From positions 1 through 64,000 of the forward strand of contig NZ_KB898656.1 of assembly GCF_000377665.1 (NCBI RefSeq): DNA of 64,000 nucleotides, written 5' to 3'. A program made the translations under genes and the position numbers. Position 1 is the first letter of the stretch, and the number at the start of each line of letters is the position of its first letter. This document shows, piece by piece, positions 1 to 64,000 of the stretch. The notes under the pieces were generated by a model that ran no database searches, was not told the DNA's origin, and was given only the letters and a program-made list of their open reading frames with translations. Source of the DNA: Vreelandella zhanjiangensis DSM 21076. Lineage in GTDB: Bacteria > Pseudomonadota > Gammaproteobacteria > Pseudomonadales > Halomonadaceae.

Positions 1-126
1 CACCCTCATCGGCAAACGCCCACATGAATTACCTGATCAAATTGTTAAAGAGCTGTTTCGCTTGAGGTTAATGTTGCCAACAATTGACTCGATGACCGGA
101 GTCGCTTGCCTCAGCGAGGAAGGCGT
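1..126 (-). promoter_or_regulatory. rRNA operon leader with boxA
   Basis: Read on the minus strand, 43-53 is GCTCTTTAACA, the boxA antitermination element of gammaproteobacterial rRNA leaders. It is followed by a TTGATCAGGTAATTC segment and GTGGGCG, as in the E. coli 16S leader. The 16S gene itself must start beyond the left edge. The short open frame that crosses this stretch on the plus strand has no ribosome binding site or recognisable protein and is taken as chance. Confidence 0.85.
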
Positions 127-154
127 ATTCTACGCATTTCCTGGTGTTTGTCAA
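127..154 (-). promoter_or_regulatory. rRNA operon promoter P2
   Basis: On the minus strand a consensus -35 TTGACA (149-154) is followed after 16 bases by -10 TAGAAT (127-132). A perfect 6-bp hairpin with a TTTT loop (155-170) sits just upstream of the -35. It lies between P1 and boxA, the usual place of the internal rrn promoter. Confidence 0.8.
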
Positions 155-271
155 CCGCTGTTTTCAGCGGGTGAAGTGAGCGATGTAAATCTCGCTAACC
201 TCCTGACAAACCGAAGGTTTTCACCTTCATTCACCGCTGGTAACGCTTGGCGTCCCCGGCAGCGGATGCGT

Positions 272-300
272 ACTTTACGGATTCACTGCCGGATTGGCAA
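272..300 (-). promoter_or_regulatory. rRNA operon promoter P1
   Basis: On the minus strand -35 TTGCCA (295-300), a 17-base spacer and -10 TAAAGT (272-277). An A/T-rich stretch (304-320) lies directly upstream, where an UP element would be. Spacing to P2 is about 145 bp, a normal tandem rrn arrangement. A 6-bp hairpin (213-228) lies between the two promoters. Confidence 0.75.
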
Positions 301-329
301 GGGCTTTTTTAAAGAAGTGTGAAAAACTT

Positions 330-1196
330 TCAGCTTTTCGGTTTGGCCTTGCGCATTACCGCATAAACCGGGCCTGAGAGCACATAGGCACCAAACAGTA
401 GAAGCAACATGACAGAAGGTTCAACCGAGATCATGACAAACCCGAGCACAACGGCCAGCAGTACCACGAAGGGCACAGGCTTTTTAAAGTCGAGATCCTT
501 GAAGCTGTAGTAGCGAATATTGCTGACCATCAGAATGCCAGCGGCGGCCACTACTACCAACATCAGCAGTTTGAAACCAAACGCATCGGCGTCAAAGCTA
601 TGGAAGGTCCAAACGCTCGCGGCTACTAGCGCTGCCGCTGATGGACTGGGCAGGCCGATGAACCACTTCTTATCGACACTGCCAATTTGCACATTAAAGC
701 GCGCCAAGCGAAGTGCCGCACAAGCCACATACAAAAACGCGACTACCCAGCCAGTTTTACCGATATCCTGCAAAATCCAGGTGAAGGCTACTAATGCTGG
801 TGCCATACCAAACGAAATCATATCGGCAAGGCTGTCGTATTCGGCGCCAAAAGCACTTTGGGTGTTGGTCATGCGCGCAACGCGCCCATCCAGCCCATCC
901 AGCACCATGGCGATAAAAATAGCGACGGCGGCAGACGTAAATTCACCGTTAATCCCGGCCACAACGGCAAAAAAACCTGAAAATAGCGCCGAGGTGGTAA
1001 ACAGATTAGGCAGCAGGTAAATCCCTTTACGCCGAATCTTCTTCCCATCTTCCAGGGCCTCTTCGACGACTTCTGTATCACGTAAGAAAGCGGCAGCAAG
1101 ATCCTCATTACCGACCGTATGATGATCGTCGTGGGTTTCCGGCAAGGAAGTCGAAGCTTGCTCTTGATCGCGAGCGTCCTGAGTCATAGATGTCAT
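330..1196 (-). CDS. pssA: CDP-diacylglycerol-serine O-phosphatidyltransferase
   Basis: Integral membrane enzyme that joins serine to CDP-diacylglycerol to give phosphatidylserine, the first step to phosphatidylethanolamine. The 288-residue product has the CDP-alcohol phosphatidyltransferase signature D-x2-D-G-x2-A-R-x8-G-x3-D-x3-D at residues 100-125, all residues present, followed by several hydrophobic segments. About 50 acidic, hydrophilic residues precede the first membrane segment. Two ATGs (1196 and 1187) are possible starts. In related genomes pssA commonly follows ilvI-ilvH-ilvC; here ilvY on the other strand occupies the place expected for ilvC. The gene reads towards the rRNA promoters, in the same direction as the rRNA operon. 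Confidence 0.93.
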   Translation of the reverse strand: MTSMTQDARDQEQASTSLPETHDDHHTVGNEDLAAAFLRDTEVVEEALEDGKKIRRKGIYLLPNLFTTSALFSGFFAVVAGINGEFTSAAVAIFIAMVLDGLDGRVARMTNTQSAFGAEYDSLADMISFGMAPALVAFTWILQDIGKTGWVVAFLYVACAALRLARFNVQIGSVDKKWFIGLPSPSAAALVAASVWTFHSFDADAFGFKLLMLVVVAAAGILMVSNIRYYSFKDLDFKKPVPFVVLLAVVLGFVMISVEPSVMLLLLFGAYVLSGPVYAVMRKAKPKS

Positions 1197-1310
1197 CCGT
1201 TTAATATAGAGTCACAAATAGTGAACACTTTCATTCTACACGGTGAGTATTGCTCAGCCAGTCAATTGCATCAGGAAGCGTAAATTGAATAACGCTTACA
1301 GCGCACAAAC

Positions 1311-1339
1311 AAAACGGGGCGCGCCAAAGCGCACCCCGT
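1311..1339 (-). terminator. orphan rho-independent terminator, minus strand
   Basis: An 11-bp stem (1314-1324 with 1329-1339, one G-U type pair on the minus transcript) around a 4-base loop, followed on the minus strand by TTTTGTTT. No minus-strand gene ends here: the next sequence upstream is covered antisense by ilvY. It may be the leftover terminator of a lost gene, or it may shield pssA from antisense readthrough. Confidence 0.6.
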
Positions 1340-1437
1340 CAAGCTACAAAGATGGTTTTATCATTATCGAGTTGAATCGTTGTCAAAGCGTGTCAGCGCT
1401 GATGGCCACCTGCACCGTCTTGTGCAGCGCTAGGTAA

Positions 1438-1498
1438 GGCGTAAAATCACTTTACGCCAGTCGCCACTTTGCGTAAAACGCCATATTTGCAATACACT
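1438..1498 (+). promoter_or_regulatory. ilvY promoter and probable IlvY operator
   Basis: A perfect 8-bp inverted repeat with a 5-base spacer (GGCGTAAA at 1438-1445, TTTACGCC at 1451-1458) is followed by a second copy of the half-site, GCGTAAAACGC (1471-1481), and a TTGC...GCAA pair (1469-1492). A promoter is readable as -35 TTGCGT (1469-1474), 18 bases, -10 TACACT (1493-1498). Repeats overlapping the -35 fit a LysR-type autoregulatory operator. The site assignment is inference. Confidence 0.5.
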
Positions 1499-1527
1499 AT
1501 TTCATCACTTGAAACGACGGCGCTTGT

Positions 1528-2412
1528 ATGGATTTCCGACTACTTAGACATTTTGTAGTGCTTTCCGACACGCTGCACTTTGGCCGCGCCAGCGAGCTTT
1601 GCCACGTCAGCCCTTCGACCCTAAGTCGTTCGATTCAGCAACTGGAAAGTGAACTTTCCACGCTGTTGTTCGAACGCGACAACCGTCACGTCACGCTGAC
1701 TGCACATGGCCTGGACTTTCAGCATTATGCCCGTGAGACGCTGGAACAGTGGGAGATGACTAAACGCCGCCTGGCTAATACCGCGCAGCTTAGCGGCGAG
1801 ATCAGTATCTACTGCTCGGTAACGGCAAGCTATAGCTTCCTTTACGAGCTGTTAAGCGATGTGCGTACTCGCCACCCCGGTATCGAACTGAAACTGCATA
1901 CGGGCGACCCAGCCGACGCCATGCAAAGAGTGATGGAGGGCGACGATGACATGGCCATCACGCCGCGCCCACGCATTCCTCCCAACACCCTGGCGTTCAA
2001 ATCGCTCACCCGCTCGCCGCTGGTGTTCATCGCCCCCACGGCGCCCTGCGAATGGCTACCTGCCGCTCCCGAAAGCTCGACCGCCGAACAGTGGCAACAG
2101 GTGCCCATGATTCTTTCTGAAGCAGGGCTATCGCGGGAACATGCCAACACCTGGTTCAAGGCGATGGGCGTAAGCCCACGCATCTACGCCCAGGTGGCAG
2201 GGCATGAGGCTATTGTAAGCATGGTGGGGTTGAGCTTTGGCGTGGGCGTAGTACCCAAAATCGTGTTGGATAACAGCCCGCTCGCCAATCGGGTCAGAGT
2301 ATTGAGCGTGAAGCCCGAACTCCCTCACTACGATGTCGGTCTGTGCGTTCTCAACCGGCGTTTGAAAAACCCGATTATCGACGCGCTGTGGGCCGCGATT
2401 AGTGAGCGTTGA
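1528..2412 (+). CDS. ilvY: LysR-family regulator IlvY
   Basis: LysR-type regulator of 294 residues. In enterobacteria IlvY activates ilvC (acetohydroxyacid isomeroreductase) in response to acetolactate-type inducers. The N-terminal winged helix-turn-helix (about residues 15-45, with SPSTLSRSIQQLE) and effector domain closely follow E. coli IlvY as I know it, including the FCSVTA-like stretch (here YCSVTASYS) after residue 90, a TGDPADAMQ segment and a GHEAIVSMV segment. ilvC normally sits divergently from ilvY but is absent here; pssA and the ilvIH operon flank it instead. The gene converges on ilvH. The ribosome binding site before ATG 1528 is weak. Confidence 0.85.
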   Translation: MDFRLLRHFVVLSDTLHFGRASELCHVSPSTLSRSIQQLESELSTLLFERDNRHVTLTAHGLDFQHYARETLEQWEMTKRRLANTAQLSGEISIYCSVTASYSFLYELLSDVRTRHPGIELKLHTGDPADAMQRVMEGDDDMAITPRPRIPPNTLAFKSLTRSPLVFIAPTAPCEWLPAAPESSTAEQWQQVPMILSEAGLSREHANTWFKAMGVSPRIYAQVAGHEAIVSMVGLSFGVGVVPKIVLDNSPLANRVRVLSVKPELPHYDVGLCVLNRRLKNPIIDALWAAISER

Positions 2413-2417
2413 TAACT

Positions 2418-2447
2418 AAAAAAGCACCGTCTTTAATAAGACGGTGC
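2418..2447 (-). terminator. ilvIH terminator
   Basis: A perfect 8-bp stem (GCACCGTC at 2424-2431, GACGGTGC at 2440-2447) around an 8-base loop. On the minus strand it is followed by six Ts, so it terminates the ilvI-ilvH transcript. In the plus direction it lies 11 bases after ilvY but lacks a T-tract. Confidence 0.85.
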
Positions 2448-2483
2448 CTTAAGGTCTAACCAGCAGTAACGCTACTCAATGCT

Positions 2484-2975
2484 TTAAAGCGAAAGCACCT
2501 TGTCGCCGCGTGCAATACCGGAAACCCCGGTACGCGCGACTTCAAGAATACCCACGGGCGCCATGGCCTGCAGGAAAGCATCCAGCTTGGCAGCGTCGCC
2601 GGTAATCTGAACGGTATAAAGGCTCGGCGTCACGTCGACGATCTGCGCGCGGAAGATATCCACGGTGCGTTTTACTTCATCGCGGGCAGCGCCCAGTGCC
2701 TTGACCTTTACCAGCATCAGCTCACGCTCGATGTGGTTGCCTTCAGTCAGATCGACAAGCTTCACTACATCGATCAGCTTATTAAGATGCTTGGTGATCT
2801 GTTCGATCACTCGGTCATCCCCTACCGTGGTTACCGTCAAGCGCGAAAGAGACGGGTCTTCGGTCGGCGCTACGTTAAGCGTTTCAATGTTGAAATTGCG
2901 CTGAGAAAACAGGCCGACCACACGTGACAGCGCACCCGGTTCGTTTTCCAACAGAATCGAGATGATATGTCGCAT
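2484..2975 (-). CDS. ilvH: acetolactate synthase small (regulatory) subunit
   Basis: Regulatory subunit of acetohydroxyacid synthase; it activates the catalytic subunit and confers valine feedback inhibition. The 163-residue protein has an N-terminal ACT domain (about residues 4-78, with LLENEPGALSRVVGLFSQR) and the usual C-terminal ALS domain. Length is normal for the family. Its ATG overlaps the ilvI stop by one base (TGATG), so the two subunits are translationally coupled. Confidence 0.96.
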   Translation of the reverse strand: MRHIISILLENEPGALSRVVGLFSQRNFNIETLNVAPTEDPSLSRLTVTTVGDDRVIEQITKHLNKLIDVVKLVDLTEGNHIERELMLVKVKALGAARDEVKRTVDIFRAQIVDVTPSLYTVQITGDAAKLDAFLQAMAPVGILEVARTGVSGIARGDKVLSL

Positions 2976-4699
2976 CAGGTACGCTCCGTTTTAGACAGCA
3001 GCATGTCGCGCATGGAGCCTAACGGCACCTGCATCGGATAGACGTGCTCAAAAGGGTCCACCTTCACGTCAAGAAATACCAGTTCGTGCTTGTTGGCAAA
3101 CGCACGCTCAAGCGCCGGCTCAAGCTCGTCTTGGGTAGTGACGGTAATCGCGGTAAACCCATAAGCCTCAATCAACATATGAAAGTCAGGCAGCGACTCC
3201 ATATAAGAGTGCGCATGGCGTGACTTGTAGTTCAAGTCCTGCCATTGGCGCACCATGCCTAGCGAGGCATTGTTCAAATTGAGGATTTTGACGCCCACGC
3301 CGTACTGCTTACAGGTGGAGAGTTCCTGCATCATCATCTGGAAGCTGCCTTCACCGGTAACGCAGACTACATCATCATCCGGGAAGTTTTGTTTGATACC
3401 CATCGCCGCCGGGAAGCCAAAGCCCATGGTGCCAAGCCCGCCCGAGGTGATAAGCCGGTTAGGCTTCTCAAACTTGTAATACTGAGCTGCGAACATCTGA
3501 TGCTGGCCCACATCGGTCGTCACGTAAGCCTCACCACGCGTCACGCGGCATAAGGCCTCAACCACTTCTTGAGACTTCAACATCTCGCCCGGCTTGGACG
3601 GCTCATAAAGCTTGCCGTGACGATCAGCGCGCCAGCCATCAATCTTCTCCCACCATTCCGCAAGCGCTTCGGGATGCGCAATAGGATGGCCCTGAACCAG
3701 GCTAATCATCTCACTGATAACGCTGTCGGCAGGCCCTACGATCGGCACATCGGCACGCACGGTTTTGGAGATCGAGCTGGGATCAACGTCGACATGAATA
3801 ATTTTCGCCGTGGGGCAAAACTTAGACGTGTTGTTGGTGACCCGGTCATCAAAGCGGGCGCCAATGGCAATAATCAAATCAGCGTGGTGCATGGCCATGT
3901 TGGACTCATAAGAGCCATGCATGCCTAGCCAGCCAAGGCTTTGACGATCGCTTTGCGGATACGCGCCAATGCCCATCAGCGTGGTGGTAATCGGGAAGCC
4001 CAGCCGCTTAACCAGATCCGTTAAACCTTCGCTGGCCTTGCCGGTCACCACACCACCACCGGTATAAAATACCGGGCGCTTGGCTTTGAGCATTAACTCA
4101 ACAGCCTTTTTGATCTGCCCGGTATGGCCACGTGTCACCGGGTTATACGAGCGAAGCTTGACCTTTTTCGGATAGACGTACTCGTAGCGCTCAGTGGGCG
4201 CGGTCATATCCTTGGGAATATCCACCACCACCGGACCAGGGCGCCCCGTCGAGGCAAGGTAAAACGCCTTTTTAAGCACTTCCGGGATTTCAGACGGGTG
4301 GCGAATCGAGAAGCTATGCTTCACGATCGGGCGAGTAACGCCCACGATATCAGTTTCCTGGAAGGCGTCTTCACCGATCAGATGGCTCGCTACCTGGCCA
4401 CACAACACCACCATGGGAATCGAATCCATGTACGCGGTGGCAATACCGGTAACGGCATTCGTAGCGCCGGGTCCGGAGGTAACCAGCACCACGCCGGGCT
4501 TACCCGAAGCACGGGCGTAACCATCGGCTGCGTGAGTGGCAGCCTGCTCGTGACGCACAAGAATGTGCTTCACGCTGTCTTGGCGGAACAGCGCATCATA
4601 AATATGCAGCGCCGCACCGCCGGGATAACCATAAATGTACTCAACGCCCTCATCTTTCAAGAAGCGGGCGATCATATCTGCGCCGGAAAGCAGTTCCAC
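2975..4699 (-). CDS. ilvI: acetolactate synthase large (catalytic) subunit
   Basis: Thiamine-diphosphate enzyme that condenses pyruvate with pyruvate or 2-ketobutyrate, the first common step of valine, leucine and isoleucine synthesis. The 574 residues carry the N-terminal TPP domain (GYPGGAALHIYDAL with the catalytic Glu in RHEQAATHAADGYAR), the central FAD/dehydrogenase-like domain and the C-terminal TPP motif beginning GEGSFQM and ending in LNN. It ends in SKTERT, as in E. coli IlvI. The start is GTG at 4699, preceded by a GGGGAGAA ribosome binding site; an ATG further in would remove conserved residues. A long structured leader precedes the gene. Confidence 0.95.
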   Translation of the reverse strand: MELLSGADMIARFLKDEGVEYIYGYPGGAALHIYDALFRQDSVKHILVRHEQAATHAADGYARASGKPGVVLVTSGPGATNAVTGIATAYMDSIPMVVLCGQVASHLIGEDAFQETDIVGVTRPIVKHSFSIRHPSEIPEVLKKAFYLASTGRPGPVVVDIPKDMTAPTERYEYVYPKKVKLRSYNPVTRGHTGQIKKAVELMLKAKRPVFYTGGGVVTGKASEGLTDLVKRLGFPITTTLMGIGAYPQSDRQSLGWLGMHGSYESNMAMHHADLIIAIGARFDDRVTNNTSKFCPTAKIIHVDVDPSSISKTVRADVPIVGPADSVISEMISLVQGHPIAHPEALAEWWEKIDGWRADRHGKLYEPSKPGEMLKSQEVVEALCRVTRGEAYVTTDVGQHQMFAAQYYKFEKPNRLITSGGLGTMGFGFPAAMGIKQNFPDDDVVCVTGEGSFQMMMQELSTCKQYGVGVKILNLNNASLGMVRQWQDLNYKSRHAHSYMESLPDFHMLIEAYGFTAITVTTQDELEPALERAFANKHELVFLDVKVDPFEHVYPMQVPLGSMRDMLLSKTERT

Positions 4700-4731
4700 T
4701 GTATTTCTCCCCTAGAGGTCTCGAGTGCGAT

Positions 4732-4968
4732 CCGCAGGACATCCTGCGGTGTCGAGTGCGGCGGTATGCCGCTGCCGGCCCATGCCGGCACCTGATGCCA
4801 AACCCTGGCATACGGCCCGGTTAGGGCCTGCACTCTCTGAGAGCACCGATTTATGACGATATAAATCAGCCACTCCCTTATCACGGCGGATTGCCGCGTC
4901 GGGGCGTTGGCCAGGTCGAGCGGTTGGCTCAAACCCGGAAGTCCTTCGGCGGGTAAAGGCATTTGCCT
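4732..4968 (-). promoter_or_regulatory. hairpin array in the ilvI leader
   Basis: Between ilvI and the clpB terminator lies a non-coding stretch packed with short perfect stems: CCGCAGG/CCTGCGG (4732-4749), GCGGC/GCCGC (4758-4772), GCCGGC/GCCGGC (4774-4789), TGCCA/TGGCA (4796-4810), GGCCC/GGGCC (4814-4828), GATTTAT/ATAAATC (4848-4867) and GGGT-AGGC/GCCT-ACCC (4951-4972). A 9-base direct repeat TCGAGTGCG flanks the first stem (4721-4729, 4752-4760). None is followed by a T-tract, so a classical terminator-type attenuator is not seen. A structured regulatory RNA is the simplest reading; the open frame crossing it is probably chance. Confidence 0.5.
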
Positions 4969-4991
4969 ACCCTTCGCGCGGGAAAAAGGGG

Positions 4992-5039
4992 TTACCCGTC
5001 AGGTCCGCGCCCGCAAATCAGGAACTGATAAGATTCCAT
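4992..5039 (-). CDS. possible 15-residue leader peptide upstream of ilvI
   Basis: A short frame with a full AGGAGG (5043-5048) three bases before its ATG encodes MESYQFLICGRGPDG and stops at 4992. It sits at the 5' end of the hairpin-rich ilvI leader, the position of a leader peptide. It is not rich in Leu, Ile or Val, and a TTGACA promoter-like -35 overlaps the ribosome binding site, so the start of transcription may lie inside or after it. Expression is therefore uncertain. Confidence 0.35.
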   Translation of the reverse strand: MESYQFLICGRGPDG

Positions 5040-5099
5040 TAGCCTCCTAGCATGTCAACCATCAATGCCCGATGAATGTGCAAAGGGGCGATTTGAGAC

Positions 5100-5131
5100 A
5101 AAAAAGCCCCGCTGGCAAGGCCGAACGGGGC
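5100..5131 (-). terminator. clpB terminator
   Basis: GCCCCG (5106-5111) pairs with CGGGGC (5126-5131), and the minus strand continues into six Ts (5100-5105). It lies 22 bases after the clpB stop. Confidence 0.85.
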
Positions 5132-5153
5132 ATATGGTTATAACCAGGGCTGT

Positions 5154-7751
5154 TTAGATATTGAACGCAAGCTTACCCTCGACAGCACTCACCCGAATGG
5201 TATCTCCCGGTGAGAACTTGCCGGCCAGCAGGTCTTGCGCCAGCGGGTTTTCAAGACGGCTTTGAATGGCGCGTTTAAGTGGCCGCGCGCCATAAACGGG
5301 GTCAAACCCCACCACGGCCAGCTGTGCCATGGCGTCATCGCTTACCTCAAGGCCTAAATCGTGCTCAGCCAAACGGGCTCGCAAGCGTTCCAGCTGAATA
5401 CCAGCAATTGCCTGGATTTGCTCTTGGCCCAAGGCATGGAAGACCACCACTTCGTCAATGCGGTTGATCAGCTCCGGGCGGAAGTGATTACCCACCACCT
5501 CCATGACCATGTTTTTCATGTTTTCATAGTCACGGTCTTTATCAGCACTGACGTCACCACCCATGCGCTGAATGATGTCCGAGCCCATGTTGGAGGTCAT
5601 CACGATTACGGTGTTGCGGAAATCCACCGTGCGCCCCTGGCCATCGGTTAACCGGCCATCTTCCAATACCTGAAGCAGGATATTGAACACATCCGGATGA
5701 GCCTTTTCCACCTCATCCAGCAAAAGCACCGAGTAAGGCTTACGGCGCACCGCTTCAGTCAGGTAACCGCCCTCTTCGTAACCTACATAGCCCGGAGGCG
5801 CACCGATCAAACGGGCCACGGAGTGCTTCTCCATGAACTCCGACATATCGATACGCACCATGGCCTCCTCGGTGTCGAACAGGAAATTGGCCAATGACTT
5901 ACACAGCTCGGTTTTACCGACCCCGGTGGGCCCCAAGAACAGGAACGACCCGTTAGGCCGGTTGGGATCCGACAAGCCCGCCCGAGAACGGCGCACGGCG
6001 TTAGCCACCGCTTCAACCGCTTCGTTTTGGCCGATCACCCGCTCATGCAGGGCGTCTTCCATGCGCAGTAGCTTATCGCGCTCGCCTTCCAGCATTTTGG
6101 AAACCGGAATGCCGGTCCAGCGTGAAACCACCTCGGCGATTTCCTCTTCAGTGACGTTGGAGCGCAGCAGCTGGTGGCTTGCGGTATCCGCTTCGCCTTC
6201 ACCACTTTCGGCAATTTTCTTTTCCAGTTCCGGAATCTTGCCGTACTGGATTTCCGACATACGCCCTAAATCGCCCTGCCGACGGGCCTGCTCCAGGTCA
6301 AGACGCGCCTGTTCCAAATCAGCTTTGAACTGCGCCGAGCCTTGGATGCTGGCTTTTTCAGCCTTCCAAATTTCATCCAGGTCAGCGTATTCACGCTCGA
6401 ACTCATGAATCTGGTTGTTGAGGGCTTCCAGACGCTTCTTGGTGGCTTCGTCGGTTTCCTTCTTAAGCGCCTCGCGCTCCATCTTGAGCTGGATTAAACG
6501 CCGATCCAGGCGGTCCATCGCTTCAGGCTTGGAATCAAGCTCCATACGAATCCGCGAGGCGGCCTCATCGATCAGGTCGATGGCCTTATCGGGCAACTGC
6601 CGGTCAGTGATATAGCGGGTAGACAGCTTCGCCGCGGCAATAATCGCCGAGTCAGTGATATCCACGCCGTGATGCACTTCATAGCGCTCTTTTAAGCCAC
6701 GCAGAATTGCCACGGTATCTTCTTCTGTCGGTTCATCGACCAACACTTTCTGGAAGCGACGCTCAAGAGCCGCATCTTTTTCGATATATTTGCGATACTC
6801 ATCCAGCGTAGTGGCGCCGACGCAGTGCAGCTCGCCGCGGGCAAGCGCAGGTTTGAGCATATTGCCCGCGTCCATGGCGCCTTCCGCCTTACCGGCCCCC
6901 ACCATGGTGTGCAGCTCATCGATAAACAGAATGACCCGGCCTTCTTCCTGAGAAAGCTCTTTAAGCACCGCTTTCAGGCGCTCCTCGAACTCACCGCGGA
7001 ACTTGGCGCCCGCCAATAGCGAACCCATATCCAGCGACAGCACCCGCTTGTCTTTTAAGCCTTCGGGCACTTCGCCGTTGACGATACGCTGCGCCAAACC
7101 CTCAACAATAGCGGTTTTACCCACCCCAGGTTCGCCAATCAAGACAGGGTTATTCTTGGTGCGCCGCTGAAGCACCTGGATAGTGCGGCGAATCTCTTCG
7201 TCACGACCAATCACCGGATCGAGTTTGCCGTCCAAAGCGCGCTGGGTAAGATCAAGGGTGTACTTATTGAGCGCCTCACGCTGATCTTCCGCATTGGGGT
7301 CATCGACACTGGCACCGCCGCGCAAGCTATTGATCGCCGCTTCAAGTGACTTACGGTTAAGCCCCGCGTCTTTCATCAGCTTGGTAAGCGGGCCGTTCAT
7401 TTCTAACCCAGCCAGCAGCACCAATTCACTGGCAATGAACTGATCGCCACGCTTTTGCGCTTCACGGTCGGTTAGATTGAATAGCTTGATAAAGTCTCGC
7501 GAAGGCTGCACTTCACCATCGAACTGACCCACCTTGGGCAAGTTATCCAACTGCTGCACTAGCCCGTCGCGCAGGCGGGAGCTTGAGCCCTCGGCCTTTT
7601 CGATCAGAGCTTTAATGCCCGTGTCTTTGGTATCCAGCAGAGCGAGGAGAAGATGAGAGGGATCTAGTTGATTATGACCGCGACCCACGGCCAGTGATTG
7701 CGCTTCGGCAATGGCAGCCTGAAGCTTGGCAGTAAACTTATCAAAACGCAT
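5154..7751 (-). CDS. clpB: ATP-dependent disaggregase ClpB
   Basis: Hexameric AAA+ chaperone that works with DnaK to pull proteins out of heat-induced aggregates. The 865 residues show the double Clp-N domain (1-145), NBD1 with Walker A GEPGVGKT at 206-213, the long coiled-coil M-domain typical of ClpB (about 410-530) and NBD2 with GPTGVGKT near residue 605. ATG 7751 follows a good AGGAGG. A sigma-32-type promoter lies upstream. The second Clp ATPase in this window, at 34278-36926, is the T6SS ClpV and is clearly different in its N-domain and linker. Confidence 0.97.
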
Positions 7752-7818
7752 AGCGAGCCTCCTGGGGTAGCCCTGCGTTCGGACGCACGGCGTGGCCCAA
7801 TAACGTGTCAGTTAACGT

Positions 7819-7834
7819 GCTAATCACGATTAGC
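7819..7834. repeat. palindrome at the clpB start region
   Basis: GCTAATC-AC-GATTAGC, a perfect 7-bp inverted repeat with a 2-base centre, placed just downstream of the predicted clpB transcription start. It could be an operator or an mRNA hairpin; the sequence does not decide which. Confidence 0.45.
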
Positions 7835-7843
7835 TTGACAAGT

Positions 7844-7872
7844 TAAATGGCGTCATTTCTGGCGTTTTCAAG
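7844..7872 (-). promoter_or_regulatory. sigma-32 heat-shock promoter of clpB
   Basis: On the minus strand CTTGAAA (7866-7872), a 13-base spacer and CGCCATTTA (7844-7852). The -35 matches the RpoH consensus exactly and the -10 differs from CCCCATNTA at one base. Location about 90 bases upstream of the clpB ATG supports it. Confidence 0.8.
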
Positions 7873-7893
7873 AGCAGATAATACTCAGCAAGC

Positions 7894-8652
7894 TTATTTG
7901 TTGATCCAGATCACGCTCGCCATACGCCCCGTGGTACCGCCATCGCGCCGGTAGGAGTAAAAGCGCGACTCGCACGCCGTGCAGAAGTGCCCGCCGCTGA
8001 TATGCTCGATCCCGAGCGCTTCCAGGCGAAACCGCGCCAGCCGGTACAAATCGGCCATATAGTGGCCCATCCGGTAAGGACTATGGTCAAACGCCTCGGC
8101 GGTGTCAGGGTGAACAGCCACAAACGCGCCGTATACTTCAGGCCCCACTTCAAACTGGGCATTGGAAATCGCCGGCCCCAGCCAGACGAGGATATCGTCG
8201 GGCTCGGTGTTCATGGCCGCGACCGTGGCTTCCAAAACGCCTCCCGCCAAGCCCCGCCAACCGGCGTGGGCCACCGCCACCTGGGTTCCAGCACGATTGC
8301 AGAACATGACCGGCAGGCAGTCTGCTGTGAGTACCACGCAAGCATACTCATCGGAGGTGGCAACGGCCGCATCCGCCTCTGGCGTATCGGCCTGATAACC
8401 CTGCTGCACACGTGCGCCGTGGGTTTGATTCAGCCATAACAGCGGGCGCTCATCGCCAATCTCTTTTTGCATCAGCCGTCGGCAAAGGGTGACATGCTCA
8501 GCATTATCGCCAACGTGGGCGGCCGGATTAAACGCCGCAAAATCATTCTGGCTGGGGCCTGTTTCCCGCGTGGTAACAAAGGCCCGCACGCTTGCGGGCG
8601 CAGGCCAGTCAGGAATCAGCAATGTGGGTCGTAAATCGATGGCATCACTCAT
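7894..8652 (-). CDS. pgeF: PgeF/YfiH family purine nucleoside phosphorylase-like protein
   Basis: Member of the YfiH (DUF152, 'multicopper polyphenol oxidase') family. E. coli PgeF edits peptidoglycan precursors carrying serine, and relatives act as purine nucleoside phosphorylases. The 252 residues contain the family's metal-site motifs NQTHG, TADCLPV and HAGWRG and the C-terminal CTACESRFYSYRRDGG segment. Its ATG overlaps the rluD stop (ATGA), so the two are coupled; rluD-pgeF-clpB is a common gammaproteobacterial order. The substrate here is inferred from family only. Confidence 0.88.
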   Translation of the reverse strand: MSDAIDLRPTLLIPDWPAPASVRAFVTTRETGPSQNDFAAFNPAAHVGDNAEHVTLCRRLMQKEIGDERPLLWLNQTHGARVQQGYQADTPEADAAVATSDEYACVVLTADCLPVMFCNRAGTQVAVAHAGWRGLAGGVLEATVAAMNTEPDDILVWLGPAISNAQFEVGPEVYGAFVAVHPDTAEAFDHSPYRMGHYMADLYRLARFRLEALGIEHISGGHFCTACESRFYSYRRDGGTTGRMASVIWINK

Positions 8653-9608
8653 CGCATGGTCTCACTGTCTTCGCGCAGGTAGTCCAACAACATTAGTAGA
8701 TCATCGGGCAGGTCGGCATGAAAAGTGAGCGTTTCACCACTGACCGGATGCACAAAGCTTAACTTGCGGGCATGCAGCGCCTGGCGAGGGAATTCCCGCA
8801 GGATTTCCTTGAGCGGCCCGGCCGCACCTGGCGGCAGTCTGGCGCGGCCACTGTAAAGCGGGTCGCCAATCAACGGGTAACGGGCGTGGGCCATATGCAC
8901 GCGAATCTGGTGCGTACGCCCGGTTTCCAGCTGGCAGCGCACATGAGTATGGGCGCGAAACCGCTCGACCACGCGAAAGTGAGTCATGGCGGGCTTGCCC
9001 GATTTGGTGACTGCCTGACGTTTGCGATCTTTCGGATGCCGACCAATAGGTGCATTGATGGTGCTGCCCGCCACGGGCTTACCAATCACCACCGCGTCGT
9101 ACTGGCGCGATACGCTGCGCGCCTGAAGCTGTTCGACCAGCACGGTTTGCGCCTGAATGGTTTTAGCCACCATCATCAAGCCAGTGGTGTCTTTATCCAG
9201 ACGGTGAACAATCCCGGCGCGCGGCACCTCGGCAAGCGTAGAGTGATGGTAAAGCAGCGCGTTGAGCAAGGTGCCGTCCGGGTTACCGGCCGCGGGATGC
9301 ACAACCATATTGGCAGGCTTGTTGATAACCATCACCGCATCATCTTCATAAACGATATCCAGCGGGATATCCTGCGCTTCAAAGCGCCGATCTTCTTCGA
9401 TGGTCGCTTTCAACAACAGCACTTCATGGCCGTGCAGCTTCGCTTTCGGTTTGGTTTGTACGCCGTCCACGGTCAGCTCACCCGCGTTGATCCATGCTTT
9501 TAATCGCTCGCGAGAGTAATCACTGAACAACTCCGACGCCGCTTGGTCAAAACGTGTACCTGCGAGCGTCGCAGGTACACGTTGCATGGCTTCAACTATC
9601 CGGGGCAT
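8649..9608 (-). CDS. rluD: 23S rRNA pseudouridine synthase RluD
   Basis: Makes pseudouridines in helix 69 of 23S rRNA. Starting at ATG 9608 (good AAGGAAG ribosome binding site) the protein has 319 residues; the open frame runs further upstream, but that extension has no family match. An S4 RNA-binding domain covers about residues 17-65 and the catalytic HRLDKDTTGL motif has its Asp at 138. RTHQIRVHMAH and the C-terminal RluD features follow. Divergent from bamD, as in many gammaproteobacteria. Confidence 0.94.
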   Translation of the reverse strand: MPRIVEAMQRVPATLAGTRFDQAASELFSDYSRERLKAWINAGELTVDGVQTKPKAKLHGHEVLLLKATIEEDRRFEAQDIPLDIVYEDDAVMVINKPANMVVHPAAGNPDGTLLNALLYHHSTLAEVPRAGIVHRLDKDTTGLMMVAKTIQAQTVLVEQLQARSVSRQYDAVVIGKPVAGSTINAPIGRHPKDRKRQAVTKSGKPAMTHFRVVERFRAHTHVRCQLETGRTHQIRVHMAHARYPLIGDPLYSGRARLPPGAAGPLKEILREFPRQALHARKLSFVHPVSGETLTFHADLPDDLLMLLDYLREDSETMR

Positions 9609-9756
9609 GACGTTACTTCCTTTAACAACACCCGACAATACGCTGCTAAGCCTGCGTTTTGCGTCGAGGTGATTTATAGTGGGCTTACTGTGACCTATTC
9701 TATCATGGCCATCGTCGCTTTTCGGTGATTGAGGCTTGTTTGCAACGAGGATGATG

Positions 9757-10566
9757 ATGCGCGTTTTTTCTGCTGCCAACCGCTTTGGTGCCCTAGCTTT
9801 AAGCCTTGCCCTTCTGGCAGGCTGCGCCAGTAACGATACGACACCTGATGAAGAGCAAGATGAATTTGCCGGGGTGCAAGAGCGCGAGCTTTACGAGCTG
9901 GCGCGCACGGCGCTGGATAGCAACCGTTACCCAATTGCGATCGAGCGGCTGGAAGCACTGGATACCCGCTATCCTTTCGGCCCTCATGCCGAGCAGGCTC
10001 AGCTAGAGCTGGTCTACGCCTACTATGAAAACAGCGACTGGGAAGAAGCCCGGGCGGCGGCAAGCCGTTTCATTCGCCTGCATCCTGATCACCCCCAAGC
10101 GGATTATGCCTACTACCTGCGCGGGCTTTCTGCCTGGCAGGCAGGTCGTTTCAGCCTGGAACGCTTACGCCTGATCGATATTTCCAAGCGTGATCTGGGC
10201 GCCTCACGTGATGCGTACAACGATTTCCGCGAGCTGATCCAGCGCTTCCCGCAAAGCGAATACGCGCCGGATGCTCAGCAGCGCATCGTCTATTTGCGCG
10301 AGCTACTAGCCAACCATGAGCTGCATGTGGCTGACTACTACCTGCGGCGTGGCGCCTATCTGGCGGCGGTTGAACGTGGCCGCTGGGTGGTCGAGCATTA
10401 CCCTGAGTCCAACGCCACCCGCGATGCACTGGCCACCATGGTTGAAGGCTACCAAGGCCTCGGCATGAACGACCGAGCCGGTGAAGTACTTGCCGTACTA
10501 CGCGAAAACGCGCCAGACCACGAGCAGCTTCAGGGCGGCCGCTTTGTACCCAAACATCTTGACTGA
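9757..10566 (+). CDS. bamD: outer membrane assembly lipoprotein BamD
   Basis: Essential lipoprotein of the BAM complex, which folds beta-barrel proteins into the outer membrane. Three ATG codons stand in a row (9751, 9754, 9757) after ACGAGG; the third has the best spacing and gives 269 residues. A signal peptide ends in the lipobox LLAGC with the lipidated Cys at residue 23. The rest is TPR-like helical repeats, with RYPFGPHAEQAQLELVYAYY and the HPDHPQADYAYYLRG segment typical of BamD/ComL. A terminator follows about 60 bases later. Confidence 0.95.
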   Translation: MRVFSAANRFGALALSLALLAGCASNDTTPDEEQDEFAGVQERELYELARTALDSNRYPIAIERLEALDTRYPFGPHAEQAQLELVYAYYENSDWEEARAAASRFIRLHPDHPQADYAYYLRGLSAWQAGRFSLERLRLIDISKRDLGASRDAYNDFRELIQRFPQSEYAPDAQQRIVYLRELLANHELHVADYYLRRGAYLAAVERGRWVVEHYPESNATRDALATMVEGYQGLGMNDRAGEVLAVLRENAPDHEQLQGGRFVPKHLD

Positions 10567-10630
10567 CACCTTCAGCGCGGCTTGAGAGCAACGCTCAGCC
10601 CTGTCCAATAGCCCTGTCATTCTGAATAAA

Positions 10631-10654
10631 ACCACGCTTCGGCGTGGTTTTTTT
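10631..10654 (+). terminator. bamD terminator
   Basis: ACCACGC (10631-10637), loop TTCG, GCGTGGT (10642-10648), then a run of Ts. Confidence 0.92.
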
Positions 10655-10770
10655 GTTTATAGCCAGTTCCGAACCAATAATTAATCAATAGTTGTACAAA
10701 AGACAAATAGCGTACTAGTATCATCGCGCCCCGAATAAAAAGCGTCCTCCCAGCATTCAAGGAACTGATC

Positions 10771-12474
10771 ATGCTCACGTCAAACGCCCGTTTTGCAGGC
10801 GCTAAGATAAGTACGCGCCTAATACTGGCCTTTTCCACCATACTGGCACTGCTGATAGCACTGACGGCTACCGGTATCTATCAGGTCAATCAGATCAATC
10901 ACGGGCTTACCGCCATCAACGATATCAATGGCACCAAGCAGCGATTTGCCGTGGACATGCGCGGCAGCGTGCATGATCGCGCCATTGCTCTGCGCGATAT
11001 TGTCATGACGACGGACAATGGCCGCCAAAGCGCCCTACGCGCCGAGCTTCAAAGCCTGCAAAATGATTACCGAACCGCCACGGCTGGCATGCAGCAGATC
11101 ATCAACCAATACTCGACCACGCCCGAGCAGGTGAATCTGCTTGATATGATTGAACGCCAGGCCGTGATTACCCGCGGCCTGACCCAGCAGGTCATTGACG
11201 TCCACGATGCAGGCACTGATGAGGCCGAACGAACGCTAATGCTTGACCAGGCAGGACCTGCCTATAGCGAGTGGTTAAACCGTATCAATCAGTTTATCGA
11301 CATGCAGACCCGGATCAACGATGTCAGCACGTCAGAGGCACGTGCAACCGCGTCGGGCTTTCAAATGCTGATGCTGGGTTTGACGCTGTTTGCGCTGCTG
11401 GTGGGTGGCTTGATTGCAATGTTTCTCTCCCGTCAATTGCTGCGCGAGCTGGGCGCCGAGCCGCATGAAGTCAAAGCCTTTGCCGAAGCTATCGGACGGG
11501 GTGAGCTAACCACCAAAGGGCAGCTCAAAAAAGGCGACACGCGCAGTATCATGGCTTCTCAGGTGGCCATGGCCCAGCAGCTACAAACCATTGTTACCCA
11601 GGTGCGCGCCTCGGCGGAAGCAGTGGCATCCAACAGCGAACAGATCGCGGAAGGCAACAACGACCTGTCATCACGCACCGAGCAGCAGGCTAGCGCCCTG
11701 GCCGAAACGGCTTCCGCCATGGAGCAGCTCAACAGCACGGTAAAACTCAACGCAGAAAATTCCGAACAGGCAAGCCAGGAAGCGCAAAGCGCTTCACAGC
11801 TCGCTACCAAAGGCGGTGATGCGGTACATCAGGTAGTGGATACCATGAACGAGCTGAACCAGAGCTCTCAGGAAATCGCCGGTATTACCTCGACCATTGA
11901 TTCCATCGCCTTCCAGACCAACATACTGGCGCTCAATGCCTCCGTTGAGGCGGCCCGCGCCGGCGAGCATGGCCGAGGCTTCGCCGTGGTGGCTGAAGAG
12001 GTGCGCAATCTTGCCCAGCGCAGCGCGGAAGCCGCTCGCGAAATCAATCAACTGATCGCCAGCAATCTAGACCGCGTCAAGCACGGCAACCAGCGCGCCG
12101 AAGAAGCAAGCAAATCTACAGAAGAGATCGTGGCGGCGATTGATCGCGTGACCACCATCATGCAGGAGATCAGTAACGCAAGCGCCGAACAGAGCGCCGG
12201 CGTACAGGAAGTCGGCCAGGCCGTTACCGAGATGGATCAAGTGACTCAGCAGAACGCAGCACTGGTGGATCAAAGCGCCAAGTCCGCCTCCAACCTGCGC
12301 CAGAATGCCCGCCAGCTGCTGCAAATGATGGAAGCTTTCAAACTTCCTCAAGCTGCCCCAAAAACTACTCAACCGGCTGGTCAACATCTAGCGCCGGCTA
12401 CCTCACCGGTGGTGCGCCAGCCGGCCCTGAGCCCTGCCCAGCGGCAGCCAGAACCTGAGTGGGAAAGCTTCTAA
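10771..12474 (+). CDS. methyl-accepting chemotaxis protein (4HB sensor)
   Basis: Transmembrane chemoreceptor of 567 residues. TM1 is at about 15-35, a periplasmic four-helix-bundle sensor with the [16 protein letters not shown] stretch follows, TM2 lies near 195-217, then HAMP and the cytoplasmic signalling hairpin with the conserved tip [20 protein letters not shown]. The protein ends in EWESF after a Pro/Gln-rich tail, matching the NWETF-type CheR/CheB tether of Tar/Tsr-class receptors. No che or fli genes are near, so it is a stand-alone receptor; the ligand cannot be told. Confidence 0.93.
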
Positions 12475-12491
12475 CCCGTGACCGCGACAAT

Positions 12492-12533
12492 AAAAAAGGT
12501 CCCTGCTATAAAGCATTACGCAGGAGCCTTTTG
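12492..12533. terminator. terminator between the chemoreceptor and nadE
   Basis: An interrupted stem, AAAGG..CCTGC against GCAGG..CCTTT, flanked by an A-tract (12492-12497) and a T-tract. It can serve both convergent genes. Confidence 0.6.
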
Positions 12534-12553
12534 CGTTGGGTCTGGCGCTATGC

Positions 12554-14188
12554 TTAGTCGCCCGGCTGCCAGCCGTTAACAATCGGGTAGCGGCGGTCGC
12601 GTCCAAAGCCGCGCGATGTTACCCGCACGCCAACCGGGGCCTGCCGACGCTTGTACTCGCAACGGTCTACCAGTTTGACCACCTGATAAACGTCTTCAGC
12701 GTCAAAACCGGCGGCAATAATCGCTTCAGCGCTCATATCGCCTTCGATATAGCTCAACAGGATGGCGTCGAGCACGTCGTAATCAGGCAATGAGTCGCTA
12801 TCCTGCTGACCGGGCGCCAATTCTGCGCTGGGTGGCCGCTCAATAACGCGCTCAGGGATCGCCGGAGACTGGGTGTTACGCCAGCTCGCCAAACGGTAGA
12901 CCCAGGTTTTATAGACATCCTTGAGCGCATTGTAGCCACCCACCATATCGCCGTAGAGCGTAGCGTAGCCCACCGCCATTTCGCTCTTGTTGCCGGTGGT
13001 CAGTACCATCAGGCCCTTCTTGTTGGACAGCGCCATCAGCAATACACCCCGGCAACGCGACTGAAGGTTCTCTTCCGTGGTATCGCGCTCGGTGCCGGCG
13101 AAGCTTTCCGAAAGCGTCGCCATAAAGGCATCGACCATGGGCTCGATGGGCATCACCTCGTAATGCACGCCAAGTATTTCCGCCTGTTGGGCGGCGTCCT
13201 GCTTCGAGATATCTGCGGTGTAGTGATACGGCATCATCACCGCCTGCACCCGCTGCGGCCCTAAAGCATCTACAGCAATTGCCAAAGACAGCGCTGAGTC
13301 GATACCACCGGAAAGTCCCAACACCACGCCTTCAAAGCCACTTTTATTGACGTAATCGCGAAGCCCGGTTACCAGCGCGCAGTAAAGGCTCTCTTCCGGC
13401 TCTACATCCGGCTCGATTTCACCGGGCTGTGGCTCCCAGGTAGACGCGCTGGTCTGCAGCAGTTGCACCGGCATCAGGCCTGCCTGCCAATACGGGGCGA
13501 GAACCTTTAGCTCGCCATTGGCATCCACGCACTTGGAGCCGCCGTCAAATACCAGCTCATCCTGGCCGCCAATCGTGTTGACATAAATAATTGGCCGGTT
13601 GACGTCCTGGGCACGCAGCTCCAGCAGGCGTAGGCGCTCACCCGGCTTGTCCTGGTGGTAAGGGGAAGCGTTCAGGCTGATAAGTACTTCCGCCCCCGCG
13701 GCCGTTGCGGAGCGTACCGGCTCGCTTTCCCACAGGTCTTCGCAAATCAGCAGCCCGAGCTTGACGCCTTTATGCTCATACACCAGCGGCTCAGTGCCCG
13801 GCGTAAAATAGCGCTGCTCATCGAATACCTGATAGTTGGGCAGCGCCTGCTTGGCATATTCGGCTTCCCACTGGCCGTTATACAGCACGCCCGCCAGGTT
13901 ATAGCGTTTGCCTTCACGCACGCCGGGATAGCCAATGATGACCAATACGTCGCGAGCGACTTTTTCAGCCATTTTAGCCCGCGCTTCGCGCAGCCGGGTC
14001 TCCATGGAGGGGCGTAGTAGTAAATCTTCCGGCGGGTAGCCAGATAAAAAAAGCTCAGGGAAGATAACGATATCCGCCCCATGCTCAATGCGCGCTTCGC
14101 GCACAGCTTCAATAGCACGCGCCGCATTGCCGGGAATATCCCCGACAAGCGGATCGAGTTGGGCCATTACCAGCGTTAAGTCTTGCAT
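12554..14188 (-). CDS. nadE: glutamine-dependent NAD+ synthetase
   Basis: Last step of NAD synthesis: amidates deamido-NAD using ammonia released from glutamine. The 544 residues combine an N-terminal nitrilase-type glutaminase (Glu in FPELFLSG near residue 45, Lys in YAKQALPN, Cys in LICEDLWE) with a C-terminal synthetase domain carrying the PP-loop SGGIDSA near 294 and the TTGNKSE motif. This two-domain form contrasts with the short E. coli NadE. The ATG at 14188 is divergent from the next small gene. Confidence 0.95.
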   Translation of the reverse strand: MQDLTLVMAQLDPLVGDIPGNAARAIEAVREARIEHGADIVIFPELFLSGYPPEDLLLRPSMETRLREARAKMAEKVARDVLVIIGYPGVREGKRYNLAGVLYNGQWEAEYAKQALPNYQVFDEQRYFTPGTEPLVYEHKGVKLGLLICEDLWESEPVRSATAAGAEVLISLNASPYHQDKPGERLRLLELRAQDVNRPIIYVNTIGGQDELVFDGGSKCVDANGELKVLAPYWQAGLMPVQLLQTSASTWEPQPGEIEPDVEPEESLYCALVTGLRDYVNKSGFEGVVLGLSGGIDSALSLAIAVDALGPQRVQAVMMPYHYTADISKQDAAQQAEILGVHYEVMPIEPMVDAFMATLSESFAGTERDTTEENLQSRCRGVLLMALSNKKGLMVLTTGNKSEMAVGYATLYGDMVGGYNALKDVYKTWVYRLASWRNTQSPAIPERVIERPPSAELAPGQQDSDSLPDYDVLDAILLSYIEGDMSAEAIIAAGFDAEDVYQVVKLVDRCEYKRRQAPVGVRVTSRGFGRDRRYPIVNGWQPGD

Positions 14189-14316
14189 GGGCGTTAAAAT
14201 CTCTTGAGAATCTTTGAAACATTGTCAGGTCAATGCATTGTCCCGCAAGGACCGCCTGCTGGCAAAGCCCGCACCGGCATTGATCACTTCATCTCCGCTT
14301 AGGAGGGCCTATAAGG

Positions 14317-14589
14317 ATGAACCTTTTGATCATTCGCTTAATTATTTTCGCCGTACTGTTCTATGTCGGCCTGAAGCTTTACGGCATGTATCGCCAGCAT
14401 AAGCTTGCCCGTGATGAGCAGCATGGCGCTTTAAAACGTCACGAGGGCGGCCAGATGGTGCGCTGCCGCTGGTGTGATGTTCATGTACCGGAAACCGAGG
14501 CGCTGCGCGACCACGAGCAGTGGTTCTGCTCAAGCGCCCATCGCGACCGCTACCTTCAGGAGCAGCAGGATAAAGACGGCGGCGCTTAG
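14317..14589 (+). CDS. PP0621-like small membrane-anchored zinc-ribbon protein
   Basis: A 90-residue protein with one N-terminal membrane helix (about 3-22) and a short cytoplasmic part holding a CRWCDVHVP motif and a later Cys-Ser-Ser-Ala-His cluster (CxxC...C...H), which looks like a zinc knuckle. This layout matches the PP0621 family, of unknown function and usually found near type IV pilus regulators and thiO/fimT. Strong AGGAGG ribosome binding site. Its stop overlaps the thiO stop region by a few bases on the opposite strand. Confidence 0.75.
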   Translation: MNLLIIRLIIFAVLFYVGLKLYGMYRQHKLARDEQHGALKRHEGGQMVRCRWCDVHVPETEALRDHEQWFCSSAHRDRYLQEQQDKDGGA

Positions 14590-15686
14590 CCTCCCAAGTG
14601 CGCCCGGGTCGGTAGGAAAGGCGTCGGGTCAATTAACGGCTCCCGGCCAAGCAGTTGATCGGCCAGCAAATGGGTAGAGGCTGGCGCCAGCACTAGCCCA
14701 TTACGGTAATGCCCGGCGTTAACAAACACATTGGGCTGCTCTGGGATTGCGCCGATAAATGGAACGCCGTCAGGTGAGCCGGGGCGCAGGCCTGCCCAGT
14801 GGTAGGCAACCGGGCAGTTTGCCAGAGCCGGCACGATACGCTCGGCGCTTTGCTTTAATGAAGCCAGCGCCTCTGCGTCGGTAGTTTTATCAAACCCCGC
14901 CTCTTCCAGCGTAGAGCCGACCAACAGCAGGCCATCGTTACGCGGGATCACATAGCGGCCGTCTTTCAGCACCACACGCTGCACAAGCCCTGGGGGCGCC
15001 TGGTAGGCAATCATCTGACCTTTCACTGGGCGTACCGGCAGGTGCACGTCAAGCGTTGCCAGTAGCTTCGCGCTCCACGCGCCACCGCATACCACCAGCC
15101 GCGCGGCTTCAAAGGCTCCTTGCGAGGTGTTAACGCCGACCACTACTCCATCACGGCGTAGAAAGTCGTGCATCTCGCAGTGTTCCTGTAGCGTTACCCT
15201 CGGCATGCCGAGTAATTTGGCGCGTAGCGCCTGGCCAAGCCTTGGGTTCCGCACGCTGCCCAAGGTGGGCATCCACAGCGCATTTTCATGAGTAATGGCA
15301 ACGTCAGGCTCTTTTTGATGCACAAAATCGGCATCTACCTGCACCAGTGGTTTACCCAGCTGGCGCGCCCAGCCTAGCGCGCGCTCCTCATCATCGACAT
15401 TTAAATAGAGCAAACCTTTTTGGCGGTACTCAGGGTCAATGCCGGTCTCTTCAAGTAAACGCAGTGCCAGGGTCGGGTAGGCTCCTTCTGACCAGCGTGA
15501 AAGCTGCGAGATGGGCGGCGCATAACGCCACGGATAGAGCGGTGATACAATCCCGCCACCCGCCCAGGAGGCTTCTTTGCCACAGGTGCCACGCTCAATA
15601 ATCGTGACGTGCTGCCCGGCATCGGCTAACTGCAGCGCGGTCAGCATGCCGATAACACCGCCGCCAATAATTAGAAAATCGCTCAC
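14586..15686 (-). CDS. thiO: glycine oxidase ThiO
   Basis: FAD-dependent amino acid oxidase that turns glycine into iminoglycine for the thiazole ring of thiamine. The 366-residue protein opens with the dinucleotide-binding GGGVIGMLTALQLADAG and has the DAO-family C-terminal motif HYRNGLVLAP. The start is GTG at 15686 (another GTG lies at 15690); the ribosome binding site is weak. No other thiamine genes are adjacent; the neighbour on the right is fimT, the same pairing I recall from pseudomonads. Confidence 0.87.
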   Translation of the reverse strand: MSDFLIIGGGVIGMLTALQLADAGQHVTIIERGTCGKEASWAGGGIVSPLYPWRYAPPISQLSRWSEGAYPTLALRLLEETGIDPEYRQKGLLYLNVDDEERALGWARQLGKPLVQVDADFVHQKEPDVAITHENALWMPTLGSVRNPRLGQALRAKLLGMPRVTLQEHCEMHDFLRRDGVVVGVNTSQGAFEAARLVVCGGAWSAKLLATLDVHLPVRPVKGQMIAYQAPPGLVQRVVLKDGRYVIPRNDGLLLVGSTLEEAGFDKTTDAEALASLKQSAERIVPALANCPVAYHWAGLRPGSPDGVPFIGAIPEQPNVFVNAGHYRNGLVLAPASTHLLADQLLGREPLIDPTPFLPTRAHLGG

Positions 15687-15787
15687 TCACGTTGCCTGCT
15701 TTGGCTTGCTTAATGGCCGACACACAGGCCGGATAGGACGATGAGCATAGCGAGGAGATTGGACAGGTCAAGCGACAGGGAGAGTAC

Positions 15788-16318
15788 ATGACGCATCGCC
15801 ATACCCAATATTCACTCAGAGCGAGCGGATTTACCCTTATCGAGCTGCTGGTTGTGCTGGTATTGGTAGGTGCAGTGGCAGTTTGGGGTGTGCCACGTTT
15901 TCAGTCATTAGGCGAGCGCACGGCGGTCACGAGTGAAGTAAACCGGCTGCAAAGCGCGCTTTCACTGGCCCGCAGTACGGCAATTACTCAGCAAGGCGAT
16001 ATAACGCTGTGCCCGGCCAGTACCAATTACAACACTTGTCTAAGCGACTGGAGCGGCGAGCTGATGATCGTCAATGGCGATAAGACGCGAGATATCAGTC
16101 AGGACGAGATCGTGCGACTGTTTCCGCCCACCAGCGGTGTGGATGTGAGCAAAAACGGCCATGCGCGGATTAAATACACGTCGCTTGGGCATGCCACGGG
16201 ATTTAACAGTACGTTTTCGATCTGCCCCCGGCACGCAGCCGGGCGCACGCAAGGGGCAGATTTGGTACTCAGCGTATTAGGCCGGGCCAGGGTGGTCGAA
16301 GCGCCTATCGACTGCTAA
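15788..16318 (+). CDS. fimT: GspH/FimT-family pseudopilin
   Basis: Minor pilin-like protein of 176 residues with a short basic leader and the prepilin peptidase site G-FTLIELLVVLVLVGAVAV at about residues 14-32, including the conserved Glu at +5. The remainder resembles the GspH fold. AGGGAG precedes the ATG. Divergent from thiO, convergent with trxB. The other minor pilin genes of this genome lie 32 kb away (48644-50438). Its role is probably in type IV pilus priming. Confidence 0.85.
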   Translation: MTHRHTQYSLRASGFTLIELLVVLVLVGAVAVWGVPRFQSLGERTAVTSEVNRLQSALSLARSTAITQQGDITLCPASTNYNTCLSDWSGELMIVNGDKTRDISQDEIVRLFPPTSGVDVSKNGHARIKYTSLGHATGFNSTFSICPRHAAGRTQGADLVLSVLGRARVVEAPIDC

Positions 16319-16324
16319 GACAGC

Positions 16325-17293
<969 letters not shown>

Positions 17294-17499
17294 CTAGCTG
17301 ATAAAGTCGCAGAGAGTTTGCCTGAAATGGCGCCAAGTACAAGCGATTGCAAGGTTAAGCGTTGGCTATTAGGCGAAGACACCTTGAATCAGCCTTTATA
17401 AACACCCATGTCCTACTACTATGTAAGCCATACTAAAAAGGAAGACAGTGACCGTCGCGCTAAGCGAAATGCCGCGCAACGCAATAAGAGGAGAAAGGC

Positions 17500-20247
17500 A
17501 TGAGTAATACACCCGATACACTGCAAACGCTGGATGTGGGTAGCCAGCAGTACCGCTACTATAGCCTTCCCAAAGCCGCCGACGCGCTTGGCAACATTGA
17601 CCGGCTCCCCAAAACACTAAAAATTCTACTCGAAAACCAGCTGCGTTTTGCCGATGATGAAAGCGTTGACCAGGAAGATATGCAGGCGCTGGTCGACTGG
17701 CAGAAAGAGGGTAAATCCAGCCGTGAAATCGGCTACCGCCCGGCTCGCGTATTAATGCAGGATTTTACCGGCGTACCTGGCGTGGTCGACTTAGCCTCCA
17801 TGCGCGCAGCGGTAGAAAAGCTCGGCGAAGACCCCGCTCGCATCAATCCTCTTTCTCCGGTTGATCTGGTAATCGACCACTCTGTCATGGTCGACAAGTT
17901 TGGCAATGCCACGGCGTTTGAAGAGAACGTCGAAATTGAGATGCAGCGCAACCGTGAACGCTACGAGTTTTTGCGCTGGGGTCAGCAGGCCTTCAATAAC
18001 TTCAGCGTAGTGCCGCCCGGCACCGGTATCTGCCACCAGGTCAACCTTGAGTATCTTGGCCGCAGCGTGTGGACCAAAGAAGAAGATGGCACCACCTTTG
18101 CCTACCCGGATACCCTGGTAGGCACCGACTCTCATACCACCATGATCAACGGCCTTGGCGTACTCGGCTGGGGTGTAGGCGGTATCGAAGCCGAAGCGGC
18201 GATGCTTGGTCAGCCGGTATCCATGCTGATTCCGGAAGTGATCGGCTTCAAACTGACCGGCAAGCTGCGTGAAGGCATTACCGCGACGGACTTAGTCCTC
18301 ACCGTTACCGAAATGCTGCGCAAAAAAGGCGTTGTGGGTAAGTTTGTCGAATTCTACGGCGATGGTCTGAAAGACCTGCCCCTTGCCGACCGCGCAACGA
18401 TTGCCAACATGGCACCCGAATACGGCGCCACCTGTGGCTTCTTCCCGGTCGATGACGAAACGCTGAACTATATGCGCTTAACCGGGCGCGAAGATGAGCA
18501 GGTTGCGCTGGTAGAAGCCTATAGCAAAACCCAGGGGCTGTGGCGTGAGCCTGGCGACGAGCCGGTGTTCACCGATACCCTGCACCTGGATATGACCGAA
18601 GTTGAAGCAAGCCTTGCAGGGCCCAAGCGTCCGCAGGACCGCGTTGCCCTAAAAGATATGGCCGCGGCTTTTGATAAAATCATGCAGGAAGATGCCAAGG
18701 CACAGCCCACTACGGAAAAAGGCAAGTTCGACTCTGAAGGTGGACAAGCGGCCGTAGGCATTGAGCGCAGCCTTGAAGGCGAGTTCAAGCATGCCAGTAG
18801 CCAGGACGTCACGATTGGCGATCAGGCCTTTAGCCTTGACCCAGGCGCTGTGGTCATTGCCGCCATCACCTCGTGCACCAATACGTCTAACCCTAGCGTC
18901 ATGATGGCCGCTGGCCTTCTGGCCCGCAAAGCGCGCGAGAAAGGCCTGGCTACCAAGCCCTGGGTGAAAACCTCGCTGGCTCCAGGCTCCAAGGTGGTCA
19001 CCGATTATCTGGCGGCGGCCAACTTGAACGACGATCTAGACGCTTTAGGCTTTAACCTGGTCGGTTATGGTTGCACAACGTGTATCGGTAACTCAGGCCC
19101 ACTGCCTGAGGCGATTGAGAAAGCCGTCAACCAGGGTGATTTAACCGTGGCCTCGGTACTTTCGGGTAACCGTAACTTTGAAGGCCGTGTTCACCCGCTG
19201 GTCAAAACCAACTGGCTCGCCTCGCCCCCCCTGGTGGTTGCCTATGCACTAGCGGGTAACGTTCAGCGCGATTTAACGCAAGAACCGCTAGGCGAGGACA
19301 GCAACGGCAACCCGGTTTATCTGAAAGATATCTGGCCATCTCAAGCCGAAATTGCCGAGGCCGTTGAAAAAGTAAATACCGAGATGTTCCGTAAAGAGTA
19401 CGGCGAGGTATTTGAAGGTGATGAAACGTGGCAGGCGATTAATGTTTCTGAAAGCCAGGTTTATCAGTGGCCTGAATCCACCTACATTCAGCACCCGCCC
19501 TTCTTTGAAGGTATGGGCCGCGAACCCGACCCCATCGAAGATGTGAGCAATGCCCGCGTTCTCGCCATGCTGGGCGATTCGGTAACCACCGACCATATTT
19601 CACCCGCCGGCGCTATCAAACCGGATAGCCCTGCAGGCCGCTACCTGCAAGAGCATGGCGTTAAACCGGTCGACTTCAACTCCTACGGCTCACGCCGGGG
19701 TAACCATGAAGTCATGATGCGCGGTACCTTCGCCAACGTGCGTATCAAAAACGAAATGCTGGATGGCGTGGTCGGGGGTGAAACCCGCTATGTGCCTAGC
19801 GGCGAGCAGATGTCGATTTACGATGCTGCCATGAAATACCAGGAAGCAGGTACGCCGCTTGTCGTGATTGCCGGTAAAGAGTACGGCACCGGCTCTTCGC
19901 GTGACTGGGCCGCCAAAGGAACACGCTTGTTGGGCGTGCGCGCCGTCATTGCCGAGTCGTTCGAGCGTATCCACCGCTCCAACCTCATCGGCATGGGCGT
20001 GGTACCGCTGCAATTTCCGGAAGGTGAGACCCGTGAAACGCTGGGATTGACCGGCGATGAGGAAGTATCGATTGCGGGATTAAGTGATTTAAGCCCCGGC
20101 AAAACGGTGCAGGTCGTGATCAAAACCGCCGATAACGAACGTACCGTTGATGCCAAGTGCCGAATTGATACGGTCAATGAGCTGGCTTACTACCGCCACG
20201 GTGGTATCCTTCACTACGTGCTGCGCAAAATGATCGGCGCAGCCTAA
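17500..20247 (+). CDS. acnA: aconitate hydratase A
   Basis: Isomerises citrate to isocitrate in the TCA cycle with a [4Fe-4S] cluster. The 915-residue protein is of the AcnA/IRP1 type, not AcnB. Cluster ligands are C459 ([11 protein letters not shown]) and C525/C528 ([12 protein letters not shown]). The C-terminal swivel domain contains [20 protein letters not shown] and the [12 protein letters not shown] motif. A strong GAGGAGA ribosome binding site precedes the ATG. A terminator follows 20 bases after the stop. Convergent with maeA. Confidence 0.97.
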
Positions 20248-20270
20248 GTAATACCTACCAATGCTTGCAT

Positions 20271-20298
20271 GCCCCCACCTCGGTGGGGGCTTTTTTTT
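20271..20298 (+). terminator. acnA terminator
   Basis: Perfect stem GCCCCCACC/GGTGGGGGC (20271-20290) followed by eight Ts. Confidence 0.95.
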
Positions 20299-20307
20299 GC
20301 CTATTCC

Positions 20308-21987
20308 TTAAACGGCACGGCGACGATAAGTACGATACTCAGGCGACCAGCTCGCTTTCTCTATATCTTCGCGCAGTTTGGTGCCGCTGGTCGTCAACGC
20401 AACGCCGTTATGCTGGGCGGTGGCGGCGACTTCGAAGGCAATCGATTGGCTGATTTCACGAATACGCGAAAGCGGCGGCAACAGCGCGCCTTTCCCCTCT
20501 TTAACGATCGGCGCTTCACGCGCCAGCGCCCGCGAGGCGCTCATCAGCATCTCGTCGGTAATCCGGTTCGCGTTGGCGGCAATCACGCCTAACCCAATAC
20601 CCGGGAAGATATACGCATTGTTGCACTGAGCAATCGGGTACGTACGGCCGTTATAAACCACCGGCGCAAAGGGGCTGCCGGTAGCGACCAGCGCCTGACC
20701 ATCGGTCCAGCGGATAACGTCTTCGGGCACCGCTTCCGCCTGAGAGGTCGGGTTGGAAAGCGGCATGATGACCGGGTGCTCGCAGCCCGCGTGCATGGTT
20801 TTCACTACCTGCTCGGTAAAGATACCGCGCTGGCCACACACACCAATCAATACCGTCGGCTTCATCTGGGCGATGGTTTCTTCCAGGCCCTGGCCATTCC
20901 AATCGGCGACCAACGACGGGTCATGCGCCAGACGGCGCTGGAAATCACGCTGCCACTCCTGATCTGAAGTCATCAAGCCTTCGCGGTCGACAACGAACAC
21001 TCGCGCCCGCGCTTCGCTTTCCGTCAGGCCTTCAGCTTCCATTGCGACCACAACCTGCTCGGCAATCCCACAGCCGGCAGAGCCGCCGCCAACGAATACC
21101 ACACGCTGCTGAGCGATGCTTTCTTCACGCGCCTGACAGGCCGCCATGAGCGTTCCCACGACAACGGATGCCGTGCCCTGAACATCATCGTTAAAACAGC
21201 ACAGCTCGTTGCGATAGCGCTCAAGCAGCGGCACCGCGTTAGCCTGAGCAAAATCCTCAAACTGCAGCAGCGCATTGGGCCAGCGGCGTTTTAGTGCTGA
21301 AATGAACTCCGCCATAAAGGCATCGTACTCTTCCTGGCCTACCCGCTTATGGCGCCAGCCCATGTACATGGGGTCGTCCAGCAGCGCCTGATTATTGGTG
21401 CCCACGTCGATCATGATCGGCAGGGTATGCGCGGGGCTGATGCCACCACAAGCGGTATAAAGCGCCAGCTTACCAATTGGGATACCCATGCCGCCGATGC
21501 CCTGATCGCCCAGACCCAGGATACGCTCGCCGTCGGTTACCACGATCACTTTAACGTTATCTTTAGTGGCGCTGCGCAGCATGTCATCCATATGCTCGCG
21601 ATCCTGGTAGCCGATAAACAGGCCCCGGTGATTGCGATAAATATTGGAGAACTCCTGACACGCCTGACCAACGGTCGGCGTATAGATAATCGGCAGCATC
21701 TCTTCCAGATGCTCGGATACCAATCGGAAGTAGAGCGTTTCGTTGTCGTCCTGAATGGCACGCAGATAAATGTGGCGTTCAAGATCGCTATTGCACTGCT
21801 GGTACTGGCGATAAGCGCGCTCTAACTGATCGTCAATGGTTTCGACATTTTGCGGCAGTAGGCCAATCAGGTTAAACGCCAATCGCTCCTCTTGAGTAAA
21901 CGCGCTGCCTTTGTTCAATAGTGGCATTTCAAGTAAAGAAGGACCGGCGTAAGGAATATATAAGGGGCGTTTACTCGTCGTGGACAT
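20308..21987 (-). CDS. maeA: NAD-dependent malic enzyme
   Basis: Decarboxylates malate to pyruvate with NAD+. About 559 residues if started at ATG 21987; an in-frame ATG (21999) and a TTG (22008) lie just upstream, with no better ribosome binding site. The sequence has the malic enzyme features [24 protein letters not shown] and the C-terminal NAD-binding domain with [15 protein letters not shown], and follows E. coli MaeA (SfcA) in length and domain order. Convergent with acnA, so two central carbon enzymes share the terminator region. Confidence 0.93.
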
Positions 21988-22105
21988 AGGCGCTCTCATT
22001 CGGGTCAAATTCTATTGCAATGCAGCAACGCTGGGCGTTGGCGGCGTTTGCCAATAATGTAACATGCTAGTACGACAAAGGTGGAAGTGACACACCGATT
22101 ACGAT

Positions 22106-22134
22106 AAAAAACGCCCCGGTTTTGGACCAGGGCG
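22106..22134 (-). terminator. terminator after the YeeE/YedE transporter gene
   Basis: CGCCCCGG (22112-22119) pairs with CCAGGGCG (22127-22134) with one wobble pair; the minus strand continues into TTTTTT. It separates the transporter gene from the maeA promoter region. Confidence 0.75.
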
Positions 22135-22158
22135 CAGGGCTTAAAGCAGCTTTTAAAT

Positions 22159-22206
22159 GGTTTTAAAACCGTTCTTACAACAGTTCTTAAAACAGAACTT
22201 AAGACA
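22159..22206. repeat. palindrome and imperfect 12-base tandem repeat
   Basis: A perfect palindrome GGTTTTAAAACC (22159-22170) is followed by units GTTCTTACAACA, GTTCTTAAAACA and GAACTTAAGACA in tandem. The second and third units also form the inverted repeat AGTTCT/AGAACT. It is AT-rich and lies just past the stop of the transporter gene. No function is apparent. Confidence 0.5.
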
Positions 22207-22222
22207 GTAATTGAAAAAGCGG

Positions 22223-23434
22223 TTAGCTCGTCTTGGCAACCGGCTTACGGCCTTCCACTCCGTCGAAAAAGAACGGGCGCAGCTTAACGCCGAACATATT
22301 GCCCGCAAACGCCGCGACCAGCCATACCCAGCCGTGCAGGCTACCGGAGGCGATACCGCCAAAGTAAGCGCCAATATTGCAGCCAAACGCCAGGCGCGCC
22401 CCATAGCCCAGCATTAGCCCACCGATGACTGCCGCCAATAACGAACGCAGCGGAATTTTAAAGTTAGGCGCAAAACGACCGGCCAAATGCGCAGCGGCCA
22501 ACGCCCCCAGCATAATGCCAACGTTCATCACCGTGGTGATATCGCTCCATACGCTGGCTTCAAGTGCTGCAGCGTTACCTTGGGACTGCCAATAACCCCA
22601 TTGGCTAACATCACCTCCCACCAGTTCAAACCCTTTGGCGCCCCACAATGCAAAGGCCGAGGTAATGCCCCACGGGCGGCCAGCCAGTGCCAAGGTGGCA
22701 AAATTCAAAAGCGCCAAGGCAACCGCCCCGGCTAACAGTGGCCAGGGCCCGATTAGCCAGCGTTCAACACCCGGTTTTTCAACCACCGGTGTACTTTCCA
22801 ACTGACCATGACGACGCTTTTCCATCACCAGTGTAAAGGCAGCGATGGCGGCAAACAGCACCAGGCTGATCGCTATTCCACCACCCGTACCGGCAATATC
22901 AATCAACGAGACCGGCTGAAAAGCAGGTAAGCTCTGCCACCACGCGAAGTGCGCCGTACCAATGACCGAGCCCACGATAAAGAACACCAGCGTAATCAAC
23001 ATACGCGCATTACCGCCACCCGCCGTAAATAGCGTGCCCGAGGCACACCCACCCCCTAGCTGCATGCCTATGCCAAACAGAAAGGCACCAAACAGTACGG
23101 AGATACCAATAGGCGATACAAACCCCTGTACCTCAGTGCCAAATAGGGTACCGGCGCCCAGCGCAGGAAAGAACAACACAACGGCAATCGCCAGCATGAC
23201 CATTTGTGCGCGCAGGCCACGCCCACGCCGCTCGGTAATAAATACCCGCCAGGCAGCGGTAAACCCAAAGGCTGCGTGATACAGCACCATGCCCAATAAA
23301 CCGCCCACAATCATCAGTAGGCCAGTATTAGCGCCAAACACCACGCCTATCACTAATGCGCCGAGTACGATTGCTGCCGTGGCAATCAGCGGCACCCGAT
23401 AGCTGGTGGTCGCCGCGGGCGTTATCGTTGACAT
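22223..23434 (-). CDS. YeeE/YedE family thiosulfate-type sulfur transporter
   Basis: Polytopic inner-membrane protein of 403 residues with the two YeeE/YedE sulfur-transport repeats. Each repeat carries a conserved Cys in a glycine-rich turn: GGGCASGTLFTAGGGNARM in the first half and GYGARLAFGCNIGAYFGG in the second. In E. coli and Spirochaeta the family member TsuA takes up thiosulfate through such cysteines. No TusA-like partner gene is adjacent. ATG 23434 has an AAGGTGAAGGTG ribosome binding site. The substrate (thiosulfate or another sulfur species) is inferred. Confidence 0.85.
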   Translation of the reverse strand: MSTITPAATTSYRVPLIATAAIVLGALVIGVVFGANTGLLMIVGGLLGMVLYHAAFGFTAAWRVFITERRGRGLRAQMVMLAIAVVLFFPALGAGTLFGTEVQGFVSPIGISVLFGAFLFGIGMQLGGGCASGTLFTAGGGNARMLITLVFFIVGSVIGTAHFAWWQSLPAFQPVSLIDIAGTGGGIAISLVLFAAIAAFTLVMEKRRHGQLESTPVVEKPGVERWLIGPWPLLAGAVALALLNFATLALAGRPWGITSAFALWGAKGFELVGGDVSQWGYWQSQGNAAALEASVWSDITTVMNVGIMLGALAAAHLAGRFAPNFKIPLRSLLAAVIGGLMLGYGARLAFGCNIGAYFGGIASGSLHGWVWLVAAFAGNMFGVKLRPFFFDGVEGRKPVAKTS

Positions 23435-23460
23435 ACAGTCACCTTCACCTTTTCAATGCC

Positions 23461-23487
23461 AAAAGCGCCTGCAATCAAGCAGGCGCT
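23461..23487 (-). terminator. terminator after the APH-family gene
   Basis: AGCGCCTGC (23464-23472) and GCAGGCGCT (23479-23487) form a 9-bp stem with a 6-base loop; the minus strand continues with TTTT. Confidence 0.75.
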
Positions 23488-23538
23488 ATGGTCAACGTGG
23501 ATAATGGCGCTAAGCTTAACGCCGCACTCACATAGAAG

Positions 23539-24537
23539 CTAATACATCACGCAAGATCTAGCGTGTAGATACTGGCGGGCTAAATGGGCAGTACCCTGAA
23601 TATACCCTTCGCCCAACTCTTGGGCGGTAGGGCTTTCTGAATGCGATGCCAACCAGGCGCTGAGCATAATGCGGCGAAGCATAATAAACGTATCCAGCGC
23701 TGCTACGTCTTCCTCCTCGAACGTAGCCACGCTTCGATAGCCCCGGACCCACGCATCGCGCAATTCGGGCACCATGGGATTGAGCTCGTGAAAACTGATC
23801 GCGGCGGCAAAGTCGTAGGCGTACCAGCAAAAGCCACTGTCGTCGAAGTCGATCACCGTGAGCCGGTCGTCACTGACTAATAAATTCGCTAGCCGCAAAT
23901 CCCCATGCACCAGCCCATAACGGTCTCCACGATCACCATATTCTGCGATAAAGCTATAAATATGCTCAATGGCCTGGTGGATTACGCTTTTATCAACGCG
24001 GCCAATACCGGGCGCTTCTCGCCAATCCCCCCACAACCCATCAGGCGCAATCATGGTGTCGAGATGCCAGCGCTTACGCGTAAATCCTTTGGGTGGCTGC
24101 CACGCTTTACTGTGCTTATGTAACGAGGCCGTGACGGCGCCCAGCGTTGCAAACCAGTTAGGCAGCTCTTGCCCAACATGGGGTTCATGGCCGCTCACAT
24201 ACTCAAACGCTACCGCGTGAAACTCGCGATTACCCGTATGGATGCTTACGACAGGGTTTTCGCTAGTGGTGCTAATCGGTCGTGGCGTGTGAATATTACT
24301 GGAGGCACGCAGAGCATTAATCCAGGCAATTTCGGACTCGATTTCCCGTCGCTCATGATACCCAGGGCGATGAACGCGAATTACCCTCTTGTCACCGGTG
24401 TGGGGATTCTGAGCAACGAAAGTGGCATTTTCCGAAGTGGTCAGCAATTCAATTTGGGTGTCATGAGGCATCTTCCAAACATCGAGCGATTGGTAAATTC
24501 CCGACTTGAATCCATCGATCAATGCTTGTGTATACAC
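23539..24537 (-). CDS. APH-fold (aminoglycoside phosphotransferase family) kinase
   Basis: A 332-residue cytoplasmic protein of the phosphotransferase enzyme family (APH / choline kinase / homoserine kinase type). The catalytic loop LVHGDLRLANLLV and the metal-binding VIDFDDSGFCWYAYD are intact, so it should be an active small-molecule or protein kinase. The start is GTG 24537, six bases after AGGGAG. It stands alone with its own terminator and nothing near it suggests a substrate. It is not evidence of antibiotic resistance. Confidence 0.82.
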   Translation of the reverse strand: MYTQALIDGFKSGIYQSLDVWKMPHDTQIELLTTSENATFVAQNPHTGDKRVIRVHRPGYHERREIESEIAWINALRASSNIHTPRPISTTSENPVVSIHTGNREFHAVAFEYVSGHEPHVGQELPNWFATLGAVTASLHKHSKAWQPPKGFTRKRWHLDTMIAPDGLWGDWREAPGIGRVDKSVIHQAIEHIYSFIAEYGDRGDRYGLVHGDLRLANLLVSDDRLTVIDFDDSGFCWYAYDFAAAISFHELNPMVPELRDAWVRGYRSVATFEEEDVAALDTFIMLRRIMLSAWLASHSESPTAQELGEGYIQGTAHLARQYLHARSCVMY

Positions 24538-24591
24538 CTGAGTCTCCCTTCACCCGCTTTGTTAATGTGCGGCACACATCGATATGCATGA

Positions 24592-25605
24592 CTACGACGC
24601 CTCTTCTTCTCGCGTGACGTAAAGGCGGTTAACCATCACAAACACCACGACGGTTAGCGGAGCCGCCAATAACAGGCCCGCGATGCCAAACAGCGTACTG
24701 GCAGCAAACAGCGAAAACAGCAGCATTGCAGGGGGGAGGTTCACAGCGCGCTGCTGAACCAGCGGCTGTAAAATATTGCCTTCAATCTGCTGAATAATCG
24801 TATAGGCAATCAATACAAACAGCGCCGTTTGAGGGCTGACCGTATAGGCAAGCAAGAGCGCAGGAATCGCCGCGACAAGCGGCCCTACCAGCGGCACAAA
24901 ATCCAGAAGCCCAGCAATAAGCCCCAGCCCCAGCGGCGCCGGAACATCTAGCAACCACATGCTGATGCCCACCAGCAGCCCGGTGACCACCATGGCCACT
25001 AACTGCCCGCCCAGCCAGAAACGCAGCGCCTTACCGCTATCGTCAAGCGCCTCACCCAAGCGTGGACGGCTTTTAATCGGGGCAAGCAACAGTAAACCAC
25101 GGCGGTAAACGTCCGGCTGCGCCGCAAAATAAACCATCCCCACGATAAGCGCGAAGAAGTTGACCACACTCCCTCCCATCGAGACGACGACCATGCCAAT
25201 TTGAGAAATGCCGTTCCCAAACATGCTGCCTGCTCGCTCAGCGGCGTTATCCAACAGCGGCGCCAGCGATGTTCCCTCAATACGCTCCTGCAGCTGCGCC
25301 CAAGCATCGGGTAACAAAGAGGTCAAGGCTTCCAGTTCGGAAGATACCTGCGCCCCAAACCCCCAACTGATCAGCCCCAAGACCACTATCAAGCCAATAA
25401 TAACGGTTAACAGCGCAAGCCAGCGGGGGGCGCCCAACCGCAGCAGCGGCGCCATGCAGGTTTGCAGCACACACGCCCCCACCACCGCGCCAAAAATCAA
25501 GATAAGCAAACCAACAAGCTTCCAAAGTACTAATGCCACGACCCCCAGCATTAATACAATCAGCGCGTATTCCGTAAACGTCCGTTGTCGATCAGTGGTG
25601 TGCAT
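24592..25605 (-). CDS. AI-2E family transporter (PerM/YdiK-like permease)
   Basis: Inner-membrane protein of 337 residues with about eight hydrophobic segments. The C-terminal half has the AI-2E/UPF0118 pattern LDFVPLVGPLVAAIPALLLA and QQIEGNILQPLVQ. Family members have been linked to export of autoinducer-2 or to Na+/H+ antiport in halophiles; which applies here is open. ATG 25605 follows AAGGGA. It ends the conserved region to the left of the T6SS locus. Confidence 0.85.
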   Translation of the reverse strand: MHTTDRQRTFTEYALIVLMLGVVALVLWKLVGLLILIFGAVVGACVLQTCMAPLLRLGAPRWLALLTVIIGLIVVLGLISWGFGAQVSSELEALTSLLPDAWAQLQERIEGTSLAPLLDNAAERAGSMFGNGISQIGMVVVSMGGSVVNFFALIVGMVYFAAQPDVYRRGLLLLAPIKSRPRLGEALDDSGKALRFWLGGQLVAMVVTGLLVGISMWLLDVPAPLGLGLIAGLLDFVPLVGPLVAAIPALLLAYTVSPQTALFVLIAYTIIQQIEGNILQPLVQQRAVNLPPAMLLFSLFAASTLFGIAGLLLAAPLTVVVFVMVNRLYVTREEEAS

Positions 25606-25712
25606 TCACTATTCCCTTTGTTGATGCGTTGCCATCGCCAAGCCCTAGGCACGCTTGATGACGCGCCTAGCTGGTGTGAGAAGCACTATAGATCATTAGA
25701 CGCTCTAGATAT

Positions 25713-25871
25713 TTATATTCTGTTCTGCGCTTGGCGTGCTTTAAAGGGGTATGGAGGGTAAATGCCAAGTGAAGGAAGCACCGTTACACCAAAGCGCTTT
25801 TCAAGGTTGTCCATTTCGATAAATGTATCGCCGCGCTGATAGGCCACTAAGTTCAGGCAAGATGCGCTTCG
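25713..25871 (-). pseudogene. C-terminal remnant of an unidentified gene next to PAAR
   Basis: In one minus-strand frame about 46 codons read like real protein, ending in IYPPYPFKARQAQNRI and a TAA at 25713-25715, with RGDTFIEMDNLEKRFGV before it. A stop codon lies in frame at about 25872 and no start codon precedes the stretch, so only a C-terminus remains. It lies downstream of the PAAR gene at the distal end of the T6SS operon, where cargo genes usually sit. I do not recognise the family. Confidence 0.5.
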
Positions 25872-25978
25872 TTAGGCATTAGGTATTCGGTGTATCAGCA
25901 GGTACGGTAGAAACGCACCTGCTGCATCATTAGAGCCGGGTAATCTAAGGGTAAAAAAAAACGGCCCGATTCACTATC

Positions 25979-26266
25979 TTAAGTACCCTCGCCGCTACCT
26001 CTGCCGATGACGACACCTCCACAGTCCACCGAATGCCCTGTTAATGCAACGGGCTTACCGTCCACGAAAATTGTGGAGGAACCTTCAGCAATGGCGCGCG
26101 GATGAGGCGAACTGCTGGGACGTATATGGGGCTAAAGGGGGCCTCCAACACGGGCCACTGGCTTGTTATCCATTATGACGCTGGGGCTGCCTGCAATGGC
26201 AGGTGAGGGAGCATAGCCATGGTGCTCAGTACCAATGTCCTCTACCAATACAAATTTCTTGCCCAT
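25979..26266 (-). pseudogene. PAAR-repeat T6SS spike protein interrupted by an amber codon
   Basis: PAAR proteins cap the VgrG spike of the T6SS and carry effectors. From ATG 26266 (AAGGAGT ribosome binding site) the frame gives 44 residues with SPAIAGSPSVIMDNKPVARVGGPL, then TAG at 26132-26134, then continues in the same frame for 50 codons with IAEGSSTIFVDGKPVALTGH and VDCGGVVIGRG, both PAAR hallmarks, to TAA at 25979. Total 95 codons plus stop, the usual size of a single-domain PAAR. One base change or sequencing error explains it; suppression cannot be excluded. It follows the GNAT gene by 45 bases. Confidence 0.85.
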
Positions 26267-26311
26267 TTTGAATACTCCTTATTCAAGCCAGGGTGTGTAG
26301 TTAACGCCCTT

Positions 26312-26896
26312 TTATTCATCCCACTGGGCGGGCGCCTCAAAGCTTGCAACGTTATCGGCATCTACGTGCATGCGCTGAAAGCCTGCCGCTTCAAGGCTTG
26401 AGACGGCTGATGTGCACTCAAGCGGTAAACGCACCTGTATGGGTACGCCATACAGTGTGCGTCTTGCCGCCTGGAGTAACCGCGTGCCATGGCGACTGCC
26501 CTTCCAATCACTATCGATAAAGAAAAAACGCAGTTGCCAGGCGGCCTCGTCATCCGGGCGGCACGCCAGCAGCATGCCTAGCGGAGGTCCTTCGCCATGG
26601 CGTAGCGCCAGCAGCCTGCCTTGCCAATGGGCAACCTGCTGCTGCTCACGCTGTAGCCAGACCTGGCGATGAACAGTGAATTCCAGTGCACGCCTGAGCG
26701 TATCCAGATATGCCTTGTCACGAATGACCCAAGGTGAATGTCCACGCGCATCGGCTTGGTATACGGCTTCAATAAAGCAGTCTATGTCTTCACTCTGCGC
26801 TTCCACCAAGTGCTGAACCGCGGACTGCAGCACCGAGCGATGGGAGCGCTCGGTACGTGATGGAAGCGAAAAACCGCGCTTAAGTATCGTTAGCAT
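26312..26896 (-). CDS. GNAT-fold protein at the end of the T6SS operon
   Basis: About 194 residues from ATG 26896 (an upstream ATG at 26914 lies deeper in tssM). The C-terminal half shows GNAT features: a beta-strand pair WQLRFFFIDSDWKG, an acetyl-CoA loop-like SRHGTRLLQAARR (normally Q/RxxGxG/A) and the terminal SSLEAAGFQRM. The N-terminal half is helical with no family I know. It overlaps the tssM end by 17 bases and precedes PAAR, so it is co-transcribed with the T6SS. It could modify an apparatus component or effector, or help load the spike. Confidence 0.6.
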   Translation of the reverse strand: MLTILKRGFSLPSRTERSHRSVLQSAVQHLVEAQSEDIDCFIEAVYQADARGHSPWVIRDKAYLDTLRRALEFTVHRQVWLQREQQQVAHWQGRLLALRHGEGPPLGMLLACRPDDEAAWQLRFFFIDSDWKGSRHGTRLLQAARRTLYGVPIQVRLPLECTSAVSSLEAAGFQRMHVDADNVASFEAPAQWDE

Positions 26897-29800
26897 ACGT
26901 TTCCTGCTCCGCATAGAGGGCCGATGGCAGTTGGAAGCCCGCTACCAACGAACGGCTGAAGGGATTTTGGGCGCCGTTCGTGCCTAGGCGGTAACGCATG
27001 CTGCCCCCGTCCACCGTAAAGCGAACCTCAAGGTTGCGTTCGTCCTCACGGCTTAGTTCAGCTTCATCCAGCAAACGGAACCATGCCCAAGCGCCATCAC
27101 GAGATATGCTGCGTGGCGAGCGATTGATTTGGCTAGGCACCAACGTGATACGGCTATCGGTTCCGCCGCGCAGCGCATTGGGCCAGATCATCGAGACACG
27201 ACTCGCCGCGCTGTGCGTGTATTCGATCAGTTGCCCATCAACGCTGATAACGCTGCGTCGCTTGTCCGGGCTCAAGCTGACAGGCTCTAGCGCAAACTCA
27301 ACGTCCAGTGCGCCATCCCGGTCAAAATAGGCGCGCTGAATTTTTTCAGCGCGCTCAACCGCTACTAGAACGCTTTCACGCAGCAAGGAGTTTCCCTGAG
27401 CATCCACCAGATACTCGGGGGCGCCTTCAATGAAGGGTTTGAGATTGTCTTGATAGAAAGTATCCAGAATGCCCGAGGGTGCGAAAAAATCCTCGAAATC
27501 ATTCAGTGCCACATCACTGGATGCGTTGGGCACCAAGGGATAACGGCCTGCCAGTTGGTTCTGGTAAGGTGCTACCACTGCGTCCAGCCATAAGGTTTCT
27601 AGGTGGCTGATCGCACGTGCCATGATGAGCTGCCAGCTCTGGTCAGCAAGGCTTTGCAGCATTCTGGCCACTGGCTCTGGCGAATTTTCAGCGATACGCT
27701 GCAAGTTATGGATGGGGTCACCACCGCGCAGGGAAAGCCGATCACGTGCCTGGAGGAAGGCAGCCTGGCCTGAGTCCCCCGCCTCTTCAATATCCATCAG
27801 ATAGTCACGCAGTTCTGCAATCGCCTGCTTGATTTCGGTGAGTTCTACTGCGCTGCTGCCGTTCTCCTGGGCAAGCTGGTTTACCGCCTTGAAGGGCTGC
27901 TCGATAGCATGTGCCATCTGGTAGCGTTGTGAGCTTTCCAGCGCCTCACGCGCCGCTTCGTCATCCGCAGGAAGCTCAGGGTAGAGGCTGGTATTGCTTT
28001 CCACCTCAGCCAACAGACGATCAAGCGGCCGCTGAGAGCCTGCCAACGCATCGGCCACCACAATCGCCTGACGAATATCGGGCAGCGGAACCAGGAATGT
28101 GTTCCTAAGGGCATCACGCCAGCTTACGTGGTAATCGCTGGTATAGTGCTCGCGTAAATCATCCTGCAGCTGACGCTGGTCAGCGCTGCTGAAATTGATA
28201 TTGTCACGCTGGCCTAATACCCACAAATCTATCAAGGCAAGCTCTGTGGCCTGGTCCAACTGCTTGAGGAAATCGTTTTCAAAGCCGCTCTGGGTGACAA
28301 AATGAGGCAGCTGCAAATAGGCGGGTTCATCGTTTCGCGCCATGAACACCGTGTTGAACATGCTGCCGACACCATGACGTAGATCCAATGCATCGTTCTG
28401 ACGCTGACTGGTCGTCTTCATCGTGGCGTACACACGTTCATCCATCGGCTGGCGTGACAGCTCTTCCTGCGCAGCGTCCAAGCTGCCGCGTAACGGAGTC
28501 ATCGCAATTTCAGCCTGTCGATCACCCTGTGCAACTCGCCCTTCTAAATCACCATAGCGTAGCGCGTAGTCCAGGTGCGCCAGCAAGTCATCCTGAACGG
28601 CACCCTGCTGTGGGAACAGCAGCTGCCAGCGGCGCTCCATGAAGTCGTGTACGCGCTCAGGTTGACGGCCACTGGCATCGGACATCATGCGCACAATCCT
28701 CAAGAGCGCCAATTTGCCGTTGCTGCCTTCGGCCTCACGGTTCATATCGTCAACAATGCCCAGCATAATGGCGGGCAGGAATTGATATTCCAGCATGGCC
28801 AGATAGGCATTCTCGATTTCTCCACCGACAAAATGGCCCTGATAAAGCCCCATGTCCGCCAGAAAGGGGGAATGTGTCCGAAAATCGCCAAAGGTCTGCA
28901 GCGCATCGCGCAGACGATTCAATGGCTCGAGCATTTCATAGCCCGTCGGGTCGTCGTTCTGGAAGGTATCTGGCTGCGCGGCAATAAAGGATTCCATGCG
29001 CTGCTCAACGCTTGCCAATGCAGCAGAGTTCTTCTGGTAGAAGTAGCTCCACCCGCCGATAAGCAAGACGCTGCCGGCGATGCAGGTAAACACGCACGCC
29101 TGACGTACTTTCTGGCGTTGACGCATCACCTTGGCGTTGTCACCGGCAAGCCCTGCCTCCGGATAAATGACCTTTTCAAACAGCTCTTCGGTAAAGTAAA
29201 GCGCATTGCGCGCCGCGCGGTGGGCCGGCTGCACGCTGTCTGACATGCCATATCGGCGTGCTGCAGCGTCAACAAAGGGGTCTTCAGGTACGCCCTGCTG
29301 GTACACCGATGTAAAGTACGTACCGCGCACAATCGCGGCGGTTGAGAACTGGTCACTTGAAAGGATGTCGTTCAGAAAACCAAAAAGCACATCGCGCAGG
29401 CCAGCTAACTGACGCACAAAGCGGAATATGGATTCACGCTCCTCACGGTCCCGGCATTCGGAAAGCATGTTGGGCATAAGGCTGTTCAAGCGCTCGAGCA
29501 TGCCGTCATAAGCACTCAAGAACTCTTTTTCCCACTGCCCGGCTGAATCTATCGATTCAGGGGAGAAGGTAAACCCGAGCGGCGCCTTACGCTCTGCGCG
29601 CGAATAGCGGCGGAAAAAGTCATCAAAGCCATGCAGCAGGTCCATTTTGCTGAAGGTGACATAAACCGGTAGCCTCGAGCCATGGCGCTCCATCAGCTCA
29701 CGCAGACGGCTACGCAGCAAGGCAGCATAAGCCTTGCGGATAGTGACCTGGGCATGACTCAAGCGTGCCAAGTCCAGTACCAGTACCACACCATCCAAGG

Positions 29801-30530
29801 GGCGCTGCGTGCGATTACGATCCAACCATTCAACGAAATGATCCCATAGCCGGCTCTGCAGTGCCTGAGGCTCCCCTTCTTCCAGAGCGCCCTGGGTCAA
29901 CAGCTCTCCATCGGGGTCAATCAAGATGGCCTTATCGCCAATCCACCAGTCAAACCCGAAGAGCTGCTTTTTCGTCTGACGACCAGAAGCTTTCATCACG
30001 TGAGTGAGCGTGAAGTTTTGCCCTGAACGGTTGATCAGGCTGGTCTTGCCCGCATTCTCGACCCCCATCACCAAATACCAGGGCAACCGATAACGTCCTC
30101 GTGAGCCAGCCCCGAGGCTATCAATGATCTCACTTAGCACCTGATTCAAGGACGCTTCCTGACGCTCTACTTCGGCAAGAATAGGATCCTCGCTGCGTGC
30201 CGCTTCGTTTTGATGCTGCGCATCCACTTCCTTCAGACGGCGCGCAAGGCGAATACCCCATATCACGGCAACGACCGCCACAAGCGCCACGGTTGCCAGC
30301 CAGCGATTGGTCAAAGAGGCTAACGGGTAGTGCTCACGAAACGACCACCCAGGACCAAACCACCAGATGGCAATGAGCAGTAACGCTGCCAGTAACAGCC
30401 ATATCACTGAGGATGCTTTAGTTAGCCCCTTTACCCGGTTACCGCGTGCCTTCGCTTGATTATGAGCACTCTGCGCCCGCGAAAAACCGGGCACCCAGCG
30501 GCTTAACCTGGATTTTATCGTTGTCCACAT
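26880..30530 (-). CDS. tssM: T6SS membrane complex protein TssM (IcmF/VasK)
   Basis: Inner-membrane core of the T6SS membrane complex, spanning to the periplasm and binding TssL and TssJ. The 1216-residue protein has two N-terminal TM helices (about 42-62 and 78-96), a cytoplasmic NTPase-like domain with Walker A GVENAGKT at 156-163, a third TM near 480-500 and a large periplasmic part with the conserved C-terminal IcmF domain (WPNALRGGTDSRITL...). Full length; no break. It follows tssA by 41 bases. Confidence 0.96.
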   Translation of the reverse strand: MWTTIKSRLSRWVPGFSRAQSAHNQAKARGNRVKGLTKASSVIWLLLAALLLIAIWWFGPGWSFREHYPLASLTNRWLATVALVAVVAVIWGIRLARRLKEVDAQHQNEAARSEDPILAEVERQEASLNQVLSEIIDSLGAGSRGRYRLPWYLVMGVENAGKTSLINRSGQNFTLTHVMKASGRQTKKQLFGFDWWIGDKAILIDPDGELLTQGALEEGEPQALQSRLWDHFVEWLDRNRTQRPLDGVVLVLDLARLSHAQVTIRKAYAALLRSRLRELMERHGSRLPVYVTFSKMDLLHGFDDFFRRYSRAERKAPLGFTFSPESIDSAGQWEKEFLSAYDGMLERLNSLMPNMLSECRDREERESIFRFVRQLAGLRDVLFGFLNDILSSDQFSTAAIVRGTYFTSVYQQGVPEDPFVDAAARRYGMSDSVQPAHRAARNALYFTEELFEKVIYPEAGLAGDNAKVMRQRQKVRQACVFTCIAGSVLLIGGWSYFYQKNSAALASVEQRMESFIAAQPDTFQNDDPTGYEMLEPLNRLRDALQTFGDFRTHSPFLADMGLYQGHFVGGEIENAYLAMLEYQFLPAIMLGIVDDMNREAEGSNGKLALLRIVRMMSDASGRQPERVHDFMERRWQLLFPQQGAVQDDLLAHLDYALRYGDLEGRVAQGDRQAEIAMTPLRGSLDAAQEELSRQPMDERVYATMKTTSQRQNDALDLRHGVGSMFNTVFMARNDEPAYLQLPHFVTQSGFENDFLKQLDQATELALIDLWVLGQRDNINFSSADQRQLQDDLREHYTSDYHVSWRDALRNTFLVPLPDIRQAIVVADALAGSQRPLDRLLAEVESNTSLYPELPADDEAAREALESSQRYQMAHAIEQPFKAVNQLAQENGSSAVELTEIKQAIAELRDYLMDIEEAGDSGQAAFLQARDRLSLRGGDPIHNLQRIAENSPEPVARMLQSLADQSWQLIMARAISHLETLWLDAVVAPYQNQLAGRYPLVPNASSDVALNDFEDFFAPSGILDTFYQDNLKPFIEGAPEYLVDAQGNSLLRESVLVAVERAEKIQRAYFDRDGALDVEFALEPVSLSPDKRRSVISVDGQLIEYTHSAASRVSMIWPNALRGGTDSRITLVPSQINRSPRSISRDGAWAWFRLLDEAELSREDERNLEVRFTVDGGSMRYRLGTNGAQNPFSRSLVAGFQLPSALYAEQETYANDT

Positions 30531-30571
30531 GCGCCTTTAATCCTCGTCCCTAGTGGTCAAATTGGTTGACG

Positions 30572-32014
30572 TTATACGTTTAGCGATGATTGCAGCCGAG
30601 ATACCAAGCCTGGCTCCCATTGCTCAAGCGCCAGCGTGGTGACAGTGTCGTATAACGTTTGATAGTGCTGGTGTGCCAAGCTATTCAAACCGGCCTTTAG
30701 TAAAAGATCCGCACTGGCAAGCCGCCAATACACCGCTTCACGGGGTGAGCCGGCGCTAGCAAGCCCTTGGTCCAGCTGCTTCAGCGCGGCAGCCAATCCT
30801 TCGTTATCAAGTGCCTCTAGCGCCGCCTGATAGCTCTCCTGCCAGACGTCGCCCTGACCTGCGTGGGCGGCTGCGGGTGTAGCTGACTGGTGTAACCAAC
30901 GCTGCGTTTCTTCTTCCACAAACGGCGTGCCGTCGTTAAACGCCAGCGCTTCAATACCGGGTAAGCGGGAGACAAAACGGCGTGTCTCTTCACAGATGGC
31001 ATCCGCACAGCGCGAATGCCCCAGATGCTGGGCAAGCTCAGCACTCAAACGATGCCCTTCAAGCCAGTAAGGGCTCACCGCCAGGCTGTTCTCTATTCTT
31101 TGCCATAGAGCCAGATCCCCACCCCGCGACAAGCTATCGCGATACTCCGCGACACGATCAGCCGATACGGGTGCAAGCTCCGTACGCCCACCGTTACGCG
31201 ACATGGGCAGCGCCTGGATGATTCCCCAGACGGCATAGCGACGGAGTCGGTAAACCAAAGGCTCGCCAGGTGACTGCTCGGCCAAAAAGTCTGCCATTTT
31301 AAGAATCGCCTGCCGGTTAGCGCGCTCATTACCCGACTCCATGCGCACTTCGGGTAGTTTTGCTGTGGGGGCAGACGCTTCTTGCGATGCCTGCTCCGCT
31401 GCAAGTACCGCGGGTGTATCGCCGGTACTGGGTGATACATTCGTGGCGGACGTGTTTTTAGCCGGTTGCAGGCTTTCAATTTGTCGTTGCAACTCATCAA
31501 GCGCCTGATCGGGTAACGCTTTCTCCGTCACGGTAGCGCGCAACACCGTCAGCGCATTGATGCAGTGCTGGTACGCTTCTTCATCACCAATACGCACACT
31601 GCTTGCCTGCTTGGCCGTACGCTGAGCAATTTGCTGAAATAGGCGGGGACGCATCTTGGCGCCACGCGGGCCTGTAAATGGGTAGGCAACGTCCCACCAT
31701 GCGGTCAAGCACTGGCTGAGCAATTGCAGCGATAGCGTAAACCGCCGGGCATTGCCATCCTGCTGCAAGCAGTGCAATAGATGACTTAACACCTTAGCGT
31801 CCTTGCCTTGCTGGCTTAGCATATCGATAGCCAGCGTTTCCGCAGCCATCCAATCAACCTCACCATGCTGAAGCGAGCCGATTTTCATCATCTCCGCTTC
31901 GAGCTTTAAAAAGCTGCTGCTCTCTTCAACCGGCACTCCTACCGCATGGCCCTCGGCATTTTTTTCTAGAGGAGCCAATAAGGGCGCAAACTGTTCTGCA
32001 TCGGTAATACGCAT
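30572..32014 (-). CDS. tssA: T6SS protein TssA (VasJ type)
   Basis: TssA-family protein, which organises sheath and baseplate assembly or caps the growing sheath. About 480 residues from ATG 32014, which has GAGGTG five bases upstream; the open frame begins at a GTG at 32041 inside vasI. The N-terminal ImpA_N domain contains the PFTGPRGAKMRPRLFQ-like segment (family: YP...RG) near residue 110. A variable, Ala/Ser/Thr-rich linker and a VasJ-type helical C-terminus follow. It starts 7 bases after the vasI stop. Confidence 0.9.
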   Translation of the reverse strand: MRITDAEQFAPLLAPLEKNAEGHAVGVPVEESSSFLKLEAEMMKIGSLQHGEVDWMAAETLAIDMLSQQGKDAKVLSHLLHCLQQDGNARRFTLSLQLLSQCLTAWWDVAYPFTGPRGAKMRPRLFQQIAQRTAKQASSVRIGDEEAYQHCINALTVLRATVTEKALPDQALDELQRQIESLQPAKNTSATNVSPSTGDTPAVLAAEQASQEASAPTAKLPEVRMESGNERANRQAILKMADFLAEQSPGEPLVYRLRRYAVWGIIQALPMSRNGGRTELAPVSADRVAEYRDSLSRGGDLALWQRIENSLAVSPYWLEGHRLSAELAQHLGHSRCADAICEETRRFVSRLPGIEALAFNDGTPFVEEETQRWLHQSATPAAAHAGQGDVWQESYQAALEALDNEGLAAALKQLDQGLASAGSPREAVYWRLASADLLLKAGLNSLAHQHYQTLYDTVTTLALEQWEPGLVSRLQSSLNV

Positions 32015-32021
32015 CGTCACC

Positions 32022-32675
32022 TCACCAGCCGCAGTTTTCACGTAAGGGATCGATCATGTCGCTCAGCCCGGTGACATCAAAACGCAGTCCATCCAGCGCG
32101 GCGACTTCGCTTTGCAAACGCAGATCACTTGCATTCAGAAGCTGCCTCAACGTTTCGATGGCGGGCAAACCCCGCCCACCGCTAATCACATGGCCATCGT
32201 TTCTTACCCGCCATTGCTGGTTGATAGAGCGGTTGCTGGAGGAAAGCTGCACCTCTACACGGGTACCATCGATAGGCTCAGGCAGATGTAGTTGAAAGCG
32301 CGTAATCCACTTTTCACAGGCGATGACCAAGGTCGGCCGAGGTGGTGTGGTGCCGAGCGCTGGCGCACTCATCAATACATCTTCACCCTGCTCACTGAAC
32401 AGCAGGCCAGTATTCTCCTCCGTTCGCTGCGCCTCTTGACGTGCAATGGCATCCCATAAGGCAGGCAAAGCGGTCCCATCGGTATCAGGCTGCTCTGGGG
32501 TAAGAAAAATCTGGTCATAACAACTCAGCCGGTCCAGCCGTGAGTTCTCCTGTGCACAGCTATGGGCGGCATCAATCAATGTCTGGTCATTAGCCATTAC
32601 TGACATACTGGCGACAGAGCCTGCGCACAGCGCTGTCAGCATGGCCAAGCCATGTTTTCGCAATATCATGTTCAT
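32022..32675 (-). CDS. vasI: T6SS-associated protein VasI/TagO
   Basis: Periplasmic accessory protein of about 217 residues with a signal peptide ending near SVMA-ND. The start ATG 32675 overlaps the vasH stop as ATGA. After the leader it has two cysteines in the [15 protein letters not shown] segment typical of the VasI family. V. cholerae VasI lies at the same position, between vasH and vasJ. Its exact biochemical role is not settled. Confidence 0.85.
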
Positions 32676-34273
32676 TTGGTGTCCAATTGCAGCAGCCGGC
32701 ATTTATGCGCGAGCGTCCGTTTGGGTAGCCCCAAACTTTTGGCGACCTGGGTTCGATTACCATCAAAATGTGCCAATCGTTGGCGAATAATGGCCGCTTC
32801 CACATCACGCAATGCTTCTTTTAAATCATCGACATTGTCTAGAAAGGAGAGTTTTTCCTGGGGTGCAAGAGGCATGGATGGCGATAGGTCTGGGGCCTCG
32901 GTTTGAATGGCAGGCAACATATCAACATCGATATCCGCGCCGTCGGGCGTCATTGCACAGGCATAATCAACCAGGTTTTTGAGTTCACGCACATTGCCTG
33001 GATAGTCCCGGGTGTTGAGTACGCGTAATGCGCTTGGGGTGATCCCCATCTCATGGCGCCCCTCTCTTGCGCAAAAGTCTGCGATAAAGCACTCGACAAG
33101 CATGACAATATCGCCCTGTCTTTCGGAAAGTGGCGGCAACGTCAAAGGGAATTGCCCCAAGCGATAGTAAAGATCCGCCCTAAAGCGCTTTTCACTAATA
33201 TGCTCACGTAGTGGCTGGTGGGTGGCCGCCACTAGCCTTAGATCAGCGTAACGCTCATCACTCGCGCCTAGCGGGCGATAGCACCCGCTTTCCAGCACGC
33301 GTAGCAGCTTGGCTTGCAGGGCTAACGGCATATCGCCTATTTCATCCAGAAACAGCGTGCCACCATCTGCCTGGCTGATAAGCCCTTCGCGAGCATGATC
33401 CGCGCCAGAAAATGCCCCTTTTTCATGGCCAAACAGCTCAGATTCCAGCAGCGCCTCAGGAATGGCGGCACAATTAATCGCCATAAAAGGGCCTTTGGAA
33501 CGCGCCGATAATTGATGCAGCGCCCGCGCCACGCAGTCTTTTCCAGTGCCTGTTTCGCCTTGTAGCAACACCGCCAAGCTGGTTTCTGCTGCGCGAACCA
33601 CTTTCCGGCGCAGCGCCTGCATGGCGGAGGACTGCCCCAATAGATCTTTACCAAGCTGGTCTGCAAGCGTTTGTCGGCGCGCGCCATCATTAAGCTTGGC
33701 GAGAGACTCCTTAAGCACTTGAGAGCGCTGCCGCTCACCCTGCTCTTGAGATAATCGCTGCCATAGCTGGCACACCAGTGTTTCGAGCGCGCCCATTCCT
33801 GAATCATTCACGAGCGCTTCAAGCATGCAGGAGTCCCCTGCCATCACTAATGCGCCTAACCATGTCTTGCGTCCGTCCTCTCCGCGTAACGGCCTTATCA
33901 GCAGGTGAAGTTTAGGGTCCAGTCGGGCGATCTGTGCCTGAAAATCCGGATGGTCTAACCGCGTCCGCGCATCCCGTACGCTAAGCAGTAATGGCTTACC
34001 ACTGCGCACCACGTGCGCATAGGGATGCCGAAAATCACTACAATCGAACTGGGCGTCACTGTTATCCAGGCCTAGCCAGCGGCCGCTGCCCTCAAGATAT
34101 AGACATGCCGCCCATGCCAGGCCTACCTCGTGGCGCAATAATTCTGAAACCCGCTCACGCAGCACAATGGGGGCAGGACTTTCTGCCAAGCGTAGTGCCA
34201 GTGGCATCGCCGCTAACTCACGCTGCCACAGGTGTTCGCTGGGCGCCTTGGGAACAGTTGCAATGGCCGTCAT
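32672..34273 (-). CDS. vasH: sigma-54-dependent T6SS regulator VasH
   Basis: Enhancer-binding protein that activates sigma-54 promoters of T6SS genes, in V. cholerae chiefly hcp. The 533 residues have an N-terminal GAF-like sensor (about 20-190), an AAA+ domain with Walker A GETGTGKD (239-246), Walker [11 protein letters not shown] (304-313) and the sigma-54 contact loop GAFSGA (286-291; the usual form is GAFTGA), and a Fis-type HTH at the C-terminus (about 484-530, [19 protein letters not shown]). It starts 4 bases after clpV. Its likely targets are the three dyads upstream of hcp. Confidence 0.93.
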
Positions 34274-34277
34274 AGGT

Positions 34278-36926
34278 TTATGCCACGCTGGCTGTAAAAG
34301 TGCCGTACTCGCCGTCTACACCCAGCTCGACGCGCGTTACCGCTTCTCGACGTGCCATACGTTCCAGCAGCGCGCGTGAAAGTGGTGGCAGCAACTCACC
34401 GTCAATGACCGATTCAAGCATCCGTGCACCATTTTCGCTGCGCGTTGCTCGGCGGCATATGGCGTCCGTCAGTGCGTCATCCATCACCACGTGCGCCTGA
34501 CGATGCTGTACTTCAATACGCTTCACCAGCGTCGCCAGCTTGGCACCCACAATGTCGCGCAAGGTATCTTCTGCCAAGGGTAAATAGGGCACTACTTCCA
34601 TGCGTGCCAACAGCGCGGGTTTGAAAAAATCAGCAAGAACGGGATAAAGCGCGTCGTCCAGTGCCGGTGCGTTATCGGCGTGCGCCACGATCGCCTCGTA
34701 CCCAAGGTTGGAGGTAAGGAAAAACAGCACATTCTTGCAATCGATAATTCGCCCTTCTCCATCGGCCAGCTCGCCTTTATCAAACGCCTGATAGAAGAGG
34801 TTCAAGACATCGGGGTGGGCTTTTTCCACTTCATCCAGCAGCACCACCGAGTAAGGGCGCTGGCGCATGGCTTCGGTCAGCAAGCCGCCCTCACCAAACC
34901 CGACATAGCCTGGTGGAGAACCAATTAGTCGGGAAACCGTGTGCTTCTCCTGATACTCGGACATGTTGATCGTGGTCAGGAACTGGCGCCCACCGTACAG
35001 CTGCTCGGCGATCTGCACCACGGTTTCTGTCTTGCCCACGCCGCTTGGGCCAACCAGCAGGAAAGCACCTAACGGGCGCCCCGGGCGGCGCAGATCCGCA
35101 CGTGCTGTCAGCAGATGGCGATGCACCCGCTCGATCGCAATATCCTGACCTTTGATCAGTCCTCCCAAGTGGCTCGGCAGCTCCGTGAGTCGGGTCAGCT
35201 CGTCACTGGTCATGCGCTCCACCGGCACGCCCGTCCAATCACCAATGACCTGGGCAATTTGCGCCTCTTCAACGCTCGGGTTTACCAGTGAATGCGCCTG
35301 TTGAAGATGCATCAACTGCCGCTCACGCTCGGCAAGCTCTGCGTGTAGCTGTTCTGGCGAGCGCGGTTCAGCGGCATGGTCATCACCCTGGGTACTTTCG
35401 CCAGCGCCATTGGTATCCAAAAGCTGGCGGTGTAGCGTGACTATGGCGTCAACGCATTCACGCTGTTCCTGCCAGGCGGCCTCAAGCGTTGTGAGTTCAT
35501 CTTCAAGCGTGGCCAGACGCTCACTGAGAGCATGGCCCATCGCGGCATCAGGTTCCCGACCAAGCAGCTTTTCGCGGGCAAGCTGGTCGCGTTCACGTAG
35601 GGCGGCGGTGTGTTCGCTTTGCAGGTGGCTTAGCTTGCGCGGCGGCGTATCCAGCGCTTGCGCCAGCCGCGTACACGCCGTATCAAGCACGTCGATCGCT
35701 TTATCGGGCAGTTGACGCCCGGCCAGGTAGCGGGCAGAAAGAGACGCCGCGGCGCGCAGGCCGCTATCACCAATTAACACGCCGTGGGCGCGCTCATAGA
35801 CATCGCGCAGCCCACGCAGGATTACCAGGGCCTGCTCAACGCTGGGTTCAGAAAGTGCCACGGGCTGGAAGCGCCGCGAAAGCGCCGGATCCTTTTCAAA
35901 ATACTTCTTGTACTCGCGCCAGGTAGTCGCGGCAATGGTGCGCAGTTCGCCGCGCGCTAGCGCCGGTTTCAGCAAATTGGCGGCGTCGCCTCCGCCCTCC
36001 TGATTGCCCGCGCCAATTAGCGTATGCGCTTCATCAATAAACAGCAGCGTGGGCCGAGACGCGTTCTTGACTTCATCGATCACCGCTTTAAGACGCTTTT
36101 CAAACTCGCCCTTCACCGCAGCGCCCGCCTGCAGCGCGCCAAGGTCCAGCGTTAAAAGTTCGACACCCTTGAGCGCGGCTGGCACCTGGCCCGCCACAAT
36201 TCGGGATGCCAGCCCTTCAACCACTGCGCTTTTACCCACACCGGCATCACCAATCACGATAGGGTTGTTCTTGCGCCGGCGGCCCAAAATATCAAGCATC
36301 TGGTCAATTTCTGGATCACGCCCTAGCACCGGGTCCAGTTCGCCGCTACGCGCCTGCTCCGTCAGCGAGGTAGCAAAGCGCGCCAGCGCGCTGTCGCTTT
36401 CACGCGACAGGTTCTGGGTCGCTCCTGATTTTTCACTTTGCTCATGCACCGCTTCAGCGGAATCTGCCGTCAGGCTTTCAAAACGCCGGCGTAAATCTTC
36501 GCGATTGATATCGGCCAGCAATCGGCGGGTAGCGGTGCTCAAATAGCGCTCCACGTTGTGCAGGAGCGCGATAAAAATCACTCCGCTGCGCAGCTCAGCG
36601 TGCTGGTATTCGGTGGAAGCCAGAAGCCAAGCGTCCTGCAGCAACTCAACCAAAAGCGGTGAAAAACTGGGCGTTACCACATCGAAGTCGCGCGGAGGCC
36701 GGGTCTCTTCGCCAAGCTGGGCGCGCAGATTGGCAACATCAATATCGAAGTGATGACACAGGCTGCGTACATCGCAAAGTGGCTGGTCGCTTAACGCCTG
36801 CAGCAGGTGGGCTGCCGTCACTTCAGGCGCCTGTTGCTGGGCACACAGAACGGCCGCCTGTTCTAATCCTTGACGGGCGATAACACTGAGACGACCAATC
36901 AATGCCGAGAGCTCTACCCTGAGCAT
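34278..36926 (-). CDS. clpV: T6SS sheath-recycling ATPase ClpV (TssH)
   Basis: AAA+ unfoldase that extracts contracted TssB/TssC sheath for reuse. The 882 residues have a ClpV-type N-domain, NBD1 with GDAGVGKS, a long helical linker and NBD2 with GPSGVGKT and the [13 protein letters not shown] loop. Compared with ClpB (5154-7751) it has the ClpV-specific N-terminus beginning [20 protein letters not shown]. It starts 8 bases after tssL ends. Confidence 0.95.
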
Positions 36927-36934
36927 AATGCCTC

Positions 36935-37789
36935 CTAACGATGAAGTTGATTAAGTAGGGATGTTACGTGCTCGGCCTGCTGATCGAGAGCCCAGGAAAA
37001 GCCTAGATAAATCAGCACCATGCTTACTATGAAAACAGCAAAAATGGTCCAGTTGGGCATCCCTTGGCTAACACGCTGGCGGTGCGTATGGACGACATTG
37101 CTCAGCGGTGCTGTGAGCATTTCATCTGGCTGAGGGCTCAAGCCAGCAAGCTGGTCACCCAGCGCGCGGACGATTCTTTCGTACTCCTCGCGGCCATCGG
37201 ACATGACCCGGTAGCGACCCTCGAACCCCAGGCACAGGCAGAGATAGATAAACGCCAACATGTCGAGATAGCGCTCGGGTTCCTGCTGCAAGCGGGCAAG
37301 AATCGAGAACACTTTTTCACCGCCCCACGTCTCGTTGTGAAAACGTGTCAGCAACGAATGCTCGGCCCACTTGCTTTGCCGCCCCCAGGACATTCCCATC
37401 ACGGCTTCATCAACAAACGAGCAGAGCACATAGCGGTAGGCCAGCAGGGTGGGCCGGTCATACCCCTGCTCGGTCAGCTCGATTTCAATGGAGGTGACTT
37501 CGTCGACCACCTGTCGATACAGACGGTCTATGTCACCGGCGCTGTCCAGCTGTCTTACCCGCACCACCATACCCAGTAGGCTGCTCGCGGCATCAATCAT
37601 CGGGTTGATATTGTGGCCACGCAGGCGGAACCAGTAATCCTCATCGGCATTCAAGTGATCGGCGTGCTTGTGTATCAACACATCCAGACTGCTGTCCTGT
37701 ATGAGATCCTCGTGACGCACAGGTTCTTTACGACCAGCAACACCCACGGCACCACCATTACCTGCCGAATCTGTTGTCAAGTGCTGCAT
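36935..37789 (-). CDS. tssL: T6SS membrane complex protein TssL (DotU/IcmH)
   Basis: Cytoplasmic hook of the T6SS membrane complex with a single C-terminal TM anchor (about residues 254-274, FAVFIVSMVLIYLGFSWAL). The 284-residue protein has the DotU core with YVLCSFVDEAVM and HNETWGGEKVFSIL. There is no OmpA-like peptidoglycan-binding extension, so anchoring must come from elsewhere. The ribosome binding site AGGAG lies at the tssK stop. Confidence 0.94.
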   Translation of the reverse strand: MQHLTTDSAGNGGAVGVAGRKEPVRHEDLIQDSSLDVLIHKHADHLNADEDYWFRLRGHNINPMIDAASSLLGMVVRVRQLDSAGDIDRLYRQVVDEVTSIEIELTEQGYDRPTLLAYRYVLCSFVDEAVMGMSWGRQSKWAEHSLLTRFHNETWGGEKVFSILARLQQEPERYLDMLAFIYLCLCLGFEGRYRVMSDGREEYERIVRALGDQLAGLSPQPDEMLTAPLSNVVHTHRQRVSQGMPNWTIFAVFIVSMVLIYLGFSWALDQQAEHVTSLLNQLHR

Positions 37790-37792
37790 GTA

Positions 37793-39127
37793 TTAGCTCC
37801 TAATGGCCCAAAATTGCATTTCCAGGCCAGGAAATTCGCCTGCCACATGGAAGGCAAAACCACTGGCACCGACCAGCATCGACCACGCTTCGCTTTGGCG
37901 GTCCAACTTGAAGTAGGTGTAACCGGCGTGATACGGCAGCTCGCGTGGCGCCACCGGCAGCGGTTCAAGAGGAACACCCGGCAGTTGCAGGCTGATCAGA
38001 TCACGGATGCGCTCGACGCTGGCAATCTTGGTCTGCTGTAAGAAGAGCTTACGCAGACGCTCATTGGGCATATCGGCACGTACCGCCAGAATGAACTCAG
38101 CGCTTTCGATCAGCGTGGTATCGTTAAGTGATGCCACCAACAGGCCAAACCGGCGCGTCTGAAGCTGGATAGCAATTGCGCGTGGCTCAAGCACGGTCGA
38201 CAGCGCCTGTCGTAGCATCGTCATCAAGGGGCGAAATGCGCGATCTGGATGATCATGATCGTAAGCGGGGCACTCCGGCGGCAGGCGAGATTCGTCAGTA
38301 AAGGTTACCAATTCGCAGGCAACCTCATGCATGGTGTCGTAAAGTCGCTCAGGATGTAGATGCCCCAAGCGAGCAAGATGCTGGAAGCGGGGCTGGGCTC
38401 TATTCAGCAGCTGCAACAGCATGAAGTCGGAGACATCGGCAACGCCCGCCTGCTGCGGCGTCGATAGGCGCTGCGCGATATTACGCGCTCGCTCACGCAT
38501 CAAACCGGCCATTTCGCCCACAAAGCGCAGCAGCCCAGGTGCCGACTGAACGCTCATTAGTGTGGGCAAAAAATGCTCATCCAGTACTAAACTGCCATCA
38601 GGGCGGCGCTCGATAATGCGGGCAACGGCCAGGCAGGCGTAACCACTTCGATCATCGTTCTCCAGCATCAGGCGAGGCGCCACCTTGGCGACCTCCAGAT
38701 CGGCTATAACACCTTCCTGCGAATGCAGATCCCGAACGCTTTGCGGCGCCAACCGGTAACGAGCTGGCAGCTCATCGCCCGGCCAGCGAACTTCGCCCAC
38801 CCCATCAGTTGACAGCGGAATGCCCAAGTAGACTACTTGGTTGGCAAGGCCCGCCTCGTGGATTTCCAAAGGCGTAGGCTCAAGGTCGTCCTCGGGAAAG
38901 CGGAAAGCCACACCATCCGGCGTAACGCCACTGGCCCGGCCGATGGCGACTCTGCCAAAACTTAAAAACTCACGATTAAGCTCAAGCGATAAAAATCCAT
39001 AGAGGTAGTTACTGACGCCTTTTAGCCGAGCATCAATCAATCCTTCCATACTGCGCTGCTGCTGCTGGAAGTGCTGAGGCTTGATAAACAGCCCCTCGCT
39101 CCATACCACACGGTTACGGCTGGCCAT
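37793..39127 (-). CDS. tssK: T6SS baseplate protein TssK
   Basis: Baseplate subunit that docks the tail to the membrane complex. About 444 residues from ATG 39127, which overlaps the tssJ stop (TGATG) and has AAGGAGGA just upstream; a GTG three bases earlier is also in frame. The N-terminus VVWSEGLFIKPQHFQQQQR is the family hallmark. Confidence 0.94.
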   Translation of the reverse strand: MASRNRVVWSEGLFIKPQHFQQQQRSMEGLIDARLKGVSNYLYGFLSLELNREFLSFGRVAIGRASGVTPDGVAFRFPEDDLEPTPLEIHEAGLANQVVYLGIPLSTDGVGEVRWPGDELPARYRLAPQSVRDLHSQEGVIADLEVAKVAPRLMLENDDRSGYACLAVARIIERRPDGSLVLDEHFLPTLMSVQSAPGLLRFVGEMAGLMRERARNIAQRLSTPQQAGVADVSDFMLLQLLNRAQPRFQHLARLGHLHPERLYDTMHEVACELVTFTDESRLPPECPAYDHDHPDRAFRPLMTMLRQALSTVLEPRAIAIQLQTRRFGLLVASLNDTTLIESAEFILAVRADMPNERLRKLFLQQTKIASVERIRDLISLQLPGVPLEPLPVAPRELPYHAGYTYFKLDRQSEAWSMLVGASGFAFHVAGEFPGLEMQFWAIRS

Positions 39128-39666
39128 CACTCCTCCTTCCTTAATTCCACTTCGCTATCGCGTAAATGCACCAGCAAGTGATAGTGCTCGCCACTGCTGG
39201 TTATTTTGACCACCTTTTTCCATTCAGCTTCATTAGGTGATGCATAAAAGGCGATCAAACCGATATAGCGTGTCTCTTCGTCAACTTCGAAAGGCTCATA
39301 GAACTTCCACTGGCCAGGCAGCAGGGTAAAGTCGTCATGGGTCAGATAATTGGTACCTAAGGCTGTTTCCAGGTCTTCGCTGAGCTGGGTCAAGTCTGCG
39401 GCCATCAGCATTGAATCATCTTTTAATTGAAGTACTTGAAAGCGCAGCGGTGTCCCTTCGCCCTCCACGTTAGGATTGACATTGGGTTCAGCCACCATAC
39501 TGAGATCGACTAGTGTCGGGCGCTCTTCTGGGTAGCCGACAGGCGTAGAGGGATCCTTTATTATCTCCCAGGTCTTACCCGCCGCCTCGCGTGTTGAGGC
39601 GCATCCGCCAAGCGTCATCAATATGGCCAACAGGGCCGCTATGCGAAGCGCGTTGGCTGCGTTCAT
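39127..39666 (-). CDS. tssJ: T6SS outer-membrane lipoprotein TssJ
   Basis: Lipoprotein anchoring TssM at the outer membrane. The 179 residues start with a signal peptide and the lipobox TLGGC, lipidated Cys at 22. The rest is the beta-sandwich of VasD/TssJ, with LRFQVLQLKDDSMLMAADL. Its ATG overlaps the tagH stop (ATGA). Confidence 0.92.
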   Translation of the reverse strand: MNAANALRIAALLAILMTLGGCASTREAAGKTWEIIKDPSTPVGYPEERPTLVDLSMVAEPNVNPNVEGEGTPLRFQVLQLKDDSMLMAADLTQLSEDLETALGTNYLTHDDFTLLPGQWKFYEPFEVDEETRYIGLIAFYASPNEAEWKKVVKITSSGEHYHLLVHLRDSEVELRKEE

Positions 39667-41054
39667 GCCTCCTCCCGCTGCTGGCGCCGCACAGACTGGT
39701 CATAGGCTTGTTCGAATACTTCCCAGAACAGCTTCTGAAAGCCTTGCTGACGCCCGGAGTTAAGTTCGCGGTAATAGTGCTGATACATTTCCCACGCCCA
39801 GCTTCCCTCATCATCGATGCGGCTGGAGGCACCGCGGTAAGCGTGAAAACGGCGAGTCAAGGCGTCAGGCGAGAAAGCATCCAGAATAGCGCCCAGCGCA
39901 CTACCAATGGCCTCCTCGACAGCCGCTTGGTGCTGACCTTGATGCCGCAAGCTTTCCGCCACGGCTTCGGGGGCTGAAAGATGCACAGGGCTTCTTTCGG
40001 CAGCAAACAGGGTGCCGGCTGTATCGTCGTAGCTCTGACCAAGGCGCAGCGGGTTATCTTCAATAGGCTGCAATCGACGATCACGCAGCGGGTACTTACT
40101 ATCGTTTTGCGTTTCCTGAAGCTTACACAGCCCTTCGATAGTGGCCCGCAGTGTGCGCCCGGCCTCTTCCAGAAAGGCATGCTGCTCCTCGGTATTACGG
40201 AAATTCAGCGTTAAGCGCATTCCTCGTAACAAGGGATCCACACTGAGATGGTCGAAAGAGCCTACAGTGGGTGATGTCCAGCGATCCTCCAACTGCTCGC
40301 CAACTGAACGTTCCAAATCGTCTAGCTGTTGCTCGTCCATCACATGGCTCCTTAACTGCGTTGTACCTATATGGGCTTTAATATCCGGCATCTGCGTTGC
40401 GCTATCGCGCGAGTATTGGTCTTCGCGAGGGGCAGATGAATAGTGGTGTTTCTGAGCGGGGTGTGACGTCGGCATGTCCTCAAGAGACTCAAGCTCGGCA
40501 GCACCTCCCGAATGTCGAGAAAGCGCGGTGACGGGATCACGACTAGCCAGTGACGACTCGTCTCCACCCAGTGCTTGCAACGGGTCATCCTTCACGCTTT
40601 CCTGCGGAGATATATCTCCTTCCATGCCTGATAAAGGCCGCCCACCCGCATCAACGGTTTCGTTATCTTCATCGACCACATCCGAAAGCGACTTTCCACG
40701 GGCCTGAAAGGCATTGACACCGTCTAGATGCACCTTGACCTTGTACTCACCTACCAGAATCTGGTCACCGTTACGCAGCGCCACCTTACGGTTACGTCCA
40801 ATCGGTAACGTGGCCTGGTTAATAAAGGTGTGTCCGCTGCGATCAATCAGGCAAAACTGACCATCACGCTTCAAGACCTCGGCATGGCAGGGATGAACCC
40901 GGCGAGCGTGATCCTGTAACAACCAGTCGTCGTCGCTGGCGCTGCCTAACGTTCCCCCTTCCGGTAGAAAAACGTGGCTGCTTGTCGAACGCCCTTCTAG
41001 CAACTCGCTATTGGTAATAACCATCGTTAGTTCTGACTGCTGATTAGTGCTCAT
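39663..41054 (-). CDS. tagH: T6SS-associated FHA-domain protein TagH
   Basis: FHA-domain protein of 463 residues, VCA0112 type. The FHA domain covers about residues 25-105, with GGTLGSASDDDWLLQD and CHAEVLKRDGQFCLID. A long, low-complexity linker rich in Asp, Ser and Gly (about 115-240) follows. The C-terminal helical domain (about 255-460) is the conserved TagH part, with FHAYRG and WEVFEQAYDQ. No PpkA/PppA kinase-phosphatase pair is seen in this locus, so phospho-control of the FHA domain is not evident here. Confidence 0.9.
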   Translation of the reverse strand: MSTNQQSELTMVITNSELLEGRSTSSHVFLPEGGTLGSASDDDWLLQDHARRVHPCHAEVLKRDGQFCLIDRSGHTFINQATLPIGRNRKVALRNGDQILVGEYKVKVHLDGVNAFQARGKSLSDVVDEDNETVDAGGRPLSGMEGDISPQESVKDDPLQALGGDESSLASRDPVTALSRHSGGAAELESLEDMPTSHPAQKHHYSSAPREDQYSRDSATQMPDIKAHIGTTQLRSHVMDEQQLDDLERSVGEQLEDRWTSPTVGSFDHLSVDPLLRGMRLTLNFRNTEEQHAFLEEAGRTLRATIEGLCKLQETQNDSKYPLRDRRLQPIEDNPLRLGQSYDDTAGTLFAAERSPVHLSAPEAVAESLRHQGQHQAAVEEAIGSALGAILDAFSPDALTRRFHAYRGASSRIDDEGSWAWEMYQHYYRELNSGRQQGFQKLFWEVFEQAYDQSVRRQQREEA

Positions 41055-41058
41055 ATCA

Positions 41059-42081
41059 TCATTCCGTCATCTGGATGCGCACTCGACGACGCTGGTGAGC
41101 CTTCGAGTTATCGGGATCAACAAAAGTAGTCCAGCCCAGCTGACTAGAACTCTCCTGGCCTAGCCGCATGGGCTTCACTTCACTTTCGAGTAGTTCAAGT
41201 TCCAAATCGCAGGCGAGCGGCGAGCGCAAGACGAAGTTGACCAGCGTTTTCAGCGCAGGAAAATCCTGCCCATCCGGCAAAAAGTCGCGAAACCGCGCAA
41301 GGCTTAACCCTTTCAGACATAACGCAAACTTTCCGTTAACGTCGCGAACGCGCTCACCGGCCACGACATCCTGCCCTAGCGTCATGTTGAGCGTGCCGCT
41401 TTGGCTGCGCTGGTCTAGCGGTATTTCCACCCAGCGCGAAACCCACTCTTCAATTTCCACGTCATCAAGGTCAAAGCAGTGCCCAACGATATTGCAAACC
41501 ACATCAGGAGAGCGTGAACGGCCAGCCAACAGCCCCGCATACGCGAGCATCTTGCTCCAGTTGATGGGCGTATCGCCCCGCAAGTCACTATCCGCCAACC
41601 CCACCAGTGCAAACACGATGGCGGAAAAGCCATCCTTGGCATCGTCCTGATAACGTACGTAGTGACGATACTTGCGCCAGCTGTGGTGTAGGAGGCTCAA
41701 CAGACGGTGATTGAAAAAATCCAGAAAATCACCGGCCGAACCTTCTTTATGCGCCGCATTGTGGGCCAGCGCTTCCAGGTAATAGCTTGGCAATGGAGAC
41801 TGCGCGCCTTGTAGCCCCATAAAGCTGACTTCCATTTCGTACTGGCCAGACTCGTTAGCCGTTAGCGCCAGCACATCACTGCTTGGAAAACCCAGCGATG
41901 CCGAGGCCTTGTAACGCACGCGTTGAAACATCGGCAGGCTGTCACCATGCCGCCGCTCAAGGTCATCACCATGATGGCGATGCAGCAGTTCAAGTAGTTG
42001 ATAAAACTCATAGCGGCGCGCCCCCTGAAAAAGAGGCGCCAGCGCTACATCAGAGGCTGCTGCCCCGGTTGATACGTCCAT
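41059..42081 (-). CDS. tssG: T6SS baseplate protein TssG
   Basis: Baseplate wedge subunit of 340 residues. The N-terminus FYQLLELLHRHHG and the segment VRYKASASLGFPSSDV are typical of TssG (VCA0111). The start at ATG 42081 lies inside the end of tssF (37-base overlap), a common arrangement for this pair. Confidence 0.93.
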   Translation of the reverse strand: MDVSTGAAASDVALAPLFQGARRYEFYQLLELLHRHHGDDLERRHGDSLPMFQRVRYKASASLGFPSSDVLALTANESGQYEMEVSFMGLQGAQSPLPSYYLEALAHNAAHKEGSAGDFLDFFNHRLLSLLHHSWRKYRHYVRYQDDAKDGFSAIVFALVGLADSDLRGDTPINWSKMLAYAGLLAGRSRSPDVVCNIVGHCFDLDDVEIEEWVSRWVEIPLDQRSQSGTLNMTLGQDVVAGERVRDVNGKFALCLKGLSLARFRDFLPDGQDFPALKTLVNFVLRSPLACDLELELLESEVKPMRLGQESSSQLGWTTFVDPDNSKAHQRRRVRIQMTE

Positions 42082-43808
42082 GTATAGCGCTCTTGGTTAT
42101 GGCGGTTGATAACATGCAACTCATGAAACGAGTTGATACTGGCGTATAGGGAGAAAAAACGTGCCAGCACGCTACCAAAAAGATAAAGGCTCCCCTCGTC
42201 ACCAAAGGCTTCCTGGTCCAGGGTGACCACCGAGCGCAATCCCCGCACAGGCAGTCCTTTTCTCAAGCGATCAATATGCTGGGTTTCAATTGCCAAGATG
42301 CCCGCCAATCTTTTCTGCGCGACGCGCTCGGCTTGGCGGTCCACTTTGGCTCTGAAATCGTAAGCACGCAGAACGGAGCACAACGCATCTCGCTCAAGCA
42401 ACGAAAGATAGTTAAGAGAAAGATTTGAAATCAGCATCCATAATAATTGGTCGTCCAGCGCGGGACGTAACACTGGTGTAGGGCGCGTAATATTCCGAAA
42501 TGAGGCATGGGCAGGGCTATCCTGCGTTTCTGTGCAGATATCGCCTACCGTCAGCCGCTCAGGCAGCTCACGGTTGCAGCACGTCAACCGCAGTGAAACG
42601 GTCTCACGCTGGCCGATCAGCTGGCGCTCATCATCACGAATAAACGCGATATCGTGGTCAAAGCCATCGCTGCGCAAACTATCCCGAACGCGAACCCGAT
42701 AATAAGAAGCATCTCGGCCCCGGTCGCGTTCAAGCTGATGCTCAAAACTTTCAAAAGAGACAAAGCGCCTGGGTTTGCCCTGCCCGCCCGGCTGGCTTCC
42801 CTCACGCCAGCCTTGTACATCATCAATACTGAAGACTTCGTAATGGGAGGGCTGACGGCTGCTGGGCCGGATGCGGTACTCGCTGCGCTCTCCGCTCAGG
42901 TCAATCGGCTCAGCATCATGCTCAAATAAATTGATGGCCGGCGTACAATAGAGCGCAAGATGCTCATCTTGAACGCGTGCATCCGCAGGCAGCGCGCGTG
43001 AAAAAACAAACCGTAACGTAACGTTTTCGGCCGTTTCATCCGGTAGGTAGCGCTTTAGATTCTGCACATCAAAGAAATGGAATGCTTCAGGAAAACACAG
43101 GTATTCCTGCAAGATACGATAGCCTTGATGAACGTTTCGCGGATAAGGCAGCAGCGCCTGGTCGCGCGCAAAGCCAACCGACTGAATCGAACCCGCGGGC
43201 AGCTTATGACTTTGCCCATCCACTTCAAGCTCTATGTGCGTGAGATAGTGGCTCATCCATAGATAGAGTGTTCGCGCCGTATATCCATCACCGCCCAGGT
43301 GAAGACGCAGTGTTTCCAGGCCAATCTGGCTTAGCGGCTGGTCACTACGTACTTCCATACGCAGCTCTACAATGGACGATTCCCGCATATGCCGGGCATC
43401 GACACCGACATGGGCCAGTGGGAAAAGATCGACATCATGGCAGGTACGAAAAATACATGCCGTTCCCTCGACCGGCTCGCTTGAAAGCTCCGCACCTCTT
43501 GAGATTTGCTGGTGTTGGCTTAGTGCATACCAGGTTGGCGTAAACTGTATGACCGTCATGCTGGGCACTGGGCGCAAGTAGTTGGGCCATAGCATGCTGA
43601 TCAATGAGTGGGTAAGCTCAGGAAACTCATCTTCCACTTTTTCCCGCATACGTCCGGTCAAAAAAGCAAAGCCTTCCAACAGACGCTCTACGTCAGGATC
43701 CGTGCTGCGCTCAGACAAAAACCGGCTAAGGCCAGGATTTGCTTGTGCAAACTCACGCCCCTGGCGCTTTAAGAAATTGAGTTCGTCCCGGTAATAGCGG
43801 TTAAGCAT
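42045..43808 (-). CDS. tssF: T6SS baseplate protein TssF
   Basis: Largest baseplate wedge subunit, 587 residues, full length. It begins LNRYYRDELNFLKRQGREFA, the family hallmark, and has DPDVERLLEGFAFLTGRMREK and LWPNYLRPVPSM soon after. It partners TssG and TssE. Confidence 0.95.
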   Translation of the reverse strand: MLNRYYRDELNFLKRQGREFAQANPGLSRFLSERSTDPDVERLLEGFAFLTGRMREKVEDEFPELTHSLISMLWPNYLRPVPSMTVIQFTPTWYALSQHQQISRGAELSSEPVEGTACIFRTCHDVDLFPLAHVGVDARHMRESSIVELRMEVRSDQPLSQIGLETLRLHLGGDGYTARTLYLWMSHYLTHIELEVDGQSHKLPAGSIQSVGFARDQALLPYPRNVHQGYRILQEYLCFPEAFHFFDVQNLKRYLPDETAENVTLRFVFSRALPADARVQDEHLALYCTPAINLFEHDAEPIDLSGERSEYRIRPSSRQPSHYEVFSIDDVQGWREGSQPGGQGKPRRFVSFESFEHQLERDRGRDASYYRVRVRDSLRSDGFDHDIAFIRDDERQLIGQRETVSLRLTCCNRELPERLTVGDICTETQDSPAHASFRNITRPTPVLRPALDDQLLWMLISNLSLNYLSLLERDALCSVLRAYDFRAKVDRQAERVAQKRLAGILAIETQHIDRLRKGLPVRGLRSVVTLDQEAFGDEGSLYLFGSVLARFFSLYASINSFHELHVINRHNQERYTWTYQPGQQPLM

Positions 43809-43826
43809 GGATGCCTCACGAGCCTA

Positions 43827-44258
43827 TCAATTGGTGCATTGATAGCGCTTGTTATTGAGCAATAGATCAATGGTGGTTTGAGCGTTATCCCGACCGAGAG
43901 CAATCGTCACATGTACTTGAAAGCGTAACTGTAAAGGGTCGCCCTCGTTTGAAAGCGACTCTACTTCCACCCGCTGAACTCGCGGCTCATAGCGTTCAAT
44001 ACACTGGCGAATGGCATGCTGGATATTCAGTTCTAAATCAAGCACGCCAATCGTGGCATCGTTAAAGTCTAAAAGCCCCAAGTCAGGTGCACAGGCACAG
44101 TTACCAGGATGGCTGTTAAGCAGCTCGACAAGATGTCGTTTAATGGACTCAACAGCTTCAGCTAACTGCCATCCTTCTTCACGTGGCGTTGGCTTATCTG
44201 GCATGGCTAAACGCTCAAACAACCGACCACTTAACAAACTACTGCTGCCAAATGCCAT
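43827..44258 (-). CDS. tssE: T6SS baseplate protein TssE (gp25-like)
   Basis: Homologue of phage T4 gp25, which starts sheath polymerisation. The 143 residues contain LFERLA near the N-terminus, the ELLNSHPGNCACAPDLGLLDFND segment and the IERYEPRV motif (gp25 signature). Spaced 15 bases from tssC. Confidence 0.94.
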   Translation of the reverse strand: MAFGSSSLLSGRLFERLAMPDKPTPREEGWQLAEAVESIKRHLVELLNSHPGNCACAPDLGLLDFNDATIGVLDLELNIQHAIRQCIERYEPRVQRVEVESLSNEGDPLQLRFQVHVTIALGRDNAQTTIDLLLNNKRYQCTN

Positions 44259-44273
44259 GTTGCTGCTCGCTGT

Positions 44274-45755
44274 TTATTCCTTATCAAGACGACCAACCAG
44301 CGATAGCTCAAAGTTAGCGCCCATGTATTTGAAGTGCGGGCGTACCGCCATTGATACTTGGTACCAGCCTGGATCACCCTCTACGTCTGAAACCTGAATG
44401 GAGGCAGCGCGCAGGGGACGACGGCTACGCACATCAGACGGCGGGTTTTCCTGATCAGCCACGTACTGACGAATCCAGGTATTGAGCTCGCGCTCAAGAT
44501 CCTGACGCTCTTTCCAGGAACCGATCTGCTCGCGTTGAAGCACTTTGATGTAGTGTGCCAAGCGGTTAATAATGAACATATAAGGCAGCTGGGTGCCGAG
44601 CTTGAAGTTGGTCTCGGCTTCTTTGCCTTCCGGCGTGTTGGGGAAGACTTTTGGTTTCTGTACGGAATTGGCGGAGAAGAAGGCAGCGTTGTCGCTTCCC
44701 TTACGCATGGTCAGCGAGATAAAGCCCTCTTCGGCCATTTCAAACTCGCGACGATCCGTAATCAGTACTTCCGTGGGAATCTTGGCCTGTAACTGGCCTA
44801 ACGCTTCGTAAGTATGTACCGGTAAGTTCTCAACCGACCCGCCGCTTTGCGGCCCAATGATATTAGGACACCACCGGTACTTGGCGAAACTTTCCGTCAA
44901 ACGCTCAGCCAGCAAGTACGCTGTATTACCCCATAGGTAATGGCTGTGATCCGCGCTTACATCTTCACGATAATTGAATGTCTTGATTGGATTTTCAACG
45001 GGATCGTAGGGCATCCGCAGCAAGAAGCGTGGCGCGGTTAAACCAAGATAACGTGAGTCTTCTGATTCACGCAGGCTGCGCCAGCGAGCATATTTAGGCC
45101 CTTCGAAAATCGCTTTAAAGTCTTTGATATTGGGCAGCTCTTCGAAGCTGTCGATACCAAAGAAGGTGGGATCTACCGAGGAGAGGAACGGTGCGTGCGC
45201 CATGGCGCCAACGGCTGCGGTATATTGCAGCAGCTTCATGTCTGGCGTTGAAGGGGCAAAGTCATAGTGCCCAATAATACCCGCCACGGGTTCTCCACCA
45301 AACTGCCCATAACCCGAGTTATATACATGGTGATAAAGGCCACTTTGGGTTATTTCAGGCGCGAACTCAAAATCATCAAGCAGCTCTTCTTTGGTTGCAT
45401 GAAGAAGGTCAAGTTTGATGTTTTCGCGAAAATCCGTGCGATCAACCAGCAATTTCAAACCACGCCAAGCAGACTCCATTTTCTGAAAGCTGTCTTCATG
45501 GAGTATCTCGTCAACCTGGTGGCTGATTTTACGATCCAGCTCGACAATCATGCTGTCGACCAAGCCCTTGTTGACGTTAGGCGTCGCATCTTTGCTGTTT
45601 AACAATTCAGCAATAAATGCAGCGACCCCCTGCTTTGCCACATCGTAACCTTCATCGGCGGGCGCCATACGTGTTTGCGCCATCACTTGATCAAGTAGTG
45701 ATACTTCCGCTTCTGTTTCGACTGCTGCTGCTGTTTGCTTGGCCGTTTTACTCAT
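44274..45755 (-). CDS. tssC: T6SS sheath large subunit TssC (VipB)
   Basis: Large subunit of the contractile sheath, 493 residues. Conserved segments include WRGLKLLVDRTDF, LPNIKDFKAIFEGPKYARWRSLRES (in part) and the C-terminal VRPHFKYMGANFELSLVGRLDKE. It forms the sheath with TssB, encoded 58 bases upstream. Confidence 0.97.
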   Translation of the reverse strand: MSKTAKQTAAAVETEAEVSLLDQVMAQTRMAPADEGYDVAKQGVAAFIAELLNSKDATPNVNKGLVDSMIVELDRKISHQVDEILHEDSFQKMESAWRGLKLLVDRTDFRENIKLDLLHATKEELLDDFEFAPEITQSGLYHHVYNSGYGQFGGEPVAGIIGHYDFAPSTPDMKLLQYTAAVGAMAHAPFLSSVDPTFFGIDSFEELPNIKDFKAIFEGPKYARWRSLRESEDSRYLGLTAPRFLLRMPYDPVENPIKTFNYREDVSADHSHYLWGNTAYLLAERLTESFAKYRWCPNIIGPQSGGSVENLPVHTYEALGQLQAKIPTEVLITDRREFEMAEEGFISLTMRKGSDNAAFFSANSVQKPKVFPNTPEGKEAETNFKLGTQLPYMFIINRLAHYIKVLQREQIGSWKERQDLERELNTWIRQYVADQENPPSDVRSRRPLRAASIQVSDVEGDPGWYQVSMAVRPHFKYMGANFELSLVGRLDKE

Positions 45756-45813
45756 TGCGTTGTCCCACGTTCGTTATCCAGGCATGAAAAAAGCGCTTCA
45801 ATAATCAGTGATA

Positions 45814-46320
45814 TCAGTCACTTTTATTATCAGCTTCAATCAGCTCCAACTCATTGAGCAGTTGTTGGCGCGCTTCATCACTTTCTAAAAGCTTCTGTAG
45901 CCGGTCACGGAACGCCGGGACATTGCCTAACGGTCCTTTCAGCGCGACCAGTGCCTCGCGCAGTTCCACTAGCTGGCGCAACTCAGGCACCTGCTTTGCA
46001 ATTGCATCTGGCGAGAAGTCAGAAAGCGATTTAAATTCCAGATTAACGGCCATATCATTTGGCTCATCGCTTTCTTCTAAGCGATTAGGTACAGAAGCCT
46101 GAAGCCCTAAATTCGCTTCACGCATTACCGATTGGAAATTGTTCTTGTCGACCGAGACCGCTTGGCGCTCCTCAATTGGCGCATCTTCTTCGCCGCCTTT
46201 AAAATCGCCCACAACTAATAGCTTAAGAGGAAGCTCTGTTTCGGCCTGTTGATCTCCTGTAGCGGGCACATACTTAATATTAATGCGCTCTTTTGGCGCG
46301 ACTGTCCCTTGTTTTGCCAT
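45814..46320 (-). CDS. tssB: T6SS sheath small subunit TssB (VipA)
   Basis: Small sheath subunit, 168 residues, first gene of the T6SS operon. It has INIKYVPATGDQQAETELPLKLLVVGDF and the C-terminal ALKGPLGNVPAFRDRLQKLL, where ClpV engages. I found no sigma-54 promoter before it, so the main operon may use another sigma factor. Confidence 0.96.
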   Translation of the reverse strand: MAKQGTVAPKERINIKYVPATGDQQAETELPLKLLVVGDFKGGEEDAPIEERQAVSVDKNNFQSVMREANLGLQASVPNRLEESDEPNDMAVNLEFKSLSDFSPDAIAKQVPELRQLVELREALVALKGPLGNVPAFRDRLQKLLESDEARQQLLNELELIEADNKSD

Positions 46321-46770
46321 AGTGTCACCTTTTATAAATGGAGTAATTCAGTTAGAAATGGTTATCAAAATCGAAAGGAAGAAAACTAATGGAGAGGAAG
46401 GGACATGGCTAATTGAAATAAACTGAGCAAAAAGTAAGCTACTCAGCGGCTCCTTGTTAAAATTATTCATTTTGCGAACATTTATAAGCACTTTTAACGA
46501 CATTCGACGAATACTTAGCAAATTAAAAATGTTAATTTTAATTTGTAAGAGATTTCTTACAAAAACTATAGTCAATGTCTTAAGAAAAAAGACCGAAATC
46601 ACGCACAAAGCTAAACGCTAAATTAAAGGATTCACTCGCTTTAAAAAGAGAGTAACTTAGTTTTAGGTAGTTATTAATCAGCCATTAATCGCATAATTAA
46701 GTTACTTTCGTAAAACATTGAACACAAAAAATTACATTAAAGAAAAAAATCAACGTTTACCGGTATGGGC
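46321..46770. other. AT-rich gap between tssB and hcp
   Basis: A gene-free stretch visibly richer in A and T than either neighbour, with many A- and T-runs. It holds the promoter of the tssB operon, not identifiable with confidence. The small open frame on the minus strand here (46348-46608) is low-complexity and has no recognisable protein. Such AT-rich intergenic DNA is typical of regions bound by H-NS/MvaT silencers. Confidence 0.6.
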
Positions 46771-46772
46771 TA

Positions 46773-46825
46773 GCAAGTAATTGCCAAGCTAGCAATTACT
46801 TGCCCAGTATCTAGCAAATCATTGC
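46773..46825 (+). promoter_or_regulatory. three GCAA-N4-TTGC dyads, probable VasH enhancer sites
   Basis: Three 12-base dyads of the form GCAANNNNTTGC: GCAAGTAATTGC (46773-46784), GCAATTACTTGC (46792-46803) and GCAAATCATTGC (46814-46825). Start-to-start spacing is 19 and 22 bases, about two helical turns each. The first two are exact reverse complements of each other. They lie 68-120 bases upstream of the -24 element of hcp, the normal distance for sigma-54 enhancer sites. The link to VasH is inference. Confidence 0.7.
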
Positions 46826-46892
46826 CTAATTATATTCAATTAAATGCCCGGCATTTCTATAACTGACTGAAATTAAAAAACAAAATATTAAG

Positions 46893-46908
46893 TGGCATAT
46901 TAGCTGCT
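46893..46908 (+). promoter_or_regulatory. sigma-54 promoter of hcp
   Basis: TGGCATATTAGCTGCT: the invariant GG (46894-46895) and GC (46906-46907) are exactly 10 bases apart, as in -24/-12 promoters. The match to TGGCACG-N4-TTGCW is good except for CG->TA and T->C. It lies about 54 bases before the hcp ATG. Confidence 0.75.
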
Positions 46909-46961
46909 CTTTACTTGACGTCTTATCGACATTTATCACTATTAACGTCAAGGAGCAGACC

Positions 46962-47480
46962 ATGCCAACACCATGTTATATCAGCATCGAAGGCCAAACT
47001 CAGGGCAACATCACCTCAGGTGCCTTCACTCCTGATTCTGTCGGCAATATTTACGTCGAAGGTCATGAAGATGAGATGCTGGTTCAGGAATTCAAACACG
47101 TCGTAACCGTACCGACTGATCCGCAGTCCGGCCAGCCGTCTGGTCAACGTGCGCACAAGCCATTTGTGTTTACGGTTGCACTGAATAAATCCGTTCCGCT
47201 GATGTACAACGCACTCGCGTCAGGCGAAATGCTGCCGCACGTTGCATTGAAGTGGTACCGCACCTCTGTCGAAGGTAAACAAGAGCACTTCTTTACCACG
47301 ACACTGACGGATGCCACGATTGTGGATATCAACTTGCGCATGCCACACGCCCAGGATATCAACAAGTCAGAGTTCACCCAGCTAATGGATGTTTCTCTGG
47401 CCTACCGTAAGATTGATTGGGAACACACCGTCGCGGGCACCTCTGGCTCTGACGATTGGCGCGCACCGATCGAAGGCTAA
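46962..47480 (+). CDS. hcp: T6SS inner tube protein Hcp
   Basis: Hexameric ring protein that forms the T6SS tube and chaperones small effectors. The 172 residues (MPTPCYISIEG... to DWRAPIEG) are the same length as, and very close to, V. cholerae Hcp as I know it, including the HEDEMLVQEF, TVPTDPQSGQPSGQR and YRKIDWEHTVAGTSG segments. AAGGAGC precedes the ATG. It is divergent from the tss operon with its own sigma-54 promoter and terminator, so it can be expressed at a much higher level than the apparatus. Confidence 0.97.
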   Translation: MPTPCYISIEGQTQGNITSGAFTPDSVGNIYVEGHEDEMLVQEFKHVVTVPTDPQSGQPSGQRAHKPFVFTVALNKSVPLMYNALASGEMLPHVALKWYRTSVEGKQEHFFTTTLTDATIVDINLRMPHAQDINKSEFTQLMDVSLAYRKIDWEHTVAGTSGSDDWRAPIEG

Positions 47481-47502
47481 GCATGTTCGCGATGCCTGCA
47501 TT

Positions 47503-47534
47503 AAAAAAACCCCTTCCAACTGGAAGGGGTTTTT
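47503..47534. terminator. bidirectional terminator between hcp and trpS
   Basis: A perfect 10-bp stem ACCCCTTCCA/TGGAAGGGGT (47509-47518, 47521-47530) with a 2-base gap, flanked by As on the left and Ts on the right. Confidence 0.9.
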
Positions 47535-47556
47535 AGTAGGTGGCGCCTTTTACTAT

Positions 47557-48579
47557 TTAAATAAAGCGGCCGAGTCCAACCGCTGAACGAAGCTGATCCA
47601 TAGTTTTGGCTGCCTCTTCACGCGCCCGCTGCGCACCTTTTTGCAATACGGCTTCAATATGGGCGGGATCTTCCATTAGCCTGTAATAACGTTCTCGGGG
47701 TTCGCTCAGATGCGCATTGAGATACTCAAACACCTGGTTTTTGGCATCTCCCCAGCCGATACCCGCGGCATATTGTTCGCGCATGGCGGCCGTTTCGCTT
47801 TCATTGGCAAACGCTGAATAAATCTGGAACAGCGTGCAGGTATCCGGATCTTTAGGTTCGCCGGGCTCAAGCGAGTTGGTTTTGATTTTACGCACCAGCT
47901 TTTGAAGCTTTTTTTCAGGCGAAAACAGCGGGATCGTATTGTTATAGCTTTTGGACATCTTGCGCCCATCCAGGCCTTTCAATACCTCGCCCGTTTCACT
48001 TACTACGGCTTCGGGTAGCGTAAAGTACTGCCCTTTATAAAGGTGGTTGAATCGACCAGCCATGTCGCGCGCCATTTCGATATGCTGAATCTGGTCGCGC
48101 CCTACCGGCACCTTGTTGGCGTTGAACATCAAAATATCGGCAGCCATCAATACCGGGTAGCCAAACAGGCCCATGGTGACGCCTTTATCAGCATCCTGGT
48201 CGCCCGCCTCCTCGTTCTCAGCCACGGCTGCCTTATAGGCATGGGCACGGTTCATGAGCCCCTTGGCGCACACACAGGAAAGCATCCAGGAGAGCTCTTG
48301 AACTTCAATCAAGTCAGACTGGCGGTAAAAGATTGCGTTGTCGGTATCCAGCCCAAGCGCCAGCCAGGTAGCGGCAATTTCCAGGCGTGACTCTTGTACG
48401 CGCTTCGGGTCCTGGCATTTGATCAGGGCGTGATAATCCGCCAGAAAATAGAACGATTGTACGTTGGGGTCCTGGCTTGCTTCTATGGCCGGTTTAATCG
48501 CACCAACGTAGTTGCCTAAGTGCGGTGTACCGGAGGTTGTAATACCGGTTAGGACGCGGGTTTTGGCAGTTTGACTCAT
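47557..48579 (-). CDS. trpS: tryptophanyl-tRNA synthetase
   Basis: Class I aminoacyl-tRNA synthetase charging tRNA-Trp. 340 residues from ATG 48579; a TTG seven codons upstream lengthens the open frame but lacks support. HIGH-type motif TPHLGNY near the N-terminus and KMSKS in [10 protein letters not shown]. The length is typical. It marks the right border of the T6SS region. Confidence 0.95.
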
Positions 48580-48643
48580 TGTGTTTAGGCTCTTGGGCAA
48601 ATAGGCCTATCATAACGCGCTGATTTACGCGTGGCGAATAGCA

Positions 48644-49165
48644 TTAGCGTAAGCCTGCCAGCTGCCATTGTGGCTCGGCGTCAGTCTTGAAAAATTCAAG
48701 CTGCGTGACCAATGCGTCATCGGGAACTTGCCCATGGCGGCTGGCGGTAATCGCCACTCGATCATTGCTGAGTTTCTTGATATCGATGGCGATACCTTCT
48801 GCTAGAGAATCCTGTTGAGCGGTATCACGGCCCACCGCTAAACGGCTGAGAAATGACTCAAACGCGCCTACATCCAATAACGCATCGAGTTCTTCTGGCT
48901 GAAGGCGGTAATGATCCCCAGTGCTCAGCGCCTGGGGCGCTTTAGTTACTTGGTTTAAAAAAGCGTCCCGCTGGGCTGAACGATGGCTATCCGCCAACGC
49001 AGCCAGCAGGCTTTCATCGATCATCTGCGCTTGCACCGAGGAACGGAAATTCCCTGCCAAACGCTCATCAACGAGTGCTGACTGCATGCCAGCGACACCG
49101 AGTAACAGCGCCGCGGCAAGCATCGCCATTACAACGACTAATGCAGCTCCTTGCTGATGCTTCAT
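48644..49165 (-). CDS. pilX: type IV pilus minor pilin PilX
   Basis: 173-residue minor pilin with a PilX_N start: QQGAALVVVMAMLAAALLLG... followed by ALVDERLAGNF. There is no Glu at +5, as is usual for PilX/GspK-like tip pilins. It begins inside the pilW stop (4-base overlap) and ends the pilEVWX operon. pilY1, which normally follows, is absent. Confidence 0.82.
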   Translation of the reverse strand: MKHQQGAALVVVMAMLAAALLLGVAGMQSALVDERLAGNFRSSVQAQMIDESLLAALADSHRSAQRDAFLNQVTKAPQALSTGDHYRLQPEELDALLDVGAFESFLSRLAVGRDTAQQDSLAEGIAIDIKKLSNDRVAITASRHGQVPDDALVTQLEFFKTDAEPQWQLAGLR

Positions 49166-49620
49166 AAGCTAACGCCTGTGGGAGTAACTACTTGGCTTCG
49201 CTGCATCACGTGCCATATAAAGGGCGCTTGTTCTGAATCTGCAAAACGCAAGGTTATACGGTACAACCCTGCTACGCCCTGAACATCTTGTTCAAAAAGA
49301 TTAACGGTATGGCAATCACGGCTGCCTTTATAAAGCCCCTCAATCAATGGCTGGCCATTTCGGCGTAGCGCGCAGGTATTATCGTTAACTAACGATTGGC
49401 TAATCTCATAGCGGCTTCCTGCACCGTGGCGAACGTCTCGCGTTAATGCCTCGGCAGCAAAGATAACGGCTTCCTGCTGACGACTGATCGTCTCCACACG
49501 AGTAAAGGTGGTCACCGTGGTTAATAAAAGCTGCCCAGCGCCTAGAATAATAACCGCCCCGATGACCATGGCGACCATGACTTCAACTAGCGTAAAACCC
49601 GCTTGGCGTGTATTGACCAC
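49162..49620 (-). CDS. pilW: type IV pilus minor pilin PilW
   Basis: 152-residue prepilin with the cleavage site G-FTLVEVMVAMVIGAVIILGAG near residue 8. This is short for PilW proteins (many are 250 residues or more), so it may be a compact variant. Overlaps pilX and abuts pilV. Confidence 0.8.
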   Translation of the reverse strand: MVNTRQAGFTLVEVMVAMVIGAVIILGAGQLLLTTVTTFTRVETISRQQEAVIFAAEALTRDVRHGAGSRYEISQSLVNDNTCALRRNGQPLIEGLYKGSRDCHTVNLFEQDVQGVAGLYRITLRFADSEQAPFIWHVMQRSQVVTPTGVSL

Positions 49621-50039
49621 TACGCCCCCTCGCTTAACGGCAGTGTAAATACGTAATCAAGGAGCTCATGCGCCTCTTGTGAAGGCCAGGCGTTAACCGT
49701 AATGGAGACGGTAAAGTGACAGCGTCCATCAACCACGGTGCGCTCAACCTCACCCGCGGAGCCTTCAAGCGGCGCATCAAGACCTTCAAACCACTGAGCC
49801 CGCCAAGCGCTTCTCAGGCTAGCAAGATCAATGCGGCGGCAATTCTGTGTTGTTGCAAGCTGCCCCCAGGCGCTCTCCTGCATATCGACAGCCGCCAAGC
49901 TCGCGGCCGAGTATTGATAGCCGGTCGAGGCACTTTGCAGCGAGGTTAATTGCATTGCCGCAACTCCCATAAGCCCAAACGCTAAAAGCGCCAAGGCAAT
50001 CAGTGCCTCAACCAGCGTGAACCCGCGTTCGCGCTGCAT
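49620..50039 (-). CDS. pilV: type IV pilus minor pilin PilV
   Basis: 139-residue prepilin, N-terminus RGFTLVEALIALALLAFGLMG with cleavage after Gly and Glu at +5, followed by the AAMQLTSLQSA segment usual for PilV. It ends in a one-base overlap with pilW. Confidence 0.82.
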   Translation of the reverse strand: MQRERGFTLVEALIALALLAFGLMGVAAMQLTSLQSASTGYQYSAASLAAVDMQESAWGQLATTQNCRRIDLASLRSAWRAQWFEGLDAPLEGSAGEVERTVVDGRCHFTVSITVNAWPSQEAHELLDYVFTLPLSEGA

Positions 50040-50438
50040 TTACCAGCAATCCTTGGGGAAGCGTTCTCCTCGACTATTAAGCGTAATAGCCGTTTCGCAA
50101 CCATCGTCTTGAAGCGTAGAAGCGCTTAGTAGATAGCCATCCTCCGCCTCTTTTGAAAGCGTAAGGGTGTAGCGCTTGCCGGGAGATTGAGAGGGAATGT
50201 CACACTCATGATAGGTATACGTGCGGGAGTTGCAGCGCTCCAGCTCGGCAGCTGCCTGCATCAACCCCGCATGCGCATCGGTACGCAGGGAGGCTTGAAG
50301 GTGACGGGTATAGATAGGATAGGCCATGGCCGCAATGAGGCTGATAATGCCCATTACCACCACAAGCTCAATAAGCGTAAAACCGCGCTGGCACTTTGGC
50401 TTGCCACCAGCGCATAAAGCGTAGAGATAAAACGTCAA
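50040..50438 (-). CDS. pilE: type IV minor pilin PilE
   Basis: 132-residue pilin of the PilE type, with RGFTLIELVVVMGIISLIAAMAYP and the paired Cys residues near the C-terminus. The likely start is TTG 50438, six bases after AGGAG; no ATG or GTG precedes the prepilin motif. It opens the pilEVWX set behind ispH. Confidence 0.82.
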   Translation of the reverse strand: MTFYLYALCAGGKPKCQRGFTLIELVVVMGIISLIAAMAYPIYTRHLQASLRTDAHAGLMQAAAELERCNSRTYTYHECDIPSQSPGKRYTLTLSKEAEDGYLLSASTLQDDGCETAITLNSRGERFPKDCW

Positions 50439-50501
50439 ATAATGCTCCTGCTCAGGTCACCGCATACACTTTCAGTATGTCGGAAACCGATGCGCAGTGC
50501 A

Positions 50502-51479
50502 TTAGCTGCTGACGATTACCTGCTCACGAAGCTCTTTGGGCATGGAGAACGTAATGTTCTCTTCCCGGCCGAGCAGCTCTTCAGGCATGGAAGCGCCGAA
50601 AGATTGCAGCTTGGCAATAACCCCTTTAACCAGTACTTCCGGAGCGCTTGCGCCAGCCGTAACACCGATACGGCCAACGTTCTCAAGCCAGGCAGCGTCA
50701 ATCTGATCGGCATTATCGATCAGGTAAGCCGGCGTGCCCATGCGCTCGGAAAGCTCACGCAGGCGGTTGGAGTTTGAGCTATTGGGGCTCCCAACAACGA
50801 GCACCAAGTCACTGTCGGCGGCAAGCTCGCGTACTGCGTCCTGGCGGTTTTGCGTGGCGTAGCAAATATCGTCCTTGCGCGGACCGCTGATCTCTGGAAA
50901 CTTGTCGCGCAAAGCGTCGATTACCTTGGCCGTATCGTCCATCGAAAGCGTCGTTTGCGTCACAAAGGCCAGTTTGGAAGGGTCGTTGACAACCAGATTG
51001 TCAACGTCCTGCTCATCTTCCACCAGATAGATATGCCCGCCGTGAGCCGTATCGTAACGCCCCATGGTGCCTTCTACTTCGGGATGGCCAGCATGCCCGA
51101 TCAGCACGCATTCATGGCCGCGCTTGGCGTAACGCAGCACTTCCAGATGCACCTTTGTGACCAGCGGGCAGGTCGCATCAAATACTTTCAGCCCACGCCG
51201 GTCGGCATCGGCTTGAACAGCCTGAGAAACACCGTGAGCCGAGAAAATCACGATCACGTCATCCGGCACTTCGTCGAGCTCTTCCACGAAGACAGCCCCA
51301 CGCTCGCGCAGCGTTTCCACCACGAAGCGGTTATGCACCACTTCATGACGGACATAAATGGGCGGGCCGAACACGTCGAGGGCTCGATTGACGATATCGA
51401 TAGCGCGATCCACGCCGGCACAAAAACCACGCGGATTGGCCAACTTGATCTGTATGGGCTGTGCTTGCGTCGATTGCAT
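50502..51479 (-). CDS. ispH: 4-hydroxy-3-methylbut-2-enyl diphosphate reductase
   Basis: Last enzyme of the MEP pathway, giving IPP and DMAPP; an iron-sulfur protein. 325 residues from ATG 51479 (AAGGCG upstream); the open frame extends further but without family support. Cluster cysteines are in [14 protein letters not shown] and [10 protein letters not shown]. Part of the lspA-fkpB-ispH block. Confidence 0.95.
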
Positions 51480-51522
51480 AATAGCGCCTTGATGCGTAAA
51501 CGCATCGCTAGTGAATAATAAA

Positions 51523-51969
51523 CTAGTGCGTAGTGACGGGCTTAACGTCAAGAATCTCAACTTCAAACGTTAATGTACGCCCTGCCAGCGGATGGTTAAA
51601 GTCCACCTCTACACGATCACCTTCAATGGTTTTGACCACACCAGGCAATTCCGTTCCCGCTTTATCGGCAAACGACATGACCATCCCCAGCTCAGGCTCT
51701 TCGTCACCGAAGTCGGCCCGTTTGAGCGTCTGAATATTCTGCGGGTTGTGCTGACCAAACGCATGCTCAGGGGTTATTTGAAACGTCCCGCTTTGGCCCG
51801 CGGCCATGCCTTTAATGGGATGCTCAAAGCCTGGCGGCAGATTGCCATCGCCGAACTGGCAGACAGCCGGTGCCTTCTCTTTGGTTGAATCCACCACCGT
51901 GCCATCTTCAAGCTTCAAGGTGAAGTGCAGCGTCACTTCCATCCCGTCGTCAATTAGGTAATCGCTCAT
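51523..51969 (-). CDS. fkpB: FKBP-type peptidyl-prolyl isomerase FkpB (SlpA)
   Basis: 148-residue SlyD-like isomerase with the IF-domain insert: [17 protein letters not shown]..., [17 protein letters not shown] and [17 protein letters not shown]. The gene lies in its standard place between lspA and ispH. Confidence 0.93.
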
Positions 51970-52047
51970 TACTCTGCTCGCTATTGGGTGACACCGCAGC
52001 CGTAAACCTCTTGGGCGAGGCCGCGGGTTGATTAAACCACTCTTCGA

Positions 52048-52590
52048 TCAGGTCACAGTCCGGTGAGCTTTCTTACGACGTCGCTCACCCATGACTGATT
52101 CCCAGATTAATCCGATGGCGCCTAGGGTAATCCCGATATCCGCCACGTTAAAAGCGGGGTAGTACCAACCGGCGACGTGAAACGATAGAAAGTCGACCAC
52201 ATAACCGTGCACTAACCGGTCATACAGATTACCCAGCGCCCCACCGATAATCAGCGGCAGCGAAATGGCCAACAGCTTTTCATCGTCTCTGACGCGAGAA
52301 AGCCAGATCGTTAGGCCCACGCTCGCGCCAATCGCGATCAGCGCAAAAAACCAGCGCTGCCAACCAGGGTGAGTCGCCAAAAAGCTAAACGCGGCACCGG
52401 TATTGTGCATTAACGTCAGATTGAAAAACGGCAGCACTTCCACCGGCTGCAGATACCCCAGCTGACTGCTGGCAATCGCCTTGGTGGCCAGGTCCAGCAC
52501 AATCACAGCCACCGCCAGCCACAGCCAGCGCAACGGCTGCCGCATGGGCGGCCGAGTGCTAGTGGAGGCGACGGGTTCAGACTTAGGCAT
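52048..52590 (-). CDS. lspA: signal peptidase II (lipoprotein signal peptidase)
   Basis: Aspartyl membrane protease that removes signal peptides from lipoproteins such as BamD and TssJ in this window. 180 residues from ATG 52590, which overlaps the ileS stop by 8 bases; the longer open frame lies inside ileS. Four membrane segments; catalytic Asp in [11 protein letters not shown] and in FNVADIGI. Confidence 0.94.
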
Positions 52591-55414
52591 AGCGACGCAC
52601 CTCACCCGGGCCATCCGGCAGGTTAAGAATCGAGCGCTCACAGAGCGTTGGGTGTTCAGGATGCGTACCCACGTCCGGGCGACGCTCCCAGCTGCGTTCA
52701 CACTTATCAAACGTGCTGGCCACAACTGCTACCTTGAGTCCATTAAGCTCGCTATAGGCGGATGCCTCGGCATCCGCAAGCGGCTTGAGGGTCGCTTCCG
52801 AAGTAATCAGCACAAAGCGCAGCTCATCGCCCAGGCGTGACAGCAATGCATTGAGTTCATCGCTGACATACAGGGTAACTTCGCTATCCAGCGAGCCTTT
52901 GATGGCACCTTCGCTGCGCGCTTCTTCCAGTCGCTTATTCACCGCCTGCTTGACCTCAAGCACAGCTTCCCAGTACTCGCGGCCCATCTCGGCGTCGGTA
53001 TCAAGGGGTTTCAGGCCGGTATAGTAGGTTTCCAGCAGCACGCTATCGCCACGCTTGCCTGGGATATGCTCGTAGATCTCTTCTGCAGTGAAGGAGAGGA
53101 TCGGTGCAACCCAGCGCGAAAGTGCCTCGATGACGTGATAGAGCGCACTCTGGCAGCTGCGGCGTGCCAGCGAATCGGGCTGAGTGGTGTACTGACGATC
53201 CTTGATGATATCCAGGTAGAAACCGCCCAGATCGCGCGAACAGAAAGTGTGAACCTGCTGGTAAACGTCCAGGAAGCGGTACTCTTCATACGCTTTCTGA
53301 ATGCGCTCCTGCAGCTGCAGTGCACGATCGACTACCCAACGATCCAGAGCGATCATATCGTCGAAAGCCACCATATCGCGCGCCGGATCAAAGCCGGTCA
53401 GGTTACCCAGCAGAAAGCGCGACGTGTTGCGAATACGCCGATATACGTCCGCTGTACGCTTGAGGATCTCATCCGACACGGCCATTTCATTGGAGTAATC
53501 GGTCGAGGCCACCCAGAGGCGCAGAATATCCGCGCCCAGCTTGTCCATCACCGACTGCGGCGCGACGACGTTGCCCAGCGACTTGGACTGCTTACGGCCT
53601 TGCGAATCAACGGTAAAGCCGTGGGTCAGCAGCTGACGGTATGGCGCATGGCCGTCGATTGCCGAGCCGGTCAGTAGCGACGAGTGGAACCAGCCGCGGT
53701 GCTGATCAGAGCCTTCCAGATACAAATCAGCCCGCGGGCCGCTTTCATGGCCATGCGGATGTGAGCCGCGCAGCACATGGCGGTGCGTAGTGCCTGAGTC
53801 AAACCAGACGTCCAGCGTATCGGTAATCTTGTCGTACTCGGCCGCTTCAGCACCCAGCAGCTCGGCGGCATCCAGGCTGAACCAGGCATCGATGCCCTGC
53901 TCCTGCACGCGTTTGGCGACTTCTTCCATCAGCTCAACGGTGCGCGGATGCAGCTCGCCGGTTTGCTTGTGCAGGAAGAACGGAATCGGCACGCCCCAGT
54001 TACGCTGGCGCGAGATGCACCAGTCCGGGCGGTTGGCGATCATGCTGTGCAGACGCGCCTGGCCCCAGGCGGGGGTGAACTGAGTCGCTTCGATACCTTC
54101 CAGCGCACGCTCACGCAGGGTTTTACCGTCTTTACCCTGGATATCCATGCCCACGAACCACTGGGCCGTCGCGCGGTAGATGACCGGCGTCTTGTGGCGC
54201 CAGCAGTGCATGTAGCTGTGCACGATGGGCTTGTGGGCCATCAGCGCGCCCACTTCTTCAAGCTTGGCGACGATGTTGGGGTTGGCTTTCCAGATCATCT
54301 GGCCGCCAAAGAACGGCAGATCATCAACGTAGACGCCGTTGCCCTGTACCGGGTTCAGCATGTCGTCAAAGCTCATACCGTGGGCACGGCAGGTATTGAA
54401 GTCATCCAGGCCGTAAGAAGGCGCAGAGTGCACGATACCGGTACTGCCCACTTCCGACTCGACGTAATCGGCCAGGTAAACCGGCGATAGGCGATCGTAG
54501 AACGGATGGCGGAAGTTGATCAGATCAAGCTTCTCACCTTGAGTGGTGGCAATGACCTCGCCTTGTAAACCAAAGCGCTCAAGGCAGCTTTCCACCAGCT
54601 CTTCGGCAAGCAGCAACAGGCGCTCGCCGGTATCGACCAGCGCGTAGGTAAATTCGGGGTGAACGTTGAGCGCCTGGTTGGCAGGAATCGTCCAGGGCGT
54701 GGTGGTCCAGATCACGACTGCCGCCGGCTTGGGCAGCTCGCTCAGGCCAAACGCGGCGGCAAGCTTGTCGGCATCTTCTACCGGGAAGGCCACATCAATC
54801 GCATCGGACTTCTTGTCCTGATACTCGACTTCCGCCTCCGCCAGGGCCGAGCCGCAGTCAAAGCACCAGTTGACCGGCTTCAGGCCTTTGAAGACGTAGC
54901 CCGCTTCAACCATGTCGGCCAGCGCGCGAATCTCGCCCGCTTCATTGGCGTAGTCCATGGTGCGGTAAGGATGATTCCAGTCGCCGATGATCCCCAGGCG
55001 CACGAAATCAGCCAGCTGTGTTTCGACCTGAGCACCGGCGTATTCACGGCATAGCTCACGGGCTTTTTCAGGCGCCAGGTGCTTGCCGTGTGTAGTTTCC
55101 ACCTTGTGCTCGATCGGCAGGCCATGGCAGTCCCAGCCCGGCACGTAAGGGGCGTCAAAGCCCGCCAGGTTTTTCGACTTAACGATAATATCTTTTAAAA
55201 TCTTATTAACGGCATGACCAATATGGATACTGCCGTTGGCGTAGGGAGGGCCATCGTGCAGTACAAACAGCGGTGCACCTGCACGCGCTTCGCGCAGGCG
55301 CTGGTACAGGTTCATATCCTGCCAACGTGAAACACGTCCCGGCTCCTGCTTGGGCAGCATGCCACGCATGGGAAAGTCGGTTTCAGGCAAGTTTAGCGTG
55401 TGCTTATAGTCCAT
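52583..55414 (-). CDS. ileS: isoleucyl-tRNA synthetase
   Basis: Charges tRNA-Ile; class I enzyme of 943 residues from ATG 55414. It has HIGH in GSIHIGH, an editing domain, and KQSKS where KMSKS is usual. The C-terminal zinc-finger region keeps its normal spacing but reads C905-x2-S908 and C925-x2-S928, where E. coli IleS has C902/C905/C922/C925. Two of four zinc ligands are thus serine. The rest looks intact and the gene overlaps lspA, so it is probably functional. Confidence 0.95.
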
Positions 55415-55421
55415 GGTTCGG

Positions 55422-56504
55422 TCAGCCGTTGTTAGTATCGGCAGCGTCATCCGCCGAAGAAGGATCAGAAGAATTTGTCTTGGAAGCCGTTGTCTTGGAA
55501 ACCACTGTATTTGAAATCATGGCCTCACGCCCAAGCGGGGCCGAGGCCAGCGGTAGCGCGGTATTACGGTCAGTGACTGCCGTCGCAAAGTAGCGATGCG
55601 CTTGACCCTGATCGCGCTCAATTTGCGCTTTTAGCGCATCAAAGTTGTCGAATTTCACTTCCCCACGAAGCCGCGCACAGGGAAATACCGTCATGCGCTT
55701 GTCGTAGAGATCACCATCAAAATCAAATAGGTGCACTTCCAGGGTGGGCCGTTTGGAACCCACCGTGGGTCGAAAACCTACGTTGGCGACCCCGTGATGG
55801 CGCTGGCCGTTTTCAAGCGTCACCCCAACGGCATACACACCTCGCAGGGTTAATGGCTGAGGTAACAAGGGCAGATTCGCCGTGGGTACGCCGATAGTGC
55901 GGCCCAGCTGCTGGTCACGCACCACACGCCCTTCAAGCGAGTAAGCCCGGCCCAGCAGGCTTGCCGCCACGGCGAAGTTACCGCTGGCAAGCAAGGTACG
56001 CACCCGGGAGCTTGAAACACGCTCATTCTCGACCGTAAAGGTGCGGGTATGCTCCACTCCAAAGCCGCGTTCTTCGCCCACCGCCGCCAACAGCGCAAAA
56101 TCGCCCTGCCGGTCGCAGCCAAAACGAAAGTCATCGCCGACCACCAGATGCTTAACATTCAGCCCTTTGATCAACACCTGATCAATAAATTCGCGCCCGG
56201 TCAGACTTCTAAGCGCGTTATTGAAAGGCAGGCACAATACCTGCTCAGCACCGTACTGGCCTAATAGACGCACCTTTTCGCGCAGACGCGTCAAACGTGG
56301 CGGGGCCTGGTCGCCGGCAAAATACTCACGCGGCTGGGGCTCAAACACGACCACCGTTAACGGCACGTTCAGGCGTGCGGCATGTTCGCGGCACTGCTGC
56401 AAAATCGCCTGATGGCCACGATGCACGCCGTCAAAATTACCAATGGTAGCGACGCAGCCACGTTGTGCCGCCGCCAGATTGTGCAGTCCTCGAATGACGC
56501 GCAT
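55422..56504 (-). CDS. ribF: bifunctional riboflavin kinase / FAD synthetase
   Basis: Makes FMN and FAD from riboflavin. N-terminal FAD synthetase domain with [15 protein letters not shown]-terminal kinase domain with [11 protein letters not shown]. The 360 residues exceed the usual 310 or so because of a Ser/Thr/Asp-rich tail after about residue 315 ([19 protein letters not shown] at the end). It stops 7 bases before the ileS ATG. Confidence 0.94.
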
Positions 56505-56630
56505 GGCACCTCAGCCGTTAATAATTTGCCGCTCCCAGGCCTTATCAGGCTTAGGCGAGGCATAAAAACCTCTGATTATAGCGAACCTACGCTAATATAT
56601 GTCTAACTCTCTACGTTTCAACGTATCGAT

Positions 56631-58232
56631 TTAGCTTTGCATCTTAAAATGCCGGGGCCGCAAACCAAACGCCGCTAGCCAAACAAAGTAAAGCGAACCG
56701 CCCAACCCGACCAGGCCACTCACCCAGGCAACGCGCTGCCACAGGCTAAACCCAAGCCACTCCTGCCACCCAGGCGACACCCCATAGAGGGCGACCGCCA
56801 TTAATGCACTGCCGCCTAATAGCTGCACCGCATAACGCCCCCAGCCCGGCTGAAACACCAACACACCCTGCTTGTGCAACAAGTACCCCAGCAGGCCAGC
56901 ATTCAAAAATGCCGAAAGCGCGGTGGCTAACGCCAGACCAGCATGGGCCAGCGGCCAGATCAAGATAAGGTTGAACACCATATTAGCAACCATGGCGATG
57001 ATACCCACCTTCACCGGGGTTCTGGTGTCCTGGCGGGCAAAAAACCCGGGAGCCAATACCTTGATCAACATAAAGGCCACCAGGCCAAAGGCATAGGCGC
57101 GCAGGCTCATCGCCGCCATTTGGATATCGTTATCGGTCATTGCGCCATAGTGGAATAGCGTAATCAACAGAGGTTCCGCCAATACGGCCAGCGCCAGCGC
57201 AGCGGGCAGGCCTAACAGCAGCACCACACGAATCGCCCAGTCGAGCATGGCGGCAAAATGTTCCTTGGACTGCGAGGCATGGCGCTTGGAAAGCGCAGGC
57301 AAAATGACCGTTCCAATCGCCACGCCAAACACACCCAACGGCAGCTCGACCAGACGATCAGAGTAATAAAGCCAGGAGACGCTACCCGCGGTAAGCAGCG
57401 AGGCTAATACCGTATCCAGCAATAAATTGATTTGCGATACCGATACCCCGAACAGCGCGGGGGCCATCAGCTTTAAAATACGCTTAACGCCGTCGTGGGC
57501 AAAATTTGGCCAGGGCGTGGGCATGAGTCCTAATCGCATTAAAAACGGCACCTGGAAAACCAACTGGGCAGCCCCGGCAATCAGCACGCCCCACGCTAGT
57601 GCCATGGCGGGTTCTTCCATTAGCGGCATTAAAAACAGCGCCGCCCCAATCAGTGAAAGATTGAGCAAAACCGGGGTAAACGCAGGCACCGCAAAGCGGT
57701 TCCAGGTATTGAGTACGCTACCTGAAAATGCCGTGAGCGAAATAAGCAGCAAATACGGGAACGTCAGCCGCAGCATATCGGCCGTCAGCGCGTGTTTGTC
57801 AGGGTCGCTACCAAAACCTGGGGCAAATACCCAGATCAGCCAAGGCGCGCACAGCATTGCAATGGCAGTGATCAGGGCCAGCAACGCCGTTAAACTACCC
57901 GCCACCGCGTTTAAAAGCTCGCGGATTTCCTGCTTACTGCGCTGGGTCGAGTATTCGGAAAGCACCGGCACAAAGGCCTGGTTAAAGGCGCCTTCGGCAA
58001 ACAGGCGGCGCAGAAAGTTAGGAATCTTGAAAGCTACAAAAAACGCGTCCGCGCCATCGCCCGCCCCGAGCAGGGTCGCGACCACCACATCGCGCACCAA
58101 TCCCAATACGCGCGAAAGCATGGTCATGGCACTCACCACCAGCCCTGAGCGCATTAGCCCACGGCGTGGCGGCACATCAAGCGTAGTAGAGGTTTCGTTA
58201 GGGGGCGTGCTTTGGGTCATTTCTTGATCCAT
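56631..58232 (-). CDS. murJ: lipid II flippase MurJ (MviN)
   Basis: Exports lipid II across the inner membrane for peptidoglycan synthesis. About 533 residues with 14 predicted membrane segments; hallmarks are SRVLGLVRDVVVA, FFVAFKIPNFLRRLFAEGAFNQAFVPV (in part) and the later DTRTPVKVG. ATG 58232 or 58220 is the likely start; a TTG at 58244 is less likely. Between rpsT and ribF as in many gammaproteobacteria. Confidence 0.94.
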   Translation of the reverse strand: MDQEMTQSTPPNETSTTLDVPPRRGLMRSGLVVSAMTMLSRVLGLVRDVVVATLLGAGDGADAFFVAFKIPNFLRRLFAEGAFNQAFVPVLSEYSTQRSKQEIRELLNAVAGSLTALLALITAIAMLCAPWLIWVFAPGFGSDPDKHALTADMLRLTFPYLLLISLTAFSGSVLNTWNRFAVPAFTPVLLNLSLIGAALFLMPLMEEPAMALAWGVLIAGAAQLVFQVPFLMRLGLMPTPWPNFAHDGVKRILKLMAPALFGVSVSQINLLLDTVLASLLTAGSVSWLYYSDRLVELPLGVFGVAIGTVILPALSKRHASQSKEHFAAMLDWAIRVVLLLGLPAALALAVLAEPLLITLFHYGAMTDNDIQMAAMSLRAYAFGLVAFMLIKVLAPGFFARQDTRTPVKVGIIAMVANMVFNLILIWPLAHAGLALATALSAFLNAGLLGYLLHKQGVLVFQPGWGRYAVQLLGGSALMAVALYGVSPGWQEWLGFSLWQRVAWVSGLVGLGGSLYFVWLAAFGLRPRHFKMQS

Positions 58233-58284
58233 GGGCGCTGGCAACCAATACCCATCAAGGGGCGCTAGATAAAACCATCAGACA

Positions 58285-58308
58285 CAAAAAAACCGGCCGT
58301 AGCCGGTT
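58285..58308 (-). terminator. rpsT terminator
   Basis: AACCGGC (58291-58297), loop CGTA, GCCGGTT (58302-58308), then a T-run on the minus strand. Lies directly after the rpsT stop and before murJ. Confidence 0.9.
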
Positions 58309-58327
58309 TTTTATGGCGCCTGCCGGC

Positions 58328-58594
58328 TTACGCCGCCAGAGCCTTAATACGCTTGTTCAAACGGCTTTTCAGGCGCGCTGCTTTCTTCTTGGAAAGCACG
58401 TCCTTATCAGCGATACGGTCAACGACCGGCTGCATTGCCTTGAACTCTTCCATCGCCTTGGCGTGGTCGCCAGTGCCAATCGCTTTGATCACACGCTTGA
58501 TATAGGTGCGGACCATGCTGCGCTGGCTGGCTTTCAGGACGCGACGAGTCTCGGCCTGGCGGGCGCGCTTGCGTGCTTGCTTGCTGTTCGCCAC
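58328..58594 (-). CDS. rpsT: 30S ribosomal protein S20
   Basis: 88-residue basic helical protein of the small subunit, ANSKQARKRARQAE... to LNKRIKALAA. The start codon is GTG 58594, preceded by AAGGAG. E. coli rpsT also uses a non-ATG start, which is tied to autoregulation. Confidence 0.97.
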   Translation of the reverse strand: MANSKQARKRARQAETRRVLKASQRSMVRTYIKRVIKAIGTGDHAKAMEEFKAMQPVVDRIADKDVLSKKKAARLKSRLNKRIKALAA

Positions 58595-58617
58595 AGGTAT
58601 CTCCTTGGAGAATAAAG

Positions 58618-58637
58618 GTTGCCGCTAATTCGGCAAC
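58618..58637 (-). promoter_or_regulatory. hairpin in the rpsT leader
   Basis: Perfect 7-bp stem GTTGCCG/CGGCAAC around a 6-base loop, just upstream of the rpsT ribosome binding site. It could serve S20 autoregulation, but the sequence alone does not show that. Confidence 0.4.
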
Positions 58638-58834
58638 GGATTAACTATGTATGCGCCGCTGATGTGCTCACTCTTAAAGGTGCCCACCACACGACTTCCG
58701 TAACAACCAATTGATTTGACGAGCAATTAAGCTAAGTCAAAGTGTGTGACCGGCAGTCAATTAGGCTGCCCGCCCACGGGTCTTGTCTGAGAGGATGGCG
58801 TAGTCTATCACGCGTAAAGCGCCCTTGCTAGCGC

Positions 58835-58840
58835 ATTATA
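58835..58840 (-). promoter_or_regulatory. candidate -10 of an rpsT promoter
   Basis: On the minus strand a consensus TATAAT sits in the gap upstream of rpsT, with only a weak -35 (TTAAAA, 17 bases upstream). It lies right after the ABC transporter operon, where rpsT needs its own promoter. Confidence 0.45.
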
Positions 58841-58859
58841 AAACGCCCTTCAAGCCCTT

Positions 58860-59615
58860 TTAAGGCAGCGGCTGGCCCGTCGGGGCAAGTATTTTACGCA
58901 AAAAGTGCTGCGTACGCGGGTCTTTAGGCGCGGTGAACAACTCCTCGGGCGGGGCTTGCTCGATGATCTGCCCTTCATCCATAAAAATCACCCTATCCGC
59001 CACGTCTCGGGCAAACTGCATTTCGTGGGTCACGATAATCATGGTTTGCTGTTCAGTGGCAAGCTGCTTCATCAAACTCAGCACTTCATCCACCCATTGC
59101 GGGTCTAATGAAGAGGTGGGTTCATCAAACAAAATCACATCAGCGTTGGCGGCCATCGCCCGGCCAATGCCAACGCGCTGCTGCTGGCCGCCGGAAAGTG
59201 CCGCCGGGTAAGCATCGGCTTTATCGGCCAGGCCAATACGCTTAAGAATCTCTCTTGCCCGCGCATGGGCTTTTTCCTTGGGCATTTTATCCACGACGAT
59301 CATGCCCTCACTGATGTTCTGAAGCGCCGTTTTATTGGCGAACAGGCCATAGTTCTGAAACACAAACGCCGTCCGTCTACGCAGCTTTAAAATATCGGCG
59401 CGGCTGGCCTTCTGCACATCCACCCGCAGATCACCAACGGTGATGCGCCCCGAGTCCGGACGCTCCAAAAAATTGATGCAGCGTAAAAGGGTTGATTTGC
59501 CTGTGCCTGAAGGGCCGATAATCACAATGATCTCACCCCGTTCAAGGGTTAAATCAATATCGGCAAACACGCTCTGCTTACCAAAACGCTTGGTGACGGC
59601 TTCAAGCGAAATCAT
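58860..59615 (-). CDS. polar amino acid ABC transporter ATP-binding protein
   Basis: 251-residue ATPase of the GlnQ/HisP class. Walker A GPSGTGKS near residue 35, signature LSGGQQQRVGIGRAM, Walker B VILFDEPTSSLDP. It overlaps the permease gene by 4 bases. The whole set resembles cystine-type (TcyJ-N) importers. Confidence 0.93.
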   Translation of the reverse strand: MISLEAVTKRFGKQSVFADIDLTLERGEIIVIIGPSGTGKSTLLRCINFLERPDSGRITVGDLRVDVQKASRADILKLRRRTAFVFQNYGLFANKTALQNISEGMIVVDKMPKEKAHARAREILKRIGLADKADAYPAALSGGQQQRVGIGRAMAANADVILFDEPTSSLDPQWVDEVLSLMKQLATEQQTMIIVTHEMQFARDVADRVIFMDEGQIIEQAPPEELFTAPKDPRTQHFLRKILAPTGQPLP

Positions 59616-60301
59616 CGTTGATATGCCCTATTCAGATAAATTTCCAAGCGGCGCTGGCCCCACGAGAGTATTTCCACCACCACCCAGTAAATAACCGCCA
59701 CGAGCAAAAAGGCTTCCAAGTATAAGAAACTGCTGGCGGCCTCTTTTTGGGTTGCCCCCATTAGCTCTGTGACGCCCAGCGTAAAGGCCAGCGACGTCGC
59801 CTTAATGATATCAATGAAGTAGTTCATCAATGTTGGCGTGGCCACACGGGTAGCCTGAGGCAGAATAATACGCCGCATCAGCTGTGGCTGGGTCATGCCA
59901 ATCGATAGCGCCGCTTCGGTTTGGCTACGGTCAATCCCCACGATAGCGGCACGAATCGACTCGGCCATGTAGGCAGAGAAGTGCAGCGTCAGCCCCATGA
60001 CGGCAGCCGTTACACCGTTGATCGATACCAACGCTTCAACCAGCTGAGGCAAGCCGTAATAAAACAGGAACAGCTGCACCAACAGCGGCGTGCCCCGAAA
60101 AAACGAGATAAACAGCAGCGCAAAGCCGTTTAAAAGCGGCACGCGGGTAACGCGAATCACGGCTAGTAAAGAGGCGAGTACCAGCGCCAGCAGCATGGCG
60201 ATAGTCGCCATTTGAAGGGTAAGCGGCAAGTAGCTTAGAAGGACCGGTAACAGCCCCCACATATATTCCAGATTTAGCATGTCAGCATCGCTTATAAGCA
60301 A
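59612..60301 (-). CDS. polar amino acid ABC transporter permease
   Basis: 229-residue permease with the HisM/GlnP pattern: SFFRGTPLLVQLFLFYYGLPQL, the EAA loop with EAALSIGMTQPQLMRRIILPQA, and about five TM segments. A single permease gene probably forms a homodimer. It resembles Bacillus TcyL/TcyM by eye. Confidence 0.92.
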   Translation of the reverse strand: MLISDADMLNLEYMWGLLPVLLSYLPLTLQMATIAMLLALVLASLLAVIRVTRVPLLNGFALLFISFFRGTPLLVQLFLFYYGLPQLVEALVSINGVTAAVMGLTLHFSAYMAESIRAAIVGIDRSQTEAALSIGMTQPQLMRRIILPQATRVATPTLMNYFIDIIKATSLAFTLGVTELMGATQKEAASSFLYLEAFLLVAVIYWVVVEILSWGQRRLEIYLNRAYQR

Positions 60302-60345
60302 ACGGCCGTGGATTACCCACGGCCGACGTTACGACAAAGTAGCGT

Positions 60346-61122
60346 TTATTCCGACTGCTGGGTGATATCGGCATCAAACCACTTTTCCGATAGCTCGCGT
60401 AACGTGCCGTTATCACGCAGCTCGGTTAACGCTGCATCTACCCGATCACGCTGAGCATTACCTTGTTCATTGTTACGAAACGGCAGCGCATTCTCAATGA
60501 TCGTAAAGGGCTTGCCCGCAAGCGCCAGGGGTAATCCGCGCTCTTTAATCACCTGGGTGGCGCTTACGCGGTCCATAATAAACGCGTTGATACGCCCCAG
60601 CGCTACATCCTGTTCGACGTTTGACTCGTAGGTGCGGATATCAATCTCGGCCGCATTGGGCAGCTCGCGCAGCAGCTGCTCGTAGTTAGAGCCGAGGTTA
60701 ACCGCCACCGTTTTACCGGAAAGATCTTCTACGCCCTCAATGGACTCGTTACCCGCCCGAACCACCACCTGCGCGCCGTCATACACATAGGGCTCGGTAA
60801 ATACGTATTTGGCTTCGCGCTCGGGGGTAATCGTAATCTGGTTGGCAATCGTATCGATGCGCCCGGAATCCAGCATGCCGGCTAACCCGGAGAAGCTCGC
60901 CGTCACGAACTCAACGTCGTCTCCAGTGATTTCGCCTACCGCATTCATTACATCAACCTCAAAGCCTTTGAGCTCGTCGCGCTCAACAAAGGTAAACGGA
61001 AAATAGCCGCCGGACATCCCCACCTTCAGCGTATCGGCCTGAGCTTGCACAGCAGCAAAACCGCTGGCCAGACTTAATGAAAGTACCGCGACTAATGCGT
61101 TTAAACGGCGTGTTCGAGTCAT
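60346..61122 (-). CDS. polar amino acid ABC transporter substrate-binding protein
   Basis: 258-residue periplasmic binding protein (SBP_bac_3) with a signal peptide of about 29 residues ending in AQA. Family segments include LKVGMSGGYFPFTF, ITITPEREAKYVFTEPYV and a C-terminal LRELSEKWF. Its similarity to cystine-binding TcyJ/TcyK proteins is by eye; the ligand is not certain. First gene of the three-gene operon. Confidence 0.9.
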   Translation of the reverse strand: MTRTRRLNALVAVLSLSLASGFAAVQAQADTLKVGMSGGYFPFTFVERDELKGFEVDVMNAVGEITGDDVEFVTASFSGLAGMLDSGRIDTIANQITITPEREAKYVFTEPYVYDGAQVVVRAGNESIEGVEDLSGKTVAVNLGSNYEQLLRELPNAAEIDIRTYESNVEQDVALGRINAFIMDRVSATQVIKERGLPLALAGKPFTIIENALPFRNNEQGNAQRDRVDAALTELRDNGTLRELSEKWFDADITQQSE

Positions 61123-61209
61123 CTGTTGGCATCCTCATCGGCAAAGATCATTTGCCCTGGTGATAGGGTTAGGCTGGACAGGCTTTGATAAGCAGCGGAT
61201 CAGCTATGC

Positions 61210-61259
61210 ATGCATCATAAACACAAAAAAGAATATTAAAAATAGTTTTTATGCATCAT
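61210..61259. repeat. direct repeats ATGCATCAT flanking an AT-rich segment
   Basis: Two exact 9-base copies (61210-61218 and 61251-61259) start 41 bases apart, about four helical turns, with A/T-rich DNA between. They lie 90-140 bases upstream of the ABC transporter operon, so they may be operator half-sites. Confidence 0.45.
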
Positions 61260-61378
61260 GGTTATTAGAAATTACATAAGAGCATGCGCGCTATTGCTGA
61301 CACACCAGGATACTGCCCTTGATAGCCAATTGTAGACACACATGAAGGACGCCGTTAGCGCAGGTAATAAACGGATTT

Positions 61379-62068
61379 TTAACCGCCGGTGATATTTTTG
61401 AAGGTTTTACGTGAGGCTGGCTGACGTTCTTCATCAAGTATCGACCCACCCAGAGCGGCAAATTCCTCACTTAATTCAACCAGCTTGCCCAGCTGTAGTT
61501 TATCGAAACCGCGCTTGCGCTTGGGCTTTTCAACAATCAGGCTTACTCCGCCCACTACGTTCGCTTCCTCTAAAAACACCTCTTCGGCGGGCATATCCCC
61601 CGGCGGGTAGGCGTTGGCTATGCGTATCGGGTTTTGCGGGGTCACACCAGAGGCTATATATAACTGAAGCGAAGCGTCATAACGCGCCTCCCACGTTTGC
61701 AACAGAGCGTGGATTTTTTGGTTAAGTGTTACGTTAGGCTGCTCAAAAATGACAAACAGAGAATACGAGGCACTAGGTGGCAGTGTGGAAGGAGGAGAGG
61801 GAGGAGCGTTATCTAGCTCTGTAGAGGGCGTAGGTTTAGCCACTGCCGCGCTTTCTTTTACTGGCACAGAGCTTGGCTTAGCGCGTGGCGAAACTGCTGA
61901 CTGTCTAGCACGTTTACCCGCAACGGTTAGCCAAAAGCTATCCCGCCCGGCTACCAGCCCCAGCGCCTCTTTCTTACAGAAAAAGAAATAGCCGACGACC
62001 ACTAGCGTATTAAAGCTTAACCAACCTGCCGCAATGGCCAGAGTTAACGCCAGCGTACGTGGATCCAT
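61379..62068 (-). CDS. membrane-anchored protein with a ZipA-like C-terminal domain
   Basis: 229 residues from ATG 62068 (CAGGA upstream). An N-terminal membrane helix (about 5-28), then a basic stretch, a Pro/Ser/Ala-rich linker (about 55-100) and a C-terminal domain. That domain has SLFVIFEQPN, RIANAYPPGDM, GVSLIVEKP and LGGSILDEERQP in an order recalling the ZipA FtsZ-binding domain (SLANMVKPG, GVTIFMQVP, GGVVLDDQR in E. coli). Anchor, linker and domain order match ZipA too. The normal zipA place, next to ligA, is not here, so this may be a second copy or an analogue. The link is by eye. Confidence 0.45.
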   Translation of the reverse strand: MDPRTLALTLAIAAGWLSFNTLVVVGYFFFCKKEALGLVAGRDSFWLTVAGKRARQSAVSPRAKPSSVPVKESAAVAKPTPSTELDNAPPSPPSTLPPSASYSLFVIFEQPNVTLNQKIHALLQTWEARYDASLQLYIASGVTPQNPIRIANAYPPGDMPAEEVFLEEANVVGGVSLIVEKPKRKRGFDKLQLGKLVELSEEFAALGGSILDEERQPASRKTFKNITGG

Positions 62069-62344
62069 ATTAATTCCTGCTAGATGCGCCAATGGCGGCT
62101 ACGAAAAGAGGCCGCTTAAAGTATTTAAAGAGGTGTTTATTATTGACTAGTCTTCAATAAGATCAACATCTGCTTGCTACGCCTTTAGTGGGGGTCTTCT
62201 TTGAGAACGAGCCCGCGCACGTTTGCATAAGCAATAATTAAATTAATATTTTGCGTTATTAATTATTCCTCGCCTTGCCCTTCATTAACGTTCGTGGCAA
62301 CTTCATCGTTGACAGGAAAATCATCACGTTGAAGGAGCAAACGA

Positions 62345-62899
62345 ATGAAATGCACCGCATGCCAGCAAGGTAATCTTGTTCCCAGTTTTATAGATGCACT
62401 TTTTAGATCTCACACGTGCGACAGCTGCAGTGGTAACTGGATATTGATAGAGGATTACATTAGCTGGAAAGAGCGCCATCCTGAACACGTGTTTGATGAC
62501 GATCATATTGAAAACATTGATGCTGAAGATACGGTCGGCGCGATGCTCTGCCCGATGACGGGTAGCATCATGAGCAAGTTTCGAATCACTAAAGACCATG
62601 CCCACCGAATTGACTACAGCGCAAGAGTAGGCGGCGTTTGGCTTAATCAGGGCGAGTGGGAAATGCTGGTAGCTGAAGGGCTTGCCGGCAATTTAAATGC
62701 CATCTTGACCGACCAGTGGCAACAGCGTATTCGCCAGGAAAAAACCAGCGAAACATTTGAAAATTTATATCGCAGTAAATTTGGCGATGCAGAATATCAA
62801 AAAGCTCAGGAAGTTCGCGAGTGGCTACACAATCATTCTCTACGAGCCGATCTGCGCGCTTTTTTGATGGCCGAAAATCCCTACTCCGCTATTAATTAA
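62345..62899 (+). CDS. zinc-ribbon (TFIIB-type) protein with degenerate second ribbon
   Basis: 184-residue soluble protein. The N-terminus is a zinc ribbon with C3-x2-C6 and C25-x2-C28 (TCDSCSGNW). A second unit at about 66-108 keeps the family frame (CPMTGS...IDYSARVGGVWLNQGEWEML) but has lost three of the four cysteines. A helical tail follows. AAGGAGC precedes the ATG. It resembles zf-TFIIB family proteins of unknown role; nothing nearby gives its partner. Confidence 0.75.
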   Translation: MKCTACQQGNLVPSFIDALFRSHTCDSCSGNWILIEDYISWKERHPEHVFDDDHIENIDAEDTVGAMLCPMTGSIMSKFRITKDHAHRIDYSARVGGVWLNQGEWEMLVAEGLAGNLNAILTDQWQQRIRQEKTSETFENLYRSKFGDAEYQKAQEVREWLHNHSLRADLRAFLMAENPYSAIN

Positions 62900-62933
62900 G
62901 ATTTTTCAGATAAGCAATATCCATCACAAGATG

Positions 62934-62964
62934 AGGAATACCTTAGTATTATTGAGGTATTCCT
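62934..62964. repeat. 10-bp inverted repeat between the zinc-ribbon gene and the immunity-like gene
   Basis: AGGAATACCT (62934-62943) and AGGTATTCCT (62955-62964) around an 11-base loop. There is no T-tract on either side. It may be a weak terminator or an operator. Confidence 0.45.
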
Positions 62965-63061
62965 GCCCAATGGCTACTACATCACAGAACCGATGACCAC
63001 GGACTTGTAGTAGATGCGCTTCTCATGATGGTTCAATATTCACCGGCCTGAGCGCCAAGAG

Positions 63062-64000
63062 CTACAAACGCCCCGGCAAGCTGTTGGTATCATCCAGGCG
63101 AGGCTCCTGATCCAGTAGCTTAGTGCGCCACGCTGGAATCTCTTGCTCGTCAACATCCAGGCGCTTCAACCACTGGTCGGCCGCCCAACCGGTCAAACGC
63201 AGCTCACCGTGACGCGAACCACCGTGTAAATCCCCGACCGTTTCGCAGCGGATACCTTTGAGTAGATGGTTCAACAACACGTAGGGGGTTGGTTTAGGGT
63301 CTTCAGCATCGCCAGCAATATAAGCGTAAGCCCCCGACTGAATAACCACACTAGCGCCTAAATCATACAAAGCAAAATGGCTGCTAGGCAGCTGCGCTTG
63401 CAGGGAATCCAGCCCCCCAACCAGTTGCAAACGCTCCTGGTTGAGTAGCGTCAGCCAACTGACGGTTTTGATCTTGGCTTGTTTGAACTCGGGTCGTTTA
63501 GCCAGTAAGCCCGCCGTCCCCGCATCCAAGCCGGGCATGCGGTCAGCCATAAAAGCCTCTGTCGGCTCGTTCTCGCTCCGATTTGTCACGGAAAGGTTAA
63601 AGGCATGCCCCGCATAACCCTGCTCTGGGTTTAGCAACCGCGCAAAATCCAAGAACAAACGCAGAAAGCTTAGCGGATGCTGCTCTTGATAGAGCAACGG
63701 AATGGAGAACTCCAATACGCTAAGGTCACGCCCAATTTTTGCTTCCCAAGCCGCTCGACCAAAAATATCGAAGTACCAAGCACTCGCATCATTGGATTGC
63801 TCGCCGCTGGTGTAGTAAAAGCTTAGCGGGTAATTCTCATCCATGCGGGAGAGCATATCGCGTAACGACCTGGCCTCCGTATAGGGAGTTAACGGACTGC
63901 CTTCTGGCGGCTCCTCGCGCCAGAGCCAGGTAAGGTGGGGCTCGGCCAGACGTTTGAACGCATCAAAGCATTGGCATAGCGCCTCGCGTACCGCAGGCGT
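63062..64000 (-). CDS. DUF3396 / type VI immunity-like protein (5' end beyond window)
   Basis: The frame runs open from the stop at 63062 to the window edge, at least 312 codons, so the start lies outside. It contains LTWLWREEPPEG, SFYYTSGEQSND, WYFDIFGRAAWEAKIG, LSVLEFSIPLLY and the LDFARLLNPEQGYAGHAF segment, the pattern of DUF3396 proteins (PF11876). These were later described as immunity proteins to T6SS VRR-NUC nuclease effectors. The in-frame ATG at 63856 is internal. The matching effector should lie further right if this reading holds. Confidence 0.65.
   Translation of the reverse strand, partial: TPAVREALCQCFDAFKRLAEPHLTWLWREEPPEGSPLTPYTEARSLRDMLSRMDENYPLSFYYTSGEQSNDASAWYFDIFGRAAWEAKIGRDLSVLEFSIPLLYQEQHPLSFLRLFLDFARLLNPEQGYAGHAFNLSVTNRSENEPTEAFMADRMPGLDAGTAGLLAKRPEFKQAKIKTVSWLTLLNQERLQLVGGLDSLQAQLPSSHFALYDLGASVVIQSGAYAYIAGDAEDPKPTPYVLLNHLLKGIRCETVGDLHGGSRHGELRLTGWAADQWLKRLDVDEQEIPAWRTKLLDQEPRLDDTNSLPGRL

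Follow-up and report, generated by a model that had tools for sequence, protein, structure and literature searches.

A conserved structured leader RNA ahead of ilvI in the Halomonas family and its candidate role in ribosome access

The route to valine, leucine and isoleucine is entered through acetolactate synthase. In the 64,000-nucleotide stretch of DNA analysed here (the window), the gene for its large subunit, ilvI, lies on the minus strand with ilvH behind it (2484-2975), and the genome holds one close acetolactate synthase plus two other matches that are 26-27% identical. The region between clpB (7751..5154, minus strand), which is followed on that strand by a terminator-like hairpin at 5122-5105, and ilvI is packed with short hairpins. 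This array is the 5′ leader of ilvI (about 5025..4700, read from 5026 to 4700 on the minus strand), and a preliminary description had offered two ideas for it, a leader with a candidate leader peptide and an uncharacterised structured RNA. The locus raises the question of what kind of element stands ahead of ilvI and by what route it might act on the gene.

Promoter and reading frames of the leader

The features that bear on transcription and coding are as follows.

2975..4699, minus strand: ilvI, acetolactate synthase large subunit, with a GTG start at 4699 (ORF list)
5053..5058, minus strand: -35 element TTGACA of the leader promoter, called from conservation
5031..5036, minus strand: probable -10 element GAATCT, at a fixed distance in the alignment and a poor match to TATAAT
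5043-5048, minus strand: Shine-Dalgarno-like AGGAGG of the 15-codon frame
4992..5039, minus strand: 15-codon frame MESYQFLICGRGPDG, most likely no gene, spanning the promoter and not generally conserved

Of the window and 80 loci, all but one locus have sufficient DNA upstream, and in these sequences TTGACA is found 300-540 nt upstream of ilvI in 80 of 80, where shuffles lead one to expect 4.5; the probable -10 element follows after a spacer of 16 nt in the window and 17 nt in most aligned relatives. A scan for sigma-70 consensus promoters returned none because the -10 element is weak, and the promoter call thus rests on conservation, placing the probable transcription start near 5025. Such conservation also argues against transcription beginning downstream of the hairpin array. 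The -10 hexamer variants (GAATCT, GAGTCT, GAACCT and GACTCT) are conserved yet far from TATAAT, and so atypical a hexamer may point to an activator or a rate-tuned promoter. By hand count, the spacing from TTGACA to the 5′ CCTGA is 31 nt in one Halomonas-type and one Marinobacter leader, with one base fewer in the window.

This promoter bears directly on the candidate leader peptide. The 15-codon frame and its full AGGAGG, pointed out in the preliminary description, are indeed present (5039..4992 and 5048..5043), but both the AGGAGG and the ATG at 5039 fall between the -35 (5058-5053) and -10 (5036-5031) elements and so should not be transcribed. Apart from the window, the frame together with a Shine-Dalgarno-like sequence was found in L001 alone, which has a 99% identical ilvI protein. 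An ATG at the same place (ATGGAATC or ATGGAAC) is found in 36 of 80 leaders, where the frames that it begins range in length from 3 to at least 50 codons; six of these 36 have a frame of exactly 15 codons (the window, L001, L012, L029, L062 and L063), a length that thus recurs now and then. With its AGGAGG and ATG upstream of the probable start, and lacking general conservation, MESYQFLICGRGPDG was rejected as a leader peptide, and that part of the preliminary description was not borne out. Its accompanying remark that the peptide is not rich in branched-chain residues holds, with one I, one L and no V.

A search for any other conserved upstream reading frame (uORF) in a core set of 52 leaders gave a best start column downstream of the promoter shared by 23 of 52 and a commonest stop shared by 11 of 52, and the most shared frame had an I/L/V fraction of 0.13. 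No U-tailed, terminator-like hairpin was found on the minus strand within the leader, as had also been noted before; the minus-strand candidates lie only after clpB (5122-5105), inside ilvI and inside clpB. We thus agree with the earlier view that the locus does not fit classical ilv attenuation: a conserved frame, a peptide rich in the regulated amino acids and an intrinsic terminator were each sought and none was found, and the leader-peptide attenuator class was rejected.

A peptide that we missed, acting as in other ilv leaders, would be a reading with a precedent: the ilvB-II, ilvB-OMG and ilvB motifs have demonstrated or suggested uORF control, although some of them had originally been regarded as structured RNAs (PMC10272879). 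The 15-codon length, too, does recur at the place of the rejected frame. The poorly shared starts and stops, the low I/L/V fraction, the lack of a leader terminator on the minus strand and the position of the frame across the promoter make such attenuation highly improbable here. The uORF test carries this weight because ilvB riboswitch candidates turned out to be uORF-attenuator-like, as PMC10272879 and PMC11109978 relate.

Conserved folding and distribution of the leader

Downstream of the probable start, the leader contains the following elements, all on the minus strand.

4941..5022: 5′ domain, with CCUGAU at 5017-5022, the helix GCGCGG/CCGCGC at 5005-5010/4976-4981 and AAGGA at 4942-4946 (44-sequence alignment and tree null)
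4951-4972: hairpin GGGUAGGC..GCCUUUACCC of the 5′ domain (44-sequence alignment and tree null)
4911..4938: long hairpin CCGGG..ACCUGG (two-sided changes and canonical pairs against the tree null)
4898..4905: conserved GCCCCGAC, whose CCCC can pair with the GGGG of the Shine-Dalgarno (SD) sequence, a candidate anti-SD (complement conserved in 52/52)
4882..4898: hairpin CGCGGC..GCCGUG (canonical pairs above the null mean; covariation gives no support)
4839..4877: optional hairpin, in some relatives and missing in others (alignment)
4830..4835: GAGUGC, 5′ strand of the helix predicted to close the 3′ domain (duplex energies and pairing probabilities)
4705..4837: 3′ domain, described by model R2, with hairpins at 4814-4828, 4796-4810, 4774-4789, 4758-4772 and 4732-4749 (R2 matches held-out relatives)
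4789..4796: AUCAGGUG, near-invariant, candidate switch pivot (conserved complements)
4752-4759 and 4721-4728: two copies of GCACUCGA in the 3′ domain
4707..4713: Shine-Dalgarno sequence AGGGGAG of ilvI (sequence)

The 327 nt of the window leader hold six non-overlapping perfect hairpins (at least 5 bp, loops of 3-9), compared with a mean of 2.0 in 500 dinucleotide shuffles, four of which reach six, and the total of 37 base pairs in perfect hairpins is reached by a single shuffle of the 500. Stems of 4 bp add at least two more (AGGC..GCCT and GCGG..CCGC), making the "at least seven" perfect short stems of the preliminary description a fair count. The segment 5060..4690 folds at -158.8 kcal/mol against a mean of -139.7 (z -3.5), beating all 100 dinucleotide shuffles.

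When 17 close sequences including the window were aligned, they proved nearly identical from the TTGACA box as far as the ribosome site of ilvI; what variation there is lies in the hairpin arms and one optional hairpin. That insert (4839-4877; about 40-45 nt) is variable in sequence, present in some Halomonas and Vreelandella and cleanly absent elsewhere; the leaders L022 and L027 are much longer, with TTGACA at -474 and -524. In RNAalifold consensus structures, 19 of the 30 pairs in the 5′ domain and next hairpin (44 sequences) and 5 of the 24 pairs in the 3′ core (41 sequences) show compensation, which for the former means at least one two-sided change per pair. The leader thus has the conserved secondary structure with compensatory changes by which a cis-regulatory leader is recognised.

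For statistical tests, one leader truncated at 208 nt (L014) was excluded from all leader work; removal of L001, L136, L143, L145 and L149 and then of near-duplicates at 96% or more took 96 leaders to 81, and excluding 29 divergent ones (Salinicola, Chromohalobacter, Phytohalomonas, Kushneria, Larsenimonas, Oceanospirillum, Marinospirillum and others) left the core set of 52. The null model was a tree of the 52 core leaders over which the substitutions inferred for each column were redistributed. Against it, the consensus energy of the core leaders was -200.8, the null mean being -168.8 (sd 4.7, 60 tree-simulated alignments; z -6.8). With a structure predicted on the same alignment as was used for testing it, 95.8% of cells were canonical and 168 were two-sided compensated cells, values that none of 200 simulations attained (the null maxima being 91.9% and 88).

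Individual helices differ in how much they contribute. Support at this level is strong for 5005-5010/4976-4981, for the long hairpin at 4911-4938 (32 two-sided cells against a null mean of 10.3, reached in 2/200; canonical 95.5% against 83.6%, 0/200) and for 4732-4749 (77 two-sided cells against 16.0, 0/200). The hairpin at 4882-4898 exceeds the null in canonical pairs (94.0% against 89.0%, reached in 10/200) and has fewer two-sided cells than the null (2 against a mean of 6.2), and several helices never vary and carry no information in covariation tests. R-scape-style all-pairs covariation gave no pair at E<0.05, either with a G-test in the divergent set of 81 leaders or with a pairing score in the core set of 52. 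Taken as a whole the structure is secure, and individual long-range pairs are not: the proposal of a structured RNA passes the aggregate test against the tree null clearly, with no single pair at E<0.05, and the loss of conserved structure in relatives, which had been named beforehand as grounds for giving it up, did not materialise.

Strong folding would also be expected if the leader were an mRNA stability or processing element, or the source of a stable 5′-derived small RNA, with no regulatory switching, and the hairpin at 4732-4749, whose letters vary freely while its pairs are kept, looks like a spacer or stabiliser. The near-invariant unpaired letters and the conserved distant complementarity exceed a stabiliser's needs, and we regard this explanation as quite unlikely.

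The best 80 of 588 ilvI relatives belong mostly to Halomonas and allied genera, then to Oceanospirillum, Marinospirillum, Marinobacter and two further Gammaproteobacteria. We built two covariance models, R1 for the 5′ part (44 leaders) and R2 for the 3′ core (41 leaders). R1 has one copy in the genome of the window and one copy each in 189 of 201 genomes of the Halomonas family, which as drawn here includes Oceanospirillum and Marinospirillum, judged by identical leaders (L138/L070 and L147/L072). With ilvI directly downstream of the R1 match in all 10 loci inspected, the RNA keeps the constant position before one gene that marks a cis-regulatory leader. Leaders held out of the models were found in Kushneria (L069), Larsenimonas (L067 and L065, the latter by R2 only; R1 0.13) and Marinospirillum (L072; R1 1.4e-9, R2 0.001). 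Of the 12 family genomes missed by R1, 11 gave an ilvI locus, and a local search ahead of the gene recovered R1 or R2 at E<0.05 in 10 of these (L145 only at 0.04). The exception, L149 (genome G305), has neither match; its ilvI is divergent (64% identity), its leader looks different, and the gene is possibly a replaced one.

Beyond the family the models match at chance level at most. R1 matched 12 of 293 genomes of the order, all within the family, and 3 of 274 genomes of the class, one being a chance-level match outside it; R2 matched 13 of the 293, namely the same number in the family (12) and one chance-level match. The weak matches, in G797 (E 0.005, 274 genomes) and G136 (E 0.004, 293 genomes), are of a strength expected by chance, and among the individual leaders searched neither model matched those of Marinobacter or other families at E up to 5. 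The leader, about 320 nt long, strongly folded and non-coding, is thus conserved throughout the Halomonas family.

Its association with a single gene, in single copy and in one family only, together with near-invariant loop and linker letters, would suit a protein-binding operator (autogenous, for a global RNA-binding protein, or as a small-RNA target) better than a metabolite sensor. Set against this are the lack of any recognised Rfam family and the extent of some 320 nt in two domains, which is large for a simple operator, and on balance we think an operator rather unlikely.

Candidate Shine-Dalgarno pairings and possible control of ribosome access to ilvI

The reading that we favour, by a modest degree, is that of a cis-acting, non-coding structured leader of the ilvIH mRNA that controls initiation of ilvI translation by pairing of the SD sequence. 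The conserved promoter some 360 nt upstream would yield a leader of about 325 nt, in which the 5′ domain is followed by a 3′ domain whose closing helix, GAGUGC:GCACUC, stands right ahead of the SD. Two segments could mask the SD sequence GGGGAG, the nearby CUCC/CUCU and the conserved CCCC farther away, and the likely output would be ribosome access to ilvI. Judged from the sequence comparisons, this is the best-supported mechanism.

The closing helix is predicted to form between GAGUGC and the second of the two GCACUCGA copies (GCACUC), with the SD following at once. Among 96 leaders with both strands located (not the case in L022, L027 and L145), its duplex is worth -8 kcal/mol or better in 77, or 33 of 46 strand types, and in Larsenimonas different letters on both sides still pair (-6.0). 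It is weak or broken in the other 19, including L055, L058, L061, Kushneria and several Oceanospirillum-like leaders. In a thermodynamic model of 47 leaders (L121 and L122 skipped, and three of the remaining 50 without a landmark), it has a probability above 0.5 in 36, and the SD GGGG has a mean unpaired probability of 0.34.

We also scanned for 5-mers near the 3′ end whose perfect complement occurs upstream at a constant alignment column, an anchoring that replaced an SD/anti-SD scan at fixed distance from the start codon, which had split families by spacing. In the Halomonas core the leading 5-mers are UCAGG, with the 5′-terminal CCUGA (51/52), and GCACU, with AGUGC (49-50/52); among 4-mers, the SD GGGG has its CCCC in 52/52 and ACCU its AGGU in 52/52. 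A random 4-mer such as GGGG has a conserved complement in this set with a chance of about 0.2, so the 4-mer result proves nothing by itself, and CCCC:GGGG, being invariant in the core set, carries no covariation information there. In divergent relatives, by eye, this pairing appears compensated in L132 and L133, plausible in L145 and poor in L126 and L139: in the first three the SD GGGG has become GAGG and the candidate anti-SD reads CCUC or CCUUU in place of CCCC, a change that L126 and L139 do not follow.

The near-invariant AUCAGGUG could pair either with the 5′ CCUGAU or with the ACCU beside the SD, never with both, and with two exclusive partners it could serve as the pivot in a switch of two states, which a pathway metabolite or an RNA-binding protein might set. 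The pairing CCUGAU/AUCAGG belongs to the RNAalifold structure of the 52 leaders, where it has no two-sided changes; by eye it fails in L139, L140, L144 and L146, and of the 47 leaders modelled thermodynamically, two give it a probability above 0.5 and one gives SD:CCCC such a probability. A kissing interaction of the AACC loops with the GGGUU loop was dropped on inspection by eye, since one AACC loop varies and GGGUU does not. As for a metabolite, one published view (PMC10272879) is that a structured motif seen in just a few close relatives has a smaller chance of being a metabolite riboswitch.

Related leaders in other families and known systems

Structured ilvI leaders are also present in two further families of the order, one holding Marinobacter (f20) and the other probably the Pseudomonadaceae (f21). 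In raw counts, TTGAC[AT] stands 215-354 nt upstream of ilvI in 35 of 36 f20 loci and 233-311 nt upstream in 30 of 30 f21 genomes. Eight of the 30 f21 leaders and 10 of the 36 f20 leaders were excluded by eye as outliers or as having no promoter, and the rest are structured (z -3.7 for 22 in f21; z -4.8 for 26 in f20, a set that is not fully independent, as L078 and L096 are apparently the same record). No upstream reading frame is conserved in these sets either, the best start being shared by 16 of 22 and the commonest stop by 4 in f21, and by 19 and 6 of 26 in f20.

In the same scan for conserved complements, the top window of 104 in f21 is the SD itself, GAGGU with ACCUC (22/22), and the top window of 105 in f20 is again the SD, AGAGG with CCUCU (20/26), followed by CAGGC with the 5′-terminal GCCUG (18/26). 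At conservation cut-offs that we chose per family (90% in f21, 75% in f20), the chance that a random 5-mer has such a complement is about 0.011 in f21 and 0.012 in f20. That the SD has the most conserved upstream complement in both families suggests a shared principle.

These leaders have features of their own. Those of f21 (L105, L109, L114 and L150-L176) are about 290 nt long and share a conserved hairpin, CGCGUUACCUCGCG, in which ACCUC is complementary to the SD GAGGU, and a near copy of this hairpin, GCGTTACCTCGCGCTGGGTCGG, lies far upstream of ilvI in a further family, f35 (L110 and L115). Those of f20 (L074-L080, L096, L097, L099 and L177-L202) carry a 5′-terminal UUGCCUG, which in L074, by eye, has two possible CAGGCAA partners, a local copy and another about 230 nt downstream, making a candidate switch.

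The conserved SD complementarity of f20 and f21 weighs on another explanation, that the leader governs transcription elongation by Rho-dependent or pausing-based attenuation, with a Rho site or a pause uncovered or concealed by the fold and no need of an intrinsic terminator. The length of the leader and its conserved C-rich stretches, such as UAACC and CCAACGCCCC, would fit, and the missing minus-strand terminator counts against an intrinsic attenuator, not against Rho. These C-rich stretches are mostly paired in the consensus fold, however, and the leader appears to lack the extended, unstructured C-rich segment that is typical of rut sites; taken with the SD complementarity in two other families, this leaves elongation control improbable as the main mode.

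Returning to control of ribosome access, f20 and f21 possess structured leaders that the Halomonas models do not match, so that either one design has diverged beyond recognition or such leaders arose repeatedly. A bolder version of the first is that an unusually large, new riboswitch-like class governs ilvI, and with it the committed enzyme of the branched-chain pathway, across much of the order in rapidly diverged, family-specific versions of one design: a conserved promoter 215-540 nt upstream, a structured leader free of uORFs and an anti-SD co-evolved with the SD (CCCC/GGGG, ACCUC/GAGGU and CCUCU/AGAGG), with the 5′ terminus in Halomonas and Marinobacter also choosing between partners. We put this forward tentatively, as something that may well prove wrong.

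No Rfam family accounts for the leader. Rfam 15 (4227 families), which we take to include the T-box and ppGpp riboswitch models, gave no match at gathering score in the window, nor in 20 more ilvI loci (L072 and 19 belonging to other families of the order), which agrees with the earlier description of the RNA as uncharacterised. Below threshold the matches were weak, the best in the region being the Pseudomon-groES RNA (RF01721), set aside as chance (20.8 bits against a threshold of 50, E 0.19, opposite strand). Among the papers listed by searches of open-licence PMC, none was recognisable as a description of the Halomonas-family ilvI leader, and a word search of PMC2864571 and PMC6429828 gave no mention of ilv, acetolactate or Halomonas.

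Several described systems resemble it in part. The ilvB-II, ilvB-OMG and ilvB motifs are likewise structured RNAs upstream of acetolactate synthase, and ilvB-II, like the present leader, occurs once per genome; according to PMC10272879 these are uORF attenuators or candidates from another lineage, the ilvB motifs carrying uORFs rich in branched-chain codons and ilvB-II also a terminator, neither of which the Halomonas-family leader has. A predicted regulatory RNA also precedes ilvI in Shewanella, another member of the Gammaproteobacteria, but PMC2659441 classes it as a leader peptide with transcription attenuator, a description that sets it apart, and outside the Halomonas family R1 and R2 match only at chance level. 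The ppGpp riboswitch before ilvB in Firmicutes, as cited in PMC10272879 and PMC11109978, likewise controls acetolactate synthase through a non-coding RNA, in a different lineage, and the window has no Rfam match at gathering score. The livJ motif of Streptomyces, a riboswitch candidate with its SD in a P1 bulge, shares a proposed branched-chain amino-acid link and SD masking (PMC11109978) and belongs to another lineage and gene.

A cis-regulatory structured leader is thus a known kind of element, while this RNA is absent from Rfam 15 and from the open-licence PMC literature searched, where a non-peptide mode of control for acetolactate synthase in the Halomonas lineage is apparently undescribed. 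The described leaders of acetolactate synthase genes are largely peptide attenuators, and a 320-nt non-coding leader points to a different control. Almost all sampled members of the Halomonas family carry it, two further families have structured ilvI leaders of their own, and it would be a new entry for RNA family catalogues.
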